Part shown: one piece after another, positions 1 to 64,000 of the stretch
Position numbering within the stretch: position 1 is the first letter of the stretch
Layout: each line of letters starts with the position of its first letter
DNA from: Mucilaginibacter aurantiaciroseus
Lineage (GTDB): Bacteria; Bacteroidota; Bacteroidia; Sphingobacteriales; Sphingobacteriaceae
Assembly (NCBI RefSeq): GCF_024055595.1
Contig: NZ_JAMXOF010000001.1
Span: 434,001 to 498,000, forward strand
Reading direction: 5' to 3'
Length of the DNA: 64,000 nt
Notes under the pieces: model-generated
What the model saw: the letters and a program-made list of their open reading frames with translations, nothing else
What the model was told of the DNA's origin: nothing
Database searches by the model: none
Translations under genes and position numbers: made by a program

Positions 1-1207
1 TGGTTTGGCGGTAGTAAACCAATAGCTGGTATTCGTTCTCGGTTTCAAAATAATTGCCTTCTAATGCGATATCGTCGGGCTTGTTAGTGGCTTTGTTTAC
101 CCAAACGTATTGGTAATCGTATACGCCTTGTTTAAGCAGCAGATTGGTGTACCAGCGGCCTCTGCTATCAAAAGTAAGTTTGCTGCGGTCATCCAGCTTA
201 TAATCATTAAACTGGCCTGTAATATAAGGCGTGCCATCCTCCGGCGATTTATTGGCCGCCAGGTTAAAATACATGTGCGCGTAATCGGCATCTCGGCGGG
301 CATCGCTACCATCCTGGTTCAGGATAAAAAACTTGCCATCGATGTCATACAGCAAAGTGTAGTTAGGTAGGTTGCGGTTTGGGTCGCCCAGTAGCATAAC
401 GGTATTGGCGGTATCTTTATAGATCTTCGAAATGCGTTCCGAGTTTAGTTTAAGCGTACGTGTATCAAAATGCCTGAACTCGTTACGGCCCGCAAAGTCG
501 TTTATGTTAACATCGTTATAAACCAGTTGCGTACCGCGGATGTAAGTCGGTACATTGTTCATGATGCCTGTTTCGGGCCTTGCGTTCTGCATTAAAAATG
601 CACGGATATCGGTATTGGGATTTTGTACCGGTAGGCCGCCGTATTCAATGGTGAAATTTACCTTTTGGTTTGTACGCCTTGTGGCTACGTTGTTAGAGCT
701 GATGATAGTGGCACTTACCGAAACACGTTTGCCAACCACATAAAGCCTTCGGGTAAGGATCAGGTTATTAACGTCGCCATCCTCGTAAACCTTTAAAATA
801 TAATTACCCGATACTTTGGGGATGATGTTGCGGTTGGGGATCTTAACCTCGTAGTGGGTATATTTTTGAAACGTTGCTGAAGAATAGGTGTAATCGTTCA
901 TGCGGTCATCGGTAAAGCTTTCCAGGTATTCGGCAGGAGATAGGCGGGATGGGTTCCAGTTAGCTTCGCAATGCTGTATGGTGTAATTAAAAGTACGGCT
1001 GGAACCGCTCAGGTCATCAAAACCAAGGGTAACCGTTTCATTACCACCCAGGTCAATAGCCGGGAAGGATGCCGCTTTTTTTGAATTATAAAACTCAACG
1101 CTTTTTATCTCGTGCTTGTAAACGTTATTATCAAAAGGCGGGTTTTGTGCGAAGCAAGATAGGCTTGCGAACAGGCAAAAAACAATGGCGCAGAAACAAT
1201 TTTTCAT
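1..1207 (-). CDS. Type IX secretion system plug protein (DUF5103), 3' end outside window
   Basis: The reverse strand encodes an open frame that starts at an ATG at 1207 and runs off the left edge, giving about 402 residues without a stop. It opens with a secretion signal (MKNCFCAIVFCLFASLSCFA) followed by QNPPFDNNVY and beta-rich sequence such as NETVTLGFDDLSG, TFNYTIQHCEANWNPS and, near the edge, GVYDYQYVWVNK. This is the pattern of the DUF5103 family, now named T9SS plug proteins, which block the SprA translocon pore. Family members are about 400-430 residues, so only a short tail should be missing. Assignment rests on recognising the family pattern. It is transcribed away from the ABC-F gene terminator region and appears monocistronic here. 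Confidence 0.8.
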   Translation of the reverse strand, partial: MKNCFCAIVFCLFASLSCFAQNPPFDNNVYKHEIKSVEFYNSKKAASFPAIDLGGNETVTLGFDDLSGSSRTFNYTIQHCEANWNPSRLSPAEYLESFTDDRMNDYTYSSATFQKYTHYEVKIPNRNIIPKVSGNYILKVYEDGDVNNLILTRRLYVVGKRVSVSATIISSNNVATRRTNQKVNFTIEYGGLPVQNPNTDIRAFLMQNARPETGIMNNVPTYIRGTQLVYNDVNINDFAGRNEFRHFDTRTLKLNSERISKIYKDTANTVMLLGDPNRNLPNYTLLYDIDGKFFILNQDGSDARRDADYAHMYFNLAANKSPEDGTPYITGQFNDYKLDDRSKLTFDSRGRWYTNLLLKQGVYDYQYVWVNKATNKPDDIALEGNYFETENEYQLLVYYRQT

Positions 1208-1359
1208 TGATACAAGGTAGGAAAAACCCACGTTATGCCGAATTTATTTCAGGGTACGCCATTGTTGGTTACAACACCAAAAATGGCGTAGAAATTAGTA
1301 ACATGTCCTGTGGAATCCCGATCCGGTCGCCAGCGGATGGGATGGCGAAGGGGCCTAAC

Positions 1360-1388
1360 AAAAAAGGCAGCTGCTAAGCAACTGCCTC
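1360..1388 (-). terminator. Intrinsic terminator of the ABC-F gene
   Basis: On the reverse strand, GGCAGTTGC and GCAGCTGCC form a 9-bp stem with one T-G wobble and a 3-base loop (plus positions 1366-1374 and 1378-1386), followed by a run of T. It lies 21 bases beyond the stop of the ABC-F gene. Confidence 0.75.
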
Positions 1389-1408
1389 TAATAAATAAAG
1401 CTTTTATA

Positions 1409-3331
1409 TTAACCTTCTAATTCCATTATTTGCTCGGCAAGCGCTTCCCAGCGTGCCTGGTTTTCTCTAAGTTCAAGCTTTTTTAGCTGATGGCTATTAC
1501 TGATCTGTTTTAGTTTTTCGGCCTGGTTGTAGATGCTATTATCGGCCAGTTGGGTTTCTAATACTTTTACTTCTTTTTCAAGGCCTGCAATGTGCTCTTC
1601 CATTTTGGTCAGGTCCTGGTTAAGCTTTTTTAGCTGCTGCGTTTTGTTTTCGCTTTGCGGCTGTTTGGCAGGCTCAGGTTTTTTCTCTTCCTTTTTAGGC
1701 TGAGGGGCCGGTACTTCTACCTTAGGGTCAAGCTTGCGGTTAGCGTTCCAAACATCATACTCGGCATAAGTGCCCGGGTATTGTTTTATCTTTTGGTTTT
1801 CGATGAACCAGATCTTGTTGGCAACATTATCCAGAAAGTACCTATCGTGAGATACCACGATCACCGTACCCTCGTACTGTTGCAGCGCCTGGATCAATAT
1901 ATTTACCGACGCCATGTCCAGGTGGTTGGTAGGCTCATCCAGTACCAAAAAATTCGCATCCGCTGTAAGGGCTTTCGCCAACGCTACACGCGATTTTTCA
2001 CCACCCGATAGTACTTTTATCTTTTTAAATACATCATCACCCGTGAACAGGAACGAACCTAATATCGAGCGCAGCTCCGTATCGGTATGCTTTGGGGCGA
2101 ACGACTGCAGCTCCTGTAAAATCTGATGTTCTAAGTGCAGGCTCTCCAACTGATGCTGGGCAAAGAAGGTTTGCGAAACGTTATGGCCTGTAACGGCAGT
2201 ACCTGCATACTCTTTATCGGCACCGGCCACAATACGCAACAGGGTTGATTTGCCTTTACCGTTGGCACCTATCAGCGCTATTTTATCACCTTTTTCGATG
2301 ATGGCTTCGGCATCAGCTAAAATATCAATTGTAGGGTATTTTTTGGTAATATGCTCCAACGTAGATACGTGGCGGCCTGATTGCTTGCTGAAACGGAAGC
2401 TGAAGTTAACCTCAGGGTTATCATCATCCACATCATCCACTCGCTCCAGTTTATCAAGCATTTTGATACGCGATTGCGCCATTTTTGCCTTTGATGCCTT
2501 CGCACGGAAACGCTCTATCAAACGCTCTTCCTGTTTTATTTTTGATTGCTGGTTCTTGAACTCGCCACGCTGAATTTCGGCACGCTGTGCCTTTTCTTCC
2601 AGGTAAAAAGTATAATTACCGGCATAAACGTTCAGTTTACCCTTGCGCGATTCCACCGTGCGGTTAATAACCTTATCTAAAAACCACCTATCGTGAGATA
2701 CGATGATGATAGCGCCGTTAAAGGCTTTCAGGTAATCTTCCAGCCATTGTATCGACGGTAAGTCAAGGTGGTTGGTAGGCTCATCCAGTAAGAGGATATC
2801 CGGCGCCTGTAAAAGGATCTTGGCAAGCATTACGCGCATCCGCCAGCCCCCTGAGAAAGTGCTTAACTTGCGCTCACATTCAGCTTCAGTGAAACCCAAA
2901 CCCGCTAAAATTTCGTGTGCTTTATACTCGATGTTGTAACCGTCAAGCAGTTCAAACTCGTGTTGTTTATCGCTAAGCTTGTGTAACAGGTCCTCGCTGT
3001 AATCTGTTTCCAGTTTTTTAAGCAGCACCTCTATCTCGTCGTGCAGTTGGTTTTGGCGCTCAAAGGCTTCCATGGCAACGTGTACGATGTTTTTGTCGGA
3101 TGAGTACGATAGCAAATCCTGGTTAAGGTAACCCATGGTGAGGTCTTTCGCCATAGAAATGGTACCCGATGTAGGCTTGTAATCGCCCACAATGATTTTT
3201 AACAGCGTGGTTTTACCCGTGCCGTTAGCACCTATAAGGCCAATTTTCTCTCCCGGTTTAATGTGCCAGTTGGCTTCATCATATAGGGCGCGCGCACCAA
3301 TCTCGAACGTAAGGTCATTTATAGCTATCAT
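1409..3331 (-). CDS. ABC-F family ATP-binding protein (Uup/Ettis type)
   Basis: 640 residues with two fused ABC ATPase domains and no membrane segments, the ABC-F architecture of cytosolic ribosome-associated ATPases. Domain 1 has Walker A GANGTGKT (34-41), signature FSGGWRMR (159-166) and Walker B with LLLDEPTNHLD (180-190). A charged linker runs roughly 230-320. Domain 2 has Walker A GANGKGKS (355-362), LSGGEKSR (441-448) and FLVLDEPTNHLD (461-472). The C-terminus is lysine/glutamate-rich and coiled-coil-like, as in Uup. The family acts on stalled translating ribosomes and some members give antibiotic protection; the subgroup cannot be fixed from sequence reading alone. The start is ATG 3331, only 7 bases from a TATCTTTG box. 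Confidence 0.93.
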   Translation of the reverse strand: MIAINDLTFEIGARALYDEANWHIKPGEKIGLIGANGTGKTTLLKIIVGDYKPTSGTISMAKDLTMGYLNQDLLSYSSDKNIVHVAMEAFERQNQLHDEIEVLLKKLETDYSEDLLHKLSDKQHEFELLDGYNIEYKAHEILAGLGFTEAECERKLSTFSGGWRMRVMLAKILLQAPDILLLDEPTNHLDLPSIQWLEDYLKAFNGAIIIVSHDRWFLDKVINRTVESRKGKLNVYAGNYTFYLEEKAQRAEIQRGEFKNQQSKIKQEERLIERFRAKASKAKMAQSRIKMLDKLERVDDVDDDNPEVNFSFRFSKQSGRHVSTLEHITKKYPTIDILADAEAIIEKGDKIALIGANGKGKSTLLRIVAGADKEYAGTAVTGHNVSQTFFAQHQLESLHLEHQILQELQSFAPKHTDTELRSILGSFLFTGDDVFKKIKVLSGGEKSRVALAKALTADANFLVLDEPTNHLDMASVNILIQALQQYEGTVIVVSHDRYFLDNVANKIWFIENQKIKQYPGTYAEYDVWNANRKLDPKVEVPAPQPKKEEKKPEPAKQPQSENKTQQLKKLNQDLTKMEEHIAGLEKEVKVLETQLADNSIYNQAEKLKQISNSHQLKKLELRENQARWEALAEQIMELEG

Positions 3332-3338
3332 TTCGGCG

Positions 3339-3369
3339 CAAAGATACGCTTTTGAGTCGAAGCCTCAAA
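3339..3369 (-). promoter_or_regulatory. Promoter of the ABC-F gene
   Basis: On the reverse strand, TTTG (plus 3366-3369) is followed after 19 bases by TATCTTTG (plus 3339-3346). This matches the Bacteroidota housekeeping consensus TTTG-N17-23-TAnnTTTG. The minus-7 box ends 7 bases before the ATG, so the 5' leader would be nearly absent. Confidence 0.65.
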
Positions 3370-3453
3370 AGCGAGATCAGAGATAAATGATAGATAAGCG
3401 TTTGTGACGTTATTATGCCAATTACAAATCGCTGATCACCAACCAGCTAATCA

Positions 3454-4221
3454 CTAACCCTTTACCGTTTCCATCCATCCCTGTGCCATTAGTTTTGCAC
3501 CGGCAAGGCTTGGGTGCACGCCATCAAGCGTCCAGTAGGTGGCGGGGGCTTGTTTTAAAGCGTTGTTAAATATGGTTTGGTAAGGTATAAAAGGGGCGTC
3601 GTATTGCGATGCGATGTCGCGCGCGGCCTTGCAAAACAAGTCAAACGTTGGGTACCAGCGGGCATCTACAGACTTGGTACCTATCATGGCAAACGGTTCG
3701 CCAATAATGAGTTTGATACCCGGGAGTGCAGCTTTGGTACGGTCGATGAGTTTCCGGTAATCGGTAATGTAAGTTTCGATAGTGCCGGTATAGCCGCCGC
3801 CAAGCGTATGCCAAAAATCGTTCACGCCAATGTGGATGCTTAATACGGTTGGTTTTAGGGCAAGGGTATCGGCATCCCACCTGTCGGCAAGTTGAAATAC
3901 TTTGTTGCCGCTCACGCCCTTATTGTAGATCTGTAAGTTTTTGGCCGCGTGTTTTTCCAATAATTCGGCAGCGGTAAGCAAAACGTAACTGTTACCCAGC
4001 GAACTATTGTCGTTCGCTATGGTTTTATTATGGTCGCGCCCCCAGTCGGTAATCGAGTCGCCCTGGAAAAGTATCACATCGTTATTGTTTAGCCGCACCC
4101 TTTTGCTGCCAAAGCTTTTTGCAGAAGCAGATACAATTTGAGGGATGCTAATAGCAGCGGCAGTGCCCAAAGCGGTGTTTTTTATAAAACTCCGACGGGA
4201 GTTTTGATCGTTGTTTTTCAT
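3454..4221 (-). CDS. Tat-exported SGNH/GDSL hydrolase family protein
   Basis: 255 residues. The N-terminus has a twin-arginine motif (SRRSFIK, residues 8-14) followed by an alanine-rich hydrophobic stretch, so export through Tat is likely. Block I of the SGNH fold is FQGDSITDWG with the nucleophile serine at about 56. A central IGVNDFW block and a C-terminal DGVHPS supply the catalytic Asp and His. Enzymes of this family are esterases, carbohydrate acetylesterases or lipases; the substrate cannot be told. It is a single gene, convergent with none and divergent from pyrD. Confidence 0.88.
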   Translation of the reverse strand: MKNNDQNSRRSFIKNTALGTAAAISIPQIVSASAKSFGSKRVRLNNNDVILFQGDSITDWGRDHNKTIANDNSSLGNSYVLLTAAELLEKHAAKNLQIYNKGVSGNKVFQLADRWDADTLALKPTVLSIHIGVNDFWHTLGGGYTGTIETYITDYRKLIDRTKAALPGIKLIIGEPFAMIGTKSVDARWYPTFDLFCKAARDIASQYDAPFIPYQTIFNNALKQAPATYWTLDGVHPSLAGAKLMAQGWMETVKG

Positions 4222-4314
4222 TTGACATGTTTAAATATCCGTCTTAATAACGGTTAATTGGTGCTGTTAAAATACAATATTTTAAACTATGTTAAACCTT
4301 TTTGTTAAAATCGG

Positions 4315-4322
4315 TAAATTTG
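4315..4322 (+). promoter_or_regulatory. Minus-7 box of pyrD
   Basis: TAAATTTG matches TAnnTTTG exactly and ends 4 bases before the pyrD ATG at 4327. A clear minus-33 TTG at the usual distance was not seen, so this is a one-box call. Confidence 0.5.
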
Positions 4323-4326
4323 CGGC

Positions 4327-5367
4327 ATGTATCAATTGCTTAAGCCCCTGCTGTTTTGGTTCGATCCCGAGAATGTGCATTATTTTGTAACGCGAAACCT
4401 CAGGCGTTTTAGCCGTTTCCCGGGTGGCGCAGCGTTAAGCAAAGCCCTTTGGGGTAGTGATGATATGCGATTGGAACGTGAAGTTTTTGGCCTAAAATTT
4501 AAAAACCCCGTAGGCCTTGCGGCAGGTTTTGATAAAAATGCCGAGCTGATCAGCGAAATGGGCAACTTGGGTTTCGGTTTTGTGGAGGTTGGCACGGTTA
4601 CGCCATTGCCGCAAGCCGGTAACGATAAGCCTCGTATGTTTCGCCTGCCCGAGGATGAGGCGCTGATAAACCGTATGGGGTTTAATAACCATGGTGTTGA
4701 TGTAGCTGCCGAACGCATTGCTGCTTATCGCAAAAACCTTAAACCGGGGCAGCAAGCATTAATTGTAGGAGGTAACATCGGTAAAAATAAAGTAACACCT
4801 AACGAGGATGCCGTAAGCGATTACATCAAGTGCTTCGACAGGCTTTTTGATGTGGTAGATTATTTTGTGGTGAATGTAAGTTCGCCAAATACCCCCGGCT
4901 TGCGCGAGTTGCAGGAAAAGGGGCCGCTGATGCATATTTTAAACACGCTGCAGCAACGCAATAGTAAGAATGGTATAAGCAGGCCTATTTTATTAAAGAT
5001 AGCGCCAGACCTCAGTAACGAGCAGTTAGATGATATTGCAGATATTGTAAAACAAACCGGCATAGCGGGCATTATAGCTACTAACACCACCATTAGCCGC
5101 GAGGGTTTAACATCCAGGCATAAAGGCGAAACAGGCGGGTTAAGTGGCGTGCCCTTAACCAAGCGCTCAACTGAAGTTATCAGGTATCTGTATAAGAGAT
5201 CAAGTGGTTCGTTCCCCATCATTGGGGTGGGGGGAATCCACTCTGCTGAGGATGCAATGGATAAAATTGCCGCAGGTGCATTATTAGTGCAGCTATATAC
5301 CGGCTTTATTTACGAAGGGCCGGCTTTAATTGGAAGAATAAATAAGGAAATATTGAATAAGAAGTAA
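4327..5367 (+). CDS. pyrD: Dihydroorotate dehydrogenase, quinone-dependent (class 2)
   Basis: 346 residues, the usual length of membrane-associated class 2 DHODH, which oxidises dihydroorotate to orotate with quinone in pyrimidine synthesis. The N-terminal helix region ([20 protein letters not shown]) is the quinone/membrane segment. FMN-barrel motifs include [31 protein letters not shown], the catalytic-serine loop [11 protein letters not shown], and GVGGI near the C-terminus. The stop overlaps the next start by one base (TAATG), indicating translational coupling with the small downstream gene. Confidence 0.97.
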
Positions 5368-5717
5368 TGAGCGCAGAAGAATCGTTAAAGAAGGTTTGTA
5401 AAGCCTTGAAAATTGAATTTGACCCGGGCGATATGCAGGATTGGGGAATTGTAAATTCGGACCCGACGAGGGTGGCCGAGTTTATTAAGTATTACAAAAG
5501 TGTTGACCTGGACGAGGAAACTAAATTCCACGTGTTTGAATTGGTTGTTGCATCTTACAACGATGCCATTTTAGGCCGTTTAGCTAAAGGACAGGCCAAG
5601 GCCGATTTTTTGGAACTGGTTAAGGAGTCGCACAGCGTACCGGGGCTAAAAATTGTGCGCGATTATTGGAAAGAGATCTATAATAAGGAGAATTTCCCGG
5701 TTGGGAAGCTGTTGTAA
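5367..5717 (+). CDS. Conserved hypothetical protein, coupled to pyrD
   Basis: 116 residues, starting on the last base of the pyrD stop codon. No signal peptide or membrane segment is visible. The sequence is helical and acidic (VDLDEETKFHVFELVVASYNDAILGRLAKGQ), with no motif I can assign. The 1-base overlap makes it co-translated with pyrD. A link with pyrimidine synthesis is only positional inference. A strong hairpin terminator follows 20-50 bases after its stop. Confidence 0.8.
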   Translation: MSAEESLKKVCKALKIEFDPGDMQDWGIVNSDPTRVAEFIKYYKSVDLDEETKFHVFELVVASYNDAILGRLAKGQAKADFLELVKESHSVPGLKIVRDYWKEIYNKENFPVGKLL

Positions 5718-5735
5718 AGCGAATTACATAAGCAC

Positions 5736-5769
5736 AAAAAAGGCGTACCGGTTGTTGGTACGCCTTTTT
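5736..5769. terminator. Bidirectional intrinsic terminator
   Basis: GGCGTACC (5742-5749) and GGTACGCC (5757-5764) form a perfect 8-bp stem, flanked by A5 on the left and T5 on the right. It lies between the convergent pyrD operon and the small basic protein gene and can serve both strands. Confidence 0.85.
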
Positions 5770-5790
5770 AATTTCTTAAAAAAGAAAGAA

Positions 5791-5967
5791 TTAGTTGCTT
5801 GCAGCAGCTTTGGCCAAAACCGCGTTGTTTTTATCAATTTGGTTGCCTTTTTTTTGTGCAGAACGATCACCTAACTCAATGTTAGTAGCTAATTTCAAAA
5901 ACTGAACTTCTAAACGTGAAGTAGTTTTGTTCCTTCTATCTTTTCTTTTTAAACGAGTAACGCCCAT
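5791..5967 (-). CDS. Small basic conserved protein (58 aa)
   Basis: A 58-residue frame from ATG 5967 to TAA 5791. It begins MGVTRLKRKDRRNKTTSRLE, continues VQFLKLATNIELGDRS and ends in an alanine-rich AKAAASN. It is strongly basic at the N-terminus, which suggests nucleic-acid binding. It is tucked between a terminator and the tRNA-Cys gene on the same strand and could be transcribed with it. I recall similar short proteins in Sphingobacteriaceae but cannot name a function. Confidence 0.7.
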   Translation of the reverse strand: MGVTRLKRKDRRNKTTSRLEVQFLKLATNIELGDRSAQKKGNQIDKNNAVLAKAAASN

Positions 5968-5997
5968 GACTTTTTATTTTAAATGTTTTTAACCTTG

Positions 5998-6068
5998 AGG
6001 TCGGGAGCGGATTCGAACCGCTGTAGGAGGTTTTGCAGACCTCTGCCTAGCCACTCGGCCACCCGACC
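5998..6068 (-). tRNA. tRNA-Cys (GCA anticodon)
   Basis: On the reverse strand GGTCGGG pairs with CCCGACC to form the acceptor stem. The anticodon arm is GAGGT-CTGCAAA-ACCTC with anticodon GCA, and the T-arm contains GGTTCGAATCC. Length is 71 nt, typical for tRNA-Cys. The CCA end is not encoded. Confidence 0.96.
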
Positions 6069-6115
6069 AATTTTAAGGATTGCAAAAATAGTAATTATTT
6101 GTTGTCAATCAATTT

Positions 6116-6865
6116 TTATTTAAACGATTTTGCAGCAAGTTGTGAACAGCATATGGCTGTAGCTATCGCCACGTTCAACGATTCGGCCTTGCCAATACGC
6201 GGAATAGTGATGGCTTTATTCACTAATGCCTGTATATCAGGCCTAATTCCGTTACCTTCGTTGCCCATCACCAGTAAACCTTCGGTGCCAAAATTTGTGG
6301 AATAAATATTATCGCCATTTAATAAAGTTCCAAAAACAGGCAGCTTCGCGGCCGAAATGAGGCCCGCTAAATTAGTATAACTAACGTTTACGCGTGCCAA
6401 TGAGCCCATGGTAGCCTGCACAACCTTGGGGTTGTAGGCGTCAACCGTATCTTCCGAACAGATTATATTGCTGATGCCGAACCAATCGGCCGTGCGGATG
6501 ATGGTACCCATGTTACCCGGATCTTGCAAGCCATCTAATACCAAACTAAACTTATTTTTTAGCGTTGTGTAGTTTAAACCGCCCCATTGCGGTATATTAA
6601 CCGTGGCAATTGCATCGGCAGGATTTTTTAGGGCGCTTATTTTTTGCAGGTCGATTAAAGAAATCTCCTGAAAGTTTATTTTTTGGGATAATTTAAGCAA
6701 TTTTGGGGCCGTATCAGGCGTATGATATATGGTGTGGACCTGGTAATCAGAATCAATAAATTCGGTTATCGATTTATAACCCTCCACCATAAATAAACCA
6801 TGTTCCGTGCGAAACTTTTTATGTTGTAAGGACGTTAGTAAACTTATCTGTGATTTTGAAAGCAT
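6116..6865 (-). CDS. TrmH/SpoU family RNA methyltransferase
   Basis: 249 residues from ATG 6865; an upstream in-frame TTG at 6895 would add 10 residues of low-quality sequence. The N-terminal part is an RNA-binding substrate domain (FRTEHGLFMVEGYKSI). The C-terminal SPOUT knot carries FSLVLDGLQDPGNMGTIIRT, VMGNEGNGIRPD and SLNVAIATAI, the three motifs of AdoMet-dependent 2'-O-ribose methyltransferases. The target (rRNA or tRNA) is unknown. Its start region overlaps the start region of the divergent TamL gene. Confidence 0.93.
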   Translation of the reverse strand: MLSKSQISLLTSLQHKKFRTEHGLFMVEGYKSITEFIDSDYQVHTIYHTPDTAPKLLKLSQKINFQEISLIDLQKISALKNPADAIATVNIPQWGGLNYTTLKNKFSLVLDGLQDPGNMGTIIRTADWFGISNIICSEDTVDAYNPKVVQATMGSLARVNVSYTNLAGLISAAKLPVFGTLLNGDNIYSTNFGTEGLLVMGNEGNGIRPDIQALVNKAITIPRIGKAESLNVAIATAICCSQLAAKSFK

Positions 6866-9249
6866 ATCATATACCCGGAAATTTCCGTCTTGCAATATTA
6901 AGTATTTTGATGGTTATTATAGGCGCCGGCTGTAGTGTTACACGCGGGCTAAAAGATAACCAGGTCATTGTGCGTAAAGTTACTATTAAAGGTATTGATA
7001 AAGAATTTTCTGAAGCTGCCATTAACTACGTTGATAAAGAGCAGCAACCCAATAACTGGCTTAACCTGCAGTTTTATTACCTGTTTAGCAACAAAGGCAA
7101 ACGTAAAATAGGCGAGGCACCCGCCTTGCTGGATAGTAATCTTGTTGAGTTTTCGCGCCTCCAGATTCAAAAGTATTTAGTTAACAAAGGCTATTTGAAG
7201 GCCAAAGTGGCCGATTCCATTGTGGTAAAAAAGAGTAAAGCCCAGCTGTACTTTACCGCTACACAAGGCCCGCTGTTTAAGATCCGCAATTCTAAAGATA
7301 GTATTTACGATGCTAAGGTGAGGCAGCTTTACCGCGATACCCGTAAACAATATTCGCATGTGAACACAGGCAGCCGGTATGATACCGATAGTTTGGCTTA
7401 CGACCGCGACCAGTTTTACCAGGTGATGAAGCGGAACGGTTACTATGATTTTTATCGCCAGTACATCAGCTATACGCCCGATTCGAGCTACAAAAAAAGC
7501 GTGGTAGACCTGGTAATGATCATCGATAACCCGGCAGATAAAAAGGAGCACCCTATTTATACTATCAACAACACCTTAATTACCATTGCCCGCAGTAATG
7601 GCCGCATGACGGGTAAAGCCGATACCATCCAGGTAGATTCGCAGTTTAGGTTTGTTGATTACTCGGGCAGGTTTAAACCCCGTACGGTTATTGATTACAC
7701 CTTTCAAAAAAAAGGGGAGATCTACAATCTTGATAAGCAAACACTGACCACCGCCCGCCTGTCTGAGTTAAATGTGTTCCGTAATGTGCCCAACCCCACG
7801 TATGAGAAACTGCCGGATAGTACCAACCGTTTAAATTCTAAGATCGATATTGTACCCTTAAAACAAATGACAGACCGTTTAGAGGCCGAGTTTTTGTTTA
7901 ACCAGGGGCGTTTTGGATATAACCTGGGCAACACCTTTACCAACCGTAACATATTTAAGCAGGCTGCTATTTTGCAGGTAAAATTAAACTGGAGTATTTT
8001 ATTTGATAATGGAAACTCATCGGTTAACCAGGGCATCCAAAACCAGGATTTTAGGGCAGGCGTGAATTTGATCTACCCGAGGCTTTTATTGCCGTTCCGG
8101 TTCCCAAATTTGGCGAAATTTGGCATTCCACATACTACATTTTCTACCAATTTTCAGCTGTTTTACCAAAAAGGACTGGTTGAGCGCCGAAGCTTTATCA
8201 ACTCCATCACTTACGACTTTTTTGAGACCGCCCGCAAGCAACATTCAGTAACACCGCTAAGTATTGAGTTCTCCAGCGGTACTATCGACCCTATTGCCAA
8301 AGCCGAGTTGCTGAAGCAGAACCGGTTTTCATACGTGTACCTGATAGGGCGCACCACGTTTACTACAAGCAGCCAGTACACCTTCCAGTACAACGCGCAG
8401 GAATTAAACTCTTATAAAAACTTTATCTATTTCCGCGGGGGGGTAGAGATCGGCGGTAATATACTTAGCCTGTTAAGTAATGCTGCAAACACACCAAGAG
8501 ATTCCCTTGGGCAGCGTACCGTATTTGGTTATGCCTTTACGCAATATGTAAAAACCGAGATAGATTACCGCTGGTACCGCAGTTTGGGTGGCGAAAAACA
8601 ATTCATCTTTCGTTTTAACCCCGGGATAGGTATACCTTACGGAAATAGCAGGCAGTTAGTGTTCGAGAAGAATTTTTACACCGGTGGTGCAAACGATATC
8701 CGTGCCTGGTTGCCACGTACTTTAGGCCCCGGCCAGTTTAACCGTGAAAGCTATGGCGTTAGCGGCGGTGCCGATACCGCGCGTGCCCGCCTAAAATATC
8801 TTGATCAATTTGGAGAGATAAAGATTGTGGCTAACGCCGAGTATCGCTTTAAACTTGCCGACAATTTTTTTGGAACTAAGCTTAAAGGAGCATTTTTTGT
8901 AGATGCCGGTAACGTTTGGCGCCTGCATAAACAGGTAGAAAACCCCAATGGGGAGTTTAGGTTCAACAATCTTTGGAACTCTACTGCAATTGGTATTGGT
9001 ACGGGTTTAAGGTTCGATCTGGCCTTCTTCATCTTCCGCCTGGATGCGGCCTTTAAGTTTAAAGACCCTCAGTTTAACGGGTCTGATCAATGGGTATTTA
9101 TCAAACACTTTAACGAAGTTTTTCGAAACGGAAGTTTTAAAGAATCCTATCTAAGGAACAACAAAACAGGTGTTGACACAAACGGCAAAATTGTTGGTGA
9201 TGGTTATAGCTTTATGCAGCTGAACTTTGGTATAGGGTTGCCGTTTTAA
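6850..9249 (+). CDS. tamL: Translocation and assembly module lipoprotein TamL (Omp85 family)
   Basis: Up to 799 residues. The start is GTG 6850 or TTG 6856; the first ATG (6910) would leave only six residues before the lipobox, so an upstream start is needed for the signal FRLAILSILMVIIGAGC. The lipid-bearing cysteine lies in IGAGC. Then come POTRA-like repeats (GLKDNQVIVRKVTIKG and following) and a 16-strand Omp85 barrel that ends in phenylalanine (FGIGLPF). Known role: with TamB, TamL helps assemble outer-membrane proteins or lipids in Bacteroidota. TamB is not in this window. The initiation region lies inside the coding start of the divergent methyltransferase. Confidence 0.9.
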   Translation: MILKAYHIPGNFRLAILSILMVIIGAGCSVTRGLKDNQVIVRKVTIKGIDKEFSEAAINYVDKEQQPNNWLNLQFYYLFSNKGKRKIGEAPALLDSNLVEFSRLQIQKYLVNKGYLKAKVADSIVVKKSKAQLYFTATQGPLFKIRNSKDSIYDAKVRQLYRDTRKQYSHVNTGSRYDTDSLAYDRDQFYQVMKRNGYYDFYRQYISYTPDSSYKKSVVDLVMIIDNPADKKEHPIYTINNTLITIARSNGRMTGKADTIQVDSQFRFVDYSGRFKPRTVIDYTFQKKGEIYNLDKQTLTTARLSELNVFRNVPNPTYEKLPDSTNRLNSKIDIVPLKQMTDRLEAEFLFNQGRFGYNLGNTFTNRNIFKQAAILQVKLNWSILFDNGNSSVNQGIQNQDFRAGVNLIYPRLLLPFRFPNLAKFGIPHTTFSTNFQLFYQKGLVERRSFINSITYDFFETARKQHSVTPLSIEFSSGTIDPIAKAELLKQNRFSYVYLIGRTTFTTSSQYTFQYNAQELNSYKNFIYFRGGVEIGGNILSLLSNAANTPRDSLGQRTVFGYAFTQYVKTEIDYRWYRSLGGEKQFIFRFNPGIGIPYGNSRQLVFEKNFYTGGANDIRAWLPRTLGPGQFNRESYGVSGGADTARARLKYLDQFGEIKIVANAEYRFKLADNFFGTKLKGAFFVDAGNVWRLHKQVENPNGEFRFNNLWNSTAIGIGTGLRFDLAFFIFRLDAAFKFKDPQFNGSDQWVFIKHFNEVFRNGSFKESYLRNNKTGVDTNGKIVGDGYSFMQLNFGIGLPF

Positions 9250-9341
9250 GCGCTTCGCTTTAGTGATTAAAAAATGGTGATTAAAGATTAGGTTGAAACT
9301 TAAAAAATATAAGTTAATAAAGCATTTCCCTTTAATCTCTG

Positions 9342-9875
9342 CTAAGAAAATACCCCCTTTAACCCATCAATTACACTCTGGAAAAAGGTTGGAATGCTTA
9401 GCCCGTTGCTGTGGTTAAAGTACAGGAATATGCAAAAGATAATGGCGGCGATAATAATAAGGCGCTTAAACAAATAGCCTAATAAAATCAATCCTAAAGG
9501 AATCGCTATCAATACTATCCAGCTTATTTTAACTGGGCTCAGCTTACTATCGTGCCTATAAACGTAATACAGCATAGAATGTGTTCCGCTGTCGTTTTCG
9601 TGGCGGGCAAACACAAACATCGATTTTTCCATTTTATGCCTGTAAAATGCGGTGCCTTTATCAAAAGTCAGCTGCTCGCTAAAGCCATTCACGCTGAAGG
9701 TGAATAGTCCGTTTACCTTTTCCTGGATGGTGCCCGCGGTATCTACCGCGACAATAGCAACCTCATCTTTAGCAAACGGGTTCTCTTTTACAACAAAGTG
9801 ATTAATGGAAACGGTATCCGCAAAACAAAAGGCGGTGGTGATAGCAAGGACGCAGGTAAGCAATAATCTTTTCAT
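9342..9875 (-). CDS. Hypothetical secreted/membrane protein
   Basis: 177 residues from ATG 9875; a longer frame starts at 9887, but MKRLLLTCVLAITTAFCFA is a clean signal peptide beginning at the inner start. A soluble beta-type domain of about 100 residues follows, then two hydrophobic segments near the C-terminus (WIVLIAIPLGLILLGYLF and IIIAAIIFCIFLYF). So the soluble part should be periplasmic and anchored in the inner membrane. No family recognised. It lies convergent with tamL and downstream of tspO. Confidence 0.75.
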   Translation of the reverse strand: MKRLLLTCVLAITTAFCFADTVSINHFVVKENPFAKDEVAIVAVDTAGTIQEKVNGLFTFSVNGFSEQLTFDKGTAFYRHKMEKSMFVFARHENDSGTHSMLYYVYRHDSKLSPVKISWIVLIAIPLGLILLGYLFKRLIIIAAIIFCIFLYFNHSNGLSIPTFFQSVIDGLKGVFS

Positions 9876-9917
9876 TTTTAGGAACACGGTAAACGTGCAA
9901 TAAAAATAGCGTTTTTA

Positions 9918-10415
9918 TTATTTGTTGATCACAAAAATACTCAGGTTTAATAGCATGGCGTAACCAACCCATAATAAATAGGGTGCCAGTAACCAGGCGG
10001 CGGCCCTGCTAAACCTGCCAAACCACGATATGTTAAGAATAATGGTTACCAGCAATGCTATAATAATCACCAATCCGCTTAAAATATCGTGCATCCCAAA
10101 GAACACTATCGGCCATGAAAAATTTAGCATCAGTTGAATAATATAGATAGTTAAAGCGGTTTTATACGTGCGCGAACCATCGCGTAGCTGCCAAACCAGG
10201 TAGGCAGCAATGCCAATGAGGATATAAAGCGTTGTCCATGCCACCGGGAAAAGCCAGTTAGGCGGCGTAAAATCGGGCTTTTTTAAAGTAACGTACCAGT
10301 TTGCAATTTCGGGGCGTGTAGACATAGCCGCAACTACGCCGATAGCAAGGGTTATTGAAAGGCTAATAATGAGAGCGAAAGGTTTAAACTTAGGATCGGA
10401 AATATTGGTTTTCAT
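9918..10415 (-). CDS. tspO: TspO/MBR family tryptophan-rich sensory protein
   Basis: 165 residues with five predicted membrane helices. The family hallmark lies in the first loop and helix 2: YVTLKKPDFTPPNWLFPVAW followed by TTLYILIGIAAYLVW. LMLNFSWPIVFF in helix 3 is also typical. TspO proteins bind porphyrins or sterol-like ligands in the membrane and modulate stress or pigment responses. It lies 43 bases upstream of the membrane-protein gene on the same strand and may form a two-gene unit. Confidence 0.93.
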   Translation of the reverse strand: MKTNISDPKFKPFALIISLSITLAIGVVAAMSTRPEIANWYVTLKKPDFTPPNWLFPVAWTTLYILIGIAAYLVWQLRDGSRTYKTALTIYIIQLMLNFSWPIVFFGMHDILSGLVIIIALLVTIILNISWFGRFSRAAAWLLAPYLLWVGYAMLLNLSIFVINK

Positions 10416-10488
10416 GAAAAGCGTATAAAACTCGTTTATTGCTAAAACGTTTAAACTAAGGTAAGATAGTTTTTTATTAAATGTAAAT

Positions 10489-10517
10489 AAAAAAGCCGGG
10501 TGATTTCACCCGGCTTA
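10489..10517 (-). terminator. Terminator of the hmgA-hppD unit
   Basis: AAGCCGGGTGA (10493-10503) and TCACCCGGCTT (10506-10516) form a perfect 11-bp stem with a 2-base loop. On the reverse strand it is followed by a T run. It sits 54 bases past the hppD stop. Confidence 0.85.
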
Positions 10518-10570
10518 GCCTCACCCAAATATTAAAAAGTCTCCTTTACCGGGAGAGATTAGAGGGGGCT

Positions 10571-11695
10571 TTATAAGTTTCCTCTCAATTCCTGTTCACG
10601 CTCAATAGCTTCAAATAAAGCTTTAAAGTTACCCGCGCCAAATGATTTTGCACCCTTACGCTGTATGATCTCGAAAAACAGGGTAGGCCTGTCTTCCACC
10701 GGTTTGGTGAAGATCTGCAGCAGATAGCCCTCGTCATCACGGTCTACCAGGATGCCCAGTTTTTCTAATGGCCCAAGGTCCTCATCAATATGACCCACAC
10801 GCGCTGTTAGTTCGCGATAGTAGGATGTTGGTACGGTTAAAAATTCCACGCCGCGGCTTTGCAGGTCGGTAACGGTTTTAACAATATCAGCAGTGGCTAA
10901 AGCCAAATGCTGTACACCTTCGCCTTCGTAAAACTCAAGGTATTCTTCGATCTGGCTTTTCTTTTTACCTTCGGCAGGTTCGTTTATCGGGAACTTTACA
11001 TAACCGTTCCCGTTGCTCATTACCTTACTCATCAGGGCCGAATACTCTGTAGAGATCATTTTATCATCAAACGTAAGAATGTTACGGAAGCCCATAATAT
11101 CTTCATAAAAATTGACCCATGTATCCATTTTATGCCAGCCCACGTTACCTACGCAATGGTCTACATATAACAAACCTGCAACAGGTGGCTGATATGCAGT
11201 TTGATGCGCTTTATACCCCGGCAAAAATGGCCCGCTGTAATTTTTACGTTCGATGAACAGGTGAACGGTTTCGCCATACAATTTGATACCGCTGGTACGC
11301 ACTTCACCAAACTCATCTGTACTGGTTTGGGGCTGCTGATAAGGCTCGGCGCCGCGTTTGGTGGTTTGCTCAAAAGCATCGTAAGCATCATCAACCCAAA
11401 GGGCTAATACCTTTACACCGTCGCCATGTTTTTTAATATGCTCTGCAATCGGGTGGTCTGAATGTAGCGGCGTGGTTAATACCAAACGGATTTTGCCTTG
11501 TTGTAAAACGTATGACGCACGGTCGCGCACGCCGGTTTCAGGACCCGAGTATGCCAGATCCTGGAACCCAAAAGCGGTTTTGTAATAATGGGCTGCCTGC
11601 TTGGCGTTGCCCACATAAAATTCAACATAATCCGTACCGTTAAGCGGCAAAAAATCTGTTGTGGTTGGTTTTGTATCTAATGTAAACGTTTCCAT
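10571..11695 (-). CDS. hppD: 4-hydroxyphenylpyruvate dioxygenase
   Basis: 374 residues, full length. It converts 4-hydroxyphenylpyruvate to homogentisate using Fe(II) and O2 in tyrosine catabolism. Two vicinal-oxygen-chelate domains are visible. The iron ligands fit H180 (GLLYVDHCVGN), H263 (GVQHLALATAD) and E342 (LFFEIIQRKG). The C-terminal FGAGNFKALFEAIEREQ is the family gating helix. It follows hmgA on the same strand after 69 bases, so the two are likely one operon carrying the second and third steps of the pathway. Confidence 0.97.
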   Translation of the reverse strand: METFTLDTKPTTTDFLPLNGTDYVEFYVGNAKQAAHYYKTAFGFQDLAYSGPETGVRDRASYVLQQGKIRLVLTTPLHSDHPIAEHIKKHGDGVKVLALWVDDAYDAFEQTTKRGAEPYQQPQTSTDEFGEVRTSGIKLYGETVHLFIERKNYSGPFLPGYKAHQTAYQPPVAGLLYVDHCVGNVGWHKMDTWVNFYEDIMGFRNILTFDDKMISTEYSALMSKVMSNGNGYVKFPINEPAEGKKKSQIEEYLEFYEGEGVQHLALATADIVKTVTDLQSRGVEFLTVPTSYYRELTARVGHIDEDLGPLEKLGILVDRDDEGYLLQIFTKPVEDRPTLFFEIIQRKGAKSFGAGNFKALFEAIEREQELRGNL

Positions 11696-11764
11696 TTCTT
11701 ATTTTAATTATTGATTTAGTGAAATAGCGAATTAGTGATTTTTTAAAGCCTTTTACCTTTCACC

Positions 11765-12922
11765 TTAAATAACCCAGCTTTTATAATAGCTTTCGTCCTC
11801 TATATTCACGGCATCTTCGGTTAGCATCAGCGGGCGGAAAGGGTCTATCATCACGGCCAGTTCATCTGTAAATTCCTTACCGATTGATTTCTCGACCGAA
11901 CCCGGCGCAGGGCCATGCGGGATGCCGCCGGGGTGCAGGGTTATTTGCCCTTTAACCACGCTTTTGCGGCTCATAAAATCGCCATCCACATAGTATAGTA
12001 CCTCATCGCTGTCCACATTGCTGTGGTTGTAAGGCGCAGGGATAGATAGCGGGTGATAGTCGAACTTCCTCGGAACAAATGAGCAGATCACGAAGTTGTG
12101 GCCCTCGAAAGTTTGGTGTACGGGTGGCGGTTGATGTACGCGGCCGGTTATCGGCTCAAAATCGTGAATGGAAAATGCCCAGGGGTAATGGAAGCCATCC
12201 CAGCCAATAAAATCGAAAGGGTGGGTGCCGTAGGTATATGGATAGATAAGCCCCTGCTTTTTGATCAGGATCTTAAAATCGCCTTTTTGGTCGATGGTTT
12301 CCAGGTTGGTAGGGCGTTTAATATCGCGTTCGCAGTAAGGCGAATGCTCCATCAATTGGCCGTACTCGTTTCGGTAACGCTTTGGCGAACGTATCGGACT
12401 AAAGCTTTCTACAATAAACAGGCGGTTATTCTCATCATTAAATTCCAGTTGGTAAATGGTGCCACGTGGGATAACCAGGTAATCGCCGTATTCAAATTTT
12501 ATCTTACCGAAACCCGTTTTTAAAGTACCCGAGCCAACGTGGATGAAGATCACCTCGTCGGCCTGGCTGTTCTTGTAAAAATAGTCGGTCATGCTTTTGC
12601 GCGGGGCAGCAAGCGAAATATGCAGGTCGGCGTTTACCAAAACCGGTTTTCGGCTTTTCAGGTAATCGTCTTCGGGCTGTATGTTAAAACCGATGAGGCT
12701 GGTATGTTTCAGGTGCTTTTCGCGGGCAATTTTCGGCTCAACAGAATAAGGCTCGCCCAGCTCTTTTACAATAGTTGGTGGATACGCATGGTAAACCAGC
12801 GAATACAGGCTCGAAAAACCTTCGGTTGATACCAGTTCTTCGGCGTATAAAGTGCCATCGGGCTTACGGAATTGCGTATGCCGCTTATGAGGGATAGACC
12901 CTAACGTGTGGTAAATAGGCAT
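11765..12922 (-). CDS. hmgA: Homogentisate 1,2-dioxygenase
   Basis: 385 residues. It opens the aromatic ring of homogentisate to give maleylacetoacetate. Cupin-fold motifs include VIPRGTIYQLEF, HQTFEGHNFVICSFVPRK, and the metal region SDEVLYYVDGDFMSR with HPGGIPHGPAPG. It is shorter than the human enzyme (about 445), as usual for the Bacteroidota form. It is transcribed leftward with hppD and divergent from fumarylacetoacetase. The 511-base gap upstream should hold its promoter. Confidence 0.95.
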   Translation of the reverse strand: MPIYHTLGSIPHKRHTQFRKPDGTLYAEELVSTEGFSSLYSLVYHAYPPTIVKELGEPYSVEPKIAREKHLKHTSLIGFNIQPEDDYLKSRKPVLVNADLHISLAAPRKSMTDYFYKNSQADEVIFIHVGSGTLKTGFGKIKFEYGDYLVIPRGTIYQLEFNDENNRLFIVESFSPIRSPKRYRNEYGQLMEHSPYCERDIKRPTNLETIDQKGDFKILIKKQGLIYPYTYGTHPFDFIGWDGFHYPWAFSIHDFEPITGRVHQPPPVHQTFEGHNFVICSFVPRKFDYHPLSIPAPYNHSNVDSDEVLYYVDGDFMSRKSVVKGQITLHPGGIPHGPAPGSVEKSIGKEFTDELAVMIDPFRPLMLTEDAVNIEDESYYKSWVI

Positions 12923-13093
12923 GATTTTTTGGTTTAAAAGTTGGAATGTTTTAAGGTTGTAAAGTTTTGAAAAAGAAAAACTTACGGTATTAAAATCATT
13001 TATAATTAAACGTTTGCAAGGCAGGATAGTTTTAAAGAGGCTCGTCGGAATAGCATTCCATTTTTTAAACCTTAAAACTTTTCAACAAGAAAA

Positions 13094-13204
13094 TTAGAAT
13101 TGCGCCAAAGCGATCTTGGAGAGCACAGCATCCCTGAAAGAAGACGAGTTACTCATAGAAGTAAGCCCGAGGGAAAAGTAAAACTGTTTTTTAATACTCA
13201 TCAT
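13094..13204 (-). CDS. Possible 36-residue peptide upstream of hmgA
   Basis: ATG ATG at 13204/13201 opens a frame to TAA at 13094: MMSIKKQFYFSLG, then LTSMSNSSSFRDAVLSK, ending IALAQF. Five of 36 residues are Phe or Tyr. It lies on the hmgA strand, 171 bases upstream of the hmgA start. It could be a leader peptide, a small protein or a chance frame; no family recognised. Confidence 0.25.
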   Translation of the reverse strand: MMSIKKQFYFSLGLTSMSNSSSFRDAVLSKIALAQF

Positions 13205-13294
13205 TGTTACCAAAATTACGGTATAGGAATTTAATATGCAAGCATAATATTGATGAGTGGTGATTGGTTAATTGGTGATGAGTTAAAATACGTC

Positions 13295-13375
13295 GTAGTG
13301 GCGCGATACTTCGCGTCTCTAAATGTGCAAATTGTTACTATTCCTAAAAAGAGACACAATACTTCGCGTCTCTAC
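13295..13375. repeat. Degenerate REP palindrome pair (RAYT-type)
   Basis: Left palindrome at 13295-13320 (core CGCGA, TACT loop, TCGCG, then TCTCT). Right one at 13351-13372 (GAGACACAA, TACT, TCGCGTCTC). The spacer contains GTGCAAATT and CCTAA like the spacers of the two units around 20.1 and 20.7 kb. It appears to be a decayed non-autonomous copy. Confidence 0.75.
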
Positions 13376-13433
13376 AAATAATTTCAATCAACTATTTTAC
13401 TACTTTTGATTTCCAATAAACCAATTATACCTT

Positions 13434-14429
13434 ATGAAATTAGTATCCTACAAAACCGAAGACCGGGAGCATTTGGGCATTTATATCAATGGCCATATCT
13501 ATAACCTAAACTCGTGCGATAAACTGATACCCGATAACATGAACGAATTTTTATGGGGTGGCGATGAGTTAATGGAGCACGCTAAACGGGTGAACGGGGC
13601 CATCAAAAGCGGCAAGTTAGAGGCTAAGGAAGAATTGTTTTATGAACTGACGGCACCTGTGCCGCATCCAACATCCTGCCGCGATGGATACGCCTTTCGC
13701 CAGCACGTTGCCGCTGCCCGCCGCAACCGCAAGGTGGATATGATAGCCGAGTTTGACCAGTACCCGATATTTTACTTTACCAACCATAACGCCATACAAG
13801 GCCCCGGCGAGATCGAGTGTATGCCCGACCATTTCCGGAAGCTCGATTTTGAACTGGAAGTAGCCGTTGTGCTCAATAAAAAAGGCCGCAATATCCGCGC
13901 GGCAGAGGCCGACAGCTACATAGCCGGATATATGATAATGAACGACATGAGCGCCCGCACCCTGCAAATGGAAGAAATGCTGCTAAACCTTGGCCCGGCA
14001 AAAGGCAAAGATTTTTCGACCGTGATAGGCCCGTGGTTGGTTACGCCCGATGAGTTGGAGCAATACAAAACCAGCCCTAAAGAAGGCCACACCGGCGTTA
14101 CCTATAATTTAGTGATGAAATGCCATGTAAACGGTGTAGAAGTAAGCAGCGGCAACATGGCCGATATGGATTGGACCTTCGCCGAGATCATAGAACGTTG
14201 CGCCTATGGATGTGATGTGTTGCCAGGAGACGTGATAGGCTCGGGTACGGTAGGCACTGGCTGTTTCCTGGAACTGAATGGTACGGGATTATTGAATGAC
14301 GCCAATTACCAAACCCAATGGCTGCAACCAAACGATTTGGTTGAAATGGAGATAACCGGCCTTGGCGTATTGGGTAATATCATTAAAAAGAGTAATGATG
14401 AGTTTTCAATTTTAGGGTTGAAGAAATAA
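13434..14429 (+). CDS. fahA: Fumarylacetoacetate hydrolase family protein
   Basis: 331 residues. It is expected to split fumarylacetoacetate to fumarate and acetoacetate, the last step of tyrosine catabolism. The FAH fold metal site is visible: PGEIECMPDHFRKLDFELEV (acidic ligands), the IMNDMSARTLQ region and GPAKGKDFSTVIGPWLVTP. GDVIGSGTVGTGCFLELNG near the C-terminus is also typical. It lies divergent to hmgA-hppD, which supports the pathway role. A maleylacetoacetate isomerase gene is not visible in the window. Confidence 0.93.
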   Translation: MKLVSYKTEDREHLGIYINGHIYNLNSCDKLIPDNMNEFLWGGDELMEHAKRVNGAIKSGKLEAKEELFYELTAPVPHPTSCRDGYAFRQHVAAARRNRKVDMIAEFDQYPIFYFTNHNAIQGPGEIECMPDHFRKLDFELEVAVVLNKKGRNIRAAEADSYIAGYMIMNDMSARTLQMEEMLLNLGPAKGKDFSTVIGPWLVTPDELEQYKTSPKEGHTGVTYNLVMKCHVNGVEVSSGNMADMDWTFAEIIERCAYGCDVLPGDVIGSGTVGTGCFLELNGTGLLNDANYQTQWLQPNDLVEMEITGLGVLGNIIKKSNDEFSILGLKK

Positions 14430-14459
14430 GAAATAAAAAAGACCGTCTACAACCACCGT

Positions 14460-14542
14460 GTCATTACGAGGAGCGTAGCGACGTGGCAATCTCAGCATAT
14501 CCGCATGTCCTCTGAGATTGCCACGCTATCGTTCGCAATGAC
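14460..14542. repeat. Long inverted repeat of the GTCATTGCGAGG family
   Basis: The left arm starts GTCATTACGAGGAGCGTAG and the right arm ends GTTCGCAATGAC, with GGCAATCTCAG and CTGAGATTGCC as inner arms (14485-14495 and 14512-14522). Dispersed hairpins of this kind are common between Bacteroidota genes. A second copy lies at 21919-22038. Confidence 0.8.
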
Positions 14543-14560
14543 ATGGTTTTTTATTATACA

Positions 14561-15448
14561 ATGTTATCACTAAACACTGCCGACCTCACCCCCGTACAAA
14601 TCCAGTCATACCTAAACCACGCGGTGGCTCCGAGGCCTATTTGCCTGGCCTCAACGGTGGATAAGGATGGTAATGTAAACTTAAGTCCGTTTAGTTTTTT
14701 TAACGTGTTCAGCGTTAACCCGCCGATTTGCGTTTTCTCGCCGAGCCGCAGGGTAAGGGACAATACCACCAAGCATACGCTGGAGAATATTAAAGAGGTG
14801 CCCGAGTGTGTCATCAATATCGTTAATTACGATATGGTGCAGCAGATGTCACTTTCCAGCGTGGAATATCCGGCCGGCGTGAACGAATTTATTAAAGCCG
14901 GCTTAACCGAACTGCCATCCACCATGGTGAAACCACCTCGCGTGGCCGAATCTAAGATCCAATTGGAGTGTGTAGTGAGAGAGGTTATCAGCCTGGGTGA
15001 TACGCCGGGAGCCGGTAATTTGGTGATTGCGGAGGTAAAGGTGATCCACATTAATGAAGATATTTTAAATGCCGACGGTTCTATAGATCAGCATAAAACC
15101 GACCAGGTGGCCCGGCTTGGCGGCGACTGGTATTGCCGCGTTACCGCCGATAGTTTGTTTAAGGTAGCAAAGCCCGTGTCTGCTATAGGTATTGGGGTAG
15201 ATGCTGTTCCGTATGCCATCCGCAACTCCAAAGTGCTTACAGGCAATAACCTGGGGCAACTGGGTAATGTGGTTGCTTTACCAACTGATGATGCGATTGA
15301 AGCCTATTCGCAAAGCGACGAATTGAAAGAGATATTTGATGCCACCATTGGGGACAGCCAAACCCGCGATCTGCAACTGCATTTAAAAGCTAAACAGTTA
15401 CTGGATGAAGGCAGGGTAGAAGAGGCCTGGATGGTGTTGCTGATGTAA
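14561..15448 (+). CDS. Flavin reductase-like (FMN-binding split barrel) protein
   Basis: 295 residues from ATG 14561; the longer frame from 14543 only adds codons from the preceding repeat. The N-terminal domain has the split-barrel pattern APRPICLASTVDKDGNVN, SPFSFFNVFSVNPP and VFSPSRR, used for FMN binding. The C-terminal part (about 190-295) is helical and less conserved. It follows fumarylacetoacetase in the same direction, and a role alongside aromatic catabolism is plausible but unproven. The exact substrate is unknown. Confidence 0.85.
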   Translation: MLSLNTADLTPVQIQSYLNHAVAPRPICLASTVDKDGNVNLSPFSFFNVFSVNPPICVFSPSRRVRDNTTKHTLENIKEVPECVINIVNYDMVQQMSLSSVEYPAGVNEFIKAGLTELPSTMVKPPRVAESKIQLECVVREVISLGDTPGAGNLVIAEVKVIHINEDILNADGSIDQHKTDQVARLGGDWYCRVTADSLFKVAKPVSAIGIGVDAVPYAIRNSKVLTGNNLGQLGNVVALPTDDAIEAYSQSDELKEIFDATIGDSQTRDLQLHLKAKQLLDEGRVEEAWMVLLM

Positions 15449-15555
15449 AACCATTATACAGAAAATTATTTTTACAACATCCCGCGGATATTAGAAAATG
15501 ACAAACACCCGTCGTTCGTTGTAAACAATGCGCGTTGTTACGCTGTTTATAATGC

Positions 15556-16575
15556 ATGGATAAGCAAGGTTTAAGAACAATAGCACAAAGGTTAATGGCG
15601 GGCGACAAAGGCCTTTTAGCCATGGACGAGAGCATCCCTACCGCCAATAAGCGTTTCGAAGAAGCAGGCATCCCCCAAACAGAAGAATACCGCCGCAAAT
15701 ACCGCGAACTGATCGTGACCACACCAAAATTAGGCGAATGCATCAGCGGTGCCATCCTGTTTAGCGAAACCACCAAACAAGCTACTGCCGACGGCACGCC
15801 TTTTATTGAGATATTGGAACATGCTGGAATTATCCCCGGGATAAAACTGGATGAAGGGGCTAAAGATATGCCTGCTTTCCCTAACGAAAAGTTAACAGAA
15901 GGATTAGATGGCTTGCGTGAGAGATTAATGGATTATGCTGCGCTGGGTTTAAAATTTGCCAAATGGCGGGCGGTGATCACCATTGGTGACGGCACACCTA
16001 CCGATGGCAGTATTTACGCCAACGCCTATGCCCTTGCACACTACGCTGCATTATGCCAGGAAGCCGGCCTGGTCCCTATCGTAGAACCGGAAGTACTGAT
16101 GGACGGCAACCACACTATTGAGCGTTGCTTTGAGGTTACCCAAAGGGTTTTACATATAGTTTTTGAAGTGCTCATCAAACAACGCGTTTACCTGGAAGGA
16201 ATGATATTGAAACCGAATATGGTGCTTTCAGGTACAGATGCCTCTGTGCAAGCGGATATTGATCAGGTGGCCGATTTAACCGTGCAATGTTTATTGCGTT
16301 GCGTACCGGCGGCAGTGCCCGGTGTGGCATTCCTTTCGGGCGGGCAGGCGGCGCAGGACGCGAGCGCACACTTGAATGCTATGCATGTAAAATATAAAAA
16401 TGAATTACCCTGGGCGCTTACTTTCTCGTTCGCCCGCGCGGTGCAGCAACCGGCGATGGATCATTGGAAAGGTAAAGACGAGAACGTAGCCGTAGCCCAG
16501 CAATTGCTTTACAAACGCCTTAGCATAAACAATGCAGCCCGCCGTGGCGAGTATTCGGCTGAGTTGGAAGGATAA
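15556..16575 (+). CDS. Fructose-bisphosphate aldolase, class I
   Basis: 339 residues, the length of animal-type class I aldolases that split fructose 1,6-bisphosphate by Schiff base. Motifs: KGLLAMDESIPTANKRFE, GIKLDEGAKD, KWRAVITIGDGTPT, VEPEVLMDG, and the Schiff-base lysine K219 in LEGMILKPNMVLSG; then GVAFLSGGQ. No metal-binding class II signature. It seems to be a single gene with its own 107-base upstream gap. Confidence 0.95.
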   Translation: MDKQGLRTIAQRLMAGDKGLLAMDESIPTANKRFEEAGIPQTEEYRRKYRELIVTTPKLGECISGAILFSETTKQATADGTPFIEILEHAGIIPGIKLDEGAKDMPAFPNEKLTEGLDGLRERLMDYAALGLKFAKWRAVITIGDGTPTDGSIYANAYALAHYAALCQEAGLVPIVEPEVLMDGNHTIERCFEVTQRVLHIVFEVLIKQRVYLEGMILKPNMVLSGTDASVQADIDQVADLTVQCLLRCVPAAVPGVAFLSGGQAAQDASAHLNAMHVKYKNELPWALTFSFARAVQQPAMDHWKGKDENVAVAQQLLYKRLSINNAARRGEYSAELEG

Positions 16576-16680
16576 ATGTTGCCGGATTAACGGAATGTGA
16601 ACGAGGCATTGATAGTGTTTTGATGCAAAAATTAAATCGATTTGTTGAGATACTACGTACTTGCTATATATAAACAACTC

Positions 16681-17211
16681 ATGAAAAATATTTTCGCCAC
16701 CCTTGCCTGTACTGTTGTGTTTTGCCTATCGCTATCGGCACAAACCCCGTCTAAGCCCTTAGCTGTTGGCGATGCGGTACCTATTTTTACGCTGAAGAAC
16801 CAAAACGATAAAACGTTTAACATTAAGGGCGAGATAGGTAAGCATATCCTGGTCATCTATTTTTATCCGAAAGATGAGAGTATGGTTTGCACTAAAGAGG
16901 CCTGTGCTTTTAGGGATAGTTTTAACGATTATACTAAGGCCGGTGCCAAAGTAATAGGCATAAATAGTGGTACGGTAGCAAGCCACAAACAGTTTGAGCA
17001 GCACTACAAACTGCCCTTTATATTATTGAGCGATCCGGAAAACAAGGTTTACAAAATGTTCGGCGTACGTAAAAAGTTATTTATGAGCGGCAGGCAGACT
17101 TTTGTGGTAGACATAAAAGGCAATATCGCTTTCTCTTACGAAGCCATGCTAAGTGGCGCCGAGCACTCCAACCAGGCATTGGCAGTTGTAAAATCGTTAA
17201 AAACAAGGTAA
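16681..17211 (+). CDS. Exported peroxiredoxin (AhpC/TSA, Bcp-like)
   Basis: 176 residues from ATG 16681; the open frame extends to 16642 without a better start. MKNIFATLACTVVFCLSLSAQ is a signal peptide, so the enzyme should act in the periplasm. The thioredoxin-fold peroxidase core has YFYPKDESMVCTKEACAFRD with the peroxidatic Cys in MVCTKE and a second Cys five residues later, as in Bcp-type enzymes. It reduces peroxides or alkyl hydroperoxides. It is convergent with the response regulator gene; GGGGATC and GATCCCC flank its stop region (17212-17228). Confidence 0.93.
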   Translation: MKNIFATLACTVVFCLSLSAQTPSKPLAVGDAVPIFTLKNQNDKTFNIKGEIGKHILVIYFYPKDESMVCTKEACAFRDSFNDYTKAGAKVIGINSGTVASHKQFEQHYKLPFILLSDPENKVYKMFGVRKKLFMSGRQTFVVDIKGNIAFSYEAMLSGAEHSNQALAVVKSLKTR

Positions 17212-17218
17212 GGGGATC

Positions 17219-17965
17219 TTAGATCCCCAGCACCTGTTTCAATTTCACATACCCCGTTTTGCTCACCGGGATCTTAGCGCCCGATTTTAGGATGGCCAGG
17301 TGGCTGTCTTTCTCGTACGGGTCTAAGCGGGTAATTTGCTGTATGGCTATGATGTAGGACCGGTGAACACGTACAAAATAACGTGGGTCTAAAGTCTTCT
17401 CAAAGAAGGCCATAGTCTTGTTTTTCAGGAAGGCACCTTCGGCTGTGATAACGCTTACGTAGTCGTCGTCTGCTTGCAGGTATTCTACATCCTGCACGGC
17501 TATGATCTTTACTTTGGTGCCGGTTTTTACTACAATACGCTCGTTTTGCCCCGGCGATTGCGCGGCTTCTTCCAATAGCGGATTAGTTTTGGTTACCGGG
17601 GTAGGGCCTGCAGGGGCTTGGGCCAATAATTTTTCTATCGCTTTGGTAAAACGCTCTTTACTAAAAGGCTTTAAAAGATAATCAACCGCGTGCGTTTCAA
17701 ATGCTTTAATAGCGTACTCGTCAAACGCTGTCGCGAAGATTACCGCAGGTGGGTTATCTACCAGTTCCAGCATCTCGAAGCCGTTTATTTTGGGCATCTG
17801 CACATCCAGAAATATCAGGTCGGGCTGGTGCTGTTGGATGGCTTTTAGGCCCTCGAAACCATCGCCGCATTCCTGCAGTACGGTTATCAGGGGGAAATCC
17901 AGTAAGTATTCTTGTACAACCATCCGGGCCAAAGGCTCGTCGTCAATTATTAAAGCGCTGATCAT
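17219..17965 (-). CDS. LytTR-type response regulator
   Basis: 248 residues. The receiver domain (1-120) has the acidic pocket IIDDE at 6-10 and phosphoacceptor D54 in IFLDVQMPKINGFEM. K98-region PFSKERF completes the fold. A linker rich in proline follows, then a LytTR DNA-binding domain (about 145-248) with VEYLQADDDYVSV and FVRVHRSYIIAIQQI. It overlaps the upstream sensor kinase gene by 4 bases (ATGA), so the pair is co-translated. Confidence 0.96.
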   Translation of the reverse strand: MISALIIDDEPLARMVVQEYLLDFPLITVLQECGDGFEGLKAIQQHQPDLIFLDVQMPKINGFEMLELVDNPPAVIFATAFDEYAIKAFETHAVDYLLKPFSKERFTKAIEKLLAQAPAGPTPVTKTNPLLEEAAQSPGQNERIVVKTGTKVKIIAVQDVEYLQADDDYVSVITAEGAFLKNKTMAFFEKTLDPRYFVRVHRSYIIAIQQITRLDPYEKDSHLAILKSGAKIPVSKTGYVKLKQVLGI

Positions 17966-19026
17966 AACTGCGGTATTTTTATTATGGTTGTAAATATATT
18001 ATCATTTGCGTGAGTTTCCATTAAATCATTACGGGCAAATATCAAATAAAGCCTGCGCTGTACCCCGCTTAGGCCAAAACCGGTGCCTTTACTGCGCCTG
18101 CTGGTTTTTGGGTCGTAAGGGTTTTGGATCATGATCACCAGGTATTGGTCCTCGGTTTCGGCCCGTACGCTGATGGTAACATCCTCTATAGTATCATATA
18201 AGCCAAATTTAATGGCGTTCTCTACAAGTGGTTGTAACAGTAACGATGGCAGCAGGGCTTCGCCGCATTTATCATCGCAGCTTATTTCGGTTTGCAGGCG
18301 GTGCCCAAAACGCACCTTTTCAATATCCAGGTACAAATTTAAATGTGTAAGCTCATCACTAAGGGGGACTAACAATTGATCATCTTTTTTTAATGTCCCG
18401 CGTAAAAAGTCGGATAACTGGTGGATCATCCTCCGGGCTTCATCTGGCTTAAAACCGATAAGCGCGTTGATAGAGTTTAAGCTGTTGAACAAAAAGTGAG
18501 GTTGTAATTGCTGGCGAAGGTTATATAACTCGGCATCGCGGGCAAGTTTCTCGGCCTCAGTTTTGCGCTCTACGGTTTTTTTATGGTCGAGCTGCGAATA
18601 CCAAAGGGCGCTGATCATGGCCATCCAACCAATAGCTAAAAACAGGGTAAAAAAACGTATAACCAACGATTGCTGCAGGAAGTTGAAATAAACCTGCCCC
18701 ATATTAAACAGTGGCATACTATAACGGACGCCCGCTATACATGCACCCGCAAGTGCGGCACACCAAATGAGCAGGTAAACGTAGCTTTCTTTATCGGGCT
18801 GGTAGTACCGCAGGTTGTTGTTAATGAGCCAGCACGCGCTTGCCAATAGCAGGGCGCTTACGCCCGAATCGTTCACGGCGGTCATCCACGGGAAACCGAA
18901 GCCATGTATAATGTATGCTTGTAAGGCAGTCCACACCAACCCGCAGACCGCGAAGGCCCCGATTAATTTTGATTGCGATATGTGTGATGAAGCCAAAGCT
19001 TTTTGTTTAGGTGAAGTCTCACTCAA
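17962..19026 (-). CDS. LytS/YehU-type sensor histidine kinase
   Basis: 354 residues. Four hydrophobic segments cover roughly 20-145, then a short coiled-coil (DHKKTVERKTEAEKLARDAE). The kinase core has the His-kinase internal motif LQPHFLFNSLNSINALIG with His177 and an HATPase domain with LQPLVENAIKFG and GTGFGLSGVQRRL. The only start in frame near the N-terminus is TTG 19026; no ATG exists upstream in frame. It lies in an operon between the LiaF-like gene and the LytTR regulator. Confidence 0.92.
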   Translation of the reverse strand: MSETSPKQKALASSHISQSKLIGAFAVCGLVWTALQAYIIHGFGFPWMTAVNDSGVSALLLASACWLINNNLRYYQPDKESYVYLLIWCAALAGACIAGVRYSMPLFNMGQVYFNFLQQSLVIRFFTLFLAIGWMAMISALWYSQLDHKKTVERKTEAEKLARDAELYNLRQQLQPHFLFNSLNSINALIGFKPDEARRMIHQLSDFLRGTLKKDDQLLVPLSDELTHLNLYLDIEKVRFGHRLQTEISCDDKCGEALLPSLLLQPLVENAIKFGLYDTIEDVTISVRAETEDQYLVIMIQNPYDPKTSRRSKGTGFGLSGVQRRLYLIFARNDLMETHANDNIFTTIIKIPQL

Positions 19027-19073
19027 ACCCTCTCCGAAAGAAAGGGCCCGGACAAAACGTTTATAAATTTTTG

Positions 19074-19913
19074 TTAATAGCTGCGAATATCTACCCCCGC
19101 AAATATGGATACCCCTTTAAGCACCAGCACCTTTTCTATAGGGTTTGGCTTGCTGGTTTTTATGCGTTTATCGTCTACACCGGCAAATACAGCGGCCAGG
19201 TCTGGCACCACATGCCAGTTGGCAGGAACGATGATCTTGGTGCCGCCAAACATCTGTGTAATATCGATAGTAACGCGGCCGTGGATGTCTGCCTGGGTAA
19301 AGTCGAGTTCGGTACCACCAAATACGTTGGTAATATCGCCCCCCTGGAAGTTTTTCGACAGGATGGTTTTGTTAACACCGCCAAATATCGCGGTAGCGTT
19401 AAGGTAATCATCCGGTGTGGGTGGTGGCATGCTGCCAATGGGCTGCTCGGCAGTTTCCGGCCCGGCAGCGCCCTCGGTATCAAAGTTTGCCAAAGGTTTT
19501 TCGGTAGCTGTAGCCGTATTGCCAAACGGGTTGGCTTTATATTTTTTGTCCCAGTAGTCGCTGTTAGCGATAACCGGCTCGTTGCGTTTACGCATAATGA
19601 TCCATAATCCGAAAGAGATCAGGATCACCGGGAAACCGATATCGCCCCAGTTTACCCTCGGGAAAATATCATCAAGTAAATTGAACGCTCCTATGATAAT
19701 TAGTATAAACCATACCGGTTTACGGAAGTTATGTTTAGCCCCAAAATACAAGCCTAAAACAATGAGCCCTAAAGGCCAGCTTAACAACCAGTTGGGGAAA
19801 AAGAAAAAGTTAAATTGTTTTACAAGCAGTACACCGCCTACTGCCAATAGTATCACCCCGGCTAAAACCTTGTTTTTTGGGGTACGGTTTGTTTCGTCTA
19901 TATGATCGGACAT
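19074..19913 (-). CDS. LiaF-like membrane protein (LiaI-LiaF transmembrane region)
   Basis: 279 residues. The N-terminal third has about four short membrane segments (VLAGVILLAVGGVLLV, WLLSWPLGLIVLGLYFG, PVWFILIIIGAFNLL, GFPVILISFGLWIIM). A polar linker and a C-terminal beta-rich domain follow, with repeated FGGVNKTILSKNFQGGD, FGGTELDFTQA and FGGTKIIVP, the LiaF C-terminal repeat pattern. In Firmicutes LiaF inhibits a sensor kinase for envelope stress. Here it directly precedes a LytS/LytR pair, so a modulatory role is a fair inference. Confidence 0.85.
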   Translation of the reverse strand: MSDHIDETNRTPKNKVLAGVILLAVGGVLLVKQFNFFFFPNWLLSWPLGLIVLGLYFGAKHNFRKPVWFILIIIGAFNLLDDIFPRVNWGDIGFPVILISFGLWIIMRKRNEPVIANSDYWDKKYKANPFGNTATATEKPLANFDTEGAAGPETAEQPIGSMPPPTPDDYLNATAIFGGVNKTILSKNFQGGDITNVFGGTELDFTQADIHGRVTIDITQMFGGTKIIVPANWHVVPDLAAVFAGVDDKRIKTSKPNPIEKVLVLKGVSIFAGVDIRSY

Positions 19914-20083
19914 GGTGTTGTTCTATTTTAAATATTAACCAAAACTAACTTAAGATTACACATCTGCAAACTCAATATTGGCAATATGATTGAAGAAGTC
20001 GGTAAATGTGGCAGAATTGTCGGTGAAAAAATTGCGTTACCGGTTTGCAAATTTCGGATAGGGTATATGGATGGTGGATTTTT

Positions 20084-20177
20084 CCGTAGAGACGCGATAC
20101 TTCGCGTCTCTAATTTGCAATTAAATAATATTTCGTCGACCGCCCTAAAGGATACGCGAGGTATCACGTCTCTACGG
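20084..20177. repeat. REP palindrome pair downstream of the RAYT gene
   Basis: First palindrome 20089-20110: GAGACGCGA, TACT, TCGCGTCTC, a perfect 9-bp stem. Second 20151-20172: GATACGCGA, GGTA, TCACGTCTC, in the opposite orientation with two changed bases. The unit is bounded by CCGTAGAG and CTCTACGG. The RAYT stop codon (20172-20174) lies inside the right end. Confidence 0.9.
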
Positions 20178-20714
20178 TTTGTAAAGATTTTCAAAACTCT
20201 TACCATCCCGTTCCCACTTATCGGGATTGTCGTATATGTATTCTTGTATGTTTAGATATTCTTTTTGATCCCTAATGACCCTATCATAATAGCGGGGTTG
20301 CCAGGTAAAATCAATATCATTAAGCATTGCATATTGTTTTACTGCTGACTTGTATCCCCTGATTACTGAAGCTAAATTCTTTGATTGAGAACCAGCCTTA
20401 TTTAATTCCCAGGTTATTTTATCGGGCTTATTTATAAATAATATCCCATGAATATGATCGGGCATAATTATAAATTCATCTAATTCAACATAAGGGTGAT
20501 ATTCTGGAATTTTTAGCCAATTATCATAAGCAACATTTGCAATATGTGTTTTTTGTAAAGATGATATACCTTGCAGGGTAGTTTCGATTTTTCCAAAATA
20601 CTGGGCGCGATCTTTGGTGCAGATGGTTACGAAATACGAGCCATGAGAGCCATAATCCCAACCCTCTAATCTGGCTGAAGATACGCGATGTTTATTCTTG
20701 TATTTATCTTCCAT
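20172..20714 (-). CDS. REP-associated tyrosine transposase (RAYT, IS200-like Y1 family)
   Basis: 180 residues from ATG 20714. The frame extends to a TTG at 20747, but those 11 extra codons are REP sequence. The Y1 HUH nuclease motif is MPDHIHGI (His87, His89). The C-terminal part has QPRYYDRVIRDQKEYLNIQE with the likely catalytic tyrosine near 143 and YDNPDKW as in RAYTs. Known RAYTs bind and cut REP palindromes and are thought to spread them. This gene is bracketed by two REP pairs (20084-20177, 20720-20811), and its stop codon is within one of them. Confidence 0.93.
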   Translation of the reverse strand: MEDKYKNKHRVSSARLEGWDYGSHGSYFVTICTKDRAQYFGKIETTLQGISSLQKTHIANVAYDNWLKIPEYHPYVELDEFIIMPDHIHGILFINKPDKITWELNKAGSQSKNLASVIRGYKSAVKQYAMLNDIDFTWQPRYYDRVIRDQKEYLNIQEYIYDNPDKWERDGKSFENLYKP

Positions 20715-20719
20715 TTTAT

Positions 20720-20811
20720 CGTAGCGGCGCGATACTTCGCGTCTCAAATTTGCAATTAATTACCGTTTCGTTACCGTTCTAAGGGAGACGCGAGGTATCG
20801 CGTCTCTACGG
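20720..20811. repeat. REP palindrome pair upstream of the RAYT gene
   Basis: First palindrome 20724-20745 (core CGCGA, TACT, TCGCG, then TCTC; two changed bases in the left arm). Second 20785-20806: GAGACGCGA, GGTA, TCGCGTCTC, a perfect 9-bp stem in the opposite orientation. The spacer shares TTTGCAATTAA and TTTCGT with the pair at 20084-20177, so the two units are direct repeats around the transposase. Confidence 0.9.
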
Positions 20812-20835
20812 TTGTTATGATTGTCAGTTAACCCC

Positions 20836-21876
20836 TTACACCGCCGGTTCCTGCTGACTTAAACAATGGAAACTTCCTAATCCCCAGATAATATCGGTTG
20901 AATCTATACCCACAACTTTTCTATCCGGGAAGCAGCCTTGAATAATATCCAGGGCTTTATCGTCGTGATGTGAGCGGAAGGTTGGTACAACCACCGCGGC
21001 ATTGGCTATGTAAAAATTGGCGTATGATGCAGGCAGGCGCTGGTCGTCATAAATTACCGGCTCGGGCATGGGTAGCTCTACAATATTTAGCTGTTTGCCG
21101 TTTAGCAGGCGCATGGTTTTTAATGTTTGCAGATTTTCCTGCAGCAGGTGGTAGTTTTCGTCGTTCTTGTTTTGTTCCACAACTGTAATAACCGTATCTT
21201 TGTTAACAAAGCGGGTTATATCATCTATATGCCCATCGGTGTCGTCGCCAACAATTCCATCCCCCAGCCAAAGAATTTGTTCCACCCCATAATGATTTTG
21301 CAGGTATTCTTCAATTTGCTGCTGGTTTAAATGCGGGTTACGGTTTTTATTCAGCAAACAAGCGGTAGTAGTTATTAATGTACCGGCACCGTTAAAATCA
21401 ACCGAGCCACCTTCCATCACAATACCGGGATGGTATACCGGTAGGCCAAATTGGTTGGCTATTTTGGTAGGGATAACATCATCCAGATCATACGGAGGGT
21501 ATTTATCGCCCCAGGCGTTGTAACCCCAATCAACAATTACCTTTTCTTTGGTTTCGTAATTCACCAAAAACGCCGGGCCATGGTCGCGGCACCAGGCATC
21601 ATTAGTACCAAATTCAAAAAACTCAACCTTGCTCAGGTCGGCGCCAACAAGCTGTAATTGTTGTTTTGCAAAAGCCGTCATCTGCTCATCAACAGTGTTT
21701 ATGCGAACCAGCTCACCCTCGGTGACAACTTTAATAAACTCGGCATACTTACCGTATATCAGTTTCAGTTTCCCAGGCCAAGAGGCCTCTTTGTGAGGCC
21801 AGCTTAACCAGGTGGCAGTATGTTTTGCCCATTCAGCAGGGAAGTGGAAGCCGATTGGTAGAGTATTTTTGTCCAT
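20836..21876 (-). CDS. aguA: Agmatine deiminase
   Basis: 346 residues from ATG 21876 (MDKNTLPIGFHFPAEWAKH). The open frame continues 21 codons upstream, but these come from an intergenic repeat. It hydrolyses agmatine to N-carbamoylputrescine. Family features: the WLSWPHKEASWPGKL entry, AWCRDHGPAF, the catalytic His/Asp region LGDGIVGDDTDGHIDDITRF, and the nucleophile Cys338 in GLGSFHCLSQQEP at the C-terminus. It is followed in the pathway by the amidase encoded immediately upstream on the same strand. Confidence 0.95.
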   Translation of the reverse strand: MDKNTLPIGFHFPAEWAKHTATWLSWPHKEASWPGKLKLIYGKYAEFIKVVTEGELVRINTVDEQMTAFAKQQLQLVGADLSKVEFFEFGTNDAWCRDHGPAFLVNYETKEKVIVDWGYNAWGDKYPPYDLDDVIPTKIANQFGLPVYHPGIVMEGGSVDFNGAGTLITTTACLLNKNRNPHLNQQQIEEYLQNHYGVEQILWLGDGIVGDDTDGHIDDITRFVNKDTVITVVEQNKNDENYHLLQENLQTLKTMRLLNGKQLNIVELPMPEPVIYDDQRLPASYANFYIANAAVVVPTFRSHHDDKALDIIQGCFPDRKVVGIDSTDIIWGLGSFHCLSQQEPAV

Positions 21877-21918
21877 AGTCGATGGTCGATGGTTCATGTT
21901 ATGGGGTTTATTAAAACC

Positions 21919-22038
21919 GTCATTGCGAGGAAGCCTCACCTAAATCCTCTCCAAAGGAGAGGGCTTTAATCTCTTTTTACCCTCTCCTTTGGAGAGGGCA
22001 GGGTGAGACTAAGAGATTGCTTCGTACCTCGCAATAAC
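21919..22038. repeat. Nested inverted repeats between aguA and aguB
   Basis: Outer arms GTCATTGCGAGG (21919-21930) and CCTCGCAATAAC (22027-22038) match with one change. Inside lie CTCACC/GGTGAG (21935-21940 and 22002-22007) and two self-complementary blocks, CCTCTCCAAAGGAGAGGG (21946-21963) and CCCTCTCCTTTGGAGAGGG (21980-21998). So a CTCTCC-type element sits inside a GTCATTGCGAGG-type element. Confidence 0.8.
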
Positions 22039-22066
22039 GCGGGGGTTAATGGTCGGTTAACTATAA

Positions 22067-22936
22067 TTAATCGTTATCTAACAGGCGTTTTGTTATCGGT
22101 TGATAGCTGTCAATCCTTCTGTCGCGTAAAAACGGCCAGTGGCTGCGGTAATAATCACTGGTAGCCAGGTCAAGTTCTTTAACGATCACTTCTTCCTGTT
22201 CAACGGTAGTTTGATGCAAAAGTTCGCCAAACGGGTCGGCAAAGAACGAGCCACCCCAAAATTTTACGCCGGCTTCTTCGCCAACACGGTTTACACTTAC
22301 TACGTGTACGCCATTGGCAACAGCATGGCTGCGTTGGATGGTTTGCCAGGCATTGTATTGTTTAGTATTTGTGACTTCGTCCTGCGTGGTTGCCCAGCCG
22401 ATAGCGGTAGGGTAAAACAAGATCTCGGCACCCATTAGCGCGGTAATACGGGCAGCTTCGGGGTACCATTGGTCCCAGCAGATGAGTACGCCTATGGTAG
22501 CGAATTTGGTTTTGAAAACCTTGTAACCCAGGTCGCCGGGGGTAAAGTAAAATTTCTCGTAAAAGCCCGGATCATCCGGGATGTGCATTTTACGGTATTT
22601 GCCCAGGTAGCTGCCATCGGCATCTAAAACGGCGGTGGTATTGTGGTAAACGCCCTGTGCGCGTTTCTCAAATAACGAGGCGATGATCACCACACCCAGT
22701 TCGCCGGCTACTTTTTGCAAAGCATCGGTTGATGGGCCGGGGATAGGTTCAGCTAACTTAAAGTTATCGTAATCTTCCACATCGCAAAAATACAGCGATG
22801 TAAAAAGCTCCTGCAGGCAAACGATCTGCGCGCCATTGGCGGCTGCTTCGCGTACTTTAACAATAGCTTTATCCAGGTTTTCCTGCTTATTTGCAGTGCA
22901 GGTCATCTGCACTATCCCAACTTTTACCTTACTCAT
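22067..22936 (-). CDS. aguB: N-carbamoylputrescine amidase
   Basis: 289 residues of the nitrilase superfamily. It turns N-carbamoylputrescine into putrescine, CO2 and ammonia. The Glu-Lys-Cys triad fits E43 (LQELFTSLYF), K116 (YRKMHIPDDPGFYEK) and C153 (GVLICWDQWYPEAAR). The Y-F-C pattern after E43 is typical for AguB. It lies upstream of agmatine deiminase on the same strand, separated by 190 bases with nested repeats, which may uncouple the two transcripts. Arginine decarboxylase is not in the window. Confidence 0.95.
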   Translation of the reverse strand: MSKVKVGIVQMTCTANKQENLDKAIVKVREAAANGAQIVCLQELFTSLYFCDVEDYDNFKLAEPIPGPSTDALQKVAGELGVVIIASLFEKRAQGVYHNTTAVLDADGSYLGKYRKMHIPDDPGFYEKFYFTPGDLGYKVFKTKFATIGVLICWDQWYPEAARITALMGAEILFYPTAIGWATTQDEVTNTKQYNAWQTIQRSHAVANGVHVVSVNRVGEEAGVKFWGGSFFADPFGELLHQTTVEQEEVIVKELDLATSDYYRSHWPFLRDRRIDSYQPITKRLLDND

Positions 22937-22989
22937 ATCTGATAGAAATTTGATGCAAAAATAAGGATTTGATTGGTGGTTTCACCGAT

Positions 22990-23113
22990 ATTAATGAATG
23001 ATTACACCGTTTTGATGGTTTAGAATTACACCGATTAAGAATGATTCACTTCGACTTGATATGGCAATTAAATGTTAAAAGCTGTAAAATCAATCTAAAG
23101 AAATCGGTGTAAT
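22990..23113. repeat. ATTACACCGATT inverted repeat
   Basis: ATTACACCGATT (23025-23036) and AATCGGTGTAAT (23102-23113) are a perfect 12-bp inverted repeat. A further partial copy GATTACACCG lies at about 23000-23009. It sits in the gap between aguB and the divergent membrane-protein gene and could be a dispersed repeat. Confidence 0.6.
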
Positions 23114-23125
23114 CCAAAAAAAACA

Positions 23126-23133
23126 TAGCTTTG
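23126..23133 (+). promoter_or_regulatory. Minus-7 box before the UPF0104-type gene
   Basis: TAGCTTTG matches TAnnTTTG and ends 6 bases before the ATG at 23140. A minus-33 box was not clear. Confidence 0.45.
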
Positions 23134-23139
23134 CAGGTA

Positions 23140-24102
23140 ATGAAAGACTTAGCACAAGCCGAAGAGGACGAAGCGCAGGAATTGGTTGCCCCCAAAACGT
23201 TAAAACAACGCCTGTGGGGTATCACCAAACTGGTACTTAAATTCGCGGTGACAGCTGCACTGCTGTATTATGTGTTTAGCAAAGTGCCGTTGCAAAAGGT
23301 TAAGCTTAGGCTTGTCCACGCCAATTACTGGTGGATGCTTGCCGCGTTGGTTTGTTTCTTTCTTTCGATGATCATGTCGTCGTGGCGCTTATCAAGCTTC
23401 TTTAAGTCTATCAAACTAAAGCTCGACCCACGGTTCAACTTCCGTTTGTACCTGCTGGGCTTATTCTATAATTTCCTGCTGCCGGGTGGCATCGGGGGCG
23501 ATGGATACAAGATCTACCTTTTAAATAAAACTTATAAACTACCTGCCAAAAAGGTGTTTTGGGCGATAATGTTCGATAGGCTGAGCGGCCTATGGGCGAT
23601 TGGCTTAATTACTGTTGCGCTGATATTTTTGATCCCGCAGATAGATATCCACATCGGGATTCCGTTGAGTATTTTTGTGGTGGCCTCGCTAATTTATTAC
23701 TTTGTGGCTTATAAATTCTTTAGGGAGTACACCCATTATTTTTGGCAGGCGCATTTAAAAGCTTTGGTAGTACAAAGTTTACAGGTTTCCGCTATCGTTT
23801 TCATATTGTTTGGGCAGGATTTTACCGGTAAGTTCTCGCCTTATTTGCTTTCATTTTTGATCTCGGCCCTGGCTACTATTATCCCTATCAGCGTAGGTGG
23901 TGCCGGTATCCGTGAAACCGTTTTTCAGCAGCTGACCAAGGTTTTCCCGATGGATGTTGACCTGGCGGTTTTCCTGCCCATCTCCTTTTACCTCATCTCT
24001 ATCATCGTGGCATTATCGGGTATTTATTATGTACTACGCCCGAGCCGTTTAGAAGAGGGTTTGCCTAAAACAGAAGATAATTCTGAAAATAAACAGGTTT
24101 AA
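23140..24102 (+). CDS. UPF0104/lysylphosphatidylglycerol synthase transmembrane-region protein
   Basis: 320 residues from ATG 23140 (the frame opens at TTG 23131). About seven to eight membrane segments follow a charged N-terminus. FNFLLPGGIGGDGYKIYLL and ALATIIPISVGGAGIRETVF are the signature loops of the YbhN/UPF0104 family, which is related to the flippase part of MprF. The aminoacyl-transferase domain of MprF is absent, so it is not a full lysyl-PG synthase. The substrate is unknown, probably a lipid. Confidence 0.9.
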   Translation: MKDLAQAEEDEAQELVAPKTLKQRLWGITKLVLKFAVTAALLYYVFSKVPLQKVKLRLVHANYWWMLAALVCFFLSMIMSSWRLSSFFKSIKLKLDPRFNFRLYLLGLFYNFLLPGGIGGDGYKIYLLNKTYKLPAKKVFWAIMFDRLSGLWAIGLITVALIFLIPQIDIHIGIPLSIFVVASLIYYFVAYKFFREYTHYFWQAHLKALVVQSLQVSAIVFILFGQDFTGKFSPYLLSFLISALATIIPISVGGAGIRETVFQQLTKVFPMDVDLAVFLPISFYLISIIVALSGIYYVLRPSRLEEGLPKTEDNSENKQV

Positions 24103-24126
24103 AACATTTAATACTGAATTGGTTTT

Positions 24127-24155
24127 TTGCATCCCAATAAAAGGTAATATCTTTG
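24127..24155 (+). promoter_or_regulatory. Promoter of the aromatic amino acid hydroxylase gene
   Basis: TTG (24127-24129) is followed after 18 bases by TATCTTTG (24148-24155), a full match to the Bacteroidota consensus. The leader to ATG 24237 would be about 75 bases. Confidence 0.6.
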
Positions 24156-24236
24156 CAATTTATCTGATACAATCGGCTTTTAGCTAAACCTTATTTCCTA
24201 ATTTCGTGTTTCTATTTTAGTAAACCTGATTTTGAA

Positions 24237-26015
24237 ATGAGCGATTTTAATGATTTTAACAACCCGCAGGTTGCGGCGTTGCCCCGCCATTTAAAGCAAT
24301 TTATTGTTGACCAGCACTACGGGCATTACACCCCGGTAGACCACGCCGTGTGGCGTTACGTAATGCGCCAGAACTACAGCTACCTTAAAGATGTTGCTTA
24401 CTACCCATATATCCCCGGCCTGCAAAAGGCGGGGTTAACCATAGAGAAGATCCCTGATCTACAAGACATGAATAACGCTTTAGCCAAAATTGGCTGGGGC
24501 GCTGTAACGGTTGATGGCTTTATACCACCCGCGGCCTTTATGGAGTACCAGGCTTACCGCGTGCTGGTTATCGCTGCCGACATCCGCCAGTTAAAACATA
24601 TTGAATATACCCCAGCGCCGGATATCATCCACGAGTCGGCGGGCCACGCGCCAATTATTGCCGATAAGGATTACCACGAGTACCTAAGCTACTTTGGGTC
24701 CATAGGGGCCAAAGCTATGTTTAGCGCGCAGGATTTTGAATTGTATGAGGCTATCCGCGCCTTATCTATATTAAAAGAAATGCCCGATGCCGATGAGGCC
24801 GAAATTAAGAAGGCTGACGAACTTGTTTCCTGGCACCAGGACAACATGGGCGAACCATCTGAAATGGCCCTGCTAAGCCGCCTGCACTGGTGGACGGTAG
24901 AGTATGGCTTGATTGGTACTTTAAAAGCGCCAAAGATTTATGGTGCCGGCCTGCTGTCATCCATCGGCGAAAGTGCCAGTTGCATGCTGGACGAGGTGAA
25001 GAAGCTTCCTTACACCATAGATGCGGTAAATTACAGTTACGACATCACCAAAACGCAACCACAGCTTTTTGTAACACCAACTTTCCAAAACCTGATAGAT
25101 GTGCTGGAGCAGTTTGCCGACACCATGTCGTTCCGCCGTGGCGGGGCATACGGGCTTCAAAAAGCTATCGAAAGTAAAAATACCTGTACGGCGGTTTATA
25201 GTTCGGGTTTGCAGGTTTCGGGTACGTTTACAGAATTTAAGGCTGATGAGAGAGGCAATCCCACCTTTATCAAAACTACCGGAGAGGCCGCGCTGGCCGT
25301 TGGCAACAAACAGTTAAAAGGCCATGGCAAAAGGTATCATCAGGATGGTTTCAGCTCGCCGGTTGGCAGGTTAAAAGGTTTCGATAAGCCACTCGAAGAT
25401 TTTACTGCCGATGATCTGAAAGCCGCCGGAATTGAAACCGGCAACGAAATTTCCCTGACTTTTGAGAGCGGTGTTACCTTGTCCGGTAAAGTGTCAAAAA
25501 TAAGTGCAGAAAGTAACAAAATAGTGCTAATCAAGGTCGAAAAATGTACGGTTTTGGGTGAAAAAATGCGCGTCCTTTTTGACCCATCATGGGGCGTTTA
25601 CGACATGGCGGTAGGCGAAAAAATTACCTCCGTTTATTGCGGCGCAGCCGATAAGGACGCGTTTCTGGAGATAGCTTATAAATCGAGCACAGGCACCCAC
25701 CGTTCAGGTTATGACCACAATACCAAGGAGTTACACAAGCTGTACCAGCAGGTACGCAACCGCCGCCACACCGGCGGCGACCTTGGCTTTTTAGGTAACG
25801 TATGGATGATGCTGCAAAAGTTCCATCATAGCGATTGGCTGTGCGCATTAGAGATTATGGAGCTTTTAGACCATGAAGATGCAGAGCCAAATATAGCCGA
25901 TGAAATCCGTCAATTCCTTGAAAATAAAGCAATTAACGAACCTGAATATAAGAAGCTAATAAGCGATGGCCTGTATCTTATCAAACATCCGGTAGAGGAG
26001 AAGTTGATAGTTTGA
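24237..26015 (+). CDS. Aromatic amino acid hydroxylase (phenylalanine 4-monooxygenase type), long form
   Basis: 592 residues. The catalytic core (about 1-330) has the iron site H132 and H137 in PDIIHESAGHAPI and E222 in WWTVEYGLIGT, followed by a SIGESASCMLDEVKKLPY region. It should hydroxylate phenylalanine to tyrosine with a pterin and O2, feeding the hmgA/hppD/fahA route found 10 kb upstream. Standard bacterial enzymes are about 260-300 residues; here a C-terminal extension of about 260 residues has a beta-rich part and a helical end (LHKLYQQVRNRRH, LGFLGNVWMMLQ). I believe such long forms occur in other Bacteroidota. Confidence 0.92.
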   Translation: MSDFNDFNNPQVAALPRHLKQFIVDQHYGHYTPVDHAVWRYVMRQNYSYLKDVAYYPYIPGLQKAGLTIEKIPDLQDMNNALAKIGWGAVTVDGFIPPAAFMEYQAYRVLVIAADIRQLKHIEYTPAPDIIHESAGHAPIIADKDYHEYLSYFGSIGAKAMFSAQDFELYEAIRALSILKEMPDADEAEIKKADELVSWHQDNMGEPSEMALLSRLHWWTVEYGLIGTLKAPKIYGAGLLSSIGESASCMLDEVKKLPYTIDAVNYSYDITKTQPQLFVTPTFQNLIDVLEQFADTMSFRRGGAYGLQKAIESKNTCTAVYSSGLQVSGTFTEFKADERGNPTFIKTTGEAALAVGNKQLKGHGKRYHQDGFSSPVGRLKGFDKPLEDFTADDLKAAGIETGNEISLTFESGVTLSGKVSKISAESNKIVLIKVEKCTVLGEKMRVLFDPSWGVYDMAVGEKITSVYCGAADKDAFLEIAYKSSTGTHRSGYDHNTKELHKLYQQVRNRRHTGGDLGFLGNVWMMLQKFHHSDWLCALEIMELLDHEDAEPNIADEIRQFLENKAINEPEYKKLISDGLYLIKHPVEEKLIV

Positions 26016-26079
26016 GATCTTCCATTAAATTTGCCAAACAACTATTTTATTCCTCCTTCAGGGGGATAGGGGGCTATCT

Positions 26080-26784
26080 ATGAACATCATTATAACAGGC
26101 GCCAGCAGCGGCGTAGGATTTGAAGCTGTATTGGAATTGATCTTATCGGGTAAACACAAAGTTATGGCTCTTGCGCGTTCGCAGGATAAACTTACCCGTT
26201 TGTTAGAAATTGCCAAAAGCTTAAATCCTGATTGTGAGGTTTTTGCGATTGCGTTTGATATTGTACATGACGATTACGCCGGTTTAGAGCAGTTTGTAAC
26301 CGCTAATTTTGATGGCAAGGTTGATGTGCTTATTAACAACGCTGGCGTGCTCATCAATAAACCTTTTTTGCAACTGCAGGAAAGTGACTTTGTAGAAATG
26401 CTCCAAAGCAACTATATAGGCCATGTACGCATTATTCAAAGTTTATTAAAGTTTATGGGTGATGGTTCGCATATCCTCAACATAGGTAGCATGGGCGGTT
26501 TCCAGGGAAGTGCGAAGTTTAACGGACTATCGGCTTATTCCGCAAGCAAGGCTGCTTTGCATACCCTTACCGAATGCCTTGCGCAGGAACTGGTTGAGCA
26601 AGGCATCAAGGTAAACTGCCTGGCTTTGGGCTCGGCACAAACAGAGATGTTGGAGCAAGCTTTCCCGGGTTATGAATCGCCGGTTATGGCCTTTGAAATG
26701 GGTAAGTATATCGCCGATTTCGCGGTTTCGGGCCACCGTTTCTTTAACGGAAAAATCTTGCCGGTTGCTGTATCTACGCCATAA
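26080..26784 (+). CDS. Short-chain dehydrogenase/reductase
   Basis: 234 residues of the classical SDR fold. The cofactor motif TGASSGVG is at 7-14, the NNAG motif is in VLINNAGVLI and the active-site YxxxK is in LSAYSASKAALHT. The catalytic serine lies in LNIGSMGGFQG. The substrate cannot be told. It begins 64 bases after the hydroxylase gene in the same direction. A hairpin terminator follows directly. Confidence 0.93.
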   Translation: MNIIITGASSGVGFEAVLELILSGKHKVMALARSQDKLTRLLEIAKSLNPDCEVFAIAFDIVHDDYAGLEQFVTANFDGKVDVLINNAGVLINKPFLQLQESDFVEMLQSNYIGHVRIIQSLLKFMGDGSHILNIGSMGGFQGSAKFNGLSAYSASKAALHTLTECLAQELVEQGIKVNCLALGSAQTEMLEQAFPGYESPVMAFEMGKYIADFAVSGHRFFNGKILPVAVSTP

Positions 26785-26790
26785 TAAAGT

Positions 26791-26831
26791 AAACTATGCC
26801 CGCGAATACATTGTAATCGCGGGCATAGTTT
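26791..26831 (+). terminator. Terminator after the SDR gene
   Basis: AAACTATGCCCGCG (26791-26804) and CGCGGGCATAGTTT (26818-26831) form a perfect 14-bp stem. Confidence 0.8.
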
Positions 26832-26925
26832 AATTATTGATCCAATTTACAACTCACAGATTATACCGTATTAGTTTGATAATTATTGCCGTTAAAAACT
26901 TGCATAGTTTTGGTGTTTATTTTTT

Positions 26926-27108
26926 CTACCGCCCTTGTTTTTTTTCGGTTTTATAGCACTCGGTGCTTATTATGGGTTAAAAGTATAAGTTACCTTTCGA
27001 GTTCAACTTATATATTGTACATTTCCAACAAAATTTTTGTTCTTTTTTACAGCCTGTTACGGAGAGTATAATTAATAGAGCTAAGGATAGTATCTTTTTT
27101 ATATTCAT
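26926..27108 (-). pseudogene. Small lipoprotein frame with an in-frame stop
   Basis: ATG 27108 opens MNIKKILSLALLIILSVTGC, a lipoprotein signal with lipobox VTGC, then KKEQKFCWKCTIYKLNSKGNL and a TAA at 26977-26979 after 43 residues. Past that stop the same frame continues PIISTECYKTEKKQGR to TAG at 26926. A CxxC followed by a later Cys matches small Cys-containing lipoproteins I recall in this family, so the TAA may be a nonsense mutation. It might also be a true 43-residue product. It lies directly upstream of nothing on its strand; ssb is on the same strand behind it. Confidence 0.4.
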
Positions 27109-27142
27109 TTTAGTAACAATTGATTCTGATAATAATTGTGCT

Positions 27143-27481
27143 TTATTCCTTACTCCCCATTTTTACAAACTCGTTCACAACAACTTCGGTAACGTAGCGT
27201 TTTACGCCATCCTTATCAGCATAAACACGCGATGCCAGTTTGCCTTCAACAATCACCGCATCACCTTTTTTAAGATAGCTTTCGGCCATGGTGGCCTGTG
27301 CGCCCCAAAGCACTATGTTGTGCCATTGCGTATCGGTAACTTTTTCGCCTTTATCATTCTTATAACTCTCGTTGGTGGCTATTGATAACCGGGCCATTTT
27401 ACGGTTGTTATCAAATGTCCTTACATCCGGGTCCATGCCTATGTTGCCAATTAACCTTACACTGTTTTTAATAGTTGCCAT
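27143..27481 (-). CDS. ssb: Single-stranded DNA-binding protein
   Basis: 112 residues with the OB-fold of SSB: NSVRLIGNIGMDPDVRTF, ARLSIATNES, DTQWHNIVLWG and KGDAVIVEGKLASRVY. The usual disordered tail with an acidic DDDxPF tip is absent; the protein ends FVKMGSKE. Short tail-less forms occur as second SSB paralogues, so the main SSB may be elsewhere. It is divergent from the zinc-ribbon gene, with a 28-bp palindrome between them. Confidence 0.93.
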   Translation of the reverse strand: MATIKNSVRLIGNIGMDPDVRTFDNNRKMARLSIATNESYKNDKGEKVTDTQWHNIVLWGAQATMAESYLKKGDAVIVEGKLASRVYADKDGVKRYVTEVVVNEFVKMGSKE

Positions 27482-27577
27482 TTTGTATTAAGTTTAATAT
27501 TTAAATATTTATTGATGTCACAAACATGCAGTATGGTTTGAGGGTTAGTCGGTTAGTAAATAGTTATAAGCGATTGT

Positions 27578-27605
27578 ATCCGTTTGCAAACGCTTGCAAA
27601 CGGAT
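27578..27605. promoter_or_regulatory. Perfect 28-bp operator-like palindrome
   Basis: ATCCGTTTGCAA (27578-27589) and TTGCAAACGGAT (27594-27605) are exact inverted repeats with ACGC between them. The half-site CGTTTGCAA resembles LacI-family operators. It lies 23 bases upstream of the zinc-ribbon gene start and about 97 bases from the ssb start, over the expected minus-33 region. Confidence 0.5.
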
Positions 27606-27628
27606 AATTTATTTGCTACCTTTAGGGT

Positions 27629-28015
27629 ATGATAGCTGAAAGAAAATGCCTGGACTGCGGTACAACCCTGCATGGCAGGGCCGATAAAAAGTTTTGTAAC
27701 GATTTATGCCGTAACAATTATAACAACCAGCTTAATAGCAATAGTTATAATTTGGTACGCAACATCAACAATATTTTAAGGCGAAACCGCAGGATAATTG
27801 AAGAACTAAACCCCACAGGTAAAATCAAAACCAACCGCGAAAAAATGCTGGTGAAGGGTTTTGATTTTGATTACTTTACAAGCAGTTTTAAAACCCAGGC
27901 CGGAGCGCGCTACTTTTTCTGTTACGAATATGGCTACCTGCTGCTTGATGCCGACGAAGTACTGTTGGTAAAAAGTAAAAAGGAAACCGACAAATTTGCT
28001 GACGCCCCGGCGTAG
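27629..28015 (+). CDS. Zinc-ribbon protein of unknown function
   Basis: 128 residues. The N-terminus has a four-cysteine ribbon, CLDCGTTLHGRADKKFCNDLC, followed by a basic stretch (RNNYNNQLN, ILRRNRRIIEELNPTGK). The C-terminal half has FDFDYFTSSFKTQAG and aromatic-rich sequence. No membrane segment. Zinc and nucleic-acid binding are plausible; no function can be given. A TACCTTTA box (27617-27624) lies 4 bases before the ATG. Confidence 0.8.
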   Translation: MIAERKCLDCGTTLHGRADKKFCNDLCRNNYNNQLNSNSYNLVRNINNILRRNRRIIEELNPTGKIKTNREKMLVKGFDFDYFTSSFKTQAGARYFFCYEYGYLLLDADEVLLVKSKKETDKFADAPA

Positions 28016-28140
28016 CTATTTGTACTTATTTTAGCTTTCTTCATTTTTGAGTAAATTAAACATTACGGCTATGTTAATGACAAAACCATGAATCACGGTT
28101 TGTGTTACTTATTCATATTTGCAAATCAAATAATCACAAC

Positions 28141-29208
28141 ATGCCAAATCTGTTTTCTCCAATCAAAATAAAAAGTATCGAATTTAAGAACCGCATCGTA
28201 GTGTCGCCAATGTGCGAATACTCTAGCACCGATGGTTTTGCTGATAACTGGCACCTGGTGCATTTAGGAGCAAGGGCTGTTGGTGGTGCAGGGTTGATAA
28301 TAACCGAAGCTACAGCAGTATCACCCGAAGGCCGCATCAGCTTTGCTGATTTAGGGATCTGGAAGGACGAACACATCGCAAAGCTGAAAGAAATAACGAG
28401 TTTTATTGAAGAACAAGGCGCCTATGCAGGTGTACAATTAGCACATGCAGGCCGTAAAGCAAGTCACCAGCAACCCTGGAACGGCGGTAAACAAATTCAG
28501 CCAGACGAAGAGAACGGCTGGTTATCTGTAGCGCCGAGTGCATTGGCATTTAGTCGCAGCGAAACCGCGCCTTTGGAACTTGATAAAGCCGGAATTAATA
28601 AAGTTATAGCCGATTTTAAAGCCGCTGCAGATCGTTCTTTAAAAGCTGGTTTTAAGGTGATTGAATTGCATGGAGCACATGGTTATTTAATTAACGAGTT
28701 CCTTTCTCCGTATTGTAATAAACGTACCGATGAATATGGCGGATCCTTTGAAAACCGCAGCCGGTTCTTGTTGGAGGTTATTGATGCCGTTAACGAAGTT
28801 TGGTCTGCGGATCTGCCGCTGTTCGTTCGCCTTTCAACAACTGACTGGACAGAAGGTGCATGGACTATAGAAGATTCCATCGCGTTAGCAAAAGTACTAA
28901 GCGAAAAGGGTGTCGACCTGATCGATAGCTCAACAGGTGGTAACGTTGCCGGCGCGCAAATCCCGTTAAAACCTGGTTACCAGGTTGAATTTGCCGAAGC
29001 GATAAAGAAACATACCAATATCCTGACTGGTGCTGTCGGCTTAATAACCGAAGCAAAACAAGCAAACCAGATCATCGAAACCGGCCAGGCAGATATGGTA
29101 ATGATGGCTCGCGAATTATTACGCGATCCGCACTTCCCGTTGCGTGCTGCGCATGAATTGGGCATCGACTTTAAATGGCCGGTGCAGTATGAACGCGCGA
29201 AATGGTAG
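28141..29208 (+). CDS. NADH:flavin oxidoreductase, Old Yellow Enzyme family (YqjM-like)
   Basis: 355 residues from ATG 28141; 13 more codons are open upstream but look non-coding. A TIM barrel with FMN. SPMCEYSSTDG carries the Cys that tunes the flavin in YqjM-type enzymes, GVQLAHAGRKAS is a typical loop, and ELHGAHGYLINEFLSPYCNKRTD includes the substrate-binding HxxH. It reduces activated C=C bonds with NAD(P)H. The physiological substrate is unknown. OsmC follows 200 bases later, which fits a role in electrophile or oxidative stress. Confidence 0.94.
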   Translation: MPNLFSPIKIKSIEFKNRIVVSPMCEYSSTDGFADNWHLVHLGARAVGGAGLIITEATAVSPEGRISFADLGIWKDEHIAKLKEITSFIEEQGAYAGVQLAHAGRKASHQQPWNGGKQIQPDEENGWLSVAPSALAFSRSETAPLELDKAGINKVIADFKAAADRSLKAGFKVIELHGAHGYLINEFLSPYCNKRTDEYGGSFENRSRFLLEVIDAVNEVWSADLPLFVRLSTTDWTEGAWTIEDSIALAKVLSEKGVDLIDSSTGGNVAGAQIPLKPGYQVEFAEAIKKHTNILTGAVGLITEAKQANQIIETGQADMVMMARELLRDPHFPLRAAHELGIDFKWPVQYERAKW

Positions 29209-29410
29209 GATCCTCTCCCCAGTAGCTCTACGAAGAAAAGGGAGCAAATAAAAAAGTTTCACCTTCTTTGCGCAGCAGAGAGGTCGACCAGCGAAGCGTA
29301 GTCGGGGTGAGAGAAATAACCGCATGATATTTACGATTACTTAATATGTAAAATTTCAGTTCAACCCAACATATTATTAAATTAGCAAAAACTTAGAAAA
29401 ACATAACATT

Positions 29411-29830
29411 ATGAAACGTACAGCGAATGCACATTGGAATGGCACCTTACAAGAAGGTAAAGGCGAAATAACCACACAAAGTACCATCCTTAACAAAACA
29501 CAATATTCATTCAAAACCCGCTTTGCGGATGGCTTAGGCACCAATCCCGAAGAACTGATAGCTGCAGCGCATGCAGGTTGTTTTACAATGGCTGTTGGGG
29601 CTGCTTTAACCCAGCAAGGCATCACACCGGGTGATTTAACTACTGACGCTATCCTGGACCTGGATATGCAGGCTTTAGAAATTAAAGGAATCCACCTGGA
29701 AATGAAAGCGTCTGTTATTGACGGTATAGACGAAGCCAAATTTAAAGAAGTTGCAGAAGGCGCTAAAACCGGCTGTATTATATCAAAAGCGCTTAGTGTG
29801 CCAATTACATTAAACGTTACATACGCATAA
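29411..29830 (+). CDS. OsmC family peroxiredoxin
   Basis: 139 residues. The OsmC fold has the catalytic Cys in AAAHAGCFTMAVGAAL and the second Cys in EGAKTGCIISKAL. It reduces organic hydroperoxides. N-terminal KRTANAHWNGTLQEGKGEITTQS matches the OsmC subfamily. Monocistronic, with a hairpin terminator 24 bases downstream. Confidence 0.95.
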   Translation: MKRTANAHWNGTLQEGKGEITTQSTILNKTQYSFKTRFADGLGTNPEELIAAAHAGCFTMAVGAALTQQGITPGDLTTDAILDLDMQALEIKGIHLEMKASVIDGIDEAKFKEVAEGAKTGCIISKALSVPITLNVTYA

Positions 29831-29853
29831 ATTAAGTATCAAATATTCTTATT

Positions 29854-29886
29854 AATAGCGGTGGTGCAAACCATCGCTATTTTTGT
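29854..29886 (+). terminator. Terminator after osmC
   Basis: AATAGCG-GTGGT pairs with ACCA-TCGCTATT around a short loop (29854-29881), followed by TTTTT. Confidence 0.75.
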
Positions 29887-29913
29887 TTGTAGGTATGTGT
29901 AAATAGCCGTAGC

Positions 29914-30504
29914 ATGTTAAATACCCAGCGTTCTAAAATATCGCTTACCCTTGTATTCGCATTGGTGATCACCGGGTTTTTGATCTTCCTTTTCTTTTAC
30001 ATCAAACATGAATTTAACACTACCCGTACCGAGGTTACTGAAGACGCAATGGTATCGCGTGTAATAAGCATGGGGAAACTGGAACTGGTTAAATATGCCA
30101 TGAAAGATGTAGTGGAGAAGAAAGAATTGTACAGCCTGTTGCCCGATTCGCGCGTGCTGTTTGTTGCCGTAGGAGAGGTTACTGCTTGTATCGATCTTAC
30201 TAAAGTTAAGCGGGGAGACATCAGCCAAAGTAAAGATACTGTTGAAATTACTTTGCCCCAGCCCGAGATCTGTTATGTAAAACTCGATCACCAAAAGTCG
30301 AAGGTGTATGATGTATCGGGCGTTTGGTTCCCCGATAAGGCACGCGCTATAGTAGAGGATGTGTACAAACTGGCCGAAAAGAAAATGCTTACTACCGCCA
30401 CCGACATGAACCTTTTAGGTAAAGCCCGCGAGAATGCCAACCTGATCTTTAAACCATTCCTGGAAAATGTATCGGGCAAAAAGGTGGTGATCAAGTTTCG
30501 GTAA
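29914..30504 (+). CDS. DUF4230 domain protein
   Basis: 196 residues. One N-terminal membrane helix (LTLVFALVITGFLIFLFFY) anchors a domain that reads VISMGKLELVKYAMKDVVEKK, FVAVGEVTACIDLTKVK and VEITLPQPEICYVKLD, the DUF4230 pattern. The family function is unknown. It is followed after 75 bases by the M16 peptidase pair in the same direction. Confidence 0.88.
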   Translation: MLNTQRSKISLTLVFALVITGFLIFLFFYIKHEFNTTRTEVTEDAMVSRVISMGKLELVKYAMKDVVEKKELYSLLPDSRVLFVAVGEVTACIDLTKVKRGDISQSKDTVEITLPQPEICYVKLDHQKSKVYDVSGVWFPDKARAIVEDVYKLAEKKMLTTATDMNLLGKARENANLIFKPFLENVSGKKVVIKFR

Positions 30505-30579
30505 CAACCTTTAGCTATTTTCAAATTAGTTGTAATATATTAGGGGTATCATAATCTAACCTCATATCAAAACAAGTAT

Positions 30580-31959
30580 ATGACACTAAAAATCACTAAA
30601 ATATTAACGATGACCGCCGTGGGGATGCTATGTGCCCTATACGCGGTTGCCCAACCCCGGCTGCCCGAAGGCTACTTTTACAAAAAACTGCCAAACGGAT
30701 TAGATGTTGTTATTATCGAGAACAGCAAAGTGCCGCTTAGCACTATCGAAATTGCTGTAAAAAATGGTGCTTACACCGAGGGCCCCGAGTACAGCGGCTT
30801 ATCGCACCTTTTTGAGCACATGTTTTTTAAGGCCAATAAGGATTACCCCACACAAGAAAAATTCCTGAAACGCACTCAAGAACTTGGCGCTATCTGGAAT
30901 GGTACTACCGGTAACGAGCGTGTAAACTACTACTTTACTGTTGGTAAGGATAGCCTCGACGGCGGCCTAAAGCTCATCAATGCTTCAATCCGTTTCCCTA
31001 TATACCGTGAAGAGGATATGAAAAAGGAACGCCCGGTTGTTGATGGTGAATTTCAGCGTAATGAGAGCAGCCCGGGTTTCCAGCTATACTACGATATCAG
31101 CAAAAATCTTTGGGGAGACCTCATTACCCGCAAAATGCCCATAGGGATCCACGAAGTGATCAATACGGCCACGCCCGGGAAGATGATCATCATCAAAAAC
31201 AAATACTATTTCCCTAATAATAGCCTGCTTATAATTTGTGGGGATGTAAAGCACGAAGCAGCCTTTAAAAAAGTAGAAGATATTTTTGGGGATTGGGCCA
31301 ATAGTGGCTTCGACCCGCTTGTAAAATACCCTATCCCGGCCTTTAAACCGGTGGAAAAAAGTGTGGCGTTTGTAAAAGAAATGTCGATAGCGCAATCGCC
31401 GCTGATGTGGTTTGGATGGCAGGGCCCGGCGTATATGACAGATTCTGCATCTACCATAGCGGCAGATGTTTACACTACTGTGCTTGGCCTAAACTCGTCA
31501 AAACTACAGCAGGCACTTGTTGATAAAGGCCTGGCATCATCAGCAAACTTAAGTTATAGTACAGGCCGTTACCCCGGCATGATATCACTTATTGTGAGCC
31601 CTAACCCAACAAAAGTTAAAGAGTGCTACGATGAGGTGCAAAAGCAAATGAGCCAGTGGGGCAAAGCTGATTATTACACCGACGAACAATTGACCGATGC
31701 GAAGGCCATTTTGCTTCGCCAGCATAGTCGTGAGTTGGAGAAGCCGTCGTCGCTGCCATCACAGTTAAGCTTTAACTGGTGCAGTACCTCGTTTAATTAC
31801 TATACCGACCTAACGGATAATTATCAAAAGGTTACCCGTGTGGATATTGCCAAATATATGAACACTTACATTGTAGGTAAACAGGTAGTGTCTGGTATTA
31901 TATTAACGCCCGAGGCAAATAAAGTGGCCAATGTGGCTTCATTTTTTGTAGCTAAATAA
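30580..31959 (+). CDS. M16 family zinc peptidase, active subunit
   Basis: 459 residues. A signal peptide (MTAVGMLCALYAVAQ region) directs it to the envelope. The inverted zinc motif HxxEH is HLFEH at 76-80 within GLSHLFEHMFFKANKDYP, and the third ligand should be the Glu in the NERVNYYFTV region or the following helix. Two M16 half-domains are visible. The catalytic subunit is paired with the following inactive-looking paralogue, 12 bases downstream, as in two-subunit M16B enzymes of bacteria. Confidence 0.93.
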   Translation: MTLKITKILTMTAVGMLCALYAVAQPRLPEGYFYKKLPNGLDVVIIENSKVPLSTIEIAVKNGAYTEGPEYSGLSHLFEHMFFKANKDYPTQEKFLKRTQELGAIWNGTTGNERVNYYFTVGKDSLDGGLKLINASIRFPIYREEDMKKERPVVDGEFQRNESSPGFQLYYDISKNLWGDLITRKMPIGIHEVINTATPGKMIIIKNKYYFPNNSLLIICGDVKHEAAFKKVEDIFGDWANSGFDPLVKYPIPAFKPVEKSVAFVKEMSIAQSPLMWFGWQGPAYMTDSASTIAADVYTTVLGLNSSKLQQALVDKGLASSANLSYSTGRYPGMISLIVSPNPTKVKECYDEVQKQMSQWGKADYYTDEQLTDAKAILLRQHSRELEKPSSLPSQLSFNWCSTSFNYYTDLTDNYQKVTRVDIAKYMNTYIVGKQVVSGIILTPEANKVANVASFFVAK

Positions 31960-31971
31960 TTTAAACAGATC

Positions 31972-33309
31972 ATGATGAAGAAATATATATATGTAATGCT
32001 TATTGCTGCAGCAAACTCAGTTTTTAACCCCGCCTCGGCACAGCAAAAAGCTTATGAAATGATGGTTGATGGCGTAAAGGTTATTGTACAGCCAAGCGGT
32101 AACGATATTGTAGAGATACAAACTGTAATAAAAGGTGGTGTACAAAATCACCCCGCAAACAAGGCAGGTATTGAGGCTATGGCCATGAACGCCTTAAACG
32201 AATGCGGAACGCTTAAGCACGATAAAAACGCTTTTAAAAACCAACTGGATAAAATTAGTGCTGCTGTTTATGGTGTTGCGCTCAAAAACTATTCGGTAAT
32301 AAAAGTAAACTGTATAAAAAGCGATCTGGCAACGGCCTGGCCCTTGTATGTGGAGGCCATAACTATCCCCAGGTTTGATGCAAAAGAGTTTGAACGCATT
32401 AAGCAGGACCAGTTAAGCCAGATTAAATCAGAAGACTCTGACCCGGATAACGCTATTGATAAATACGCGGATAAGGTTGCCTTTAACGGCCGCGATTATG
32501 CAAAGGACCCTAACGGTACTGCCGCAACCATAACGCCGCTTACCGCCTTGGAGACAAAAAACTACTACCACTCCATCCTAACCAAATCGCGTATGGTGAT
32601 AGTGGTAGTTGCCGATCTTGAACGTGCCGATATTGAAGCGAAAGTGAAAGGCCTGCTAAACACAATCAAACAAGGCGCGCCATTCGAACTGAAAAAATCA
32701 TTCTTTAGGGTTTATAAAACCACCTTCTCTGCTGAAAAGCGCGATCTGGCTACAAATTATGTGGAAGGTGTAAGCAGCGGTCCGTCACCGGGCATGGCGG
32801 ATTATGATGCCTTTTCTGTAGCTATGCGCATTTTTTACGATAAGCACTTTTTAGATATCCGTACCAACAACGGCCTGTCGTATGCGCCTTCTGCATGGTT
32901 TAGCGGGGGGGCGACCTCGGTATCAAAAGTTTCTGTATCAACTACCGAACCTAATAAATACATCGCCGTTTTTGATAAGCTTGTTGACAGGATCAAAAAA
33001 GACGGTTTCAATGCTGCCGATGTGGCTGATATGAAGGTTACCTACCTAACCGGTTTTTACTACAAGAACGAAACCAATACCGCACAGGCAGGTTCAATAG
33101 CATCTAACGAGGTATTGCACAACAACTGGAGGCGATCTTTAACCTTTGCCGATGATGTTAAAAAACTAACCCCAACGCAAGTAAGCGATGCTTTCCGCAA
33201 ATACATTGGTAATATGATATGGGTGTACCAGGGCGACCCTAAAAAAGTAAACCCGCTATTGTTCACAAATGGTACGCTTAACAAAGCTGACAATCCGGTA
33301 AGTCATTAA
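31972..33309 (+). CDS. M16 family peptidase, non-catalytic subunit
   Basis: 445 residues with a signal peptide (MMKKYIYVMLIAAANSVFNPASA). It is homologous in layout to the preceding gene, but the HxxEH position reads AGIEAMAMNALNECG, so zinc binding is lost. It probably completes the closed clam-shell chamber of a heterodimer with the active subunit. The two genes are 12 bases apart and surely one operon. A bidirectional hairpin terminator follows. Confidence 0.9.
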   Translation: MMKKYIYVMLIAAANSVFNPASAQQKAYEMMVDGVKVIVQPSGNDIVEIQTVIKGGVQNHPANKAGIEAMAMNALNECGTLKHDKNAFKNQLDKISAAVYGVALKNYSVIKVNCIKSDLATAWPLYVEAITIPRFDAKEFERIKQDQLSQIKSEDSDPDNAIDKYADKVAFNGRDYAKDPNGTAATITPLTALETKNYYHSILTKSRMVIVVVADLERADIEAKVKGLLNTIKQGAPFELKKSFFRVYKTTFSAEKRDLATNYVEGVSSGPSPGMADYDAFSVAMRIFYDKHFLDIRTNNGLSYAPSAWFSGGATSVSKVSVSTTEPNKYIAVFDKLVDRIKKDGFNAADVADMKVTYLTGFYYKNETNTAQAGSIASNEVLHNNWRRSLTFADDVKKLTPTQVSDAFRKYIGNMIWVYQGDPKKVNPLLFTNGTLNKADNPVSH

Positions 33310-33354
33310 GATTTAGTTGATGGTTCATAGATCATAGCCATTGATTGATTTATA

Positions 33355-33392
33355 ACAAAAAAGTCTGCGACTGAATCGCGGACTTTTTTTTG
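33355..33392. terminator. Bidirectional terminator
   Basis: AAAAAAGTCTGCGA and TCGCGGACTTTTTT form a stem with one wobble pair around CTGAA. It lies between convergent M16 and AI-2E genes. Confidence 0.85.
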
Positions 33393-33433
33393 TTGCAGCT
33401 ACCATGAACTATCAACCATTATCTATGAACCAT

Positions 33434-34543
33434 TTACTTTTCTGATAACACCACTTTCTTCCTACTCCGGTTTCCCCATCGTTCGCCCATGTGGTGGGTT
33501 GGGATGTTATCACCAAGTAGTTTACCCCATGGTTTAAGGTCGTCTATTCGGTCGAAAACAATTTTTAAAACTGCCACAAAAGGGATAGACAAGAACATGC
33601 CCGATACGCCCCAGAGCGCGTTGCCAAGCAGCACAACTATGATGGATATCAGTGCGTTTATCTGCACTTTAGATGATACGATGCGTGGCACCAATATGTT
33701 ATTATCAATAAATTGGATTACGATGTAAGCGATAATCACCCCTAACTGTGTAGAGTAACCATCTTTAGTAACGGTAGCCATCAGCACAGGTAATGCTATC
33801 GCGATGATGCCGCCCAGGTAAGGGATCAGGTTAAGGATAGCACCTACACAGCCTATCAGGATGCCGTACTTAACGCCTAATAAAACCAGCGCGGTAGAGT
33901 TCAGGGTAGCTACGATGATCATTTCTATTAGTAAACCAACAATATAGCTTTGTATAGCAGTTTTGGTTTCGCTAAGTACATCACTTACTTTTTTAGTATT
34001 CTCTTCAGAAAACACCTCGTATAAAAAATTAAGAATAAGCGTTTTGTAAAGCAGCATTAAAAAGATATAAACCGGCAGCAGGAATATAATAGCCAGTGTG
34101 CCCAGCAAACCGTTTACTGTTTTGCCCACTATGGCCTGGCTGTTGTTTAACGCATCTTTCAGCATTTTTTCCTGCTTGCTTATTTCAACGCCAAATGTCT
34201 GTTGGATCCAGTTTTTTAGTTCGACAGTTATCGATTCAAACTTCTTTTGCAGCATCGGCAACGAATCGCCAAATTGTACTATCTGTATGCTCAGGAAATA
34301 AAATACCGTTGCCACCGCAATTATCGCTATCAGCATGGCAATGGCAATGGAGAGTACCTTCGGGATTTTAAACCGCATTAAACGATTAACAAGAGGATTT
34401 AGCAATATGGCCAAAAATGCCGCGAAAGCAAGTGGCACCAGTATATCTGCCAGTTGTACCATTACATATACCAGCAATATAAGCCCAAAAAGCACCATGG
34501 TGCTTTGAATATAAAACGGCTGATCTTTAATTTTTATAGACAT
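33434..34543 (-). CDS. AI-2E family transporter (PerM-like)
   Basis: 369 residues with about eight membrane segments, two near the N-terminus, a soluble coiled region (about 100-150, LPMLQKKFESITVELKNWIQQ), then the remaining helices. IAIALPVLMATVTKDGYSTQLG and the NILVPRIVSSKVQINALI region are the conserved block of the family. The family includes TqsA and Na+/H+ antiporter-like members; the name does not prove autoinducer transport. Upstream is the glyS terminator. Confidence 0.92.
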   Translation of the reverse strand: MSIKIKDQPFYIQSTMVLFGLILLVYVMVQLADILVPLAFAAFLAILLNPLVNRLMRFKIPKVLSIAIAMLIAIIAVATVFYFLSIQIVQFGDSLPMLQKKFESITVELKNWIQQTFGVEISKQEKMLKDALNNSQAIVGKTVNGLLGTLAIIFLLPVYIFLMLLYKTLILNFLYEVFSEENTKKVSDVLSETKTAIQSYIVGLLIEMIIVATLNSTALVLLGVKYGILIGCVGAILNLIPYLGGIIAIALPVLMATVTKDGYSTQLGVIIAYIVIQFIDNNILVPRIVSSKVQINALISIIVVLLGNALWGVSGMFLSIPFVAVLKIVFDRIDDLKPWGKLLGDNIPTHHMGERWGNRSRKKVVLSEK

Positions 34544-34601
34544 GTACTTGTGTTTTCATATACACACAAAAGGAGTGCGTAAGAAAATTGTTTTGGGAAA
34601 C

Positions 34602-34630
34602 AAAAAAGCGCCCATTACTGGCGCTTTTTT
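34602..34630 (-). terminator. Terminator of glycyl-tRNA synthetase gene
   Basis: AAAAAAGCGCC (34602-34612) and GGCGCTTTTTT (34620-34630) form a perfect stem with a T run on both strands. It follows glyS on the reverse strand. Confidence 0.85.
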
Positions 34631-34674
34631 GTTATTACAGACTTTCGTTCGTCGTTTACTTTCGGACTAATAAA

Positions 34675-36153
34675 TTATCCTAAAAGATTTTTCCAGCTAA
34701 CCATATCGCCAATTATTTTTTCTAATTGGTCGGCAGGTACACGTTCTTGTGCCATGCTATCGCGGTGGCGGATGGTTACGGTGTTATCTTCAAGCGTTTG
34801 ATGATCTATCGTTACACAAACAGGTGTACCAATAGCATCCTGGCGGCGGTAACGTTTACCAATGGCATCTTTCTCCTCGTACTGGATATTGAAATCAAGT
34901 TTCAACCTGTCCATTATTTCGCGGGCTTTTTCCGGCAAACCATCTTTTTTGGTCAGCGGGAAAATAGCGGCTTTAACCGGGGCAAGGCAAGGGTGCAGGC
35001 GCAGCACGGTGCGGCTATCCTGTTTCTCCTCGGTGCTCAGGTCTTCTTCCTCGTAAGCGTTAATCATGGTTAACAGGAACATCCTGTCTAAACCTATCGA
35101 AGTTTCGATAACGTAAGGGATGTAGTTACCGTATGGCTTGCCATCCTCGCCCAGTTCAGGGTCAAAGTACTGCATTTTTTTACGCGAGAATTTCTCGTGC
35201 TGGCTTAAATCGAAATCGGTACGGCTGTGTATGCCTTCCACCTCTTTAAATCCAAACGGAAATTCAAACTCGATGTCGTAAGCGGCATCAGCGTAGTGTG
35301 CCAGCTTGGTGTGCTCGTGGTAACGGTATTTGGCAGCATCGGTACCCAAGGCAAGGTGCCATTTTAAGCGGGCTTCTTTCCACTTGGCAAACCATTCTTT
35401 TTGCGTGCCGGGGCGTACAAAGTATTGCATCTCCATTTGCTCGAACTCGCGCATGCGGATAATGAACTGGCGGGCAATAACCTCGTTACGGAAAGCCTTA
35501 CCAATTTGCGCAATACCAAACGGGATCTTCATCCTGCCAGATTTTTGTACATTAAGGTAGTTTACAAAGATCCCCTGAGCAGTTTCCGGGCGAAGGTAGA
35601 TGGTTTCTGATTCATCGGCAATAGCGCCTACCTGTGTGCTAAACATCAGGTTAAACTGGCGTACGTCTGTCCAGTTAGCGGTGCCGCTTACCGGGCATTT
35701 TATATTTTGTTCGATGATGAGTTCGCGCAGGCGGGGCAGGTCTTCGGCTTTTAGGGCGTTGTCCATCTCTATCTGCAGTTCCTCAGCTTCGCTGGTTTTG
35801 CCTTCTTCATCAAGTTTTGCTATGCGGTCTTCCAGTAACTGGTCGGCGCGGTAGCGCTTGTTGCTGTCTTTATTGTCAATCATCGGGTCGCTAAAGCCGT
35901 CAACGTGGCCGCTTGCTTTCCAGATGGTTGGATGCATAAATATGGCCGAATCTATCCCGACAATGTTATCGTGCATCTGCACCATCGATTTCCACCAGTA
36001 GGTTTTGATGTTGTTTTTTAACTCCGAGCCGTTTTGGCCGTAATCGTAAACAGCGCTAAGGCCATCATAGATTTCGCTCGACTGAAAAACAAAGCCGTAT
36101 TCCTTACTGTGCGATATAACATTCTTAAAAAGTTCGTCGGTTGATTTGCTCAT
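34675..36153 (-). CDS. glyS: Glycyl-tRNA synthetase (single-chain, eukaryote-like type)
   Basis: 492 residues from ATG 36153 (MSKSTDELFKNVISHSKEYG); the frame is open for 25 codons further upstream but without coding quality. Class II catalytic motifs: motif 2 in FIIRMREFEQMEMQYFVRPG and motif 3 in ETSIGLDRMFL. A C-terminal anticodon-binding domain starts about 385 (LAPVKAAIFPLTKKDG). It is the alpha2 type, not the alpha2-beta2 GlyQ/GlyS type. A TATCTTTG box lies 8 bases upstream of the start. Confidence 0.96.
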   Translation of the reverse strand: MSKSTDELFKNVISHSKEYGFVFQSSEIYDGLSAVYDYGQNGSELKNNIKTYWWKSMVQMHDNIVGIDSAIFMHPTIWKASGHVDGFSDPMIDNKDSNKRYRADQLLEDRIAKLDEEGKTSEAEELQIEMDNALKAEDLPRLRELIIEQNIKCPVSGTANWTDVRQFNLMFSTQVGAIADESETIYLRPETAQGIFVNYLNVQKSGRMKIPFGIAQIGKAFRNEVIARQFIIRMREFEQMEMQYFVRPGTQKEWFAKWKEARLKWHLALGTDAAKYRYHEHTKLAHYADAAYDIEFEFPFGFKEVEGIHSRTDFDLSQHEKFSRKKMQYFDPELGEDGKPYGNYIPYVIETSIGLDRMFLLTMINAYEEEDLSTEEKQDSRTVLRLHPCLAPVKAAIFPLTKKDGLPEKAREIMDRLKLDFNIQYEEKDAIGKRYRRQDAIGTPVCVTIDHQTLEDNTVTIRHRDSMAQERVPADQLEKIIGDMVSWKNLLG

Positions 36154-36161
36154 AATAGGGG

Positions 36162-36169
36162 CAAAGATA
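36162..36169 (-). promoter_or_regulatory. Minus-7 box of the glycyl-tRNA synthetase gene
   Basis: Reverse-strand TATCTTTG ends 8 bases before the ATG at 36153. It supports the internal start over the longer open frame, because the longer frame would begin upstream of the box. Confidence 0.5.
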
Positions 36170-36280
36170 GTTTTTAGTAGGAAAGTCTGAAAGTCAGAAA
36201 GAAAGAAAGAGAAACTTTGATTCGTCATCTTTAAGACTTGCGGTCTTCGGACTTTCCGACTTAATCTCTAACTTTACCGC

Positions 36281-36988
36281 ATGAGCATAGTGGTAGATGC
36301 ATTAACAAAAGTTTACGGGCAGCAAAAGGCTGTGGATGGTATCAGTTTTAAAGCAGGCGTGGGCGTATTGGGCTTTTTGGGGCCAAATGGGGCGGGCAAA
36401 TCTACCACCATGAAAATGCTTACCTGCTTTATCCCCCAAACATCGGGAATGGCATCGGTTTGCGGGTTTAATATCAGCAAAGCCCCGTTAAGCGTTAAAC
36501 GCAACATTGGCTACCTGCCCGAAAGTAACCCGTTGTATACAGATATGTATGTGAAGGAGTCGATGGCATTTGTGGCGGGCATCCACGGGATGAAAGATGC
36601 CGATAAACGCATTACCGAAGTTATCGAAGAAACCGGCCTTGGCCCCGAGCAGCACAAAAAGATAGGCCAGCTATCAAAAGGCTATCGCCAAAGAGTAGGG
36701 TTGGCACAAGCCATATTACACAACCCGCAGGTACTGATACTGGATGAACCAACCTCCGGTCTCGACCCCAACCAATTGGTAGGCATCCGCCAGTTAATTA
36801 CTGACCTGGGCAAAACCAAAACCATTATCCTATCAACCCATATTATGCAGGAGGTTGAGGCCGTGTGCAGTCAGGTAATTATTATCAACAAGGGAGTTAT
36901 TGTAGCTAACGACTCGTTACAATCCCTTCGAGCTAAAAATGCTGATAAAACCCTCGAAAATATTTTTATAGAACTCACTAACGTGTAG
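36281..36988 (+). CDS. ABC transporter ATP-binding protein, GldA-like
   Basis: 235 residues, one ABC ATPase domain. Walker A GPNGAGKSTTMKML (about 38-51), signature LSKGYRQRVGLA, Walker B QVLILDEPTSGLDPNQ, and the switch His in ILSTHIMQEVE. The overall pattern matches GldA, the ATPase of the gliding GldA-GldF-GldG transporter. A fused GldF-GldG gene lies 1.4 kb downstream in the same direction, separated by two beta-barrel genes. A TAACTTTA box ends 4 bases before the ATG. Confidence 0.88.
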   Translation: MSIVVDALTKVYGQQKAVDGISFKAGVGVLGFLGPNGAGKSTTMKMLTCFIPQTSGMASVCGFNISKAPLSVKRNIGYLPESNPLYTDMYVKESMAFVAGIHGMKDADKRITEVIEETGLGPEQHKKIGQLSKGYRQRVGLAQAILHNPQVLILDEPTSGLDPNQLVGIRQLITDLGKTKTIILSTHIMQEVEAVCSQVIIINKGVIVANDSLQSLRAKNADKTLENIFIELTNV

Positions 36989-37097
36989 GGGTTACAGAAA
37001 AATTCTATTTGGTAAAAACCTTTTCGTGATAAACTTGTCTTAACTCCGAAGGCATAAAAGTGCTTTTAGTATTAAATATTTACAATAAATTAACATC

Positions 37098-37592
37098 ATG
37101 AAAAAAGTATTACTTCTTTTGACCGTAGTTTGCGGGCTATCTATCACATCATTTGCACAATCAAAAAAAGACGGAAAATTTAGTTTAGGCCTTGAGCTTG
37201 GCGTACCTGTAGGCAACGCATCTACCGCTTACACCGCGGTTGTAGGCGGTTCGTTAAAATATGATCTTCCAATTGCGCCAAGCACTTATTTTAATGTATC
37301 GGTAGGTTATAGTTCATTCATTATTAAAGACAGGTACAAAAACTTTTTTAGTTCATACGGTGCTGTGCCTTTAAAAGCAGGACTTAAGTATTATGCAGAC
37401 CGCCGCTTTTTTCTTGAAGGCCAGTTAGGTGCTGCATTTGGTACCGCAAATGGTGCAGGTACCTCATTTGTTTACTCACCGGGGGTTGGTTATACCTTTG
37501 ATGGTGGCTTAGAAGCCGGTGTACGTTACGAGGCATGGTCAGATAACGGTACATTAGGCCAGTTGGCGCTTCGCGTAGCTATTAATTTATAA
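37098..37592 (+). CDS. Outer membrane beta-barrel protein, copy 1
   Basis: 164 residues with signal peptide (MKKVLLLLTVVCGLSITSFAQ). The mature part is made of short amphipathic strands with aromatic girdles, KFSLGLELGVPVGNAS, GGSLKYDLPIAPSTYFNVSV, FVYSPGVGYTFDGGLEAGVR, ending LRVAINL. About 8 strands are likely. It is a clear paralogue of the next gene. Function unknown. Confidence 0.85.
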   Translation: MKKVLLLLTVVCGLSITSFAQSKKDGKFSLGLELGVPVGNASTAYTAVVGGSLKYDLPIAPSTYFNVSVGYSSFIIKDRYKNFFSSYGAVPLKAGLKYYADRRFFLEGQLGAAFGTANGAGTSFVYSPGVGYTFDGGLEAGVRYEAWSDNGTLGQLALRVAINL

Positions 37593-37649
37593 GTACAAGT
37601 ATATTTGTTGGGGCTCGTTTAGCCTTTAACATTTATCAACATGCTATCC

Positions 37650-37684
37650 AAAAGCCCCCCAACATTAGTTGGTGGGCTTTTTTC
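37650..37684 (+). terminator. Terminator between tandem beta-barrel genes
   Basis: AAAGCCCCCCAAC pairs with GTTGGTGGGCTTT (37651-37680), one mismatch, followed by T. Confidence 0.75.
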
Positions 37685-37772
37685 GTTTACGACTTTTTTA
37701 TTGGATTGGCTTTGATTATTTGTGATATCTTTTAAATTTGTTGCTATTAATCAACCTCATAACTAAAAAATC

Positions 37773-38258
37773 ATGAAAAAATTATTGTTGTTATTAGCGA
37801 TTGTAGGTGGTGTTTCATTCGCCGCGTCGGCCCAGTCCGACAAAGCAAGATTCAGTATCGGCTTCGAAGGCGGCATCCCCGTGGGCAATGCCAAAAATGT
37901 TTATGACATTGGTTTGGGCGGTTCACTTAAATACGAAACGCCTATTGCTGTAGGTACCTTGTTCACCATATCTGGTGGTTATACGTCATTTAAAATTAAA
38001 GATAATTTTGGTGGTGGTGCTAATGGTTTTGTGCCATTGAAAGCAGGTATCAAATACTTTTTTGACCAGGGCTTTTACGGCGAAGGCCAGTTAGGTGCAA
38101 CATTTAGCACCGAAAGTGGCGGCGGTACTGCATTTACATATGCGCCAGGTATAGGTTACGCACTCGAAGGCGGTTTTGACATAGGCGTGCGTTACGAGGG
38201 ATGGTCGCACAACGGCACCATTAGCCAGGTTGGCGTGCGCATTGCATACGGTTTCTAA
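37773..38258 (+). CDS. Outer membrane beta-barrel protein, copy 2
   Basis: 161 residues with signal peptide (MKKLLLLLAIVGGVSFAASAQ). It matches copy 1 in order: FSIGFEGGIPVGNAKNVYD, GGSLKYETPIAVGTLFTISG, VPLKAGIKYFF, GEGQLGATFSTESGGG and ALEGGFDIGVRYEGWSHNG. Length difference is only three residues. Each copy has its own terminator, so expression can be independent. The pair came from a tandem duplication. Confidence 0.85.
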   Translation: MKKLLLLLAIVGGVSFAASAQSDKARFSIGFEGGIPVGNAKNVYDIGLGGSLKYETPIAVGTLFTISGGYTSFKIKDNFGGGANGFVPLKAGIKYFFDQGFYGEGQLGATFSTESGGGTAFTYAPGIGYALEGGFDIGVRYEGWSHNGTISQVGVRIAYGF

Positions 38259-38281
38259 AATCAGAACCAAAACTTTATATG

Positions 38282-38316
38282 AACGCCCCACGATATATCG
38301 TGGGGCGTTTTATTTT
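38282..38316 (+). terminator. Terminator after beta-barrel copy 2
   Basis: AACGCCCCACGATA and TATCGTGGGGCGTT are a perfect 28-bp palindrome (38282-38309), followed by TTATTTT. Confidence 0.8.
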
Positions 38317-38415
38317 ATGTCTGAATTTTATGTTTGAAAATTCTTTAATTCTGAAAATTCAGGTTCACACTATTAATCGTATTTTCGGGCGTTTACTCAT
38401 AACAATTCCAACAAA

Positions 38416-40827
38416 GTGTTCAGCATCCTCAAAAAAGAAATAACAACCTATTTAAGCTCGTTGGTGGCGTATATCACCATTGGCGTTTTCCTGTTGGTTT
38501 TGGGTTTGTTTTTATGGGTATTCCCTGATACCAGCATCCTTGCTTACGGTTACGCCGGGCTCGATAGTTTGTTTAGCACCGCGCCATACCTGTTTATGTT
38601 TTTGGTGCCCGCCATCACCATGCGCTCGCTTGCCGAGGAACGGAGGGAGGGTACATTTGAGCTTTTGCTAACCCGCCCCCTAACGGATATCCAGATAGTT
38701 TTAGGTAAATATTTTGCAGGCGTAGTTATTGTGCTTTTTGCATTGGTGCCTACGCTGGTTTACTACTTCAGCGTTTATACGTTGGGTACACCGCAGGGTA
38801 ATATAGATACCGGTGCGGTTATTGGCTCTTATATCGGTTTATTCCTGTTAGGCGCGTCATTTGCGGCTATCGGTTTGTTTGCTTCATCGGTAAGTAAAAA
38901 CCAGGTGATATCGTTTACAATCGCTGTGTTTCTTTGTTTCTTTTTCTATAGTGGGTTCGATGCGCTAAGTTCGATATTATCGCTTCAAAACCTAAGGTTA
39001 CAGGGCTTAGGGATAAACGAGCATTATCAATCTATAAGCCGGGGCGTGTTAGACACCCGTGATCTGATGTATTTTATTGTATTGGTGATATTCTTCCTGT
39101 GGCTTACGCTGTTTGTATTGCAAAGGCAGGCAGGAAAAAAGTTTATCAATACGGTGTTTTTAAGCATCCTGGGCATCATGTTTTCTTTAACCGCCGTAAC
39201 TATTGTATCCGATAAGCTATTTACCCGGTTTGATTTTACTAAAGAGAAACGTTTCACCATATCGCCAGTGAGCCGAAACGTGATGCACAGCCTTAAGCAA
39301 CCCGTTAACGTAACCGTTTATTTAGACGGAAAAGACTTCCCGGGGGGGATGAAAAAGCTGCAAACCTCCGTAAAAGATATGCTGGCCGACTTGCAGGCCT
39401 ACAGCCGGAGCGAATTGAAATATGATTTTGTTGACCCTATAAAAGGCCTGTCTAACGAGCAGCAAAACCAGGCTTATGAAGATTTGGCCGCCAAAGGTAT
39501 AGAGGCGCAAAACCTAAGTATTAAAACCGATGACGGCGTATCGCAAAAAGTGATCTTTCCTTACGCTTTAGTTACTTATGGCGATAAAAGCATCCCCGTT
39601 AAACTGCTGCAATCGCAAAGCAACATGAACCTTTCGCCCGATGAGATCCTGAATAATTCTATCCAGAATTTAGAATATGCCTTTACATCGGCCATAAAAA
39701 AAGCGGTATACGGTGGTAAACAACGAATAGGCTTCACCGAAGGCCATAACGAACTTACCGATCTGCAACTTAATGATGCTATGCGTTCACTGGGTGATGG
39801 ATATTTAGTAGGCCGCATCAACCTTGCCAGCATACCTATAGATAGCCTCACTAAAGTGGGCATGCTGGTGATAGCCAAGCCCGACAAAGCTTTTACCGAA
39901 CTGGAAAAATTTAAGGTAGACCAATATATTATGCATGGTGGCCGTGTGCTTTGGGCTATTGACCAGGTAAGCGCCGAACTGGATAGCCTGCGCGGCCATG
40001 GCGGCGGGCAACTGGCCTTTAACAAACAACTGAACCTGGACGATCAGTTATTTCGTTACGGAGTGAGGGTCAACTATGATCTGATTGCTGATATGAACTG
40101 CGCACCCATCCCGGTTACTACAGGTAACGCAGGCGGGCAGGCGCAGATACAAATGCTGCAGTGGTTATATTACCCGGTTTTTTTGCCGTTATCTAAGCAC
40201 CCCATTGTGAAAAACCTCGATGGCATTACCAGCCAGTTTGCAAGCACCATCGATCTGCTGGACACCAAAAATATCGAGAAGACCATACTGCTTACCTCAT
40301 CGCCCTACAATAAAAAAATAAGTACACCCAAAGTGCTGTCGTTACAGGCCCTACAGGATGAGCCAAAGCCCAAAGATTTCCGGAGCGTACCAAAAATTAC
40401 AGGTGTATTGTTAGAAGGCAGCTTTACGTCTGATTTTAAAAACCGCCCGCTGCCAGAGGGATTAAACGAAAAGGTGGCCGTACAGCCCCAAAGCACACCA
40501 ACTAAAATGATTGTGTTGAGTGATGGTGACATCCTGCGCAACCAGGTAGGTGCCGATGGCTCACCATACCCGCTTGGATACGACCATTACAGCCATCAAA
40601 CCTATGGCAACAAAAACCTGCTGCTAAATATTGCCGATTACATGACCGATGATTCGGGCCTTATTGCGCTGCGTAGCAAAGAGATCCAGATCCGACTGCT
40701 GAACCGTGCCCGCATCCGAGAGGAAAAGCTGTTTTGGCAGGTCGTAAATAATGTTGTACCCATTGGCATAGTGTTAATATTTGCTATTTTTCAACATTAT
40801 ATCCGCAGGCGAAAGTATGCTCATTAA
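38416..40827 (+). CDS. gldFG: Fused GldF permease and GldG auxiliary protein of gliding ABC transporter
   Basis: 803 residues from GTG 38416 (MFSILKKEITTYLSSLVAYI). Residues 1-240 are a GldF-type ABC-2 permease with six membrane segments and TMRSLAEERREGTFELLLTRP. From about 245 to 800 the sequence is GldG-like: a membrane segment, FTKEKRFTISPVSRNVMHSL, a long extracytoplasmic domain, and a last membrane segment before RRRKYAH. In Flavobacterium these are two adjacent genes; here no stop separates them. The GldA-like ATPase lies upstream, and dnaN follows, which fits known gldFG-dnaN neighbourhoods. Confidence 0.9.
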   Translation: MFSILKKEITTYLSSLVAYITIGVFLLVLGLFLWVFPDTSILAYGYAGLDSLFSTAPYLFMFLVPAITMRSLAEERREGTFELLLTRPLTDIQIVLGKYFAGVVIVLFALVPTLVYYFSVYTLGTPQGNIDTGAVIGSYIGLFLLGASFAAIGLFASSVSKNQVISFTIAVFLCFFFYSGFDALSSILSLQNLRLQGLGINEHYQSISRGVLDTRDLMYFIVLVIFFLWLTLFVLQRQAGKKFINTVFLSILGIMFSLTAVTIVSDKLFTRFDFTKEKRFTISPVSRNVMHSLKQPVNVTVYLDGKDFPGGMKKLQTSVKDMLADLQAYSRSELKYDFVDPIKGLSNEQQNQAYEDLAAKGIEAQNLSIKTDDGVSQKVIFPYALVTYGDKSIPVKLLQSQSNMNLSPDEILNNSIQNLEYAFTSAIKKAVYGGKQRIGFTEGHNELTDLQLNDAMRSLGDGYLVGRINLASIPIDSLTKVGMLVIAKPDKAFTELEKFKVDQYIMHGGRVLWAIDQVSAELDSLRGHGGGQLAFNKQLNLDDQLFRYGVRVNYDLIADMNCAPIPVTTGNAGGQAQIQMLQWLYYPVFLPLSKHPIVKNLDGITSQFASTIDLLDTKNIEKTILLTSSPYNKKISTPKVLSLQALQDEPKPKDFRSVPKITGVLLEGSFTSDFKNRPLPEGLNEKVAVQPQSTPTKMIVLSDGDILRNQVGADGSPYPLGYDHYSHQTYGNKNLLLNIADYMTDDSGLIALRSKEIQIRLLNRARIREEKLFWQVVNNVVPIGIVLIFAIFQHYIRRRKYAH

Positions 40828-40833
40828 ATTTTA

Positions 40834-40841
40834 TACTTTTG
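40834..40841 (+). promoter_or_regulatory. Minus-7 box of dnaN
   Basis: TACTTTTG matches TAnnTTTG; it ends 23 bases before the dnaN ATG and just after the gldFG stop. Confidence 0.4.
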
Positions 40842-40864
40842 GTAGATAAAAGTTATTAGACATT

Positions 40865-41989
40865 ATGAGATTTATTGTTTCCACATCAACACTACTTAAG
40901 CAATTACAGTCTGTAAGCGGCGCTTTAAGCAACAGCACCGTATTGCCTATACTGGAAAACTTTTTGTTCGAGATAAAAGAAGGGAACTTAACCATTTCTG
41001 CTACCGACCTTCAAACCAGCATGACTACCTCGTTAGCAGTAGAAGCTAAAGAAAACGGCCGCATTGCCATACCATCGCGAATATTACTGGATACCCTAAA
41101 ATCGTTACCTGAGCAACCTGTAGCCTTTTCTGTAGACGATACCACCTTTGCCATTGAGATAAGCGCCGGAGACGGTAAATACAAACTGAGCGGCGAAAAC
41201 GGCGAAGATTTTCCGAAGATCCCGGTTGTGGAGAACGCATCATCGGTAAACCTGCCTGCATCTGTATTAGGTGAGGCTATCAACAAAACCATATTTGCGG
41301 TTAGTAACGATGAGTTGCGCCCTGCCATGACGGGTGTATTTTGCCAGCTAAGCAGCCAGCACCTTACCTTTGTAGCTACCGATGCCCACAAGCTGGTACG
41401 TTACCGCCGTAAAGATGCCAAGGCAGATAGTACAACATCATTCATATTACCAAAAAAAGCTTTAACGTTATTAAAATCGGCCTTGCCGGCAGATGATGTT
41501 AACGTTTCTGTAGAATATAATAGCACAAGCGCTTTCTTTAAATTTGGCAACATTAATTTGGTGTGTCGTTTAATTGACGAACGCTACCCCGACTACGAAG
41601 CGGTTATCCCTAAAGAAAACCCTAACAAACTGGCTATTGATCGTTTGGCGTTCTTAGGTTCGCTTAGCCGCGTTGCTATTTATGCCAATAAAACTACCCA
41701 CCAGGTTAGGTTAAAAATTAACGGAAGCGAACTAAATATATCATCAGAAGATATTGATTTTGCCAACGAGGCACACGAGCGTCTGAGCTGCCAGTACGAA
41801 GGCGAGGATATGGAGATTGGTTTTAACGCCCGTTTTCTGATAGAAATGCTGAAAAATTTAAACTGCGAAGAGGTATCGCTAGAGATGTCGACACCTAACC
41901 GTGCAGGTATATTATTACCACAAGGTGGCGACGAGAACGAAGACGTACTGATGCTGGTTATGCCGGTTATGCTTAATAGTTATGCATAA
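40865..41989 (+). CDS. dnaN: DNA polymerase III beta subunit (sliding clamp)
   Basis: 374 residues, full length. It has three homologous clamp domains. Typical blocks: MRFIVSTSTLLKQLQSVSGAL at the start, LPILENFLFEI, GENGEDFPKIP, FVATDAHKLVRY, and the C-terminal LVMPVMLNSYA, close to the VMPMRL consensus of the protein-binding pocket. The clamp ring tethers polymerases to DNA. It lies just downstream of gldFG, away from any visible oriC. Confidence 0.97.
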   Translation: MRFIVSTSTLLKQLQSVSGALSNSTVLPILENFLFEIKEGNLTISATDLQTSMTTSLAVEAKENGRIAIPSRILLDTLKSLPEQPVAFSVDDTTFAIEISAGDGKYKLSGENGEDFPKIPVVENASSVNLPASVLGEAINKTIFAVSNDELRPAMTGVFCQLSSQHLTFVATDAHKLVRYRRKDAKADSTTSFILPKKALTLLKSALPADDVNVSVEYNSTSAFFKFGNINLVCRLIDERYPDYEAVIPKENPNKLAIDRLAFLGSLSRVAIYANKTTHQVRLKINGSELNISSEDIDFANEAHERLSCQYEGEDMEIGFNARFLIEMLKNLNCEEVSLEMSTPNRAGILLPQGGDENEDVLMLVMPVMLNSYA

Positions 41990-41993
41990 TTAG

Positions 41994-42067
41994 TGAGTGG
42001 TGAATAGTTAAGTAAAGAGTGGTTGCCGCTCGCTTATAATTACTCGCCAACAAATCATTCACTATTT
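41994..42067. repeat. Degenerate self-complementary spacer repeat
   Basis: GTGAGTGGTGAATAGTTAAG on the left faces ACTCGCC...ATTCACTATTTAACCAC on the right. The same kind of T/G-rich then A/C-rich spacer lies at 50692-50762 and 33313-33433. Confidence 0.5.
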
Positions 42068-42073
42068 AACCAC

Positions 42074-42106
42074 AAAAAAGTCCGGCACTTCAGCCGGACT
42101 TTTTTT
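42074..42106 (+). terminator. Terminator of dnaN
   Basis: AAAAAAGTCCGGC (42074-42086) and GCCGGACTTTTTTT (42093-42106) form a perfect stem with a T run. Confidence 0.9.
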
Positions 42107-42160
42107 GTTCGTCTTATAACAAAACTCGTTATAATTGAGTTATATAGCATCTGCTGATAA

Positions 42161-42844
42161 ATGATGAAATTTAAAATACCGGTTTTTATTGTTCTGATAG
42201 GGCTTTTGGCTGCGGCTGCATGTAAAAAGTTTGATGAAGCACCGCCTAAGATCCCAACAACTTATCTGAATTTTATAAATGCCTCTGCCGATACGCTGAA
42301 TGTTTATGTGAATGGGAGCAGGCTAAATAATGTATCCTCAACCTATCCTTTAGGTTCGTCAGGCTATATCCAGTCGCCTTTGGGCGAACAAAATTACCAG
42401 GTAAAAAGGTTTGGCCATGGCGATGTGTTATTTACAGTGCCCATCAAATTAGATTCGGCCGGTGTGTACTCATTTTATGCAATTGACCGCACAGTGGAAA
42501 ATTCATTCGTTACTTTAGATACACTATCCACCCTATCAAATAAAGTTTCGTCTATAAGGTTTGTACATACCTCACCAAAATTAGGGCCTGTGGATATTGT
42601 ATTTACAGATGACTCAAAAAAAAGTATTAGGATCAATAAAAGAAGCTTTAAAACAACATCAGTATTTTTGACATTAAAAGAAGGTGTAGAAAACATACAA
42701 ATTTATAAAGCCGGCACTACAATATTGTTAAGCCAGGAAGAACGCATTTTGCAAATTGGACGTGCGTACACATTATTCACCAAAGCAGGATTAACTGATG
42801 TAGTAAGTACAACACCTGCTACAGGTTTAATTATTAATCAATAA
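42161..42844 (+). CDS. DUF4397 lipoprotein 1
   Basis: 227 residues. A lipoprotein signal (MKFKIPVFIVLIGLLAAAAC) with the lipidated Cys in AAAC, then KKFDEAPPK. The following beta-rich region (TYLNFINASADTLNVYVNG, SSIRFVHTSPKLGPVDIVF) has the DUF4397 repeat pattern in which two Ig-like halves begin with xNFxNASxxxxxVDVYV. Probably anchored at the outer membrane. It is 2 bases from the next DUF4397 gene. Confidence 0.85.
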   Translation: MMKFKIPVFIVLIGLLAAAACKKFDEAPPKIPTTYLNFINASADTLNVYVNGSRLNNVSSTYPLGSSGYIQSPLGEQNYQVKRFGHGDVLFTVPIKLDSAGVYSFYAIDRTVENSFVTLDTLSTLSNKVSSIRFVHTSPKLGPVDIVFTDDSKKSIRINKRSFKTTSVFLTLKEGVENIQIYKAGTTILLSQEERILQIGRAYTLFTKAGLTDVVSTTPATGLIINQ

Positions 42845-42846
42845 TA

Positions 42847-43596
42847 ATGGCTAATAAAAATAAAAGCGGCATACTATTAGGTCTTTCTTTGGTCATACTG
42901 GGTTCGTTGATTTTGCCGTTAATACAATCGTGTAGTAAAACAGGGGTAAACGCCAGCAGCGGCACAAACGCCAGGCTGCAGATCGTTAATTTAAGCCCGG
43001 ATATACAGCCGTTTAACTTATATGCGTTTTTTATAAAGCAAGGTACAGTCGTTTATTCCTATCCCAACGCGTCGGGTTATTTTTTGGTGAACAGCATTGA
43101 TACACCTTTACAGATCCGCACTTCCACTACTACAAATGGTATAAATCAAATAAATTTATTAACGCTGCCCGGCTCGTTAAAAGCCGGTGTGCCGTACACC
43201 TGGTTTGTTACAGGTATAAGAAAAGATAGTGCGCTTGCCACAATTTTAACCGTTGATACCGGTAGTGTCCCCGCTAACGGAAGGGGTAAAGTACGGTTTG
43301 TAAATGCAGCTCCCTCGGCTATTAATATGAATTTGTCGCTTAACGATACCGTGGCATTTAAGAACATTGCTTACAAAAAAGTAACCGATTTTGTTGAAGT
43401 AACTGCAGGTGCTTTTAATTTTAAGGTAGCAGCAACAAACGCGCCATTAGTAGTACTTGCGCCAGTACCTAATTTTACGGTACTCGATGGTAAATTGTAC
43501 ACCGTTTATTTCTACGGGCTATCTAACAATACCGATAGCGCCAAGTATAACGCCAACATCCTGTTGAATACATTACCGGTGGGGACTAAATATTAA
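42847..43596 (+). CDS. DUF4397 lipoprotein 2
   Basis: 249 residues. Signal LGLSLVILGSLILPLIQSC with lipobox IQSC. Again two DUF4397-type halves, ARLQIVNLSPDIQPFNLYAF and GKVRFVNAAPSAINMNLSLN. It starts 2 bases after the stop of the first DUF4397 gene and they form an operon. DUF4397 proteins are widespread surface lipoproteins of Bacteroidota and Firmicutes with unknown role. Confidence 0.85.
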   Translation: MANKNKSGILLGLSLVILGSLILPLIQSCSKTGVNASSGTNARLQIVNLSPDIQPFNLYAFFIKQGTVVYSYPNASGYFLVNSIDTPLQIRTSTTTNGINQINLLTLPGSLKAGVPYTWFVTGIRKDSALATILTVDTGSVPANGRGKVRFVNAAPSAINMNLSLNDTVAFKNIAYKKVTDFVEVTAGAFNFKVAATNAPLVVLAPVPNFTVLDGKLYTVYFYGLSNNTDSAKYNANILLNTLPVGTKY

Positions 43597-43644
43597 AGGT
43601 TGGCTATACGTATTATCTTTCTATTTTTGCTAAAATTTAAAGCC

Positions 43645-44298
43645 TTGGAATTAATACACAGCATAATCGACTTCATATTACACATTGATAAGCATTTAGT
43701 GCAGATAACCAGCGAATACCAAAGCTGGACCTACCTTATCATCTTCATCATCATATTTGCCGAAACCGGTTTTGTTGTAACCCCGTTCCTCCCCGGCGAT
43801 TCGTTATTATTTGCTGCAGGGGCACTTATAGCCGGCGGTAAATCGGGCCTTGATATTTATCTGCTTACCGTGATCCTGATCATTGCTGCTATTATTGGTA
43901 ATACAGTAAATTACCTTTTGGGCAAGTTTTTAGGAGCGAGGGTATTTAAAGAAGAGAACAAAATTTTAAAGTTAAGTTACTACCTGCAAACCAAAGCTTT
44001 TTTTGACAAGCACGGCGGTAAGGCGGTGATATTTAGTCGTTTTATACCGATAATACGTACCGTTGCGCCGTTTGTAGCCGGGGTAGGGCATATGCCGTTT
44101 ACCCGTTACACGCTATACAATGTGGTGGGTGGTGTATCGTGGATCCTGATCTTCCTGTTCTGCGGGTTTTGGTTTGGTAAAGTGCATTTTATCGAAAAAA
44201 ACTTCTCGTTGGTTGCTATCATCATTATCCTGGTATCTATCATACCACCAATACTAGCCATACTAAAAAGCAAATTCAGCAAAAAGGAAGCGGCCTAA
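43645..44298 (+). CDS. DedA family membrane protein
   Basis: About 217 residues from a TTG at 43645 (ELIHSIIDFILHIDKHL); the frame is open back to 43600 and there is no ATG. DedA hallmark segments: ETGFVVTPFLPGDSLLFAAGAL and FSRFIPIIRTVAPFVAGVGHM with the conserved arginine and proline. Four to five membrane helices. The DedA family is linked to undecaprenyl-phosphate and phospholipid flipping. It may be co-transcribed with the DUF4397 pair. Confidence 0.92.
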   Translation: MELIHSIIDFILHIDKHLVQITSEYQSWTYLIIFIIIFAETGFVVTPFLPGDSLLFAAGALIAGGKSGLDIYLLTVILIIAAIIGNTVNYLLGKFLGARVFKEENKILKLSYYLQTKAFFDKHGGKAVIFSRFIPIIRTVAPFVAGVGHMPFTRYTLYNVVGGVSWILIFLFCGFWFGKVHFIEKNFSLVAIIIILVSIIPPILAILKSKFSKKEAA

Positions 44299-44305
44299 TT
44301 GATAA

Positions 44306-45265
44306 TTACAGGCCTGTATAAACTTTACCGGCCTTATACAAAGTTTCTTCCTTGTCTATCTTTTGCTTTTCTTCTTTGGTTAGTGGTTTCAATATCAGCT
44401 TATCCAGATCAGGCTGCCCGGCATCTACCCATGCCGAAAACCAGTAGCTGCCTACGCTGAGGATGCTTGCCCTCATTTGCCTTTGAACCATACCCCTTAA
44501 CAGCCTATGATAGGCCCTGCTGTAAGCCACCGAGTATGCTTTTACCTTGCGGTTACCGCGTTGCTCCATGGTGTACTTTTGCGCGGGAGGGAAGGGTTTA
44601 TTTAGCGCCCGTTCAACATGTAATACAGTATCAACACTTTTAAACGAAGCTCGGCAAATCTTAAAGGCCTCGGCAAGCGGGTTGTTAATGTACTTTGCCT
44701 TGCCCACGTTGTAGTTATAGATGTTGCTAAACAACTCGGGCAGGCGGCTTTCCCAAAGGGAATGGATGCCCTGCTGATTGGTTAGCTGCCCGTCGTAATT
44801 TTGGGTGAGGTGCAGGGGCGTATGGGCGTCAGAAATGTAATGTGCCAAGTTAGCCGACGAGATGAGGATAGCCATGGTATCCCTTGCCTTAAAGGCCTTT
44901 ACCAGCCAGTAATAGTTGGATTGGATAGCCCAGGGAACGGTGCCGTACTTGTTTAGCGTATCGCTGGAGTATTTTGCGGCAGCGTCTATCCATCGTTGCG
45001 GCACACTCTTAAAAGGTTGCTTGCCGTAATGGTCGGCATTAAAAAAGTGGTGAGGTGCCTCGGTGCTGTCTACGTAACGCTTTTTATCGGCGCTTACGGC
45101 GTGTTCGGTAATAAAGTTGATATTGGCCCTGTAAAATCCCGCCATGCTCTTAGGTAGCGTAAAAACGGCAAGCCTGTTGATGCGGTAATGCGCAAAGAAA
45201 CCCCACGACGAGCAGAGCGTAACAACAAATAAACCCGATAAAACCAAGGCAAACAACCGTTTCAT
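44306..45265 (-). CDS. Zinc-dependent phospholipase C / S1-P1 nuclease-like protein
   Basis: 319 residues with signal peptide (LFALVLSGLFVVTLCSS) and then WGFFAHYRINRLAVFTLPK, where mature Trp could begin as in phospholipase C. Zinc-site sequences: EAPHHFFNADHYG, ANLAHYISDAHTPLHLTQN and GIHSLWESRLPE. These fit the three-zinc P1/PLC superfamily, found in Bacteroidota as unassigned exported proteins. Substrate (phospholipid or nucleic acid) unknown. The end is convergent with DedA, 7 bases away. Confidence 0.85.
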   Translation of the reverse strand: MKRLFALVLSGLFVVTLCSSWGFFAHYRINRLAVFTLPKSMAGFYRANINFITEHAVSADKKRYVDSTEAPHHFFNADHYGKQPFKSVPQRWIDAAAKYSSDTLNKYGTVPWAIQSNYYWLVKAFKARDTMAILISSANLAHYISDAHTPLHLTQNYDGQLTNQQGIHSLWESRLPELFSNIYNYNVGKAKYINNPLAEAFKICRASFKSVDTVLHVERALNKPFPPAQKYTMEQRGNRKVKAYSVAYSRAYHRLLRGMVQRQMRASILSVGSYWFSAWVDAGQPDLDKLILKPLTKEEKQKIDKEETLYKAGKVYTGL

Positions 45266-45294
45266 AGGGTAAATATGATTAAATAATCAGTAAA

Positions 45295-46062
45295 TTAAGT
45301 AAGATTTATCCGCTCGGCATATACATTGGTGTCGTACTGAATGGTGATGAGGCCTTTTTGCTGATACTTATCAAACAGCGTTTTTAGATCGCTGAGCATA
45401 TTCTCATACCCTTCACCGTGTTTTGTTGGCATGTATGATGAGGATGCTAACCTGCCAACCACGCCGTCAAAATCAAAGATCTGCTCGTTATAAAAAGTTT
45501 GCAGTACGTAGGGTTGTGGTGCGAAGAATTTGGCGATATGCGCTGCATTAATATTGCGGTGGTCTACCTGCACATAATCCTTGCCATGTTTAATGATGAG
45601 CTCGTCGTACTCCTTTTCAAAAGCCGAACCAGTCTTTCTTTCGTTCCATATCAACGCTATAATGCCGTTTGGTTTAAGGATCCGTGCAAATTCGGCCCTG
45701 GTCTTTTCAGCATCAAACCAATGGAAGGCCTGCCCTGCAATAACAGCATCAATACCGGCGGTTGCAAGGCCTGTATCTTCGGCGGTGCCGTTTTGGGCCT
45801 TAAAGCCGGGCCAGTTACCCAATAGTTTAATGGCTTTATTGCGCATATGTACGTTAGGTTCAACGGCAATTACCCGATAGCCGGCATTTAAAAATAATTC
45901 GGTAGATATGCCTGTACCTGCGCCAATATCAGCTACCAATTTATTGTTGCCAAGGCCAAATTGCTGCTGTAAAAAATCAATGATGAGGGTAGGGTATCCG
46001 GGGCGGTATTTCACGTAATCGTTTACACGATCGCTAAAACGGTTGGTGCTGTTTGTGGTCAT
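45295..46062 (-). CDS. Class I SAM-dependent methyltransferase
   Basis: 255 residues from ATG 46062 (MTTNSTNRFSDRVNDYVKYRPGYP). The frame extends 49 codons upstream, but those include a palindromic repeat and are not coding-like. The AdoMet motif is VADIGAGTGISTELFLNAG, followed by IAVEPNVHM, the acidic loop and VIAGQAFHWFD. The substrate is probably a small molecule. It lies 29 bases upstream of the phospholipase-like gene and may share its transcript. Confidence 0.92.
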   Translation of the reverse strand: MTTNSTNRFSDRVNDYVKYRPGYPTLIIDFLQQQFGLGNNKLVADIGAGTGISTELFLNAGYRVIAVEPNVHMRNKAIKLLGNWPGFKAQNGTAEDTGLATAGIDAVIAGQAFHWFDAEKTRAEFARILKPNGIIALIWNERKTGSAFEKEYDELIIKHGKDYVQVDHRNINAAHIAKFFAPQPYVLQTFYNEQIFDFDGVVGRLASSSYMPTKHGEGYENMLSDLKTLFDKYQQKGLITIQYDTNVYAERINLT

Positions 46063-46090
46063 ACAAATTAAACGCAGGTACAGCTGCGTT

Positions 46091-46145
46091 GTTTTGTCCG
46101 TCCGTCCGGATGTGCCGTTGCTTGCGGACGGTTTGCGGACAAAAC
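46091..46145. repeat. GTCC-type palindrome, copy A
   Basis: GTTTTGTCCG (46091-46100) and CGGACAAAAC (46136-46145) are exact inverted repeats. Inside, CCGTCCG and CGGACGG add pairing. It lies between the methyltransferase and rpsT. Confidence 0.85.
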
Positions 46146-46158
46146 CCTCACTGTAGAC

Positions 46159-46178
46159 CTCCCGATACCTATCGGGAG
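46159..46178. repeat. CTCCCGATA palindrome
   Basis: CTCCCGATA and TATCGGGAG form a perfect 9-bp stem with a 2-base loop, near the divergent gene starts. Confidence 0.7.
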
Positions 46179-46231
46179 AACTTATGAACAACCCCTTATT
46201 TATCCACAATTGAAAAATAACGTAAATAGGC

Positions 46232-46262
46232 TTGCATATTTAAAAATGTGTCCCTATATTTG
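46232..46262 (+). promoter_or_regulatory. Promoter of rpsT
   Basis: TTG (46232-46234), 20 bases, then TATATTTG (46255-46262). This is a full consensus match with a 38-base leader. Confidence 0.7.
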
Positions 46263-46300
46263 CAACCTCAAAATAAAGAAAAGAATAACAAAGCTATACG

Positions 46301-46555
46301 ATGGCAAATCATAAATCATCCATAAAAAGAATCAGGTCAAACGCTGCTAAACGTCTGCGTAACAGGTATCAGGCAAAAACCACCAGAAATGCAATTAAGA
46401 AATTAAGAGGTACTACAACCAAGGTTGACGCTGCTCCTTTATTATCTAAAGTGATTTCAATGTTAGATCGTTTAGCTAAAAAGAATGTTATCCACAAAAA
46501 CAAAGCTTCGAACAACAAATCAAAGCTTACTAAATTTGTAAACGCTTTAAGCTAA
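46301..46555 (+). CDS. rpsT: 30S ribosomal protein S20
   Basis: 84 residues, very basic. [20 protein letters not shown] at the start and the helical [20 protein letters not shown] at the end match S20, an early-assembling protein that binds 16S rRNA. Short full-length gene with its own consensus promoter and a terminator hairpin. Confidence 0.96.
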
Positions 46556-46577
46556 CAGCTTAATTTAATAATATTTT

Positions 46578-46611
46578 AAAGGGATTGTGCATTATGCATT
46601 ATCCCTTTTTT
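46578..46611 (+). terminator. Terminator of rpsT
   Basis: AAAGGGAT, inner TGCAT/ATGCA and ATCCCTTT form a long imperfect stem ending in TTTTTT. Confidence 0.75.
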
Positions 46612-46656
46612 GTTGTTTTTTATTTCCTACTTTAGGCAAACAAAACCTAACCTCCT

Positions 46657-47355
46657 GTGGAAGATTACCCCAATAAAATAAGTATTAAAAGCTGGGCCGA
46701 AGAAGACCGTCCGCGCGAAAAACTAAGCGGGCAAGGCCGCCGTGCGCTTACGGATGCCGAGCTGATTGCCATATTAATAGGTAGCGGCAGCCGCAACGAA
46801 AGCGCCGTTGAACTAAGCAAGCGCATCCTGCACCATTATGAGAACGACCTAAACAAGCTTGGCAAGGCATCTATCAGCGAATTAAGCAAGTTTAAAGGCA
46901 TCGGCGAAGCCAAGGCAATATCTATTATAGCTGCCCTTGAAATAGGCCGTAGAAGAGGCGATACAGAAATAAAAGTATTGGACGAGGTAAAGAGCAGCGG
47001 CGATGGTTACAACATTATGCGCCGCCATTTAATGGATTTGAACCACGAAGAGTTTTGGATCATGCTGATAGGCCGGTCAAGTAAAGTGCTGGCTAAAGAA
47101 TTGGTGAGCAAAGGTGGCTTAAGCGGTACTGTTGCCGACCCGAAGATCATCTTCCACATGGCATTGCAGCACCAGGCAAGCGCTATTATTATGGTGCATA
47201 ACCATCCGTCGGGCAACTTAAAACCAAGCAGGGAAGACCTGGTGCTCACCAAAAAAATAGCCGATGCAGGCCGCATGCTGGATATTAACGTACTGGATCA
47301 TCTCATTATAACCGATAGCGGGTACTTTAGCTTTGGGGATGAAGGGTTGCTGTAA
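46657..47355 (+). CDS. radC: RadC family JAB-domain protein
   Basis: 232 residues from GTG 46657 (EDYPNKISIKSWAEEDRPRE). The N-terminal helix-hairpin-helix region includes LSKFKGIGEAKAISIIAALE. The C-terminal MPN/JAB domain has the metal motif VHNHPSGNLKPSREDLVLTK and the HLIITDSGYFSF end. Despite the name, a DNA repair role is not established for the family. The gene is complete and lies downstream of rpsT. Confidence 0.95.
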   Translation: MEDYPNKISIKSWAEEDRPREKLSGQGRRALTDAELIAILIGSGSRNESAVELSKRILHHYENDLNKLGKASISELSKFKGIGEAKAISIIAALEIGRRRGDTEIKVLDEVKSSGDGYNIMRRHLMDLNHEEFWIMLIGRSSKVLAKELVSKGGLSGTVADPKIIFHMALQHQASAIIMVHNHPSGNLKPSREDLVLTKKIADAGRMLDINVLDHLIITDSGYFSFGDEGLL

Positions 47356-47464
47356 TTTGTTCCCAACCGTCATTACCCTTAATCGCTAAAATCTGTTTAA
47401 TCCCGGTTCAAACAACCAGCCTCCTGCAACGTTCTATCATTACAGAACTTAAAAACCGCAAACT

Positions 47465-47704
47465 ATGATAAACGCACCAAAAGAGCAGGACGATCAGTTA
47501 CAACAGGATGATCAGCTAAGCCAAACCGAAAACGAAGACCAGATGAGCCAGCAGGATGTGCATGGCAACGGGTTTGACGATACCAACGAAGATATTGGCG
47601 AAACCGACGAAAGCAGCCAGGCACAACGCGCCTACGATGCCGCAGAGCCATCATATACCCTTAACCTGGATGATGATGACACCAGCACCGCCGATGACGA
47701 ATAG
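47465..47704 (+). CDS. Small acidic low-complexity protein
   Basis: 79 residues, rich in Asp, Glu, Gln and Ser (DQLQQDDQLSQTENEDQ, TLNLDDDDTSTADDE). It is almost surely disordered. No signal peptide. Such short acidic proteins occur in Sphingobacteriaceae, but I cannot give a function. A GTCC palindrome starts 17 bases after its stop. Confidence 0.65.
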   Translation: MINAPKEQDDQLQQDDQLSQTENEDQMSQQDVHGNGFDDTNEDIGETDESSQAQRAYDAAEPSYTLNLDDDDTSTADDE

Positions 47705-47720
47705 TTAAACGATGTTTTGT

Positions 47721-47766
47721 CTGTCCGTCCGTCCGGAAGTGTGCGCACTTGCGGACGGACGGACAG
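47721..47766. repeat. GTCC-type palindrome, copy B
   Basis: CTGTCCGTCCGTCCG (47721-47735) and CGGACGGACGGACAG (47752-47766) are a perfect 15-bp inverted repeat. The 16-base middle adds AAGTG/CACTT pairing, so the whole 46 bases form one hairpin. Confidence 0.92.
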
Positions 47767-48083
47767 CACAGCGTTCTGTTTAGTAAAGCCCAATACCCTA
47801 CAGCTATCAATTTATTGCCAAAAAATAAACGTTAACATCCCCAACGTTAGCGTAATTGGTAACCAACCTTAATCCACACCGGTACTTTATTGGTACTGCT
47901 AAAAACATATAAACCACGGGTTTATATAATACCCCTCCCTTACTAATATATATAGACATATAAAATCAGACGGCTGTGTAACGTGGTTTCTGTAAGTTTA
48001 CTTTGGAGTATACAAATTTACACATAAATATTTGATTTACAAATGGTTATTAAAAATAAACTTCATTAATATTGCTAATGCAA

Positions 48084-48192
48084 GGGTGTCCGTCCGTCCG
48101 GGGGAGCCGACATTGGCGGACAAAAAGCGGACAGCCGGTGAAGCGTCCGTAACTGTCCGCAGGCAACGGCATCTGCGGACGGACGGACACCC
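48084..48192. repeat. GTCC-type palindrome, copy C (109 bp, with inner hairpin)
   Basis: GGGTGTCCGTCCGTCCG (48084-48100) and CGGACGGACGGACACCC (48176-48192) are a perfect 17-bp inverted repeat. Inside, GCGGACA (48127-48133) and TGTCCGC (48154-48160) form a second stem. Confidence 0.92.
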
Positions 48193-48290
48193 CTCTCGTT
48201 GGAAGAGAATAGTGTTTCAAAAACCTTTCTCCTTTTACCTTTAACCTTTCGTCTCCAAATCCTATCTTTACCGATTATCATTCTCCTATA

Positions 48291-50690
48291 ATGAAGATAT
48301 CGTATAACTGGCTTAAAGAATTTATTGATACCGATAAAACCCCTCAGGAATTATCTACCATACTTACAGGTACCGGCTTAGAGGTGGAGAGCCTCGAGAA
48401 GGTGCAGGCCATCCCCGGCGGTTTAGAAGCCCTGGTGATAGGTTACGTTAAAGAATGTGTTGATCACGCCAACTCCGACCATCTGCATGTTACCAAGGTA
48501 GATGTAGGCACGGGCGAGGACCTGCAAATTGTTTGCGGGGCGCATAACGTTGCGGCAGGCCAAAAAGTAGTAGTGGCAACCGTGGGTACAACCATATACC
48601 CAACCGTTGGCGAGCCGTTCAGCATCAAAAAATCGAAGATCAGGGGCGAGGTATCCGAAGGGATGATCTGTGCCGAAGATGAGATAGGCTTAGGGCATGA
48701 CCATGCGGGTATTATGGTGCTTGATGCCGATGTTGCTGTAGGCACTTTAGCTAAAGATTACTTTAAGCTGAACGACGATTACCTGTACGAGATTGGCCTG
48801 ACCCCAAACCGTGCCGACGCGGCATCGCACCTGGGTACGGCACGTGATATTGCCGCTTTTTTAAAGCTGGGCATCAAAAAGCCCGATGTAAGCGCCTTTA
48901 AGGTTGATAGCGATACCAACCCTATACAGGTGGTGGTACAGAATGAAGCTGCCGCCCCAAGGTATAGTGGCTTAACTATCTCTGATATTAAGGTGGGCGA
49001 GTCGCCCGTGTGGTTAAAAGAGCGTTTGGCCGTAATAGGCGTGCGAAGCATTAACAACGTTGTAGATGTTACCAATTACATACTGCACGAACTTGGGCAG
49101 CCCCTGCATGCTTTTGATGCTGCTGCCATAACCGGCAACAAGGTTATTGTAAAGAATGTAACCGAAGGCACCGTATTTAAAACTTTAGACGATGTTGACC
49201 GTAAGCTAAGCGCCGATGACCTGATGATATGCAATGCCGATGAGGCTATGTGTATTGCCGGTGTGTTTGGCGGTGCAAAAAGCGGTGTAAGCGAAAGTAC
49301 TACCGGTATCTTTTTAGAAAGTGCTTATTTCAACGCTGTAGCGGTGCGTAAAACATCCAAAAGGTTTGGGTTAAAGACAGACGCCTCGTTCCGTTTTGAG
49401 CGTGGTACCGACCCGGATATGACCGTATTTGCCCTTAAACGAGCGGCCCTGCTCATACAGCAGGTAGCAGGCGGTAAGGTTACGTCAGAAATTTTTGACC
49501 ATTACCCGCAGCCGGTAGCGGGGTTCCCTGTCGAGATCACCTATAACACTATCGACAGGCTGATCGGTAAAGCCATTGGTAACGATACCATCAAAAGCAT
49601 TATTACCGCTTTGGATATTAAGATCGTTAACGAAACCACCGAAGGTTTATCGCTTGAAGTACCCCCGTACCGTGTGGATGTAACCCGCGATGTGGATGTG
49701 GTGGAAGAGATACTGCGCATTTACGGTTACAACAATATCGAGATCCCTACCCAGATCAGGGCGTCGCTGAATAATTCAGTTCGTCCCGAGAAAGATACCG
49801 TGCAAAACGTAATTTCCGACCTGCTGAGCGCGAACGGCTTTAACGAGATGCTGGCCAATTCGCTTACCAAACTGGCTTATTCGGATAACCTCGAAGCTGC
49901 CGTAAAAATAGTGAACCCGTTAAGCAGCGACCTGGATGCTATGCGCCAAACCCTGTTATACTCGGGTTTAGAGGCTATCGCCTATAACCAAAACCGCCGC
50001 AATGCCAATTTGAAGTTTTACGAGTTTGGCAAGGTGTATAACACCAAAGAAGATAAGTATATCGAAACACAACGTTTCAGCATTTTCATCACCGGCGCCG
50101 ATATCGCCGAGCAATGGAACCAAAAGCAAAAGCCGGTAACATTTTACAACCTTAAAGCTATTGTAGATGGTATTCTTAAGCGCCTTAAAATTACCGATGT
50201 GGTGGTTGAAGATAGCACTTGCAGCAAACTTGCCTTTGGTTTACAGTACATGCTTAACGGCAAGCAACTGGTTAAATTTGGGCAGGTAGGTGCAAACGCG
50301 TTAAAAAAGGTTGATGTAGATAAAGAAGTGTTTTATGCCGATTTTAACTTCGATGTGGTACTGAATGCCGTACGCAAGAATGTGATTGTTTACCAGGAAG
50401 TATCAAAGTTCCCGGCGGTGCGCAGGGATCTGAGTATGCTGGTAGATCTGTCCGTTACTTTCGGACAACTGAAGCAGATAGCCGGACGGACGGACAAAAA
50501 ACTGCTGAAAGAAGTAAATGTATTTGACGTTTACCAGGGTGATAAACTGCCTGCGGGCAAAAAATCTTACGCGTTAAGCTTTGTGCTGCAAGACACCGAA
50601 AAAACCCTAACAGATAAAGCAGTTGATGCCGTGATGCAAAAATTAATTTATAATTTAGGCAAAGAAGCAGGAGCGGAGATCCGTAAATAG
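48291..50690 (+). CDS. pheT: Phenylalanyl-tRNA synthetase beta subunit
   Basis: 799 residues, full length for the bacterial beta chain. Domains in order: N-terminal B1, a tRNA-binding OB fold (about 45-155, VTKVDVGTGEDLQIVCGAHNV), the B3/B4 editing region (about 215-400), a B5 domain, the inactive class II-like core, and the C-terminal anticodon-binding ferredoxin-like domain (FPAVRRDLSMLVD to the end). The partner pheS is elsewhere. The codons for residues around 730 (AGRTDKK) contain GGACGGACGGAC, identical to a repeat motif found in neighbouring gaps. Confidence 0.96.
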   Translation: MKISYNWLKEFIDTDKTPQELSTILTGTGLEVESLEKVQAIPGGLEALVIGYVKECVDHANSDHLHVTKVDVGTGEDLQIVCGAHNVAAGQKVVVATVGTTIYPTVGEPFSIKKSKIRGEVSEGMICAEDEIGLGHDHAGIMVLDADVAVGTLAKDYFKLNDDYLYEIGLTPNRADAASHLGTARDIAAFLKLGIKKPDVSAFKVDSDTNPIQVVVQNEAAAPRYSGLTISDIKVGESPVWLKERLAVIGVRSINNVVDVTNYILHELGQPLHAFDAAAITGNKVIVKNVTEGTVFKTLDDVDRKLSADDLMICNADEAMCIAGVFGGAKSGVSESTTGIFLESAYFNAVAVRKTSKRFGLKTDASFRFERGTDPDMTVFALKRAALLIQQVAGGKVTSEIFDHYPQPVAGFPVEITYNTIDRLIGKAIGNDTIKSIITALDIKIVNETTEGLSLEVPPYRVDVTRDVDVVEEILRIYGYNNIEIPTQIRASLNNSVRPEKDTVQNVISDLLSANGFNEMLANSLTKLAYSDNLEAAVKIVNPLSSDLDAMRQTLLYSGLEAIAYNQNRRNANLKFYEFGKVYNTKEDKYIETQRFSIFITGADIAEQWNQKQKPVTFYNLKAIVDGILKRLKITDVVVEDSTCSKLAFGLQYMLNGKQLVKFGQVGANALKKVDVDKEVFYADFNFDVVLNAVRKNVIVYQEVSKFPAVRRDLSMLVDLSVTFGQLKQIAGRTDKKLLKEVNVFDVYQGDKLPAGKKSYALSFVLQDTEKTLTDKAVDAVMQKLIYNLGKEAGAEIRK
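50448..50496. repeat. GTCC/GGAC motif inside pheT coding sequence
   Basis: CTGTCCG (50448-50454) and, downstream, the tandem GGACGGACGGACA (50484-50496) can pair by TGTCCG/CGGACA. It is read in frame as A-G-R-T-D-K-K where relatives usually have a Lys-Thr-Glu-like sequence (from memory). Confidence 0.5.
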
Positions 50691-50771
50691 TGAGTGGTTG
50701 ATTGGCGAGTAGTTAAGTAGTTGTAAACAAGAACCATTCACCATCAACCCAATCAACCAATAACCAAATAA

Positions 50772-51062
50772 ATGGCCTCAGTAGCAGAACAATTAAGTAA
50801 AGTTGTAGAAAAAACAGAGCGGTTAATAGAGCTTTGTGCTGCGTTGCAGGAAGAGAATGACCTGCTTAAACTGGAAAGTGAAGCATTAAATGTGGCCCTA
50901 AAAGCCAGTACAAACAAGACCAAGGACCTCGAAGAAAAGCTTCGTGTGTTAAAGCTGGCAAAGTCGTTTTCAGAAACAAATGAAAAAAGTGTTGACATTA
51001 AGCAAAAAATTAACGACTTTGTGCAGGAAATAGATAAGTGTATTGTATTGCTGAAAAAGTAA
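50772..51062 (+). CDS. Small coiled-coil protein upstream of zapA
   Basis: 96 residues, almost entirely helical heptad sequence (VVEKTERLIELCAALQEEND, LLKLESEALNVALKA, KTKDLEEKLRVLKLAKSF). No membrane segment. It lies between pheT and zapA in the same direction, 21 bases before zapA. The place and the coiled coil suggest a division-associated role like ZapB, but that is inference. Confidence 0.8.
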   Translation: MASVAEQLSKVVEKTERLIELCAALQEENDLLKLESEALNVALKASTNKTKDLEEKLRVLKLAKSFSETNEKSVDIKQKINDFVQEIDKCIVLLKK

Positions 51063-51083
51063 TACAGAAAGTGAAAAGCTCAG

Positions 51084-51377
51084 ATGGGAGAAATCTCAAT
51101 AAAAATAAATATTGCTGACAGAGTTTACCCCTTAAAGGTAAACATGGAAGAAGAGGAAATTATAAGACGAGCAGCTAAGCTGATCAACGACCGTATAAAA
51201 GAATATCAAGAGAATTACGCGGTTAGGGATAAACAAGATTTGCTTTCGATGTGTGTGCTGCATTATGCAACATCGTCATTAAAAGCGGATAAGAAAGTTA
51301 CTACGGATGATACCGAGGTAGCCGAAAAGGTTTATCAATTGGATCACTTACTGAACGATTTTTTTTCGAAACAATAA
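51084..51377 (+). CDS. zapA: Cell division protein ZapA
   Basis: 97 residues. GEISIKINIADRVYPLKVNM and EEEEIIRRAAKLINDRIKEY match the N-terminal globular part of ZapA, followed by a C-terminal helix (KQDLLSMCVLHYATSSLKA). ZapA promotes FtsZ filament bundling. Its start is 22 bases after the coiled-coil gene. Downstream is the structured RNA described next, which is the same arrangement as zapA-6S RNA in other bacteria. Confidence 0.92.
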   Translation: MGEISIKINIADRVYPLKVNMEEEEIIRRAAKLINDRIKEYQENYAVRDKQDLLSMCVLHYATSSLKADKKVTTDDTEVAEKVYQLDHLLNDFFSKQ

Positions 51378-51409
51378 CGTTCTTACATATAACAGAGCCA
51401 TTTTAAGAT

Positions 51410-51582
51410 TTAACCGCAGTTAAATTTTAAGTTTCACTATTAAAAACTTAACGCTTCAATATCTTCGGATTACAAAGAGGCATGCGTTGATCGTGTATTT
51501 AACGGTAACCCGTGATCCACTCCATCCGACAAGAAGTTTTAACAATACATGACACTTAGAAGTTTAGTTGCGGTTTTTTTAT
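51410..51582 (+). ncRNA. ssrS: Structured RNA, probable 6S RNA
   Basis: In the 224-base gap between zapA and rny, AACCGCAGTTAAA (51412-51424) pairs at all 13 positions with TTTAGTTGCGGTT (51563-51575), two of them G-U, and continues a few pairs inward; T5 follows. Inside are a TTAAAAACTT/AAGTTTTAA arm (51440-51449 and 51534-51542), CGGAT/ATCCG (51466-51470 and 51524-51528) and an ACGG/CCGT hairpin (51502-51513). A long rod with internal bulges and a poly-U end fits 6S RNA, which binds RNA polymerase. The zapA neighbourhood supports this. No covariance search was done. Confidence 0.6.
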
Positions 51583-51601
51583 TTTATAACCTAAATAACC
51601 A

Positions 51602-53167
51602 ATGAACACCATATTATACATCATTATTGGGCTGCTCGCGGGCACCCCAACAGGAATTGTCATAGGGCGTTTCCTGCTACGTAAACTCTTTAAAGACCAG
51701 GAAGTAAATGCTCAGAACAAGGTAAAAAAGATCTTGAAAGACGCTGAGAACAACGCTGAGATACTTAAAAAGAACCGCCAGCTTGAAGCAAAAGAGAAGT
51801 TTTTGCAGATGAAAGCCGAGCATGAGCAGGAAGTAAACGCTAAAAACAACGTATTAAACCAACGCGAGAACGGCATCAAACAAAAAGAGCAATCTTTTAA
51901 CCAGAAGCTGGAAAACATGACCCGCAAGGAAACGGAAGTAGACAACGCGCGTAAAAAACTGGAAGCCCAAACCGATATCCTGATCAAAAAACAGGAAGAG
52001 GTTGACATACTGAAGAACCAGCATGTACAGCAATTGGAGACTATTGCCGGCTTATCAGCAGATGAGGCGCGCGATCAGTTGGTAGACAACCTGCGCGAAG
52101 AAGCACGCAGTAAGGCCATGGCGCAGATCAAGGATATTGTTGACGAAGCTAAGCTAACCGCTACCAAAGAGGCTAAAAAGATCGTTATCCAAACCATCCA
52201 GCGTACCGCTACAGAAAGTGCTATCGAGAACACGGTATCTATCTTCAATATTGAAAATGACGAGATTAAAGGCCGTATCATCGGTCGCGAAGGTCGTAAC
52301 ATCCGTGCGCTGGAAGCAGCAACCGGTATCGAGATCATTGTGGATGACACACCAGAGGCCATTATCCTTTCGGGCTTTGACCCGGTTCGTCGTGAGATCG
52401 CCCGTTTGGCCATGCACCGTTTGGTAACAGACGGACGTATCCACCCGGCACGTATCGAGGAAGTAGTTGCTAAAACCAAAAAGCAGATAGAAGAAGAAAT
52501 TGTTGAGATAGGCGAGCGTACCGTTATCGATTTGGGTATCACCGGGCTTCACCCCGAGTTGATCAGGATGGTAGGGCGTATGCGTTACCGCTCATCATAC
52601 GGGCAAAACCTGTTACAGCACTCGCGCGAGGTAGCAAACTTCTGCGCTACTATGGCAGCAGAACTTGGCTTAAATGTTAAATTGGCTAAACGCGCAGGTT
52701 TACTGCACGATATTGGTAAAGTGCCTGATGATAACCCGGAATTGCCACATGCAATTTTAGGTATGCAGCTTGCCGAGAAATATAAAGAACACCCTGAAGT
52801 TTGTAATGCCATTGGCGCCCACCACGATGAGGTGGAAATGACATCGATGCTATCACCAATAATACAGGTTTGTGACGCTATTTCAGGCGCAAGACCGGGT
52901 GCAAGGCGCGAAGTTGTAGAAGGTTACATCAAGCGCTTAAAAGAGCTTGAAGAGCTTGCATTATCGTACCCCGGTGTCGAAAAAACATTTGCTATACAGG
53001 CAGGCCGCGAATTACGCGTTGTGGTAGAAAGCGAAAAGATTAGTGATGCACAATCAGAGATCTTAGCGGCAGATATCTCCAACCGCATCCAGACAGAAAT
53101 GACCTACCCTGGTCAGATCAAGGTTACCGTGATCAGGGAAACCCGTTCGGTAGCGTTTGCCAAGTAA
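51602..53167 (+). CDS. rny: Ribonuclease Y
   Basis: 521 residues. An N-terminal membrane helix ([20 protein letters not shown]) is followed by a long coiled coil (about 30-200). A KH domain carries [20 protein letters not shown], and an HD domain carries [10 protein letters not shown] with the metal-binding His-Asp and [10 protein letters not shown]. RNase Y is the membrane-bound endonuclease that starts mRNA decay. Full length. The structured RNA lies directly upstream. Confidence 0.97.
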
Positions 53168-53187
53168 TTAATAAGAAGCTTATACAG

Positions 53188-53220
53188 GCCCTCCCTCACA
53201 CATAGGAGAGGGCTTTTTTG
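53188..53220 (+). terminator. Terminator of rny
   Basis: GCCCTCCCT pairs with AGGAGAGGGC around CACACAT, with one bulge, followed by TTTTTT. Only 4 bases separate it from the next gene. Confidence 0.7.
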
Positions 53221-53224
53221 TTTT

Positions 53225-53761
53225 ATGGGAAAGCAATATTCAAACATTAAACCTCAGCCGGCCAAACCCGGCGATCAACGCAAGATAGACGTGTACTTTA
53301 AGCGTTTAGATGCCAGCCATCAAAACCCAACCAACCAACTGATGCACTACTTTTTTGTACCGCTGATGGTGCTTGGCATACTGGGCATGGCTTGGGCTAT
53401 CCCCTTCCCGCATATTGGTTTTATAGGTAAGTATAACGGCTACTTTAACTGGGCGTCGTTTATCATTGCGTTCGGTATTTACTACTATTTAAAGATGTCG
53501 CCGCTGTTATCCTACTTCGCGCTATTCTTGTTCTTTGGCTTAAGCTATGGCATTATGCAACTGGAACTTTACGAAAAAACAGGCGGGATAGAGCTAAGCG
53601 TTATCAGCGTAGCCATCCTAATGGTATCCCTTGCAGGCCAGTACATCGGCGGTAAAATAGAGGGCAACGAAAAATCTTTTAACGATGATACCAAACTGGC
53701 GCATATAACACCGCTTTGGGTGTTTTATAAGCTTACGCAGAGGTTTGGGTTGAGATATTAA
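53225..53761 (+). CDS. Mpo1-like (DUF962) membrane protein
   Basis: 178 residues with four membrane segments. The conserved start YFKRLDASHQNPTNQLMHYFFVP contains the HxNPxNxxxH pattern of DUF962; later IGGKIEGNEKS and THIT-like residues (LAHITPLWVFYK) supply other histidines. The yeast member Mpo1 is an iron-dependent dioxygenase acting on 2-hydroxy fatty acids. The bacterial role is not known. Confidence 0.88.
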   Translation: MGKQYSNIKPQPAKPGDQRKIDVYFKRLDASHQNPTNQLMHYFFVPLMVLGILGMAWAIPFPHIGFIGKYNGYFNWASFIIAFGIYYYLKMSPLLSYFALFLFFGLSYGIMQLELYEKTGGIELSVISVAILMVSLAGQYIGGKIEGNEKSFNDDTKLAHITPLWVFYKLTQRFGLRY

Positions 53762-53786
53762 TTAGCTTTCAATCAAAATTAGATTT

Positions 53787-53911
53787 CATTGCCAACTGCT
53801 TTAGCTGACGGAATGTGAAATAAGTTATTTCGGCTTCAACCAAAACTTCGCAATTTCGGCTGAAGCCAATAGCATTTGCTGGTTATCCGTTTGCTAAAGC
53901 AGACGGCAATG
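53787..53911. repeat. CATTGCC-type inverted repeat
   Basis: 25-base arms at 53787-53811 and 53887-53911 match at 21 positions when inverted (CATTGCC, TGCTTTAGC and ACGG / CCGT, GCTAAAGCA and GGCAATG). Inside, GGCTTCA and TGAAGCC form a further arm. Confidence 0.75.
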
Positions 53912-53987
53912 ATTACTTGTCGGCTTCCTGTCCAAAGGTATCGCACTTATAAACGGACGGACAAGGTAATATCAATCAGTTATGCTT

Positions 53988-54062
53988 AGCGATAGCGAAG
54001 CATCTAATAGCCAACATGCATCTTCAATAGTAAAGTTTAATAATAGATCCTTCGCTATCGCT
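53988..54062. repeat. AGCGATAGCGAAG inverted repeat
   Basis: AGCGATAGCGAAG (53988-54000) and CTTCGCTATCGCT (54050-54062) are exact inverted repeats, followed by CAGGATGACAAAG, the tail commonly seen with this dispersed Bacteroidota hairpin. Confidence 0.75.
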
Positions 54063-54083
54063 CAGGATGACAAAGTAAATGGT

Positions 54084-55838
54084 TTACAGGTTCTTCCCCA
54101 ATTTCTCTAACATATCCTGCGGTACTTGTTCCAGGTCTAAAACCAGGAAGCCATCCAGGCAATCGGCAAACTTAGGGTCGATGTTGAAGCTGATGATATG
54201 GGCGTTAAGGGTAAGGTACTGGCGAAGCAGCACAGGCACCTTCATATTATGCGCTTCCACTTCAGATATCAGGTTATCGAGGCCTTTAAACGTATCTCCT
54301 GCCGACATCAGCAGGTCGGTATCTATATTCTCAAAGTTTACTTTAAACTTCTTACGCGGCTTTACATACTGCGCCAACTCATGGTCGAAATGGTTGCGGT
54401 TAATATAATCTACAATAAGCGATTTGCTGAACTGCGAGAAAGAGTTGCTGATGCTTACCGGGCCTATCAGGTAACGGTAGCGCGGGTTATCAATCACAAA
54501 CTTCAGGATGCCTTTCCATAACAGGAACAGGGGCAAAGGCTTCAATTGATATTCCTTACGGATCCATGAGCGGCCAAGCTCCAGGCTTTTCTTAAGCACC
54601 GGGGTAAACTGCTCTTTTATCTTGAACAGCTCGTTAATGTAGAAACCTTTTTTACCTACGCCGTAAAAGATCTCGTCGCCCAAACCAAGGCGGTAGGCGC
54701 CTACTATCATCCTTCCTTCGGTATCCCAAATAAAAAGGTGATGGTAATAAATGTCGTATTCATCAAGGTCGGTGGCTTTATTAGTGCCCTCGCCAACCTC
54801 GCGGAAGGTGATCTCGCGAAGGCGGCCAATCTCGCGGATCACGGTTGGGATCTGAGATGTTGGGGTAATGTATACCTCGTAATTCTTCTCTGTCCAAACC
54901 TTGTAGTTCTCACGCAGTCCATCAATTTCTTTCTCCAACTTAATGGCAGAGATTTCGGGAACTATTGCTTCGGGGAGGCTTTTTATTTTAAAAAGGTTGC
55001 GTGGGTTAAATAGCTTTTTCTCCTCATCCAAGCCTGCACCAAGGGCATAGGTTTTAGCACGAAGGAAGTTAAGTATGCTGGCGCTATTCCGGTTATCGGG
55101 AATATTCTCCACCTTTATAGGCTTGCCGATCCGCAGTTTAATGGTTTGTCCCTGCTTGTTAAATAACTCTGATGGTAGCTTAGCCGTGCGCAGGGCAGGG
55201 TGTATCATACTCAGCAGGTTAAACAGCAGGCCATTATTACCATGGAAATATATGGGCACAACGGGTACCTTAGCCTTGGCGATGATCTTGCCCACAACCG
55301 GATGCCAAAGGCGGTCGGTAACCTCGCGTTTTTCCAGTTTAAAGGTAGATACCTCTCCGGCAGGGAAAATACCTATAGGTGTACCGTTATTCAATAACTC
55401 AAGGGTGTTCTTTAACCCGCTGATGCTAGACGAATGTTCAACGTTCTCGAACGGGTTTACAGCTATAAAGTAATCGCTTAGGTTAGGAATCTTCTTTAAT
55501 AAGAAGTTAGCCATCAGCTTGGCATCGGGCCTTACCATGGTTAGTATTTTAAGCAGGATAAGCCCTTCTATGCCACCATAAGGGTGGTTTGCTAACGCGA
55601 TGAAAGCGCCATCCTTGGGGATGTGCCTCAACTCACGCTCGTCAAATTCGATCTCAATACCACAACCTTTTAAGATAGCGTCCACAAAATCAGGGCCTTG
55701 CTTGGGTTGGGCTTGGGCGAAAAGGTCGTTCACCTGGTTAATTTTCATCAGCTCCATTAACATGGCTGCTAACCCGGGCATTTTAAGGGTGTCCAGCTTG
55801 GTGGCTTTGGCAAACTCTTCGGTGGTTATAATTTTCAT
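54084..55838 (-). CDS. Bifunctional lysophospholipid-type and GNAT acyltransferase (OlsF-like)
   Basis: 584 residues. The N-terminal half (about 60-290) is a PlsC-like O-acyltransferase: the His-box reads IALANHPYGGIEGL and a later block is GIFPAGEVSTFKLEKREVTD. The C-terminal half (about 320-560) is a GNAT-type N-acyltransferase of the hemolysin/OlsB group: FREVGEGTNKATDLDEYDIY and FIWDTEGRMIVGAYRLG. Such fusions make ornithine or glycine lipids: OlsF in Flavobacterium is bifunctional. The exact amino acid is not readable from sequence. Large single gene. Confidence 0.88.
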   Translation of the reverse strand: MKIITTEEFAKATKLDTLKMPGLAAMLMELMKINQVNDLFAQAQPKQGPDFVDAILKGCGIEIEFDERELRHIPKDGAFIALANHPYGGIEGLILLKILTMVRPDAKLMANFLLKKIPNLSDYFIAVNPFENVEHSSSISGLKNTLELLNNGTPIGIFPAGEVSTFKLEKREVTDRLWHPVVGKIIAKAKVPVVPIYFHGNNGLLFNLLSMIHPALRTAKLPSELFNKQGQTIKLRIGKPIKVENIPDNRNSASILNFLRAKTYALGAGLDEEKKLFNPRNLFKIKSLPEAIVPEISAIKLEKEIDGLRENYKVWTEKNYEVYITPTSQIPTVIREIGRLREITFREVGEGTNKATDLDEYDIYYHHLFIWDTEGRMIVGAYRLGLGDEIFYGVGKKGFYINELFKIKEQFTPVLKKSLELGRSWIRKEYQLKPLPLFLLWKGILKFVIDNPRYRYLIGPVSISNSFSQFSKSLIVDYINRNHFDHELAQYVKPRKKFKVNFENIDTDLLMSAGDTFKGLDNLISEVEAHNMKVPVLLRQYLTLNAHIISFNIDPKFADCLDGFLVLDLEQVPQDMLEKLGKNL

Positions 55839-55901
55839 GCTGTGATTAACGCGATAAAAGTCTCAGAAATTACTAATTTAACGGCACTATAGCCATTGAT
55901 A

Positions 55902-56735
55902 ATGAAAACGCAGTTCAAAAATTACATATCCCTTACCAAAAAAGAATGGAACGGTATAGTTGTGCTGCTGGTACTGATTGCCGCTGTGCTTGCGGCCCCA
56001 TATATTTATCAGTTCTATCACAAAGATAATACAATAAATGTAACGGAGTTTAACGCCGATTTTGCAGCGCTAAACCACGCCAATCCACGACTTTTAAACG
56101 GCCCTGAATCACCAAAAACCGACCTGTTTAAGTTCGATCCTAACACTGCATCAACAAAGGACTGGCAATGGCTTGGCATCACCGCAAAACAGGCCGCCGT
56201 CATCAAAAATTACACCACCAAAGGCGGCAGGTTCCGCAAGGCGGAGGACCTGCAAAAAATTTACGGATTGACCAAAGTTGATTACGCCCGCCTGGCACCA
56301 TTCATCATCATCCCGGAGGAGAAAACGAAACCGAATGTAGTGGTAGAATTGAACTCGGCTGACTCTGCAAAACTTACCACCATAAATGGGATAGGAGGCG
56401 CCTTTGCCAAACGCATCTTCTACTACCGCGAACGCTTGGGTGGCTTTACATCTAAGGAACAACTGAAAGAGGTGTTCGGGATTGACGACCTGAAATACGA
56501 TGAGATAAAAGGACAGGTTAAGGTTAATGCAGATCTCATCCGTAAGATCAACATCAACACCGTTACGTTTGACAAGCTAAGGCCGATGCCATACCTCAAC
56601 TACAAGCAGGTGAACGCTATCATCGAATACCGCAACCAGCACGGCAATTACGCTTCCATCCACAATTTAGAGAACATTGCCATTATTGATGCTGATATTT
56701 TGCGTAAAATTGGCCCATATTTAATTTATAAATGA
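55902..56735 (+). CDS. Helix-hairpin-helix domain protein (ComEA-like)
   Basis: 277 residues from ATG 55902. A single N-terminal membrane segment (WNGIVVLLVLIAAVLAAPYI) is followed by repeated helix-hairpin-helix units: DPNTASTKDWQWLGITAKQA, VVELNSADSAKLTTINGIGG and ININTVTFDKLRPMPYLNYK. This suggests DNA binding outside the cytoplasmic membrane, as in ComEA, but a role in DNA uptake is not shown. It overlaps apt by 4 bases (ATGA). Confidence 0.88.
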   Translation: MKTQFKNYISLTKKEWNGIVVLLVLIAAVLAAPYIYQFYHKDNTINVTEFNADFAALNHANPRLLNGPESPKTDLFKFDPNTASTKDWQWLGITAKQAAVIKNYTTKGGRFRKAEDLQKIYGLTKVDYARLAPFIIIPEEKTKPNVVVELNSADSAKLTTINGIGGAFAKRIFYYRERLGGFTSKEQLKEVFGIDDLKYDEIKGQVKVNADLIRKININTVTFDKLRPMPYLNYKQVNAIIEYRNQHGNYASIHNLENIAIIDADILRKIGPYLIYK

Positions 56736-57259
56736 TAGAGCAGCAGATCAAGACCGCTATCCGCGATATTCACGATTTTCCAAAGCCGGGCATCATCTTT
56801 AAAGATATTACCCCAATACTAAAAGACCCCGGGCTTTGTAGCAAAATAAACGATGCCTTTTTAGAAAAGATAAAAGACATGCAGATAGATGCCATTGCAG
56901 GCGTAGAGAGCCGCGGGTTCTTGTTCGGCCTGTCGTTAGCAACCAAACTGGGTGTGCCTTTTATACCGGTGCGTAAAGCAGGTAAGCTGCCCCATACGGT
57001 TAACCAAAAAGTTTACGAACTGGAGTATGGTACGGCCACCATCGAGATCCATACAGATGCCTTTGATCCGGGCGACCGCATCCTGATCCACGACGACCTG
57101 CTGGCTACAGGCGGCACCGTAACGGCCACCAGCGAACTGATCCAGGACATGGGCGGTATTATCGCAGGCTTTAGTTTTGTGGTTGGTTTAAGCTTTTTAA
57201 AGGGGGTAGAAAAAATAAGTCCCATCAGCAAAAACATAATCATATTGGCCGATTATTGA
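56732..57259 (+). CDS. apt: Adenine phosphoribosyltransferase
   Basis: 175 residues. It salvages adenine to AMP with PRPP. The N-terminal KTAIRDIHDFPKPGIIFKDI is typical of APT, as is IAGVESRGFLFG. The PRPP loop is RILIHDDLLATGGTVTA. Full length. The start overlaps the stop of the helix-hairpin-helix gene (ATGA), so the two are co-translated. A terminator follows. Confidence 0.97.
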   Translation: MIEQQIKTAIRDIHDFPKPGIIFKDITPILKDPGLCSKINDAFLEKIKDMQIDAIAGVESRGFLFGLSLATKLGVPFIPVRKAGKLPHTVNQKVYELEYGTATIEIHTDAFDPGDRILIHDDLLATGGTVTATSELIQDMGGIIAGFSFVVGLSFLKGVEKISPISKNIIILADY

Positions 57260-57317
57260 TCTTATACAAAGATACGGATTAATATTCAACCTTATATTTT
57301 TGGTTGTTTAAATCATC

Positions 57318-57352
57318 AAAAACCCTCTAATTTTTAAAATTAGGGGTTTTTT
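57318..57352 (+). terminator. Terminator of apt
   Basis: AAAAACCCTCTAATTTT and AAAATTAGGGGTTTTT pair with one mismatch, ending in T6. Confidence 0.85.
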
Positions 57353-57508
57353 AGGTTATAAAATATTTTTGGCGATTGATATTGATGCGCCATACGGCGA
57401 ATGTGTTTTAATTTCAGCTATTATTTGGCAGCCAATACCAATATGCTGCCGGTGTTAAACAGGCCTAAGGCTGTTTAATAAACCATTGCTAAACCGTACA
57501 ATAATAAC

Positions 57509-59968
57509 ATGAAATTAAATCGCTGTATAGCCATTACTGTAGTTTTTACGGCTTGTGCCCAACTCTTATCTGCCCAAAGCCCAATAAAACAGGTGGGCAA
57601 GGTAACCGCTGTTGCCGTAAACAACCAGGACATTGATATTACTACCGAGAATGCTTTTGTAAAGCTTACCGTGTATAGCCCCAACATCATAAGGTTCCGG
57701 ATGGATAAGCAAAAGCTGGCGACCGATTTCTCATACGCCGTTATTAGCGAGCCGGTTAAAACCAAGGTAAACATCACCCAAAACAATGATGAGATAAACC
57801 TTACCACCGATTCGTTGAAGGTTAACATCCGCAAAAATCCGTACCAGGTAACCTTTAGCACCCTATCGGGCGAGGTGATCAACCAGGATGAAGCCGGCCT
57901 AACTACCTCATGGGTAAATGAAAGCGTTACCACCTATAAGCACATGCAGGATAATGAGCACTTTATTGGCCTGGGTGAAAAAACGGGCCCCCTGGACCGT
58001 AAAGGAAATGCTTACACACACTGGAACAGCGATACCTACGCATACACAACGGGGCAGGATCCTATCTACTCAACCATTCCGTTTTATATAGGTGTGCACC
58101 ACAACGTGCAGTACGGGATATTTTTTGATAACACCTGGCAGTCTGATTTTAACTTCGGCGCCAGCAACAACAGGTTCTCCTCGTTTGGCGCTAAGGGTGG
58201 CGAAATGAATTATTACTTTGTATATAATAGCCACATTGCCGATATCATCAGATCTTACACCTCGCTTACCGGTTTAATGAAACTGCCACCACTTTGGAGC
58301 CTTGGCTACCAGCAAAACCGCTATAGTTACTATCCCGAGGCAGAGGTGATGCGCATTGCCGAAACCCTGCGCGAGAAAAAGATCCCTGCGGATGGTATCA
58401 CCCTGGATATCCACTACATGGATAAATACAAGGTGTTTACCTGGGATGCCAACCGTTTCCCCGACCCAACCGCTATGATCAAAAAGCTGAATAATACCGG
58501 CTTTAAGGTAACCCTGATCGTTGACCCGGGTATTAAAGAAGAAAAAGGCTACGGCGTTTACGAGCGTGGGCTAAAAGAAGATATTTTTGCTAAATATCCC
58601 GATGGTACCAACTACACAGGCCAGGTTTGGCCGGGCTGGTGTAACTTTCCCGATTTTACAAACCCTAAAGGCCGTGCATGGTGGGGCCTCGAACTAAAGA
58701 AATACGCTGCCGAAGGGGTGAGTGGCATCTGGAACGATATGAACGAGTTTAGCACCTGGGGCCAGAAAGCGCCGGATAACATTCTGTTTAATTTTGAAGG
58801 TAAAATGGCATCGCACCCGCAGATCCATAACGTGTACGGTTTAGAAATGATCCGCGCGAGTTATGAAGGCTTTAAGGCAGCGCGCGATAATAAACGCCCG
58901 TTCATTTTAACCCGTTCTGGCTATGCAGGTTTACAACGCTATGCCGCTATCTGGACAGGGGATAACCGTGCCGAGAATGACCACATGCTGTTAGGGGTAA
59001 GGTTAATGAACAGCCTTGGCTTAAGCGGTGTGCCATTTGCAGGTATGGATATTGGTGGTTTTACCGGCGGTGCATCACCATCGTTATACGCCCGCTGGAT
59101 GCAGATCGGCGCGTTTAACCCATACATGCGTAACCACTCGGGCATCAACTCCAAAGCATCAGAGCCATGGGCTTATGGCGAGGAAGTGTTAGAGATAACC
59201 CGTAACTATATTAACCTGCGTTATCGCTTGCTGCCATACCTTTACTCGAGCTTTTACGATGCTACCCAAACCGGCAACCCTATTATGCGCTCGCTTACTA
59301 TTGATTATACGCATGATGAGAACGTGTACAACGGCCAGTACGAAAACCAGTATATGTTTGGTAAAGCATTTTTGGTGTTTCCGTTTGACGGGGTAACCAA
59401 TTATGGTAAGCTATACTTCCCGGCAGGTAAATGGTATAACCTGTACAACGGGCAGGTACAACAGGGGAACCAAAAAGTAGCGCTCGACCTCGGTATCTCT
59501 CAATTACCGGTTTATGTAAAAGAGAGCAGCATTATCCCGATGCAATCGCAAATACAAACCACGGCAGAAAAACCTACCGATACGCTTTATGTGCACGTTT
59601 ACAAAGGCGACGTAAACAATAAGTTTGTTTATTACGAGGATGATGGAGAAAGCTTCGATTATGAAAAAGGTGATTTCTACAAACGTGTTATCACTTACGA
59701 TGCGGCTAAAAAAGCCATCTCGTTTGCAAAAGTGGAAGGCTCTGGAAAATCGAAATTCAATAATATTAAATTATTACTGCATGGCTTTGGCGATAATCCT
59801 GCTATAAAACTTAACGGCAAACAAAGTAAGGTCGAAAACAGCTTCGAAGCTTTAATGACGCCCATTTCAAGGTTCGACCCTACTGGTTTATCAAACCCTG
59901 TTGAGGGCGAAAAGGTAAAAAGCTTACTAATTAAAAATACAAGCGGCCAATTTAGCATCAGCTATTAG
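57509..59968 (+). CDS. Glycoside hydrolase family 31 (alpha-glucosidase type), exported
   Basis: 819 residues with signal peptide (CIAITVVFTACAQLLSAQ). The catalytic nucleophile Asp is in GIWNDMNEFSTWG and the acid/base Asp is in YAAIWTGDNRAENDHM; GLGEKTGPLDRKG and PADGITLDIHYMDKYKVFTW complete the GH31 pattern. N-terminal galactose-mutarotase-like and C-terminal beta domains flank the barrel. Activity is probably on alpha-glucosides, but GH31 also includes alpha-xylosidases. It precedes a SusR-like regulator and a SusC gene, so the context is alpha-glucan use. Confidence 0.94.
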   Translation: MKLNRCIAITVVFTACAQLLSAQSPIKQVGKVTAVAVNNQDIDITTENAFVKLTVYSPNIIRFRMDKQKLATDFSYAVISEPVKTKVNITQNNDEINLTTDSLKVNIRKNPYQVTFSTLSGEVINQDEAGLTTSWVNESVTTYKHMQDNEHFIGLGEKTGPLDRKGNAYTHWNSDTYAYTTGQDPIYSTIPFYIGVHHNVQYGIFFDNTWQSDFNFGASNNRFSSFGAKGGEMNYYFVYNSHIADIIRSYTSLTGLMKLPPLWSLGYQQNRYSYYPEAEVMRIAETLREKKIPADGITLDIHYMDKYKVFTWDANRFPDPTAMIKKLNNTGFKVTLIVDPGIKEEKGYGVYERGLKEDIFAKYPDGTNYTGQVWPGWCNFPDFTNPKGRAWWGLELKKYAAEGVSGIWNDMNEFSTWGQKAPDNILFNFEGKMASHPQIHNVYGLEMIRASYEGFKAARDNKRPFILTRSGYAGLQRYAAIWTGDNRAENDHMLLGVRLMNSLGLSGVPFAGMDIGGFTGGASPSLYARWMQIGAFNPYMRNHSGINSKASEPWAYGEEVLEITRNYINLRYRLLPYLYSSFYDATQTGNPIMRSLTIDYTHDENVYNGQYENQYMFGKAFLVFPFDGVTNYGKLYFPAGKWYNLYNGQVQQGNQKVALDLGISQLPVYVKESSIIPMQSQIQTTAEKPTDTLYVHVYKGDVNNKFVYYEDDGESFDYEKGDFYKRVITYDAAKKAISFAKVEGSGKSKFNNIKLLLHGFGDNPAIKLNGKQSKVENSFEALMTPISRFDPTGLSNPVEGEKVKSLLIKNTSGQFSISY

Positions 59969-60000
59969 TTTTTAATAGATTTTAGCAATTTATATAGTAA

Positions 60001-60034
60001 CCCGCATCTTATTTTTAAGATGCGGGCTTTTTTA
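60001..60034 (+). terminator. Terminator of the GH31 gene
   Basis: CCCGCATCTTA (60001-60011) and TAAGATGCGGG (60016-60026) form a perfect 11-bp stem, followed by CTTTTTTT. Confidence 0.9.
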
Positions 60035-60239
60035 TTAGTGTATTTGCAAAAGTACACACTGTTTAAAATTTTTGGTTGATTATTGCTAATATTACGTTTA
60101 GGAGAGTTAGTAGTTATTCTATAAAAACTGAACATTTATCGCAGTTAAAAGGGTTGAATATTTAACTTTATGCTTTTTTGCAAGTATAATTTTAGGACTT
60201 AATTAAAGTGTTAATTGTATTCCCTGTTATAATTTAAAT

Positions 60240-61859
60240 ATGAGATTTTTTCTAAAGGTTTTATTTACGATGCTGCTTGCGTACCCGGCCGTTTCTTTAG
60301 GTTACGGTACTGATAGTTTGCTTACAGCCTTAAAAACAGAGATTAGTAAAAAAAATATTTATGAAGGCAAAAAGCAAACCAGGATACTTAGTCTTAAGCA
60401 GCAACAACACGCCACGTCAAGGCTTGATTATGCCAAACAGTACGACTTATGCATTAAATTGTATGATGAATATAAATCATACCAATATGATTCGGCCTAT
60501 GTTTATGTAAATAAGCTAAAGGAACTAAGCGTATCAATGAACGATATGTCGAGGTCCTATTACAGCCAGATCAAATTGGGTTTTATCCTCCTTTCGTCGG
60601 GCATGTTTAAGGAAACTTTTGACAGCATGAGTAAGGTTAATCCAAAAGTGCTTAACGATTCGATGAAGGTGGAGTACTATTTTATTATGTACCGCTGTAA
60701 CAGCGATCTTGCCAAATACAACAATGATAAATATTCATCTCCGGGCTATATTAAAACCAGTAATGCCTATATCGATTCGGCCATCGGTCTAACCAAAAAG
60801 GGATCGACAGAGTGGATGCATTATACAGGGTTAAAGGATGCGCAAATTGGCAATGAGCCAACAGGCAATGACGAACTAAGCAAAATATTAAAGTCGGGCA
60901 GGCCAATTTCTATGCACCTGCGGGCTATGATTAATTGTTCGCTTGCCATTACTTATCTAAACTCCAATAGGAAAGAAGAAGCGTTACCTTTACTCATTCA
61001 ATCGGCCATTGCAGATGTTAAATCATCAACAAAAGAAACTGTAGCGTTATTTACCCTTGCAGAGCAGCTTTACAAAACAGGTAATATAAAAGATGCTTAC
61101 GCTTTTATTCAACTGGCTAAATCTGATGCTGATTTTTATGGTGCAAGGCAGCGTAAAATACAGATCGGGGCTATATTACCGTTGGTAGCTGCCGAGGAAC
61201 TAAACCATTCCGAGAACGAGAAGCATACCATATTAATGTACCTTTTGGCTATAACCGCCCTGGCATCATTGGTTATATTGTTTTTGGTTATGATATACAA
61301 ACAGTTAGGGAAACTTAAACACAAAGAGCATATCATTGAAGAACAGAATATCCAGTTGAAAGATATAAATCACAAGTTAGGGGAAGATGCGCACATTAAA
61401 GAAGAATATATAGGGCAGTTTTTTAAGATCATATCAGGCTATATTTTAAAACTGGAGAAATTAAAAATGTCGGTAGATACTAAATTGTCTATAAAGAAAT
61501 ACGATGATATCCGGCTGATAGTAAATAACATCAATATAAAAAAGGAGCGGGAAGCGTTATATTACAGCTTCGACCATATTTTTTTAAAAATTTTCCCAAA
61601 CTTTATACCGGTATTTAATTCTCAGTTTGAAGAAAAAGACCAGGTATGGCCACACGAGCATGAGGTGTTAAATACGGATCTGCGCATATTCGCGCTTATT
61701 CGCATGGGCATAAATGATAACGAAACTATCGCGAAAATTTTAGAATATTCTGTAAATACCATTTACGTATATAAAATGCGTATCAAAGCCAAAGCCAAAA
61801 ACCCCGACCGGTTTGAACAGTGTATCATGAACATTAAGGCCGTTGCAGCCGTTGAATAA
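60240..61859 (+). CDS. SusR-like membrane-spanning regulator (DUF6377 type)
   Basis: 539 residues. Signal peptide (FFLKVLFTMLLAYPAVSLGY), then a periplasmic helical repeat region (about 30-330, TPR-like), one membrane segment near 340-362 (LMYLLAITALASLVILFLVM), a coiled coil (QLGKLKHKEHIIEEQ), and a C-terminal HTH: IFALIRMGINDNETIAKILE followed by YSVNTIYVYKMRIKAKAK, which is LuxR-like. This is the layout of SusR, the maltose-sensing regulator of the Bacteroides starch locus. It lies directly upstream of SusC, so it probably controls it. Confidence 0.88.
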   Translation: MRFFLKVLFTMLLAYPAVSLGYGTDSLLTALKTEISKKNIYEGKKQTRILSLKQQQHATSRLDYAKQYDLCIKLYDEYKSYQYDSAYVYVNKLKELSVSMNDMSRSYYSQIKLGFILLSSGMFKETFDSMSKVNPKVLNDSMKVEYYFIMYRCNSDLAKYNNDKYSSPGYIKTSNAYIDSAIGLTKKGSTEWMHYTGLKDAQIGNEPTGNDELSKILKSGRPISMHLRAMINCSLAITYLNSNRKEEALPLLIQSAIADVKSSTKETVALFTLAEQLYKTGNIKDAYAFIQLAKSDADFYGARQRKIQIGAILPLVAAEELNHSENEKHTILMYLLAITALASLVILFLVMIYKQLGKLKHKEHIIEEQNIQLKDINHKLGEDAHIKEEYIGQFFKIISGYILKLEKLKMSVDTKLSIKKYDDIRLIVNNINIKKEREALYYSFDHIFLKIFPNFIPVFNSQFEEKDQVWPHEHEVLNTDLRIFALIRMGINDNETIAKILEYSVNTIYVYKMRIKAKAKNPDRFEQCIMNIKAVAAVE

Positions 61860-62315
61860 TTAAATTTTAAATTGTAATATTTCTGATACTTTAAAAACTA
61901 TATAAGTAACCTAATTGGTAGGTTTTGTAAAGAAAAACCGTTAACTAAGTTTATATTTTTTAGGGTGTTTTAACAATTAAAACATTGATAAACAAGTATT
62001 TATGTTTTTTAAAGTTTATATTTTTTTGTAACGCCAATAAAGTAGTAGGGAATGAGCCGTGAGACATACATCTTTGTATTCAGATAAAAAGTTTTTTGAG
62101 CTTAACCAACTTTAAAAACCAGATATGTAGCTTTAAAGAGCGCATTTATAAACCAATATATACTGTTTCAATTTTTCGAGTTTTTATTACACAACTAACT
62201 ATTGTGTGCGTCTGTAAATTTGTTTGCCTGTTTTAATAGCGTAAGCCATTTCCGGAGATTCATATGAACCATGTACTAACAATTATATAACCAATTATTA
62301 ATTAAACCCCAAACT
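61860..62315. other. Long AT-rich leader region before SusC
   Basis: 456 bases with no gene. It holds TAAATTTG (62215-62222), a minus-7 match, 94 bases before the ATG. No minus-33 partner, no strong hairpin and no clear operator were found. It is the expected control region for the SusC operon. Confidence 0.5.
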
Positions 62316-64000
62316 ATGCAAATTAAAAACTTACTCACACTATGTTTTTTTGCTTTAACTTGTTTCTTTGTTCAGCCAGTATTGGCTCAAAACAAAGTTA
62401 TTACAGGTAAGGTAACTGACAAAAAAGACGGTTCAACGCTTATTGGCGTATCTATTGGTGCCACAGGCGGTGTTGGCACCTTAACAAGTGCAGACGGTAC
62501 CTTCAGGCTTTCTATACCTGCAAGCACAACTTCTTTAAATATAACCTATATAGGTTATAAAGCCCAGGTAGTAAACCTTGAGGGCAAAACATTTTTGGCT
62601 GTAAGTCTTGAGTCGACAAATACAGCGTTAAATGAAGTTGTTGTTATCGGTTACGGTACACAGCGTATTAAAGATGCAACAGGCTCTGTAGCTTCATTAA
62701 GTCCTAAAGATTTTAACAAGGGTATTATTACAACTCCAGACCAGTTATTACAAGGGCGTATTTCGGGCGTACAGGTTACACCATCAAGTGGTGAGCCAGG
62801 CGCGGCTGCTACTATTAATATTCGTGGTGCCGGTTCTATTCGTTCTGGCGATGGTCCGTTATATGTAGTAGATGGTATTCCGTTAGATAATGGTGGTACA
62901 TCTGGCGGCTACGGCGTAGGTGCAGGCAGCTCATCAGCACGTAATCCGTTGGCATTTCTTAATCCGGCCGATATCGAAAATATATCTGTATTAAAAGATG
63001 CATCATCTGCTGCTATATATGGTTCTCGTGGTGCAAATGGTGTAATATTAATTACCACACGCAAGGGCCGTAAAGGGCAGGGCGTCCAGTTCTCTGCAAA
63101 TACGAGTCTTGCCACAACAGCAAAAAGATATGATATACTTAACCGTAGTCAGTTTCTTGAAGCAGTAGCAGCAGTGGGTGCTAATGCAGGCCCTGCATCG
63201 TCAGGTGGTGTTGATTACGGAGGCAACACGGATTGGCAAAAGGAAATTTTCCGTACAGCAATATCTCAAAACTATAATGTTGGTTTTGGTGGTGCAAACA
63301 ATACATCTAACTATCGCGCATCAATCGGTTATGATGACCAGAAAGGCATTGTTAAAAATTCTGGGCTTAAACGTTTAAATGCACGTATCAACGCTTCCAA
63401 ATCATTTTTTAGTGAGCGGTTGAAATTTGATCTACAATCAGCTTATTCAAACGTAAAAAATCAATTTGCTCCAGTTACAAACAATGCTGGTTTCAACGGT
63501 AGTTTAATTGGTGCGGCTATTCAACTTAACCCAACTGCACCTGTATTTGATGACCAAGGCCGTTATTTTAATTTAAACGGTTATAACTCTGATGGCTTCC
63601 CTAACGGTAATGGCTTTAGAAATCCGGTTTCATTACTAAACCAAATAGATGATAGGGATAATATTAATAGGTACTTAAATAACCTTACTATGACTGTTAG
63701 GTTATTTGAAGGCCTCTCTTACAAAGGAAACTTTGGAGCTGATATATCAAGGGGTGTTAGAAAAACGTACTACGATCCCAAAGTTGTTGGTTACACCGAT
63801 GCAATTGGTATCAGACAAGTTAATTTCCCTTCTCCAACAGGTAATGGTACTGCAATTAATCAGTATAATGAATTAACAAATTATACTACTGAGCATACTT
63901 TAAACTATGATAAAAAATGGAGCAACAATAGCAGTTTAACTGCCTTATTAGGTTATTCATACCAGACATTTAAAAACTTTAATCGTAATGAATTTGGGTT
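62316..64000 (+). CDS. SusC/RagA family TonB-linked outer membrane protein, 3' end outside window
   Basis: 561 residues visible from ATG 62316, no stop before the window end; full-length members are about 1,000. Signal peptide (NLLTLCFFALTCFFVQPVLA), then a carboxypeptidase-regulatory-like domain (VITGKVTDKKDGSTLIGVSI), the SusC motif NEVVVIGYGTQRIKDATGSV (TonB box region), and a plug with GRISGVQVTPSSGEPGAAAT and GDGPLYVVDGIPLDN. The beta-barrel strands follow. It imports oligosaccharides, and SusD should lie just past the edge. Confidence 0.96.
   Translation, partial: MQIKNLLTLCFFALTCFFVQPVLAQNKVITGKVTDKKDGSTLIGVSIGATGGVGTLTSADGTFRLSIPASTTSLNITYIGYKAQVVNLEGKTFLAVSLESTNTALNEVVVIGYGTQRIKDATGSVASLSPKDFNKGIITTPDQLLQGRISGVQVTPSSGEPGAAATINIRGAGSIRSGDGPLYVVDGIPLDNGGTSGGYGVGAGSSSARNPLAFLNPADIENISVLKDASSAAIYGSRGANGVILITTRKGRKGQGVQFSANTSLATTAKRYDILNRSQFLEAVAAVGANAGPASSGGVDYGGNTDWQKEIFRTAISQNYNVGFGGANNTSNYRASIGYDDQKGIVKNSGLKRLNARINASKSFFSERLKFDLQSAYSNVKNQFAPVTNNAGFNGSLIGAAIQLNPTAPVFDDQGRYFNLNGYNSDGFPNGNGFRNPVSLLNQIDDRDNINRYLNNLTMTVRLFEGLSYKGNFGADISRGVRKTYYDPKVVGYTDAIGIRQVNFPSPTGNGTAINQYNELTNYTTEHTLNYDKKWSNNSSLTALLGYSYQTFKNFNRNEFG

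Follow-up and report, generated by a model that had tools for sequence, protein, structure and literature searches.

In this study, we concluded that the gap between zapA and rny in the Mucilaginibacter aurantiaciroseus window (the whole 64-kb stretch of DNA that was analysed) very probably holds the 6S RNA gene of Mucilaginibacter, in its Sphingobacteriaceae version, and we place the probability of this reading at roughly 0.88. 6S RNA is the molecule by which bacteria hold RNA polymerase in check. The element is about 175 nt long and lies on the plus strand at 51406-51580, as delimited by a conserved alignment block, by matches of two covariance models (R1 and R2, described below) at 51406-51579 and by homology to 6S-Flavo, its 5' end being approximate. 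Current RNA databases have missed the element, which is an ordinary representative of a known kind of RNA and not a new kind.

Locus and architecture

The element is preceded by zapA (cell division protein ZapA; 51084-51377, plus strand), an open reading frame matching Pfam PF05164 at E 3.4e-19, and followed by rny (RNase Y; 51602-53167, plus strand), recognized by PF12072 and by its KH and HD domains, which bears out both neighbors named in the earlier note. The 3' end of the RNA lies 21 nt 5' of the rny start codon. Farther upstream than zapA are pheT (48291-50690) and a short coiled-coil ORF (50772-51062) for which the Pfam search gave no match. In beta/gamma-proteobacteria zapA is a known neighbor of 6S (PMC7641849), and the weight that the earlier note placed on this neighbor is now extended to Bacteroidia by the present loci.

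The segment 51406-51580 folds with a minimum free energy of -40.6 kcal/mol (z = -3.29 relative to dinucleotide-shuffled sequences). The closing stem pairs 51412-51432 with 51554-51575, both arms being supported by covariation. Its outer part is the helix from which a structured RNA had been proposed: 51412-51424 (AACCGCAGTTAAA) and 51563-51575 (TTTAGTTGCGGTT) pair at all 13 positions, with the two expected G-U pairs at 51419/51568 and 51420/51567. A run of seven T at 51574-51580 (GCGGTTTTTT in the relatives, kept in all or nearly all of them) leaves five T beyond the stem, just as described before, and with the closing stem it doubles as an intrinsic terminator. Inward of the 13 bp, the helix continues to about 51432/51554 and is followed by an internal loop, a short helix (51443-51448/51535-51540) and the apical arm. 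The 5' strand of the loop, or bubble (UUCACUAUUA, 51433-51442), is presumed to be the pRNA template side by analogy with known 6S RNAs. Next to it stands a conserved core, AAAACUUAACGCUUCAAUAU (51443-51462), which is the counterpart of AAACUCAACACU in 6S-Flavo and other families, and whose first six bases form one strand of the short helix, P2. The conserved region 51535-51553, around AAGUUUUAACAAUACAUGACA, supplies the 3' strands of P2 and of the bubble, with compensations from A-U to G-C in P2. Between the two P2 strands, the minimum free energy fold places a variable apical arm (51463-51534) of poorly conserved sequence. Both loop strands, 51433-51442 and 51541-51553, are nearly invariant; the fold puts some weak A-U pairs inside the presumed central bubble, and the bubble of flavobacterial relatives is more open than the one predicted for the window copy.

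The earlier estimate of 165-170 nt holds for the span from the closing stem to the T run (about 168 nt) and falls short of the roughly 175 nt reached when the conserved 5' AGATTT is included. With its closing stem and apical arm, 51406-51580 has the form of a 6S-type rod of about 160-200 nt. R1 and R2 also gave antisense matches (51412-51578, minus strand) in this near-palindromic rod. A minus-strand gene was rejected, and the element was assigned to the plus strand because the T run fixes its direction.

Conservation and covariation

The earlier note had called the 13-position pairing far beyond chance, a judgment that stands for its conservation with covariation and fails for the helix by itself. 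When the gap was shuffled with its dinucleotides preserved, a 13-bp helix with at most two G-U pairs arose in 5 shuffles out of 300, and 13 of 285 windows of 224 nt over the 64 kb contained one; alone, the helix is only moderately unusual. Covariation was tested on 44 more diverse sequences with a 28-pair structure made up of the closing stem, the inner stem and P2. In this set, 92.4% of the cells were paired, and changes on both sides occurred at 9 pairs (33 cells). These values were matched by 0-1 of 500 shuffles, and far lower values resulted when the strands were slid out of register. RNAalifold, applied to 46 sequences, likewise supported the closing stem, with six pairs changed on both sides. 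Conservation is strongest in UUUCACUAUUAAAAACUUAACGCUUCAAUA (5' side) and GAAGUUUUAACAAUACAUGA (3' side) rather than in the outer stem.

Distribution among relatives

A covariance model of the element (R1) was searched in genomes of Sphingobacteriaceae and of the order. It matched at a single place per genome in 100 Sphingobacteriaceae genomes out of 121, and for the order in 147 out of 151; where a few genomes gave a second match, this was the antisense of the identical place. At all 36 loci that were checked, zapA and rny flank the element. Among 80 loci collected by a ZapA search, those with both genes on the contig have a zapA-rny gap of 199-368 nt, and all of them carry the element. Two genomes of another family (f61) match R1 at E ~3e-5, also between zapA and rny. 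In several families of the class, zapA adjoins rny with a gap of less than 155 nt and the RNA is absent there (thirteen loci); their 6S RNA is therefore elsewhere or lost.

About 15 Mucilaginibacter species carry an imperfect palindromic insert of 65-100 nt, rich in AAAGC/GCTTT, between the RNA and a boxA-like motif that follows zapA. The extra 65-100 nt always lie between the zapA end and the RNA and never within the RNA, and the loci with the insert, nine of which were noted individually, keep both motif and RNA intact. Most Sphingobacteriaceae loci also keep a short GAGC string, at 51395-51398 in the window and about 10 nt 5' of the RNA, which possibly has a role in 5' end processing or as a start site.

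Homology to 6S-Flavo

The Infernal check that the earlier note had proposed, with the Rfam 6S and 6S-Flavo models, did not detect the window copy even at E = 10; neither these models nor Bacteroidales-1 had any match in the window at the gathering threshold or at E<=10. Matches to RUF2, bxd_4 and SCARNA7 in the gap (Rfam, E<=10) were rejected as chance. The combination that the earlier note regarded as contrary to its reading, a below-threshold score with an unconserved stem, was not found, because the stem is strongly conserved.

Elsewhere in the class, six of the seven Rfam 6S-Flavo matches fall within the zapA-rny gap; the seventh is the weakest and has neither zapA nor rny nearby. In one genome, the gap element is matched by both 6S-Flavo and Bacteroidales-1, in model searches and by cmscan alike. 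In other families the same gap holds an element that Rfam barely detects; its closing stem is C-rich and is accompanied by AAACUCAACACU, a variable arm, GRGUUU and a T run. We then used a held-out covariance model (R2), whose sequences came solely from Sphingobacteriaceae and f61 and included none of 6S-Flavo, against a 75-kb target of loci from other families. Its seven top-ranked matches all fall in zapA-rny gaps (E 8e-6 to 0.027), from seven genomes of six other families, and two of these loci are Rfam 6S-Flavo genes; the eighth match (E 0.32) is a Bacteroidales-1 element. The AAACUCAAC/GRGUUU core is common to all these gap elements, and their closing stem shows compensating changes. Homology to 6S-Flavo is supported because the element shares the zapA-rny position and is reached by the held-out model, and on the same two grounds the "likely 6S" of the earlier note gained support.

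The reciprocal search used a short covariance model of 12 sequences from other families only (R3). In the window, R3 did not find the window's own copy. In 86 kb comprising 21 Sphingobacteriaceae loci and two f61 loci, nine of nine matches at E<=1 lay inside the element, the best at E 0.013; R3 thus detects some relatives only, and weakly. Because R3 misses the window copy, yet its nine matches fall in the element, the sequence comparisons point to a relationship with 6S-Flavo that is real and at the edge of detection. Common ancestry with the 6S-Flavo genes is likewise indicated by the same locus, the held-out R2 matches and the common core, although the reciprocal R3 misses the window copy.

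Two other places in the window resemble parts of these RNAs. At 1065-1146, R3 gave a match (E 0.12) to a AAACUCAACGCU string, and the segment contains AAAACTCAACGCTTTTTAT between CCGC and GCGGG; no supporting context was found, and the match is probably due to chance. A further match, at 59994-60032, falls on the hairpin CCCGCATCT...AGATGCGGG with its T run, which is similar to the closing stem of 6S in other families; it was set aside as just a short terminator hairpin with similar stem sequence.

Comparison with known 6S families and other explanations

The element shares with 6S-Flavo (RF01685) the zapA-rny position, the architecture, the AAACUCAAC...GAGUUU core and the terminator-like closing stem. 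In contrast, the window copy lies below detection by the Rfam model, its core reads AAACUUAACGCUU, its apical arm is unrelated in sequence, and its bubble strands differ. Bacteroidales-1, or 6S-Bacteroidales (RF01693), comes from the same phylum, has a suggested 6S role and gives weak cross-matches to the gap elements of other families; however, its model is silent in the window, and in the Bacteroidales genomes examined zapA and rny do not occur within about 1.5 kb of it. Canonical 6S/SsrS (RF00013) is alike in length, closing stem, internal loop, apical arm and location downstream of zapA as in beta/gamma-proteobacteria, but it shows no sequence-structure match, and the downstream gene here is rny, not ygfA/EVE. 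The RF00013 model had matches in 0 of 99 genomes of the class. Published detections within the phylum include 6S RNA in Flavobacterium psychrophilum (PMC9723704) and 6S RNA together with pRNAs in Bacteroides thetaiotaomicron (PMC7366714); the phylum therefore uses the 6S system.

Several other explanations were considered. Since 21 nt separate the 3' end of the element from the rny start codon, and since the closing stem and T7 form a terminator, the element could be a cis-acting leader, that is, a terminator or attenuator in the rny 5' region setting the RNase Y level, for example by autoregulation. We regard this as improbable: in families without the element, zapA still stands beside rny, with gaps of 36-60 nt or a simple hairpin, no alternative antiterminator fold is evident, and 6S-Flavo, whose elements are homologous, is known as an RNA in its own right (Rfam type "Gene; sRNA"). 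It is even less probable that the gap encodes some other structured RNA, trans-acting or protein-binding, having only its position in common with 6S. Such an RNA would fit the low sequence identity to known 6S RNAs and the failure of every Rfam model to reach the element, but position, core motif and architecture are all shared with 6S-Flavo, and the held-out covariance match adds to them.

The least probable reading is a mere terminator, bidirectional or belonging to zapA, with a long stem and no functional RNA. Conservation is highest in the internal loop strands and not in the stem, the length of the apical arm is maintained, there is one copy per genome, and the homology exceeds terminator features, whereas the GC-rich stem end, the T run and the fact that 13-bp helices are not very rare are what this reading would explain.

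For the preferred identification as a 6S RNA, we have proposed a plausible model. The RNA is a rod of about 175 nt: its 20-bp closing stem ends in a T run, the strands of its internal loop are nearly invariant, and a short helix (signature AAACUYAACRCU ... GRGUUU) leads into the variable apical arm. Like the 6S RNAs to which it is homologous, it would accumulate as growth slows, mimic an open promoter and occupy RNA polymerase carrying the housekeeping sigma factor. The polymerase would then copy a short pRNA from the 5' bubble strand, and the RNA would be released. Expression of the element, its binding to RNA polymerase and pRNA synthesis are thus predictions from 6S homology.

A boxA-like motif after zapA

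Directly 3' of the zapA stop codon, at 51378-51389 on the plus strand, lies a boxA-like motif, CGTTCTTACATA, of the form CGTTCTT(T)ACATA, recognized by its conservation and by a match in the rRNA spacer. The motif (CGTTCTTT) occurs just past the zapA stop at 101 of 102 related loci; GTTCTT, mostly with C before it, was found in 78 of 79 relatives and at 23 of 23 further loci. The window copy, GTTCTTACATA, is one T short of the commonest form. Among distant families, the motif was counted by hand in eight of ten with the RNA in the gap, against none of 13 without the RNA (Fisher P 9e-5). In the same genome, GTTCTTTGACATA stands in the 16S-23S spacer, between tRNA and 23S, and matches the motif after zapA; it is also present in genomes of three families (f3, f4 and f52) and of two other Sphingobacteriaceae genera.

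boxA, the NusB/NusE site, otherwise serves mainly rRNA. Its consensus, GYTCTTTAANA, is gamma-proteobacterial, and the study that gave it left non-coding RNAs out of consideration by its own statement (PMC5725501). From the rRNA spacer match and this consensus, the motif is therefore read as a boxA in the transcript that makes 6S RNA, and its sequence makes 51378-51389 a putative site of NusB/NusE binding. Use of CGTTCTTT as a promoter is disfavored, because the spacing between it and the RNA ranges from 20 to 125 nt and there is no TA element at a fixed place before it; a scan for sigma-70-type promoters found nothing useful. Tentatively, and at slightly poorer than even odds, we suggest that the Bacteroidia 6S RNA is transcribed through the boxA after zapA, which would act in NusB/NusE antitermination or as an RNA-chaperone site loading Nus factors onto the polymerase. 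In a search of the literature we found no paper that reports boxA in combination with 6S RNA, and the conserved boxA-like motif ahead of 6S RNA looks new.

Implications

The present results fill an annotation gap: in the order, no fewer than 147 genomes out of 151 have a 6S RNA that the Rfam 6S models leave unreported in the genomes tested. An earlier computational prediction of the RNA in Sphingobacteriaceae may exist; Wehner et al. reportedly studied 6S distribution in 2014. The zapA-rny gap provides a positional rule for locating 6S in Bacteroidia. Furthermore, the conserved motif offers a way to test whether Nus factors are linked to 6S RNA expression, a link that is possibly a surprise for the specialist. 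If transcription through boxA is true, this would be the first boxA-dependent 6S RNA as far as literature searches show, and the output of a polymerase-inhibiting RNA would be tied to the same machinery that boosts rRNA synthesis.
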